The position numbers were made by a program, and so were the translations under genes. From positions 1 through 13,317 of the forward strand of contig LKUE01000210.1 of assembly GCA_001412365.1 (NCBI GenBank): a stretch of DNA of 13,317 nt, read 5' to 3'. Source of the DNA: Desulfuromonas sp. SDB (GTDB taxonomy: Bacteria; SDB-A). Position 1 is the first letter of the stretch; every line of letters begins with the position of its first letter. Of the stretch, positions 1-13,317 are shown piece after piece. A model generated the notes under the pieces. It worked only from the letters and a program-made list of their open reading frames with translations. It did not search any database and was not told the DNA's origin.

Positions 1-175
1 GTTCTTCTGATTGATGGATTTTTTCTTTATGAGATAATGATAAGGATATTGATATATTTTTTTTCAGAAATTCATCATCATAAGTAAATCGGAATCCCTC
101 ATCAATTTCTTCAATTATTCCAGCCAAGTCCTTATTGTAATAAACTTGTGCTTTTCGATAATTATTTCCTTTCAT
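1..175 (-). CDS. HipA N-terminal subdomain protein (HipA or HipS-like), partial
   Basis: The gene runs off the left edge, so only 58 N-terminal residues are visible. They read as the first subdomain of the HipA serine/threonine kinase toxin family: a strand with A-VYYNKDLAG, then EIDEGFRFTYDDEFL and the ISLSL segment that usually precedes the pocket of the N-subdomain. The ATG overlaps the end of the upstream XRE antitoxin gene by 14 bases, which implies translational coupling and the hipB-hipA order. In E. coli-type systems this subdomain is fused to the kinase core. In HipBST systems it is a separate protein of about 100 residues (HipS) followed by the kinase HipT. The cut prevents telling these apart. 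HipA-family kinases phosphorylate an aminoacyl-tRNA synthetase (GltX in E. coli) and arrest growth; that function is family knowledge only. The family call is firm and the subtype is open. Confidence 0.85.
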   Translation of the reverse strand, partial: MKGNNYRKAQVYYNKDLAGIIEEIDEGFRFTYDDEFLKKNISISLSLSHKEKIHQSEE

Positions 176-365
176 TTTTCTTTATCTCTATATGATATCC
201 AAAAAATTCTAAAACCTGATTCAGTTTATCAAGTTTTACTGATTTTTTTCCCTGTTCCAGTTCTCTTAGAAACCTCAATCCAATTCCTACCCGTTTTGCA
301 CATTCAACCTGAGTTAGGTTTGCTTTTTTTCTGATTTCTTTTATCTTATTTCCTATTTCCATCAT
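162..365 (-). CDS. XRE-family helix-turn-helix antitoxin (HipB-like)
   Basis: This 67-residue protein is a single Cro/C1-type helix-turn-helix domain. The helix IGNKIKEIRKKANLTQ is followed by LTQVECAKRVGIGLRFLRELEQGK, which contains the two DNA-binding helices (about residues 17-40), then a short tail. The tail ending YHIEIKKNERK resembles small HipB proteins encoded ahead of HipA/HipS. The stop codon lies inside the start of the HipA-type gene (14-base overlap). The protein should dimerise, bind the four operators at 371-506 and repress the operon alone or with the toxin. Two ATG codons (365 and 362) stand in tandem. No convincing Shine-Dalgarno precedes them beyond a weak AAAGGGTG that is itself part of the proximal operator. 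The XRE fold is certain; the HipB role rests on the neighbour. Confidence 0.9.
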   Translation of the reverse strand: MMEIGNKIKEIRKKANLTQVECAKRVGIGLRFLRELEQGKKSVKLDKLNQVLEFFGYHIEIKKNERK

Positions 366-370
366 ATTAT

Positions 371-506
371 ATTACACCCTTTAGGTTATAATTTCAAATT
401 TATTTTATTTATATTATACCATTTAAGGTATAATAATTTTATTTTTATTAAATATTATACCCTATAAGTTATAATTTGATAAATCTTATACCCTTTAAGG
501 TAAAAC
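371..506. promoter_or_regulatory. Four-operator array of the hip operon
   Basis: Four imperfect 22-bp palindromes lie at 371-392, 413-434, 454-475 and 485-506. The best copy (413-434) is ATTATACC-N6-GGTATAAT with perfect 8-base arms; the other three keep ACC-C-T--A plus one good arm. Their starts are 42, 41 and 31 bases apart, close to 4, 4 and 3 turns of B-DNA, so all four face the same side of the helix. E. coli hipBA likewise has four HipB operators, though with a different consensus (TATCC-N8-GGATA). The array sits directly upstream of the XRE gene and overlaps its candidate promoter, as expected for autorepression. Confidence 0.85.
454..482 (-). promoter_or_regulatory. Candidate sigma-70-type promoter of the hip operon
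   Basis: On the minus strand TTATCA (482-477) is followed after exactly 17 bases by a consensus TATAAT (459-454). The -10 lies inside the third operator and the -35 sits between the third and fourth, an arrangement that lets a bound repressor exclude RNA polymerase. The start point would be near 447, giving a leader of about 80 bases. A second possibility, TTGAAA-N17-TAATAT at 397-369, would place the start on the antitoxin ATG itself. Confidence 0.5.
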
Positions 507-645
507 AATAATGAATTATAAACACTAAATTAATTTAGGATTTACCTGACAGAGAACAGAGGAAAAAGACGAGAATTATATAAAATGATGAAGAATCTTC
601 TATTTCACTAAAATCAATTTTCACCAGTACAAAATAGACCGGTAG

Positions 646-870
646 ATAACCGGATATTGTGGAAACATCGAATATTCATCTGTTTCAGAGACAACCTGGA
701 CACCTCAAAACTCCTAATTAGCTGAAATTTATCAAGGATCTACTAGAATTACAGTGAATCTCCAGGAAAGGATAAGTATTTTGCCAACAGGAATTTACTT
801 TTTAAATATCTCCGCCGGGGAAGGGACTGATCCTATCAAGAAGCAGCATAAGTTGATGATGATTAATTGA
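646..870 (+). pseudogene. Relict C-terminal sorting domain of a lost secreted protein
   Basis: Reading the frame that begins at 646 gives, after a stop at 643, a short stretch with SVSETTWTPQNS, a stop at 715-717, then an uninterrupted run of about 50 residues to a TGA at 868-870. The last part contains the hallmarks of a T9SS type A sorting domain end: RITVNL, then LPTGIYFLNISAGEG, then a basic KKQHKLMMIN tail. No start codon, ribosome site or IYD-SGR core survives, so this is the decayed 3-prime end of a larger gene. The upstream TTWTPQNS segment resembles the entry strand of right-handed beta-helix secreted proteins, but that match is weak. The piece is homologous to the relict at 4325-4467. 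Confidence 0.7.
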
Positions 871-917
871 TACTTTAATTAATTATTTTCAAGAATTAGT
901 TAAATTAAGAGTCAATA

Positions 918-952
918 CTGATTTTTATAGATTGGTATGTTATAATTTTACT
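918..952 (+). promoter_or_regulatory. Extended -10 promoter giving a leaderless transcript
   Basis: TGTTATAAT (938-946) is a perfect extended -10 element (TGnTATAAT). A weak -35 candidate, CTGATT, lies 17 bases upstream at 918-923. Six bases separate the -10 from the ATG at 953, so the expected transcription start falls on that ATG. There is no Shine-Dalgarno. The more upstream in-frame ATG at 932 lies within and just before the -10 and would not be transcribed. Confidence 0.6.
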
Positions 953-1141
953 ATGGAAAAATTATTAAAAATATTTAAAGACCATAACCAAGCCTTAAAT
1001 TCAGAGATGAATGAATACAAAAAGATGACTCCAGAGCAAAAGCTGGACTGCCTTCAATATCTAAGAGAACAAATTTACCTATTGAACCATGAGAGTAGAA
1101 AAGGATTTCAAAGAGTTTATAGAGTTGTTAAACGCTCATAA
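953..1141 (+). CDS. Small helical partner protein of a nucleotidyltransferase (TA-like pair)
   Basis: The product is 62 residues from ATG 953. I prefer this start to the in-frame ATG at 932 because the latter overlaps a consensus extended -10 element. The protein is charged and probably all-helical, with no signal peptide. Its C-terminal half (MTPEQKLDCLQYLREQIY, then ESRKGFQRVYRVVKRS) matches a conserved small protein that I recall being encoded just before DUF6036/AbiEii-like nucleotidyltransferases in many genomes; its function is unknown. Its end overlaps the nucleotidyltransferase start by 53 bases in another frame, so the two are co-translated. A role as antitoxin or specificity partner is inference from the layout only. 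Confidence 0.7.
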   Translation: MEKLLKIFKDHNQALNSEMNEYKKMTPEQKLDCLQYLREQIYLLNHESRKGFQRVYRVVKRS

Positions 1142-1541
1142 GGTTCAATACTTAATTGTGGGTGGTTTTGCCTATTCACTATATGCAATTCCTCGATACA
1201 CCAAAGACATTGATATCTGGATAAATCCTAACTATAAAAACGCTGGAAAAATGATGAAAGTCTTAAAAGATTTCGGTTTTGTGGATATTAATTTAAACGA
1301 GAAAGATTTTACTGATCAAGAAAATATCATTCAGTTAGGTATTGAACCAGTTAGAATTGATTTAGTTCTGTCCTTGGAAGGACTTGACTTTAAAAAATCT
1401 TGGATTAACAAATATGAAACCTCCTATGGAAAGGAGAAGTGTTATTTCCTTTCAAAACAAGATTTAATAATCAATAAGCAAAAAACAGGAAGAAATCAGG
1501 ATCTTCTAGATGTAGAGATATTAAAACAGACAGATGAATAA
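1089..1541 (+). CDS. MNT/AbiEii-like nucleotidyltransferase
   Basis: This 150-residue protein carries the minimal DNA polymerase beta nucleotidyltransferase fold. It has the LIVGGFAYSLY glycine turn (G25-G26), a conserved arginine in PRYTKDIDIWI, the metal-binding pair D40-x-D42 and a likely third acidic residue D91 in VRIDLVLSL. The C-terminal part reads LSKQDLIINKQKTGRNQDLLDVEIL, the usual helical end of this family, where the K/R-D-L-x-D-V-E segment packs against the active site. Such proteins act as the nucleotidyltransferase half of type IV-like (AbiE) or MNT-HEPN modules, transferring NMPs to RNA or protein. No HEPN or AbiEi gene is present, so the partner is the 62-residue protein upstream. 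The ATG has no ribosome site of its own and lies inside that upstream gene. Confidence 0.85.
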   Translation: MRVEKDFKEFIELLNAHKVQYLIVGGFAYSLYAIPRYTKDIDIWINPNYKNAGKMMKVLKDFGFVDINLNEKDFTDQENIIQLGIEPVRIDLVLSLEGLDFKKSWINKYETSYGKEKCYFLSKQDLIINKQKTGRNQDLLDVEILKQTDE

Positions 1542-1597
1542 TTTAATAGCCCTCAAAAATAAGCTAATTTGATATTTTAATTCAGTACCAATTAAGA

Positions 1598-1620
1598 AAA
1601 ATAATCTATAGAATTATTCT
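1598..1620 (-). terminator. Weak AT-rich terminator of the fibre operon
   Basis: Just past the stop of the 176-residue gene the minus strand reads AGAATAAT-TCTATAG-ATTATTTT followed by CTTAA. This is an 8-pair stem with one G-U pair, a 7-base loop and a short U run. It is AT-rich and therefore weak, but well placed in the 79-base gap between convergent genes. Confidence 0.35.
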
Positions 1621-2151
1621 TTACCGGGTAATAATCAATTTCCGGGTTGATGAAAATTCATCAGCGTTCATTCTCAGAAAATAAATACCAGTTGAATAAT
1701 TTGCTACATTTAGATCAAATTCATAATAACCAGGATTCATGTTCTGATTGACCAGAGTTACCACTTCCCTCCCGGAAATGTCATACAAGGATATAAAAAT
1801 TTTAGATTCCACCGGTACTGCAAATCTGATGGTAGTTCTATCAGCACAGGGATTGGGGAAAGTACCGGAAAGACTGAATACAGTGGGTATGTTAATATTT
1901 CCGTTTTCCTGCCCCTCACTTACTCCCAGGAAAATTCCCAGATTCATGTGGAGTATTCCTGCAGTCTCAATATAAGTTGAACTGGTGCTTTTCCCGGTTA
2001 ACGACTGTCCAATAGCATCAGCTAGTATGTAGGTAGAGCTGGAAGATCGGTCTCCTGCAGAGGAAATGGATGATTTTTCCAAGCTGTAAGTCTGAGCTGC
2101 CAGGAAAATTGATTGAATCAACCAAAAGATAGTTATCAATATATTTTTCAT
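1621..2151 (-). CDS. Small secreted sorting-domain protein, partner of the fibre protein
   Basis: The product has 176 residues. Residues 1-20 (MKNILITIFWLIQSIFLAAQ) form a signal peptide. Residues 22-70 are a short beta segment with ISSAGDRSSSSTYILADAIGQ, a pattern common in secreted proteins of unknown function in environmental bacteria (alternating T/S-rich strands around G-Q). Residues 91-176 are a complete type A sorting domain: FPNPCADRTTIRF, SLYDISGREV, then STGIYFLRM and the RKLIITR tail. The start codon follows the stop of the fibre gene by only three bases, so both come from one transcript. The short body and coupling suggest an accessory or anchoring subunit for the fibre, which itself lacks a sorting domain. 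That role is inference; I do not recognise a named family. Confidence 0.8.
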   Translation of the reverse strand: MKNILITIFWLIQSIFLAAQTYSLEKSSISSAGDRSSSSTYILADAIGQSLTGKSTSSTYIETAGILHMNLGIFLGVSEGQENGNINIPTVFSLSGTFPNPCADRTTIRFAVPVESKIFISLYDISGREVVTLVNQNMNPGYYEFDLNVANYSTGIYFLRMNADEFSSTRKLIITR

Positions 2152-2154
2152 TTT

Positions 2155-4077
2155 TTACTCGCCGTTATTAAGTCTTTTCAGCAACTCAATATCTGCCCTC
2201 ATCTGTTCCAGTTCACTTCTCAACTGTTGATTCTCTGAAACAAGATCATCAATATGTTCATTTAATTGCTGATTTTCCATAGTTAAATTATCAATACGGG
2301 TATTCAGCTCAGTTATATCAACATTGATATCATCAATAAAACTTAGAAATTCTTCATTTTCTTTTACCAGAGCTTGAATTGCCAACAGGGCAACTCCGCT
2401 GACATCTAAACTGGCTAAATACCGATTGTCATTACCGGTTTTAAACAGTTCATAGAAATCTTCCGCCACCGGGGAAATATGATAGACTCCTTCCTCTCCC
2501 TTGTAGTTGTACCTGAAAACATCCAGCGTTTTGACCAGTTCCAGTATCTTTGCCGGATCAGGTCTGGTGAAATTTTCCTTGAAAGTCCGGGAACAGCCGT
2601 TGGTCCAGATTCCTCCCGTGGTCAAATATGCTCCATTACCATTGGAAGTATTAGTTCCCACATGTACTGGATATAGAGGATCTTCCCGGTTGATTCCAAA
2701 CTGATATTGATAAACATCTCCATCCCCGAATACCACATCATAATCATCGGCTACATCAAAAGAGTTGGCAGTACTTCCTATTCCAAAAGCGAAAGAATAA
2801 TCACCGGAGACATTTACCTGATATCCTCCGGGGATGGTTGAACAAATTCCAGAACTGGTGTTCCAAAACCCCCCGGATATAGTTGAATAGAGATTTGAAC
2901 AGGTATTTAGCTGTCCCCCTCCAAGCGTGGAGAAATCACCGGATGCGGTGTTATTACCTCCTCCTCCGATGGTAGCATAATCGTTTGCACTGTGGTTATA
3001 TTGTCCTCCCCCAATTGCCCCGTACATACTGTCACAGGTGTTATAATATCCTCCGGAAATGGTTGCTCCTGCAGAATAACAAGTGTTTCCTTCTCCCCCT
3101 CCCACCGTTGAACGGTTGCCTGAGCTGGTGTTTTGATATCCTCCCGCTACCGTGGTATAAAAATAAGAAGCAATATTCCCTCTTCCTCCCCCTATGGTTG
3201 AATATTCACCGGAGATGTTGTTCTGATATCCACCGGCAATGGTTGAATAAGTTTCGGAGATGATATTGTCCCTTCCACCTCCTACCGCAGAATAAGAAGC
3301 GGAAGTTTGGTTGTTCCTTCCACCGGCAATAGTTGCACCACTACCGGAATTGTTGTTATCTTCTCCTCCTCCCACTGTGGAATAAGTAGCAGAACTGGTA
3401 TTATTGTGTCCTCCTCCCACTGTACAGTAAAGATAATTTTGCCCGGAAGCTCCGGTAATGCAGTTGTTCCCAAGATTTACATGAGTTTGCACAAATGTGC
3501 CATGGAGGGTGTTCCCGAACATAGCCAATCCGTATTGGGCTGATGGGTAAAGTACGTTGCCGGATATATTCCAGTCATTATCTGGTGCTCCATTTACCAC
3601 ATAATCAGCAGTGTCAGCAAAGAGAGATCTAATTGAGTAGGCAGTGGTAACGATTTTTTTCCGGGGGGACAGAACCTCTCCCTCCACCGTAGTCTGTAAC
3701 CATAAGGGATATCCAGTAAAACTATCAGGATCTAGCGGAGTTATGCTTCCTAAAATTACATTGAATATCCCATTTTCCACCGGAACGTCATTATAGGTCT
3801 CTGACCAGAAAGAACTACCTCCGGTTTCAGTGGTAAACAATTCAAATACCATATCCAGATTTGCTGTAACCGGCGTTGTATCAGCAGTTAAAATTAAATA
3901 TCCCTGATAGTTCATCTGGGTAGGAATATTTTTCCCTTCCAAAGTGGATATTCCTATTTCCGACCTTATATCGTTTATCCCTGTATTCGAATCAATAATC
4001 TGTTCATTTCCTAAACCAATTATCATGGTGATCAATAAAGTGACAACTGATGCTGTTTTAATAACCAAGGTCAACAT
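2155..4077 (-). CDS. YadA-head-like repeat fibre with S74-type C-terminal domain and coiled coil
   Basis: I start this 640-residue protein at ATG 4077 because AAAGGAGGT (4089-4081) lies just upstream; a longer frame opens 42 bases earlier and would bury that site in codons. Residues 1-24 form a signal peptide. Residues 53-161 are the N-terminal domain often seen in tail-fibre-like proteins (MNYQGYL, WSETYNDVPVENGIFNVILG, LSPRKKIVTTAYSIRS). Residues 217-426 are fourteen contiguous 15-residue units of the form Y-S-T-[IV]-G-G-G-x-x-N with no insertion or deletion, predicted to form a left-handed beta-roll like the YadA head. Residues 496-575 resemble a peptidase S74/intramolecular chaperone domain (CSRTFKENF, DVFRYNYK, HISPVAEDFYELF). 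Residues 576-640 are a heptad coiled coil (ENQQLNEHIDDL). It is probably a trimeric surface fibre. It has no sorting domain of its own; the next gene in the operon does. Confidence 0.85.
   Translation of the reverse strand: MLTLVIKTASVVTLLITMIIGLGNEQIIDSNTGINDIRSEIGISTLEGKNIPTQMNYQGYLILTADTTPVTANLDMVFELFTTETGGSSFWSETYNDVPVENGIFNVILGSITPLDPDSFTGYPLWLQTTVEGEVLSPRKKIVTTAYSIRSLFADTADYVVNGAPDNDWNISGNVLYPSAQYGLAMFGNTLHGTFVQTHVNLGNNCITGASGQNYLYCTVGGGHNNTSSATYSTVGGGEDNNNSGSGATIAGGRNNQTSASYSAVGGGRDNIISETYSTIAGGYQNNISGEYSTIGGGRGNIASYFYTTVAGGYQNTSSGNRSTVGGGEGNTCYSAGATISGGYYNTCDSMYGAIGGGQYNHSANDYATIGGGGNNTASGDFSTLGGGQLNTCSNLYSTISGGFWNTSSGICSTIPGGYQVNVSGDYSFAFGIGSTANSFDVADDYDVVFGDGDVYQYQFGINREDPLYPVHVGTNTSNGNGAYLTTGGIWTNGCSRTFKENFTRPDPAKILELVKTLDVFRYNYKGEEGVYHISPVAEDFYELFKTGNDNRYLASLDVSGVALLAIQALVKENEEFLSFIDDINVDITELNTRIDNLTMENQQLNEHIDDLVSENQQLRSELEQMRADIELLKRLNNGE
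2756..3388 (-). repeat. Fourteen tandem 45-bp units encoding a 15-residue beta-roll repeat
   Basis: Within the fibre gene the repeat units are exactly in register. Gly occupies unit positions 6 and 7 in all fourteen, and Asn occupies position 10 in the first thirteen; the last unit has Val there. Position 1 is usually Tyr, or Phe, Gly, Arg or Cys. Five cysteines are scattered through the array. The DNA copies have diverged, so this is an old protein-level repeat rather than a recent expansion. Confidence 0.85.
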
Positions 4078-4119
4078 ACCACCTCCTTTGTTTAAAGTTG
4101 AATTTAAATTTAAATACAA

Positions 4120-4324
4120 ACATCTGATATTAGTTAAGATTCAATATACAGGCTGGAGCCCCAGGAGACCCAACCAACTTCATTTCAATAAATAATTGAA
4201 TTCAGACTTAGGATAAATTTCAGGGAATTGGAGTTTAACAAGATCGTTATACAAGAATTTAATAATTAATTACCCCTCTAGCTATTTTCATACTATCTAT
4301 AGCATTTTTACAGATTATTAGCAA
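4120..4324. other. Intergenic region upstream of the fibre operon
   Basis: This stretch is AT-rich and I see no gene in it. A small GC-rich island at 4150-4170 includes AGCCCCAGG, nine bases shared with the island at 8281-8300. It may be a decayed REP-like element. No clear -10/-35 pair with canonical spacing is visible for the fibre operon on the minus strand. Confidence 0.4.
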
Positions 4325-4467
4325 TAAAAAACAGGAATAAATCAATTTTCAGTTAATCTTAATGAAAATATCGGAAACTTACCTGGGGGTATTTTTTTAT
4401 GAATATCTCTGCTGGAAATGATTATAACTTTATAAATCAAAACCGTAAGCTAGTACTGATTAATTGA
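4325..4467 (+). pseudogene. Second relict sorting domain, frameshifted
   Basis: From 4340 the frame reads NQFSVNLNENIGNLPGGIFF and then stops at a TGA just after a run of seven T (4392-4398). Shifting by one base continues MNISAGNDYNF and ends KLVLIN with TGA at 4465-4467. The joined product aligns along its length with the relict at 646-870: VNL, then LP-GI-F, then NISAG, then a K-L----IN tail, each ending IN-TGA. A one-base loss in the T run explains the shift. No start codon or upstream body remains, so this is the 3-prime remnant of a lost secreted-protein gene. Confidence 0.7.
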
Positions 4468-4735
4468 TTTCCTTAGAAAGTTCAAATGAATATTAAAGTG
4501 TCAAAATGACCTGAATTGGTTGTCCCAGGAATAATATATTTTAACTTAATTAACATATCAGTATTTTAGTTATCAATCAATTTTAATTAGATTCTGTTTT
4601 CCATAATTTCCAAATATGAACAAATAATCTCATAAAGTAAACAATATTTGAATATTTTGTAACAATTCCGAACACATTTAAATTAACTACATCTCTATCA
4701 TGCATAAATATGTTATTTATAAATAATATCAAAAA
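4468..4735. other. AT-rich spacer upstream of the first propeller gene
   Basis: I see no coding frame with a start and ribosome site. The stretch is strongly AT-rich and could hold upstream activator sites for the sigma-54-like promoter that follows, but I see no clear inverted repeat that would mark an enhancer-binding-protein site. Confidence 0.3.
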
Positions 4736-4751
4736 TGGCACAAAAAATGCA
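4736..4751 (+). promoter_or_regulatory. Sigma-54-like (-24/-12) promoter
   Basis: TGGCAC-N6-TGCA places GG (4737-4738) and GC (4749-4750) exactly ten bases apart, as sigma-54 promoters require (consensus TGGCACG-N4-TTGCW; two of the defined bases differ). Transcription would start near 4762, before the AGGAGG ribosome site at 4774-4779. No sigma-70 -35 element at normal spacing fits the nearby TATAAG. The element sits directly in front of the first propeller gene. Confidence 0.5.
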
Positions 4752-4784
4752 TTATAAGATTAAATTTAAAAATAGGAGGATGAG

Positions 4785-6215
4785 ATGTTTAAGAAGATGT
4801 TATCACTAGTCGTATTATTGGTATCTATTTCAACAATGTTAACTGGAGGGTGGAGTAAGTATTTTGGTGGTTCCGATGAAGATATGGGAATCTCTGTCCA
4901 GCAGACCATTGATGGAGGATATATAGTTTGCGGATTTACCGATAGCTGGGGTCCGGGAAATGAAAGTGTTTATTTGTTAAAGACTGACGATCTTGGGGAA
5001 ATGACCTGGGCTAAAATTTTCGGAGGAGTTGAAACTGATGTTGGATTTTCAATTCAGCAATGCACTGACAGCGGTTATATTATCTGCGGTTATACCGAAT
5101 CTTCCGGAGCAGGGAATTATGACATTTACCTGCTTAAAACCGACGTTAACGGAGTTCTCAGTTGGACTAAAACACTGGGGGGAACTTATGAAGATAGAGG
5201 TAAATTCATTTGCCAAACTGCTGATAACGGATTTATCCTGACCGGTCTTACCTATTCCTATGGAGCAGGTTTGTCAGATGCTTTTCTAATAAAATTGGAT
5301 GATCAGGGGAATACATTATGGTCCAAATATTTTGGAGGAATTAATCATGATTGGTGTGCTTCAGTACAGCAAACATCAGACGGTGGTTATATTATTTGCG
5401 GGGGCACTTCTTCCTATGGTTCGGGTGATTATGATGTCTATTTAATTAAGACTGATCAGGACGGAAATGACTTATGGATAGAGACCTTTGGAGGAGCTCA
5501 AAGTGATAATGGTTACTCAGTAAAACAAACCAGTGACGGAGGATATATAATTGTCGGGGATACAAAATCTTATGGAGCTGGAATAAATGATGTCTATGTG
5601 ATCAAAACCGATAGCTGTGGAGATACATTATGGACTAGGATTTTTGGAGGTTCAACTCATGATATTGCTTACTGTATTGATGAAACCCGTTCCGGTAATT
5701 TTATTATAACCGGAGAAACTAGTTCCTTCGGAGCTGGATATAATGATGTTTATCTGATCAGTATTTCCGCTTCCGGAGATTTAATTTGGTCTAAAACTCT
5801 TGGGGGAATCGGTGCAGATTGCGGGAGATCAGTCAGTTATACTGCTGATGGAGGATATATTATCACCGGTGGTACAACCTCTTACGGAGCAGGAAACTCC
5901 GACATTTATCTACTCAAAACTGATTCTAACGGAGTGGCAGTTGAGGAAACGGTAATTTACTATCCTCACCAGATTTCTTATTCCATAAATCAGAGGGGAA
6001 GTAATTTAGTTAGTTTGGAATTTTCACTATCCCAGAGCAGTAATGTCCAATTAGATATATACGATGTATCGGGAAGATTTATCTCCACCCCATTGACTGG
6101 CTCATATTCAGCAGGAAATCATAATGTCACCTTCAATATGGAAAACAAAGGAGTTTACTTCTTCAGTATGAAAATTGATCAAACAACTCACACTGGGAAA
6201 TATATAATATTTTAG
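4785..6215 (+). CDS. Secreted seven-bladed beta-propeller protein with sorting domain (paralogue 1)
   Basis: The start is supported by AGGAGG five bases before the ATG. The 476-residue product has a signal peptide (residues 1-20), then seven contiguous repeats whose first tryptophans are at 23, 75, 127, 179, 231, 283 and 335, a spacing of exactly 52. Each unit follows W-K-FGG, D-G-SVQQT-DGGYI, G-T-SYGAG, D-YLIKTD--G, a four-strand blade pattern, so the protein should fold as a closed seven-bladed propeller. Residues 387-476 are a type A sorting domain (LDIYDVSGRFIS, GVYFFSM, KYIIF). I see no catalytic signature. The ligand is unknown and the likely role is binding at the cell surface or in secreted form. 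The next gene is its closest paralogue, 116 bases downstream on the same strand. Confidence 0.85.
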   Translation: MFKKMLSLVVLLVSISTMLTGGWSKYFGGSDEDMGISVQQTIDGGYIVCGFTDSWGPGNESVYLLKTDDLGEMTWAKIFGGVETDVGFSIQQCTDSGYIICGYTESSGAGNYDIYLLKTDVNGVLSWTKTLGGTYEDRGKFICQTADNGFILTGLTYSYGAGLSDAFLIKLDDQGNTLWSKYFGGINHDWCASVQQTSDGGYIICGGTSSYGSGDYDVYLIKTDQDGNDLWIETFGGAQSDNGYSVKQTSDGGYIIVGDTKSYGAGINDVYVIKTDSCGDTLWTRIFGGSTHDIAYCIDETRSGNFIITGETSSFGAGYNDVYLISISASGDLIWSKTLGGIGADCGRSVSYTADGGYIITGGTTSYGAGNSDIYLLKTDSNGVAVEETVIYYPHQISYSINQRGSNLVSLEFSLSQSSNVQLDIYDVSGRFISTPLTGSYSAGNHNVTFNMENKGVYFFSMKIDQTTHTGKYIIF

Positions 6216-6331
6216 AATATCGATGAATAATTATATTTTCACCCACTATTGAGCATGATAATTCATCACTTAACTATTTTATTAAGAGTACAAAACTTGA
6301 TAGAAAAATCAATAATTATCCGGAGGTAAAA
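6216..6331. other. Spacer between tandem propeller genes
   Basis: This short AT-rich gap contains GATGAAT and its complement ATTCATC separated by about 35 bases, too loose to call a terminator. CGGAGG at 6321-6326 is the ribosome site of the next gene. I see no convincing promoter, so the downstream gene may be co-transcribed. Confidence 0.4.
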
Positions 6332-7759
6332 ATGGATAGAAAAATTTTTATTATTACTTTAGTTCTGTTTTTATTTTCATCAATCTTATCAGCAGGATGG
6401 ACTCAGTATTACGGAGAAATAGATGATGAAACTGGATTTTTCGTACAGCAGACTTTGGATGGAGGATATATATTAACTGGACATACTACATCCTGGGGAT
6501 CCGAACAAGAGGATGTCTTTCTGATAAAAACCAACCAGGCAGGGGATATTAGCTGGTTAAAAACTTTCGGAGGAGTAGACCAAGATGAAGGACATTCAGT
6601 TCAGCAGTGCTCAGACGAGGGGTACATCATCTGCGGTCAAACTTACTCTTATGGAGCCGGAAACGCTGATGTTTACCTGATCAAAACAGATGAATGCGGA
6701 AATCTCTGCTGGACTAAAACCATCGGAGGAATTAATAGCGATGGAGGTCATGGTATCCGGCAAACTTCCGACGGAGGATTCATCCTCACCGGTATAACAT
6801 CATCCTATGGATCAGGAACGGATACTTACCTGGTAAAAACTGACAGTTTGGGAAACACACAATGGTCCAGATATTTCGGAGGATCGGACATGGAGTTCGG
6901 ATATTCAGTGCTGCAAACCCAGGATGGTGGATATATTGTATGCGGGGGAACCTGTTCATTCGGAGCAGGTCAATGGGATATTTATCTTATAAAGACTGAT
7001 CAAAACGGGAATGCAGTTTGGACCAAGACCTATGGGGATACCGGTACAGATATTGGATATTCTATAAAGCAAACCAGTGATTGCGGTTATATCATTACCG
7101 GATTAACCGATTCTTACGGAGCAGGTTTAAAGGATGTTTATCTTATCAAAACCGACAGTTGCGGAGACAGCATCTGGGCAAAAACCTACGGAGGTTCTGA
7201 AAATGATTTTACCTCCTCTATTGATATAACTCCCTCCGGGAATTTTATAGTGACCGGGGTAACTAATTCCTACGGAGCGGGATCATCGGATATTTACCTT
7301 CTTTATCTGACATCCTCCGGGAATCCGATCTGGACCAAAACATTCGGGGGAATTAATGCAGACATCGGAATATGCACTCAACATACAGCAGAAGGAGGAT
7401 TCATTTTGACTGGAGCAACTGAATCTTTCGGCTCAGGGGGTTCTGATATTATTCTGATCAAGACTGATATTAACGGGGTGGCGGTTGAAGAATCGGTTAT
7501 TTCTCCCCCTAATCAAATTAATTACAGTATTAAATCGCTGGACAATAATGATATTAGTCTGGAATTATCCTTACCCCAAACTAGTGATATTCGGTTAGAT
7601 ATATATGATGTCTCGGGAAGATACATTTCCACCCCTCTGGATGGTTCATATACTCCAGGAATTCACAATATCAGTTTCAATATGGAAAAACAGGGAGTTT
7701 ATTTCTTCAATTTAAAATTTAACCAGTCCACCCACCAGGGAAAGTTTACTGTTATATAA
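6332..7759 (+). CDS. Secreted seven-bladed beta-propeller protein with sorting domain (paralogue 2)
   Basis: CGGAGG lies five bases before the ATG. The 475-residue protein has the same plan as its upstream neighbour: signal peptide 1-21, seven blades with leading tryptophans at 23, 75, 127, 178, 230, 282 and 334, then a sorting domain (LDIYDVSGRYIS, GVYFFNL, GKFTVI). All blades are 52 residues except the third, which has lost one residue in its SYGSG-DTYL loop. The linker NGVAVEE and most of the sorting domain are nearly identical to paralogue 1, indicating a fairly recent tandem duplication. Blade surfaces differ mainly in the loops after FGG and around SYGAG, where binding specificity would lie. 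The gene converges on the lipoprotein gene with only three bases between the stops. Confidence 0.85.
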   Translation: MDRKIFIITLVLFLFSSILSAGWTQYYGEIDDETGFFVQQTLDGGYILTGHTTSWGSEQEDVFLIKTNQAGDISWLKTFGGVDQDEGHSVQQCSDEGYIICGQTYSYGAGNADVYLIKTDECGNLCWTKTIGGINSDGGHGIRQTSDGGFILTGITSSYGSGTDTYLVKTDSLGNTQWSRYFGGSDMEFGYSVLQTQDGGYIVCGGTCSFGAGQWDIYLIKTDQNGNAVWTKTYGDTGTDIGYSIKQTSDCGYIITGLTDSYGAGLKDVYLIKTDSCGDSIWAKTYGGSENDFTSSIDITPSGNFIVTGVTNSYGAGSSDIYLLYLTSSGNPIWTKTFGGINADIGICTQHTAEGGFILTGATESFGSGGSDIILIKTDINGVAVEESVISPPNQINYSIKSLDNNDISLELSLPQTSDIRLDIYDVSGRYISTPLDGSYTPGIHNISFNMEKQGVYFFNLKFNQSTHQGKFTVI

Positions 7760-7762
7760 ATA

Positions 7763-8104
7763 CTATTCTTCCCACCCATCTCCCCCTGACCAGAAGCAGG
7801 GAGAATAATTGCAGTAATGACAGCAGAATGAGATATCCAGATTTTCCAGTTTAGCTTCAGGATAACTATAAAGTATTTCAATTAGTTGATCAAGATGGGG
7901 TTCTACTTCATTATAGGATTGATTTAAATCTATGGCGGGAAGATGAACTCCCTCATCCTCAAGGGTGATAAGAGCCACATGGGTAAAATTCCGGTGACGG
8001 GATTGGAGGGCTTGAATGATATGATAATCAGGATCCTGCTGAGTTATGGTGGTACAGTTAACAATGAAAAGTAAAGGCAGAAAAAATATAAATATATTTT
8101 TCAT
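7763..8104 (-). CDS. Small Cys-rich lipoprotein of unknown function
   Basis: I start at ATG 8104, two codons inside a longer GTG-started frame, because AGAGAGGTG then serves as the ribosome site. The 113-residue product begins MKNIFIFFLPLLFIVNC, a signal peptide with a lipobox whose cysteine is residue 17. The -1 residue is Asn rather than the usual Gly, Ala or Ser, so lipidation is likely but not certain. The middle is a soluble mixed alpha/beta stretch with no recognised family. The end carries FCCHYCNYSPCFW, four cysteines in a CC-x2-C-x4-C arrangement, followed by an acidic GGDGWEE tail. That pattern could bind a metal or form disulfides. It stands alone on its strand between the propeller pair and the repeat region. 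Confidence 0.7.
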   Translation of the reverse strand: MKNIFIFFLPLLFIVNCTTITQQDPDYHIIQALQSRHRNFTHVALITLEDEGVHLPAIDLNQSYNEVEPHLDQLIEILYSYPEAKLENLDISFCCHYCNYSPCFWSGGDGWEE

Positions 8105-8308
8105 TATCACCTCTCTTAAAACATTTTAATTATACCATGTTTACTAACAATTAGCAATGAAAATTGAAAATTTGTAAGTTTTCCGGAATTGTTTGCTATT
8201 ACTGAAAACAGATCATTACCTACACTATGGAAGGTTAACAGGATGCTACACCACTCTTCTTATTTTAACCAATGAGTCCAGCCCAGCCCCAGGGGCATGG
8301 AATGCAGA

Positions 8309-8369
8309 TTAACCTGCCACATGGCAGGTTAACAGTATGAAAGGATTTACCTGCCGAGTGGCAGGTAAA
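8309..8369. repeat. Two related 24-bp palindromes (REP-like)
   Basis: TTAACCTGCC-ACAT-GGCAGGTTAA (8309-8332) and TTTACCTGCC-GAGT-GGCAGGTAAA (8346-8369) each have perfect 10-base arms around a 4-base loop. They share the core ACCTGCC/GGCAGGT, differ by compensating changes at the base of the stem and start 37 bases apart. A half-copy lies at 8229-8245, and the left arm GGATTTACCTG recurs at 538-548. Confidence 0.75.
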
Positions 8370-8382
8370 CAGGATAAGACAT

Positions 8383-8425
8383 AAAGATGATGGAAGATTT
8401 TTATATAAAATTTTCCATCATCTTT
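8383..8425. repeat. Long near-perfect hairpin
   Basis: AAAGATGATGGAA (8383-8395) pairs with TTCCATCATCTTT (8413-8425), followed by one G-U pair and five further A-T pairs, closing a 5-base TATAT loop. The 19-pair stem has no GC-rich base and is followed on the plus strand by TGATT and on the minus strand by TGTC. It is therefore not a classic intrinsic terminator in either direction. It more resembles a small transposable or REP-like hairpin, and it follows the two palindromes directly. Confidence 0.6.
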
Positions 8426-8524
8426 TGATTAAAAAGATAACTTAAAATCATTTATAATACTGATTTTTCCAGGCTGACATTTACATTGATAAAATTTATA
8501 TTAAAAATTCAGATGAAAGGTAAA

Positions 8525-8545
8525 GGGAGCGCAGGAAGCACTCCC
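8525..8545 (-). terminator. Terminator of the selenoprotein-candidate gene
   Basis: On the minus strand GGGAGTGC-TTCCT-GCGCTCCC forms an 8-pair stem with one G-U pair and a 5-base loop, followed by TTTACCTTT. It starts 8 bases beyond the stop codon of the gene at 8554-9603. Confidence 0.65.
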
Positions 8546-8553
8546 CCATAGTA

Positions 8554-9603
8554 TTATCTAATTTTAATTATGGTCTTAGAATCCTGAACTCCATCCCCGG
8601 ATAATTCCACCCGATAGATTCCCGTATTCAATTCAGTTCCATTATTATCTCTGCCATCCCAGTTGAATACACTGTTTTCACTGATCACCGTTCCTGAAGA
8701 AAGAGTGCGTACTTCTCTTCCGGTTAAGTCAAAAATTTTAACTGAGAGAACTGCAGGATTTTCAACAAAGACTGGAATAAATGCAGTGGTGGAAAATGGA
8801 TTGGGATAAGGTTTTCCCAAGGAAAATACATCGGAATGTGTTACCGGGTTAGGATCTTCCTCTACCGCATTAAATGCGGATATTTCAATATGAGCACTCT
8901 GATGGATTTGTTTTGTTCCGGCATGAGATTGAAGCCATACTGCAAAATAGACATCAGTTGGATCAAAATGCCACCAGGTTCCCACAAAAGTGTAGGGTAT
9001 ATTAACATAAAGTGTCTCCGGATAATTTCCGGTAAAATTTATCACCGTACCATTGTAGTTCGGATACATCTTGCGGAGAGGGAAATGAAATTCAGTAAAA
9101 TTCCCTGCCCCGTAGGGGACATGATGTGAACAGGCAGCAATATGAAGGTGATAAGGAGTAACTCCGGGTTCCTGTTCGGCAATAATGGTTACGTTAACTT
9201 CTCCGGTCATTAAATCAGGCTGAGCAGTTCCTTCAACTAATAACTCAACATAACAGGGTACTGCCATGGCACTGGTATAGGCAGAATTCAGTGCTCCGGT
9301 GGAAGTAGGAGAAAACATTGATCCCCCGTCCATATTTGCTCTGGGTATCACTGACCCTCCGTAAAACTGAAATCTCGCCCAGCCATCAACAGTGTACAAC
9401 GGTTCACTGGAGTACAGCTGATATTTAAGAGCAGTTAAAGAATCCCAGTTATTATTTATAAAATTGTTCTGCAAACTTGCAGAACTGGCACAGCCCCCTC
9501 AATAAGCGCCGCTGTGAATTTCCAGCATAGGCTGCCGGGTAGCAGCAGTCAGTGTCATCGCTAAAACAATTAAGACACTGATAAGAAAAAATGCTTTGTA
9601 CAT
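8554..9603 (-). CDS. Predicted exported selenoprotein: thioredoxin-like/Omp28-like, UGGC motif, sorting domain
   Basis: The open frame after the TGA has only a TTG start (9474), yet reading back in frame gives an ATG at 9603 with AAGGAGG six bases upstream, a clear signal peptide (MYKAFFLISVLIVLAMTLTAA, 1-21) and TRQPMLEIHSGAY, interrupted once by TGA at codon 35 (9501-9499). The next residues are GGC, so the motif is U-G-G-C where thioredoxin-like relatives have C-x-x-C. A SECIS-like hairpin follows. Residues 23-110 look like the Omp28-type thioredoxin fold, including a probable cis-proline (VIPRANMDGG, P87). A beta domain with AACSHH follows, and residues 260-349 are a sorting domain (PYPNPF, IFDLTGREV, WDGRDNNG, GIYRVEL). 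Full length is 349 residues. It is a likely extracytoplasmic thiol/selenol redox enzyme of unknown substrate. The alternative is a nonsense mutation. No sel genes are in view. Confidence 0.8.
9466..9485 (-). promoter_or_regulatory. SECIS-like stem-loop downstream of the in-frame UGA
   Basis: In the mRNA, 13 bases after the UGA, GUUCUGCAA-GU-UUGCAGAAC forms a perfect stem. With the two inner A-U pairs open it is a 7-bp stem with a 6-base AAGUUU loop. Bacterial SECIS elements need a stem-loop within the coding region just after UGA with an unpaired G-U at the apex (bound by SelB). Here the GU is bases 23-24 after UGA, compared with 20-21 in E. coli fdhF. The sequence translates as ASSASLQNN within the gene. 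Confidence 0.7.
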
Positions 9604-9936
9604 TATTTTCCTCCTTAAAGTTTCATTATATTTATAGAAAATTTAATAATTTGTCAATTAATTGATAAATATAATTGTAATTTATTTGATAATAATTTAA
9701 TCTTTTCAGAATTCTCTCCATTACAAAAATTTATTTATTAATGATTTTTCTTCAAGTTAAATATATAATTTTATCAGTTTTTAAATATTTAGATAATTTT
9801 GCTCAATTAATTATAGCAGAAAAATAACAATTAAACTAGTTAATATTTTAAGATTTGTAATGATTTTACCAAATATTTTGCCAGGAATAATTATCATAAC
9901 TATAACCAATTCAAATATAGTTGAAAGGAGGACTAG
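9604..9936. other. Divergent promoter region
   Basis: This AT-rich region lies between the divergent genes at 9603 and 9937. For the minus-strand gene a consensus TTGACA (9657-9652) lies upstream of TATAAA (spacer 15) and TATAAT (9630-9625, spacer 21). Neither spacing is ideal, so the true -10 is uncertain. I see no gene or RNA structure in the rest. Confidence 0.5.
9878..9906 (+). promoter_or_regulatory. Sigma-70-type promoter of the Asp-box protein gene
   Basis: TTGCCA (9878-9883) and TATAAC (9901-9906) are separated by exactly 17 bases, each differing from consensus at one position. Transcription would start near 9913, leaving a leader of about 24 bases that contains the strong ribosome site AAAGGAGG (9924-9931). 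Confidence 0.7.
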
Positions 9937-11757
9937 ATGAGGTTTTTACTGATGGTAATGTTAATATGCGCCCAATCTTTTCTGTTATCAGCCAGCTACG
10001 ATCCCAGCAGTGGAGTGGGCTATAATGGATCATCAACTGATGAGAATGTTGAGATTTACATTCCGGATAACTTCGATGTTAACCATGCAAATGATATGAT
10101 GATTAGGGCAAAAGAAATTGGAGATATGGAAACTGCAAATTCTCTATCCAGGCAGATTCATCAGTGGTGGAAAATTAACCGAGGTGATAATTGTAATTCC
10201 GATTTTTGTGGTTCATCCCAAAACCTGAATTTAAACAGAAATGAAAATCATCAACCAGAAATAAAATTACCATCGTACTATGCACCTCTCTGGGGAACCG
10301 ATGTAAGGATAGATCCTAGGGACCATATCTACTCACCTCATATTGTCAGCTTAAGCAACGGTCATCTCTATGTGACTTCAGTTATGTACACTACAGGTAT
10401 TGACTATTTCATATTAACTCATAGATCCACTGACGGAGGACATACCTGGTTTGTTTGCGACTCATTACAATTCTCCGATCCAGTATATGAACCAAGATTA
10501 AGTGTTGCCGATGACACTCTGATTCATTATTATGTAATGCAAAACAGCTCCGGACAATATCAAACCTGGGTAAGAGTGATGGAACCGGGAGCCAGCTTAA
10601 ATCCAATTTACTGGGGTTCTCCTTCCGGGGGGTATGTTAATAATAATATTTCTGATTTATGGATTGCCAATGATGGCGCTAATTTCGATTCAAAATGGAT
10701 CTACGCCACCTGGAACTACTCTAATACTGCCGGAGAGGATACAACCTGGCTTATGTTTGCCCGTTCCAGCAACATGGATGTCAGTTCCTGGGATATACAA
10801 GATACCATTGAATATATTTCTGGGGATATTACTTTTTACCGATGGAATAAAATTGAAAACGGAAGCTCCACCAACTTGATGATTGTAACTATGATACATC
10901 CTGCCGGATATCCTGCTTCAAATGATGAATTTATTATTGCCTGGCAGTCCAACAACGGAGGTTCCAGCTGGTCAACTCCTTTCTCCATAACTCCTAATGA
11001 TAATCATAAAGATGAATATCTGCCTACCTTAGCCGGATCACATTCCAACAACAACTGGGTATGCATCGTAACTCAAAAAGACACAGTATTAGTAGGTAAT
11101 TCCGATCGCAACTTGATCAATTATTATTCTACCGATAATGGAAATACCTGGAGTTCCCAGGACTGGGAACTACCGGATTCCAATTATAATCCCTATGTAA
11201 TGGTTGATTACAACAGCACTGCATTTTATGCAGTGTTCAGGAAAGATATCGCTGCTGGTTTTGACTATGTAGTATTTAGACAAGGTGATATAAATGATCC
11301 TACTTCCTGGACTCCTTCTCAAGATAATATAGTAAATGACTATTACGGAAACCTAAATGATCGCATCCCCACCGTATGTTTTGATTACACTGCTGATGGA
11401 ATCTGTGTCGCCTGGACTAGTTACCAGAGTGTGATTAACAGTATTTGGTTTGACAATAAATCCTGGAGTAATAGTGTAGAAGAAGAACCGGTAGTTGGTG
11501 ATCTGAATACTGAAAGATTTTCAGTAGTTCAAAACGGAAATAATTTCAGGATTAATTATGCAGTAACTACCCCCAGTAAGGTTTCCATCAATATCTATGA
11601 CCTCAGCGGCAGAAATGTTGCTAACCTGTTAAATGAAAGAAAAGACACTGGAACTTACAGTTTAGATTATGAACCTGATTTCTCCTGTGGTTTATATTTC
11701 TTCACCATACAAACCAATCAAAGCTTTCAAACCAGATCAATTTACTTTATTAAATAA
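9937..11757 (+). CDS. Secreted BNR/Asp-box (sialidase-like) propeller protein with sorting domain
   Basis: AAAGGAGG five bases before the ATG fixes the start. The 606-residue product has a signal peptide (1-19), then a low-complexity N-terminal stretch with NLNLNRNENHQ. A beta-propeller region from about 110 to 505 contains three Asp-box (BNR) motifs: STDGGHTW (164-171), SNNGGSSW (338-345) and STDNGNTW (398-405). These motifs mark blade turns in sialidases and many other secreted propellers. The arginine triad and nucleophilic tyrosine of true sialidases cannot be assigned by eye, so enzymatic activity is open. Residues 515-606 are a type A sorting domain (INIYDLSGRNV, CGLYFFTI, SIYFIK). It has its own promoter and terminator and is therefore a single-gene unit. 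Confidence 0.8.
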   Translation: MRFLLMVMLICAQSFLLSASYDPSSGVGYNGSSTDENVEIYIPDNFDVNHANDMMIRAKEIGDMETANSLSRQIHQWWKINRGDNCNSDFCGSSQNLNLNRNENHQPEIKLPSYYAPLWGTDVRIDPRDHIYSPHIVSLSNGHLYVTSVMYTTGIDYFILTHRSTDGGHTWFVCDSLQFSDPVYEPRLSVADDTLIHYYVMQNSSGQYQTWVRVMEPGASLNPIYWGSPSGGYVNNNISDLWIANDGANFDSKWIYATWNYSNTAGEDTTWLMFARSSNMDVSSWDIQDTIEYISGDITFYRWNKIENGSSTNLMIVTMIHPAGYPASNDEFIIAWQSNNGGSSWSTPFSITPNDNHKDEYLPTLAGSHSNNNWVCIVTQKDTVLVGNSDRNLINYYSTDNGNTWSSQDWELPDSNYNPYVMVDYNSTAFYAVFRKDIAAGFDYVVFRQGDINDPTSWTPSQDNIVNDYYGNLNDRIPTVCFDYTADGICVAWTSYQSVINSIWFDNKSWSNSVEEEPVVGDLNTERFSVVQNGNNFRINYAVTTPSKVSINIYDLSGRNVANLLNERKDTGTYSLDYEPDFSCGLYFFTIQTNQSFQTRSIYFIK

Positions 11758-11765
11758 CTCCAAAA

Positions 11766-11787
11766 GGGGGAGTTGAAGAACTCCCCC
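11766..11787 (+). terminator. Intrinsic terminator hairpin
   Basis: GGGGGAGTT-GAAG-AACTCCCCC is a perfect 9-bp stem with a GAAG tetraloop, beginning 9 bases after the stop of the Asp-box gene and followed by CATATTT. The U run is short. The CTCCCCCAT flank resembles that of the terminator at 8525-8545. Confidence 0.75.
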
Positions 11788-11831
11788 CATATTTACCAAA
11801 TATTCTAACTTAATTATGATTTCCAAAGTTA

Positions 11832-11860
11832 TTGATATGGTAAACTAATCTTATTATGCT
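11832..11860 (+). promoter_or_regulatory. Candidate promoter of the third propeller gene
   Basis: TTGATA (11832-11837, five of six consensus bases) and TATGCT (11855-11860, four of six) are separated by 17 bases. The start would be near 11867, about 20 bases before the ATG at 11888. It lies after the upstream terminator, so the gene is probably transcribed independently. Confidence 0.5.
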
Positions 11861-11887
11861 TAGTTTAAATTTTCAGTGAGGGTGAAA

Positions 11888-13309
11888 ATGAAAAAGATTA
11901 TTATAATTTCCTCAGCGTTTCTTTTTATCTTATTCAATTCTATTTCCGGTTGGACCAGGTATTACGGGGGCACTTCATGGGATGAAGGATATTCAGTGAA
12001 ACAGACCAGTGATGGGGGTTTTATTGTTGTCGGATACACCTACTCCGCAGGAATAAATGGAGATGTCTATTTGATAAAAACCAATGAACATGGAGACACA
12101 ATTTGGACTAGTATAATCAGCGGTGAGTTTTTCGATGCAGGACAATCAGTCCAGCAGACCGAGGACGGAGGATATATCATTGGAGGAGTATATGATGGCT
12201 TGGTAAGTTCTGATTTCTGGCTGATTAAAACTGACAATTTGGGAGATACAGTTTGGACAAAAAAATTCGGAGATCAATACTGTCAATGGTGCTTTTCGGT
12301 GGAGCAAACTGCTGACCAAGGATATATTGCAGTAGGTTACTCTAAATTTATCAGCCCAGGATCAATAGACATCTGGCTGGTGAGAGTTGACAGACTGGGG
12401 GATTCAGTTTGGATTAGAAATTATGGCAGTCCTCAGTACAATGATGTAGGTTATTCAGTTAAACAAACTTTGGACAGCGGCTTTATTGTAGCGGGAAGCA
12501 GATGGTCTGAACTTTCCAATTCCAATGATTTTTATATTTTTAAAATTGATATTGAGGGAAATCCAGTTTGGGAAAAAAGTTTTGGAGGTAATGATCATGA
12601 TGATGCCTATTCACTTCAAATAACTTCTGATCAAGGTTTTATTCTCACTGGTTACACAAAATCTTTTGGAGGAGGTTCTGCAGATATTTGGTTAGTGAAG
12701 ACAGACAGTAACGGGGATAGTTTATGGACCAAGACATTTGGCGGGTCTGACTGGGACGAAGGAAGAGAAATACAGACAACTGAAGATGGGGGTTATATCA
12801 TCATCGGTTCTACTCAATCCTTTGGTTCCGGCAATTTTGATTTCTGGTTAGTCAGGACCGATAGCTTAGGAGATACAATTTGGACTAAAACTTTTGGAGG
12901 AAGTAATGACGACTGGGGCTACTCTGTCCAGCAAACTAACGACGGTGGTTTTATTATAACCGGAATTACCCAATCTTATGGAAACGGATTTTCCGACATC
13001 TGGCTTATTAAAACTGATGCCCAGGGATCAATGGTGGAACAGACAATTATTGAAAATCCATCTAAGTTAACATTTAATCTAAGGCAAATAGTAGATAAAA
13101 CTGTAAATATCAGATTTAACCTGCCAATAAGCAGTTTTGTTGAATTAAAAATTTATGATATTTCAGGAAGGTTTATTTCAAATCCTCTTTCCGGATTTTT
13201 AGATTCCGGAAATCATGATATCAATATAAAATTGGATAATTCGGGCATTTACTTCTTAAAACTAAAAATTAATCAACAAATTGAAACCGTAAAATTCTCC
13301 ATTTTTTAA
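11888..13309 (+). CDS. Secreted seven-bladed beta-propeller protein with sorting domain (paralogue 3)
   Basis: I start at ATG 11888. An in-frame GTG exists 12 bases earlier, but GAGGGTG around 11878 is better read as the ribosome site, and MKKIIIISSAFLFILF is then a normal signal peptide. The 473-residue protein has seven blades with leading tryptophans at 22, 73, 123, 175, 228, 280 and 332, spacings of 50-53 rather than the strict 52 of paralogue 1. This fits an older divergence or relaxed constraint. Blades three to seven repeatedly use D-WLVKTD where the other paralogues use D-YLIKTD. Residues 384-473 form the sorting domain (LKIYDISGRFIS, GIYFLKL, VKFSIF). It shares domain order with the tandem pair but is separated from it by three other genes. 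The ligand is unknown. Confidence 0.85.
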   Translation: MKKIIIISSAFLFILFNSISGWTRYYGGTSWDEGYSVKQTSDGGFIVVGYTYSAGINGDVYLIKTNEHGDTIWTSIISGEFFDAGQSVQQTEDGGYIIGGVYDGLVSSDFWLIKTDNLGDTVWTKKFGDQYCQWCFSVEQTADQGYIAVGYSKFISPGSIDIWLVRVDRLGDSVWIRNYGSPQYNDVGYSVKQTLDSGFIVAGSRWSELSNSNDFYIFKIDIEGNPVWEKSFGGNDHDDAYSLQITSDQGFILTGYTKSFGGGSADIWLVKTDSNGDSLWTKTFGGSDWDEGREIQTTEDGGYIIIGSTQSFGSGNFDFWLVRTDSLGDTIWTKTFGGSNDDWGYSVQQTNDGGFIITGITQSYGNGFSDIWLIKTDAQGSMVEQTIIENPSKLTFNLRQIVDKTVNIRFNLPISSFVELKIYDISGRFISNPLSGFLDSGNHDINIKLDNSGIYFLKLKINQQIETVKFSIF

Positions 13310-13317
13310 GCACATTT

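Follow-up and report, generated by a model that had tools for sequence, protein, structure and literature searches.

The window analysed here is the whole stretch of 13,317 nucleotides, and its minus strand carries a candidate gene for an exported selenoprotein (Table 1). Upstream of ATG 9603 the minus strand reads directly as AAGGAGGAAAATA. Codon 35 (9501-9499) is the sole TGA in the frame, and 314 sense codons follow it before the frame closes with TAA. The ribosome-binding site, the start codon and the single TGA are all seen as described in the initial annotation of this DNA. The context of the active site is AYUGGCASS, or LEIHSGAY-U-GGC in its longer form.

Table 1. Features of the predicted selenoprotein gene and its product (positions refer to the window)
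Feature	Position	Strand	Details	Basis
Predicted selenoprotein gene	8554..9603	-	349 codons and TAA (8556-8554); UGA (predicted Sec) at codon 35	frame read; relatives with TGA or Cys in the column
Ribosome-binding site AAGGAGGA	9608..9615 (± a base or two)	-	immediately 5´ of ATG 9603	direct reading
Predicted Sec-UGA codon	9499..9501	-	position 1 of UGGC redox motif; partner residue Cys38	
bSECIS-like hairpin GUUCUGCA-AGUU-UGCAGAAC	9466..9485	-	21 nt from UGA to apical loop; G is the second loop position	folding
Signal-peptide-like N-terminus	9541..9603	-	residues 1-21, hydrophobic, ending LTAA	read by eye; helix 2-15 in model
Thioredoxin-fold domain	9262..9537	-	about residues 23-114; invariant Tyr81 and Pro87	alignment, model, structure match
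Beta-sandwich domain	8878..9249	-	about residues 119-242; also present in HBP35 and Omp28	model and structure match
T9SS type A C-terminal sorting domain	8557..8832	-	about residues 258-349	TIGR04183 and CTD structure matches

The list of open reading frames under genetic code table 11 contains only one entry here, 8554-9474, which starts from TTG 9474 downstream of the TGA and encodes 306 amino acids. Because this start lies 3´ of the TGA, a standard gene caller misses the signal-peptide-like N-terminus as well as the active site, which is the truncation that had been foreseen for this gene. One may take the ORF literally and assume two products: a first peptide would end after 34 residues at the TGA, and TTG 9474 would start a separate cytoplasmic protein of 306 aa. 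We consider this very improbable. Neither the first strand of the thioredoxin fold nor the first active-site residue lies beyond the TGA, the shorter protein would bear a T9SS tail but have no signal peptide, and protein-level conservation across species extends to the part before the TGA. The halves flanking the TGA align as a single protein with full-length relatives, at about 20-70% identity. Since homology is continuous across the TGA, chance is excluded, and we treat the locus as one gene of 349 codons.

Several other genes of the window are worth a brief description. Three paralogous repeat proteins of ~476 aa, SBBP/beta-propeller-like, are encoded on the plus strand (4785-6215, 6332-7759 and 11876-13309); the first of them, which was scanned, has a T9SS-type tail, and its two paralogs have similar ends. 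On the minus strand, downstream of the predicted selenoprotein gene, lies an orphan of 115 aa (7763-8110) with lipobox-like start (LFIVNC), Cys-rich tail (CCHYCNYSPCFW) and no family match; it might be a candidate redox partner. A minus-strand gene for 654 aa (2155-4119) combines a Peptidase_S74 (intramolecular chaperone) domain with trimeric fibre/adhesin-like repeats, and a plus-strand gene (1089-1541) encodes a DUF6036-type nucleotidyltransferase of the kind known from some toxin-antitoxin pairs.

The fold of the 349-residue product was assigned from profile, paralogs and predicted model. Pfam and NCBIfam searches with the window protein find no thioredoxin or Omp28 domain and match the C-terminal tag alone. 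AlphaFold2, supplied with an alignment of the family, gives a model with mean pLDDT of 91.7, in which a thioredoxin fold is followed by a beta-sandwich and an Ig-like C-terminal domain; the thioredoxin-like fold proposed in the initial annotation is thus predicted at high confidence. Residue 35 directly precedes helix 36-40, and the invariant Pro87 directly precedes strand 88-91. The type A sorting tag, also proposed earlier, is recognized by TIGR04183 over residues 266-347 (34.3 bits against a cut-off of 23), while PF18962 remains slightly under its threshold (26.2 against 27). In structure search with the model, the tail matches the solved C-terminal domains (CTDs) of PorU (Z 12.5) and PorZ (Z 9.9).

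Among solved structures the closest to the model is Porphyromonas gingivalis HBP35 (5y1a), which aligns to residues 19-246 with Z 24.6 (220 residues, 2.4 Å); sequence identity in this structural alignment is only ~10%. The two proteins are built alike: a signal, putative in the window protein, is followed by a thioredoxin domain, a beta-sandwich and a T9SS type A C-terminal domain. The active site of HBP35 consists of cysteines (WCGYC), and profile search aligns it with the UGGC motif of the window protein, where just Cys38 is retained and a predicted Sec, with its bSECIS-like hairpin, takes the first position. HBP35 has thioredoxin activity that requires both active-site cysteines, and a cell-surface form of it exists (PMC2907840).

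Two more families share the thioredoxin and beta-sandwich parts. The first is the Omp28 lipoproteins (PF11551, NF033782; 2r2c, Z 10.0); unlike them, the window protein has no visible lipobox and has a T9SS tail, and its relatives score below the NF033782 cut-off. The second is the Atu2684/DUF1223 family (2axo, Z 19.7), in which the thioredoxin domain likewise precedes the beta-sandwich; it differs in having no Sec, and no T9SS tail in its aligned part. Among 25 aligned relatives, PF11551 (Omp28) matches 14, DUF1223 11 and NF045500 18, PF11551 and NF045500 at E of 1 or less, and all NCBIfam scores of relatives that we saw lie below the curated cut-offs.

The remaining comparison is to GOS_C, a thioredoxin-fold UxxC selenoprotein described in 2008 from 74 Sec sequences (PMC2398784) and catalogued in 2026 as NF045500, an Omp28-related selenoprotein (PMC13188914). 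The window protein and GOS_C have in common a thioredoxin-like fold, a UxxC motif with Sec first and many Cys homologs. The NF045500 model does not match the window protein at E of 10 or less. It gives sub-cut-off matches to homologs from the same genome and to distant ones (44.7 bits for one paralog), and its 200-bit cut-off is reached by no relative in 386 genomes. As a side observation, positions about 265-313 of NF045500 match short repeats in many large proteins, and such sub-threshold matches are probably not Omp28 relatives. Taken as a whole, the window protein belongs with the HBP35/Omp28-type proteins, of which we take it to be a Sec form, and is distantly related to GOS_C/NF045500; it does not found a wholly new family.

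The exchange of Sec for Cys can be followed within the source genome itself. Two tandem paralogs on one contig carry Cys motifs, CINC and CGPC (LEIFTGHECINC, FENFTNCACGPC), and a second TGA paralog lies on another contig (LEEYTSTSUGSC, with UGSC motif). The phylum of the window comprises four species genomes in the collection searched. All three genomes of the same family (G001, G002 and G003) have TGA in the same column; G002 and G003 contain more than one copy each, and G001 and G003 also have intact Cys copies. One of the same-family relatives with TGA in the column is found in JAFGIG010000101.1 (candidate division WOR-3 bacterium isolate Zod_Metabat.185). Its flanking genes differ from those of the window, so gene order is not conserved. 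On one contig of G003, two distinct TGA-type members (USGC and UPSC) lie ~6 kb apart.

A wider search of 386 genomes found a relative in 93 of them, and TGA recurs in the same column in distant, unrelated families. Position by position we checked 52 homologs, in which the column holds TGA (21) or Cys (31). The TGA falls on the same motif column in 21/21 position-checked TGA homologs with UxxC/CxxC motif; in motif-bearing homologs without TGA the residue is always Cys, never Gly or Trp. The homologs thus present the Cys/TGA mix that had been named as a check on codon 35, both inside the source genome and beyond it, and the claim that TGA replaces the first Cys of CxxC and is followed by GG-Cys agrees with the UGGC motif and the Cys in the homologs' column. 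One family member (L094) departs from this pattern: its motif is NVGCGUAA, with TGA two codons past the first Cys (C-x-U instead of UxxC).

In the gene tree, the window gene and three Sec relatives form a group with support of 100, which is nested in a seven-member Sec group (97) beside Cys paralogs. Parsimony counts 11 Sec/Cys changes, at least 6 of them forced by starred branches, in a tree where many deep branches are weakly supported. It is likely, judging from this tree, that Sec and Cys have switched repeatedly in the family.

Downstream of the UGA, at a distance of about 13-33 nt, the transcript may fold into a hairpin with 8-bp stem. The minimum free energy (MFE) of the 46-nt stretch folded here is -14.3 kcal/mol. 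Of 1000 synonymous recodings of the same protein stretch, only one gives a stem-loop as good as that of the window (z about -7, p 0.001). Published rules for bSECIS elements ask for a loop of 3-9 nt, a stem of 4-16 bp, a distance of 16-37 nt from the UGA, a G within the first two loop positions and an MFE of at most -7.5 (PMC13188914). The hairpin of the window lies within them, with an AGUU loop at +21, its 8 bp and -10.1 kcal/mol for the stem-loop. Comparable hairpins occupy about the same place in related genes and are spelled with other letters, e.g. CCAGC-CGUGA-GCUGG, GACAGUU-GGUC-AACUGUC and CCACUGC-GGA-GCAGUGG.

Across the 52 homologs, bSECIS-like hairpins go with TGA genes and not with Cys genes: the mean z against synonymous recodings is -2.68 for the 21 TGA loci and +0.29 for the 31 Cys loci (Mann-Whitney p 6e-8). 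Individual genes vary. Three close TGA relatives (L030, L047 and L048) have a contiguous stem of just 4 bp (-1.8 kcal/mol, p about 0.1), and in three further loci (L033, L039 and L088) no hairpin is better than chance when compared with synonymous recodings. Covariation evidence is thin. Among the seven closest TGA genes, a compensatory change is seen in one of the eight pairs (A-U to U-A) and four are invariant; we give more weight to the synonymous-recoding contrast. A search of the whole window and of the surroundings of the TGA against Rfam matched neither SECIS nor any other RNA family, and we do not hold this against the Sec reading because bacterial SECIS elements are too variable.

These data bear on the objection that the TGA is a sequencing error or a nonsense change of a former Cys codon in a pseudogene. 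A single base change converts TGT or TGC to TGA, and the source assembly is fragmented (433 contigs, 3.91% contamination). Against this stand the TGA in the same column in several species and in paralogs, JAFGIG010000101.1 included, an otherwise intact frame with conserved tail, and the hairpin that follows TGA genes and is absent after Cys genes. Furthermore, internal stops among the matches listed in the wider search are almost all TGA, 47 against 3 (two TAA and one TAG). We therefore reject the error or pseudogene, which is contradicted by TGA in independent species and has in our view a negligible chance of being true.

The source genome is equipped for Sec decoding. On one contig, selA (545.9 bits) and selB (333.5 bits) are adjacent to the gene of tRNA-Sec (selC, anticodon TCA). 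SelD is also present, and one copy has an in-frame TGA of its own (KAGUAAKIGPC). Hence all of selA, selB, selC and selD, whose presence had been suggested as a check, are in this genome. The two SelD copies lie on separate contigs (C432 and C363), one with in-frame TGA and the other without; the TGA-free copy sits in an open frame of 737 aa, probably a fusion.

TGA is reassigned in some candidate phyla, and one could imagine that the codon stands for Gly or Trp throughout this genome, or that it is read through unspecifically, so that residue 35 is other than Sec. The column argues otherwise, as the aligned residue in motif homologs without TGA is Cys. TGA also terminates ordinary genes, in the source genome (L024, 102-566) as well as in same-family genomes (L030 and L047), which means that there is no wholesale reassignment. 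The remaining genes of the window, together with selA and selB, are open under table 11 without any in-frame TGA, and the tRNA-Sec with UCA anticodon is accompanied by selA and selB. Whole-genome reassignment is rejected on the Cys-only alternative in the column, the TGA stops elsewhere and the sel machinery; of all readings discussed here we give this one the least credence. The Cys/TGA column, the sel genes and the computed hairpin, with TGA kept as a stop, argue for what the initial annotation had inferred: UGA codon 35 is almost certainly decoded as Sec.

The genome also encodes type IX secretion components. SprA scores 461.9 bits against a cut-off of 200, five PorV-family proteins exceed their cut-off, and many proteins bear CTDs, neighbours in the window among them. 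A search for PorU sortase gave none above the curated cut-off in the source genome and many C25-peptidase-like matches as well as CTD matches; as PorU is not above cut-off, the protein could be either anchored or released. From the computed tail and the machinery genes we infer that the protein is very likely exported by T9SS. TGA homologs of other families have above-cut-off T9SS tails as well (34.7, 42.6, 27.7, 25.1, 30.8 and 34.6 bits in L031, L033, L039, L044, L100 and L105, respectively). The pairing of Sec with T9SS is therefore not peculiar to the window.

We propose the following course of events. UGA codon 35 would be read by the organism's own SelB and tRNA-Sec, guided by the hairpin that starts ~13 nt downstream. 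The putative N-terminal signal would take the protein across the inner membrane, and the C-terminal type A domain would pass it to the type IX machinery, resulting in display on the cell surface or release. Outside, Sec35 would most likely attack a disulfide of the substrate, and Cys38 would then resolve the selenenylsulfide. By analogy with HBP35, and given the computed fold and the UxxC motif, thiol/selenol-disulfide oxidoreductase activity is on the whole probable.

A free selenolate is a good binder of soft metals and a good reducer of peroxides. The protein may thus be a surface selenoprotein that binds a ligand, a metal or hemin, or reduces peroxide, instead of performing thiol-disulfide exchange. 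The nearest solved structure, HBP35, indeed binds hemin and aids its acquisition; still, the thioredoxin activity of HBP35 depends on both of its active-site cysteines (PMC2907840). Thiol-disulfide oxidoreductases have this layout, a CxxC/UxxC pair together with the invariant Tyr81 and Pro87, and we consider the binding or peroxide role unlikely, though far less so than the alternatives above. Our preferred reading is that of one exported selenoprotein of 349 residues, acting as a surface selenol/thiol-disulfide oxidoreductase of HBP35/Omp28 type, and we assign it a probability of about 0.8.

The initial annotation did not recognise the combination of signal peptide, thioredoxin-like fold, Sec and sorting tag as a described family. 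This claim is only partly right, since thioredoxin with T9SS tail is known from HBP35 and the Omp28-like protein with Sec from GOS_C; for the union of both, a T9SS-exported thioredoxin with Sec, our literature search, with subscription papers outside its reach, found no report. In the literature searched, one paper, on vent-plume genomes, contains both selenocysteine and type IX secretion, as single or double mentions. Neither a T9SS tail nor export to the surface comes up in the descriptions of GOS_C that we consulted (PMC2398784, PMC13188914), and the text of the 2026 selenoprotein catalogue mentions none of T9SS, PF18962, Omp28 and DUF1223 (PMC13188914).

We find it reasonably likely that T9SS-exported Sec thioredoxins of HBP35/Omp28 type form an undescribed class, present in several bacterial families and acting outside the outer membrane. 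If this is true, then such a class has been overlooked by gene callers and by current family models. Selenocysteine is costly and easily oxidised. Its presence on the outer cell surface would pose the question of what advantage a selenol has over a thiol there, and by what means it stays reduced. The source bacterium is uncultivated; its own Cys and Sec paralogs provide a ready comparison of both residues on one scaffold. The gene of the window marks a blind spot of annotation, being cut by standard gene calling and lying outside the curated Omp28 selenoprotein model. Because TGA members of the wider family occur in many genomes, many exported thioredoxins may carry wrong annotation.
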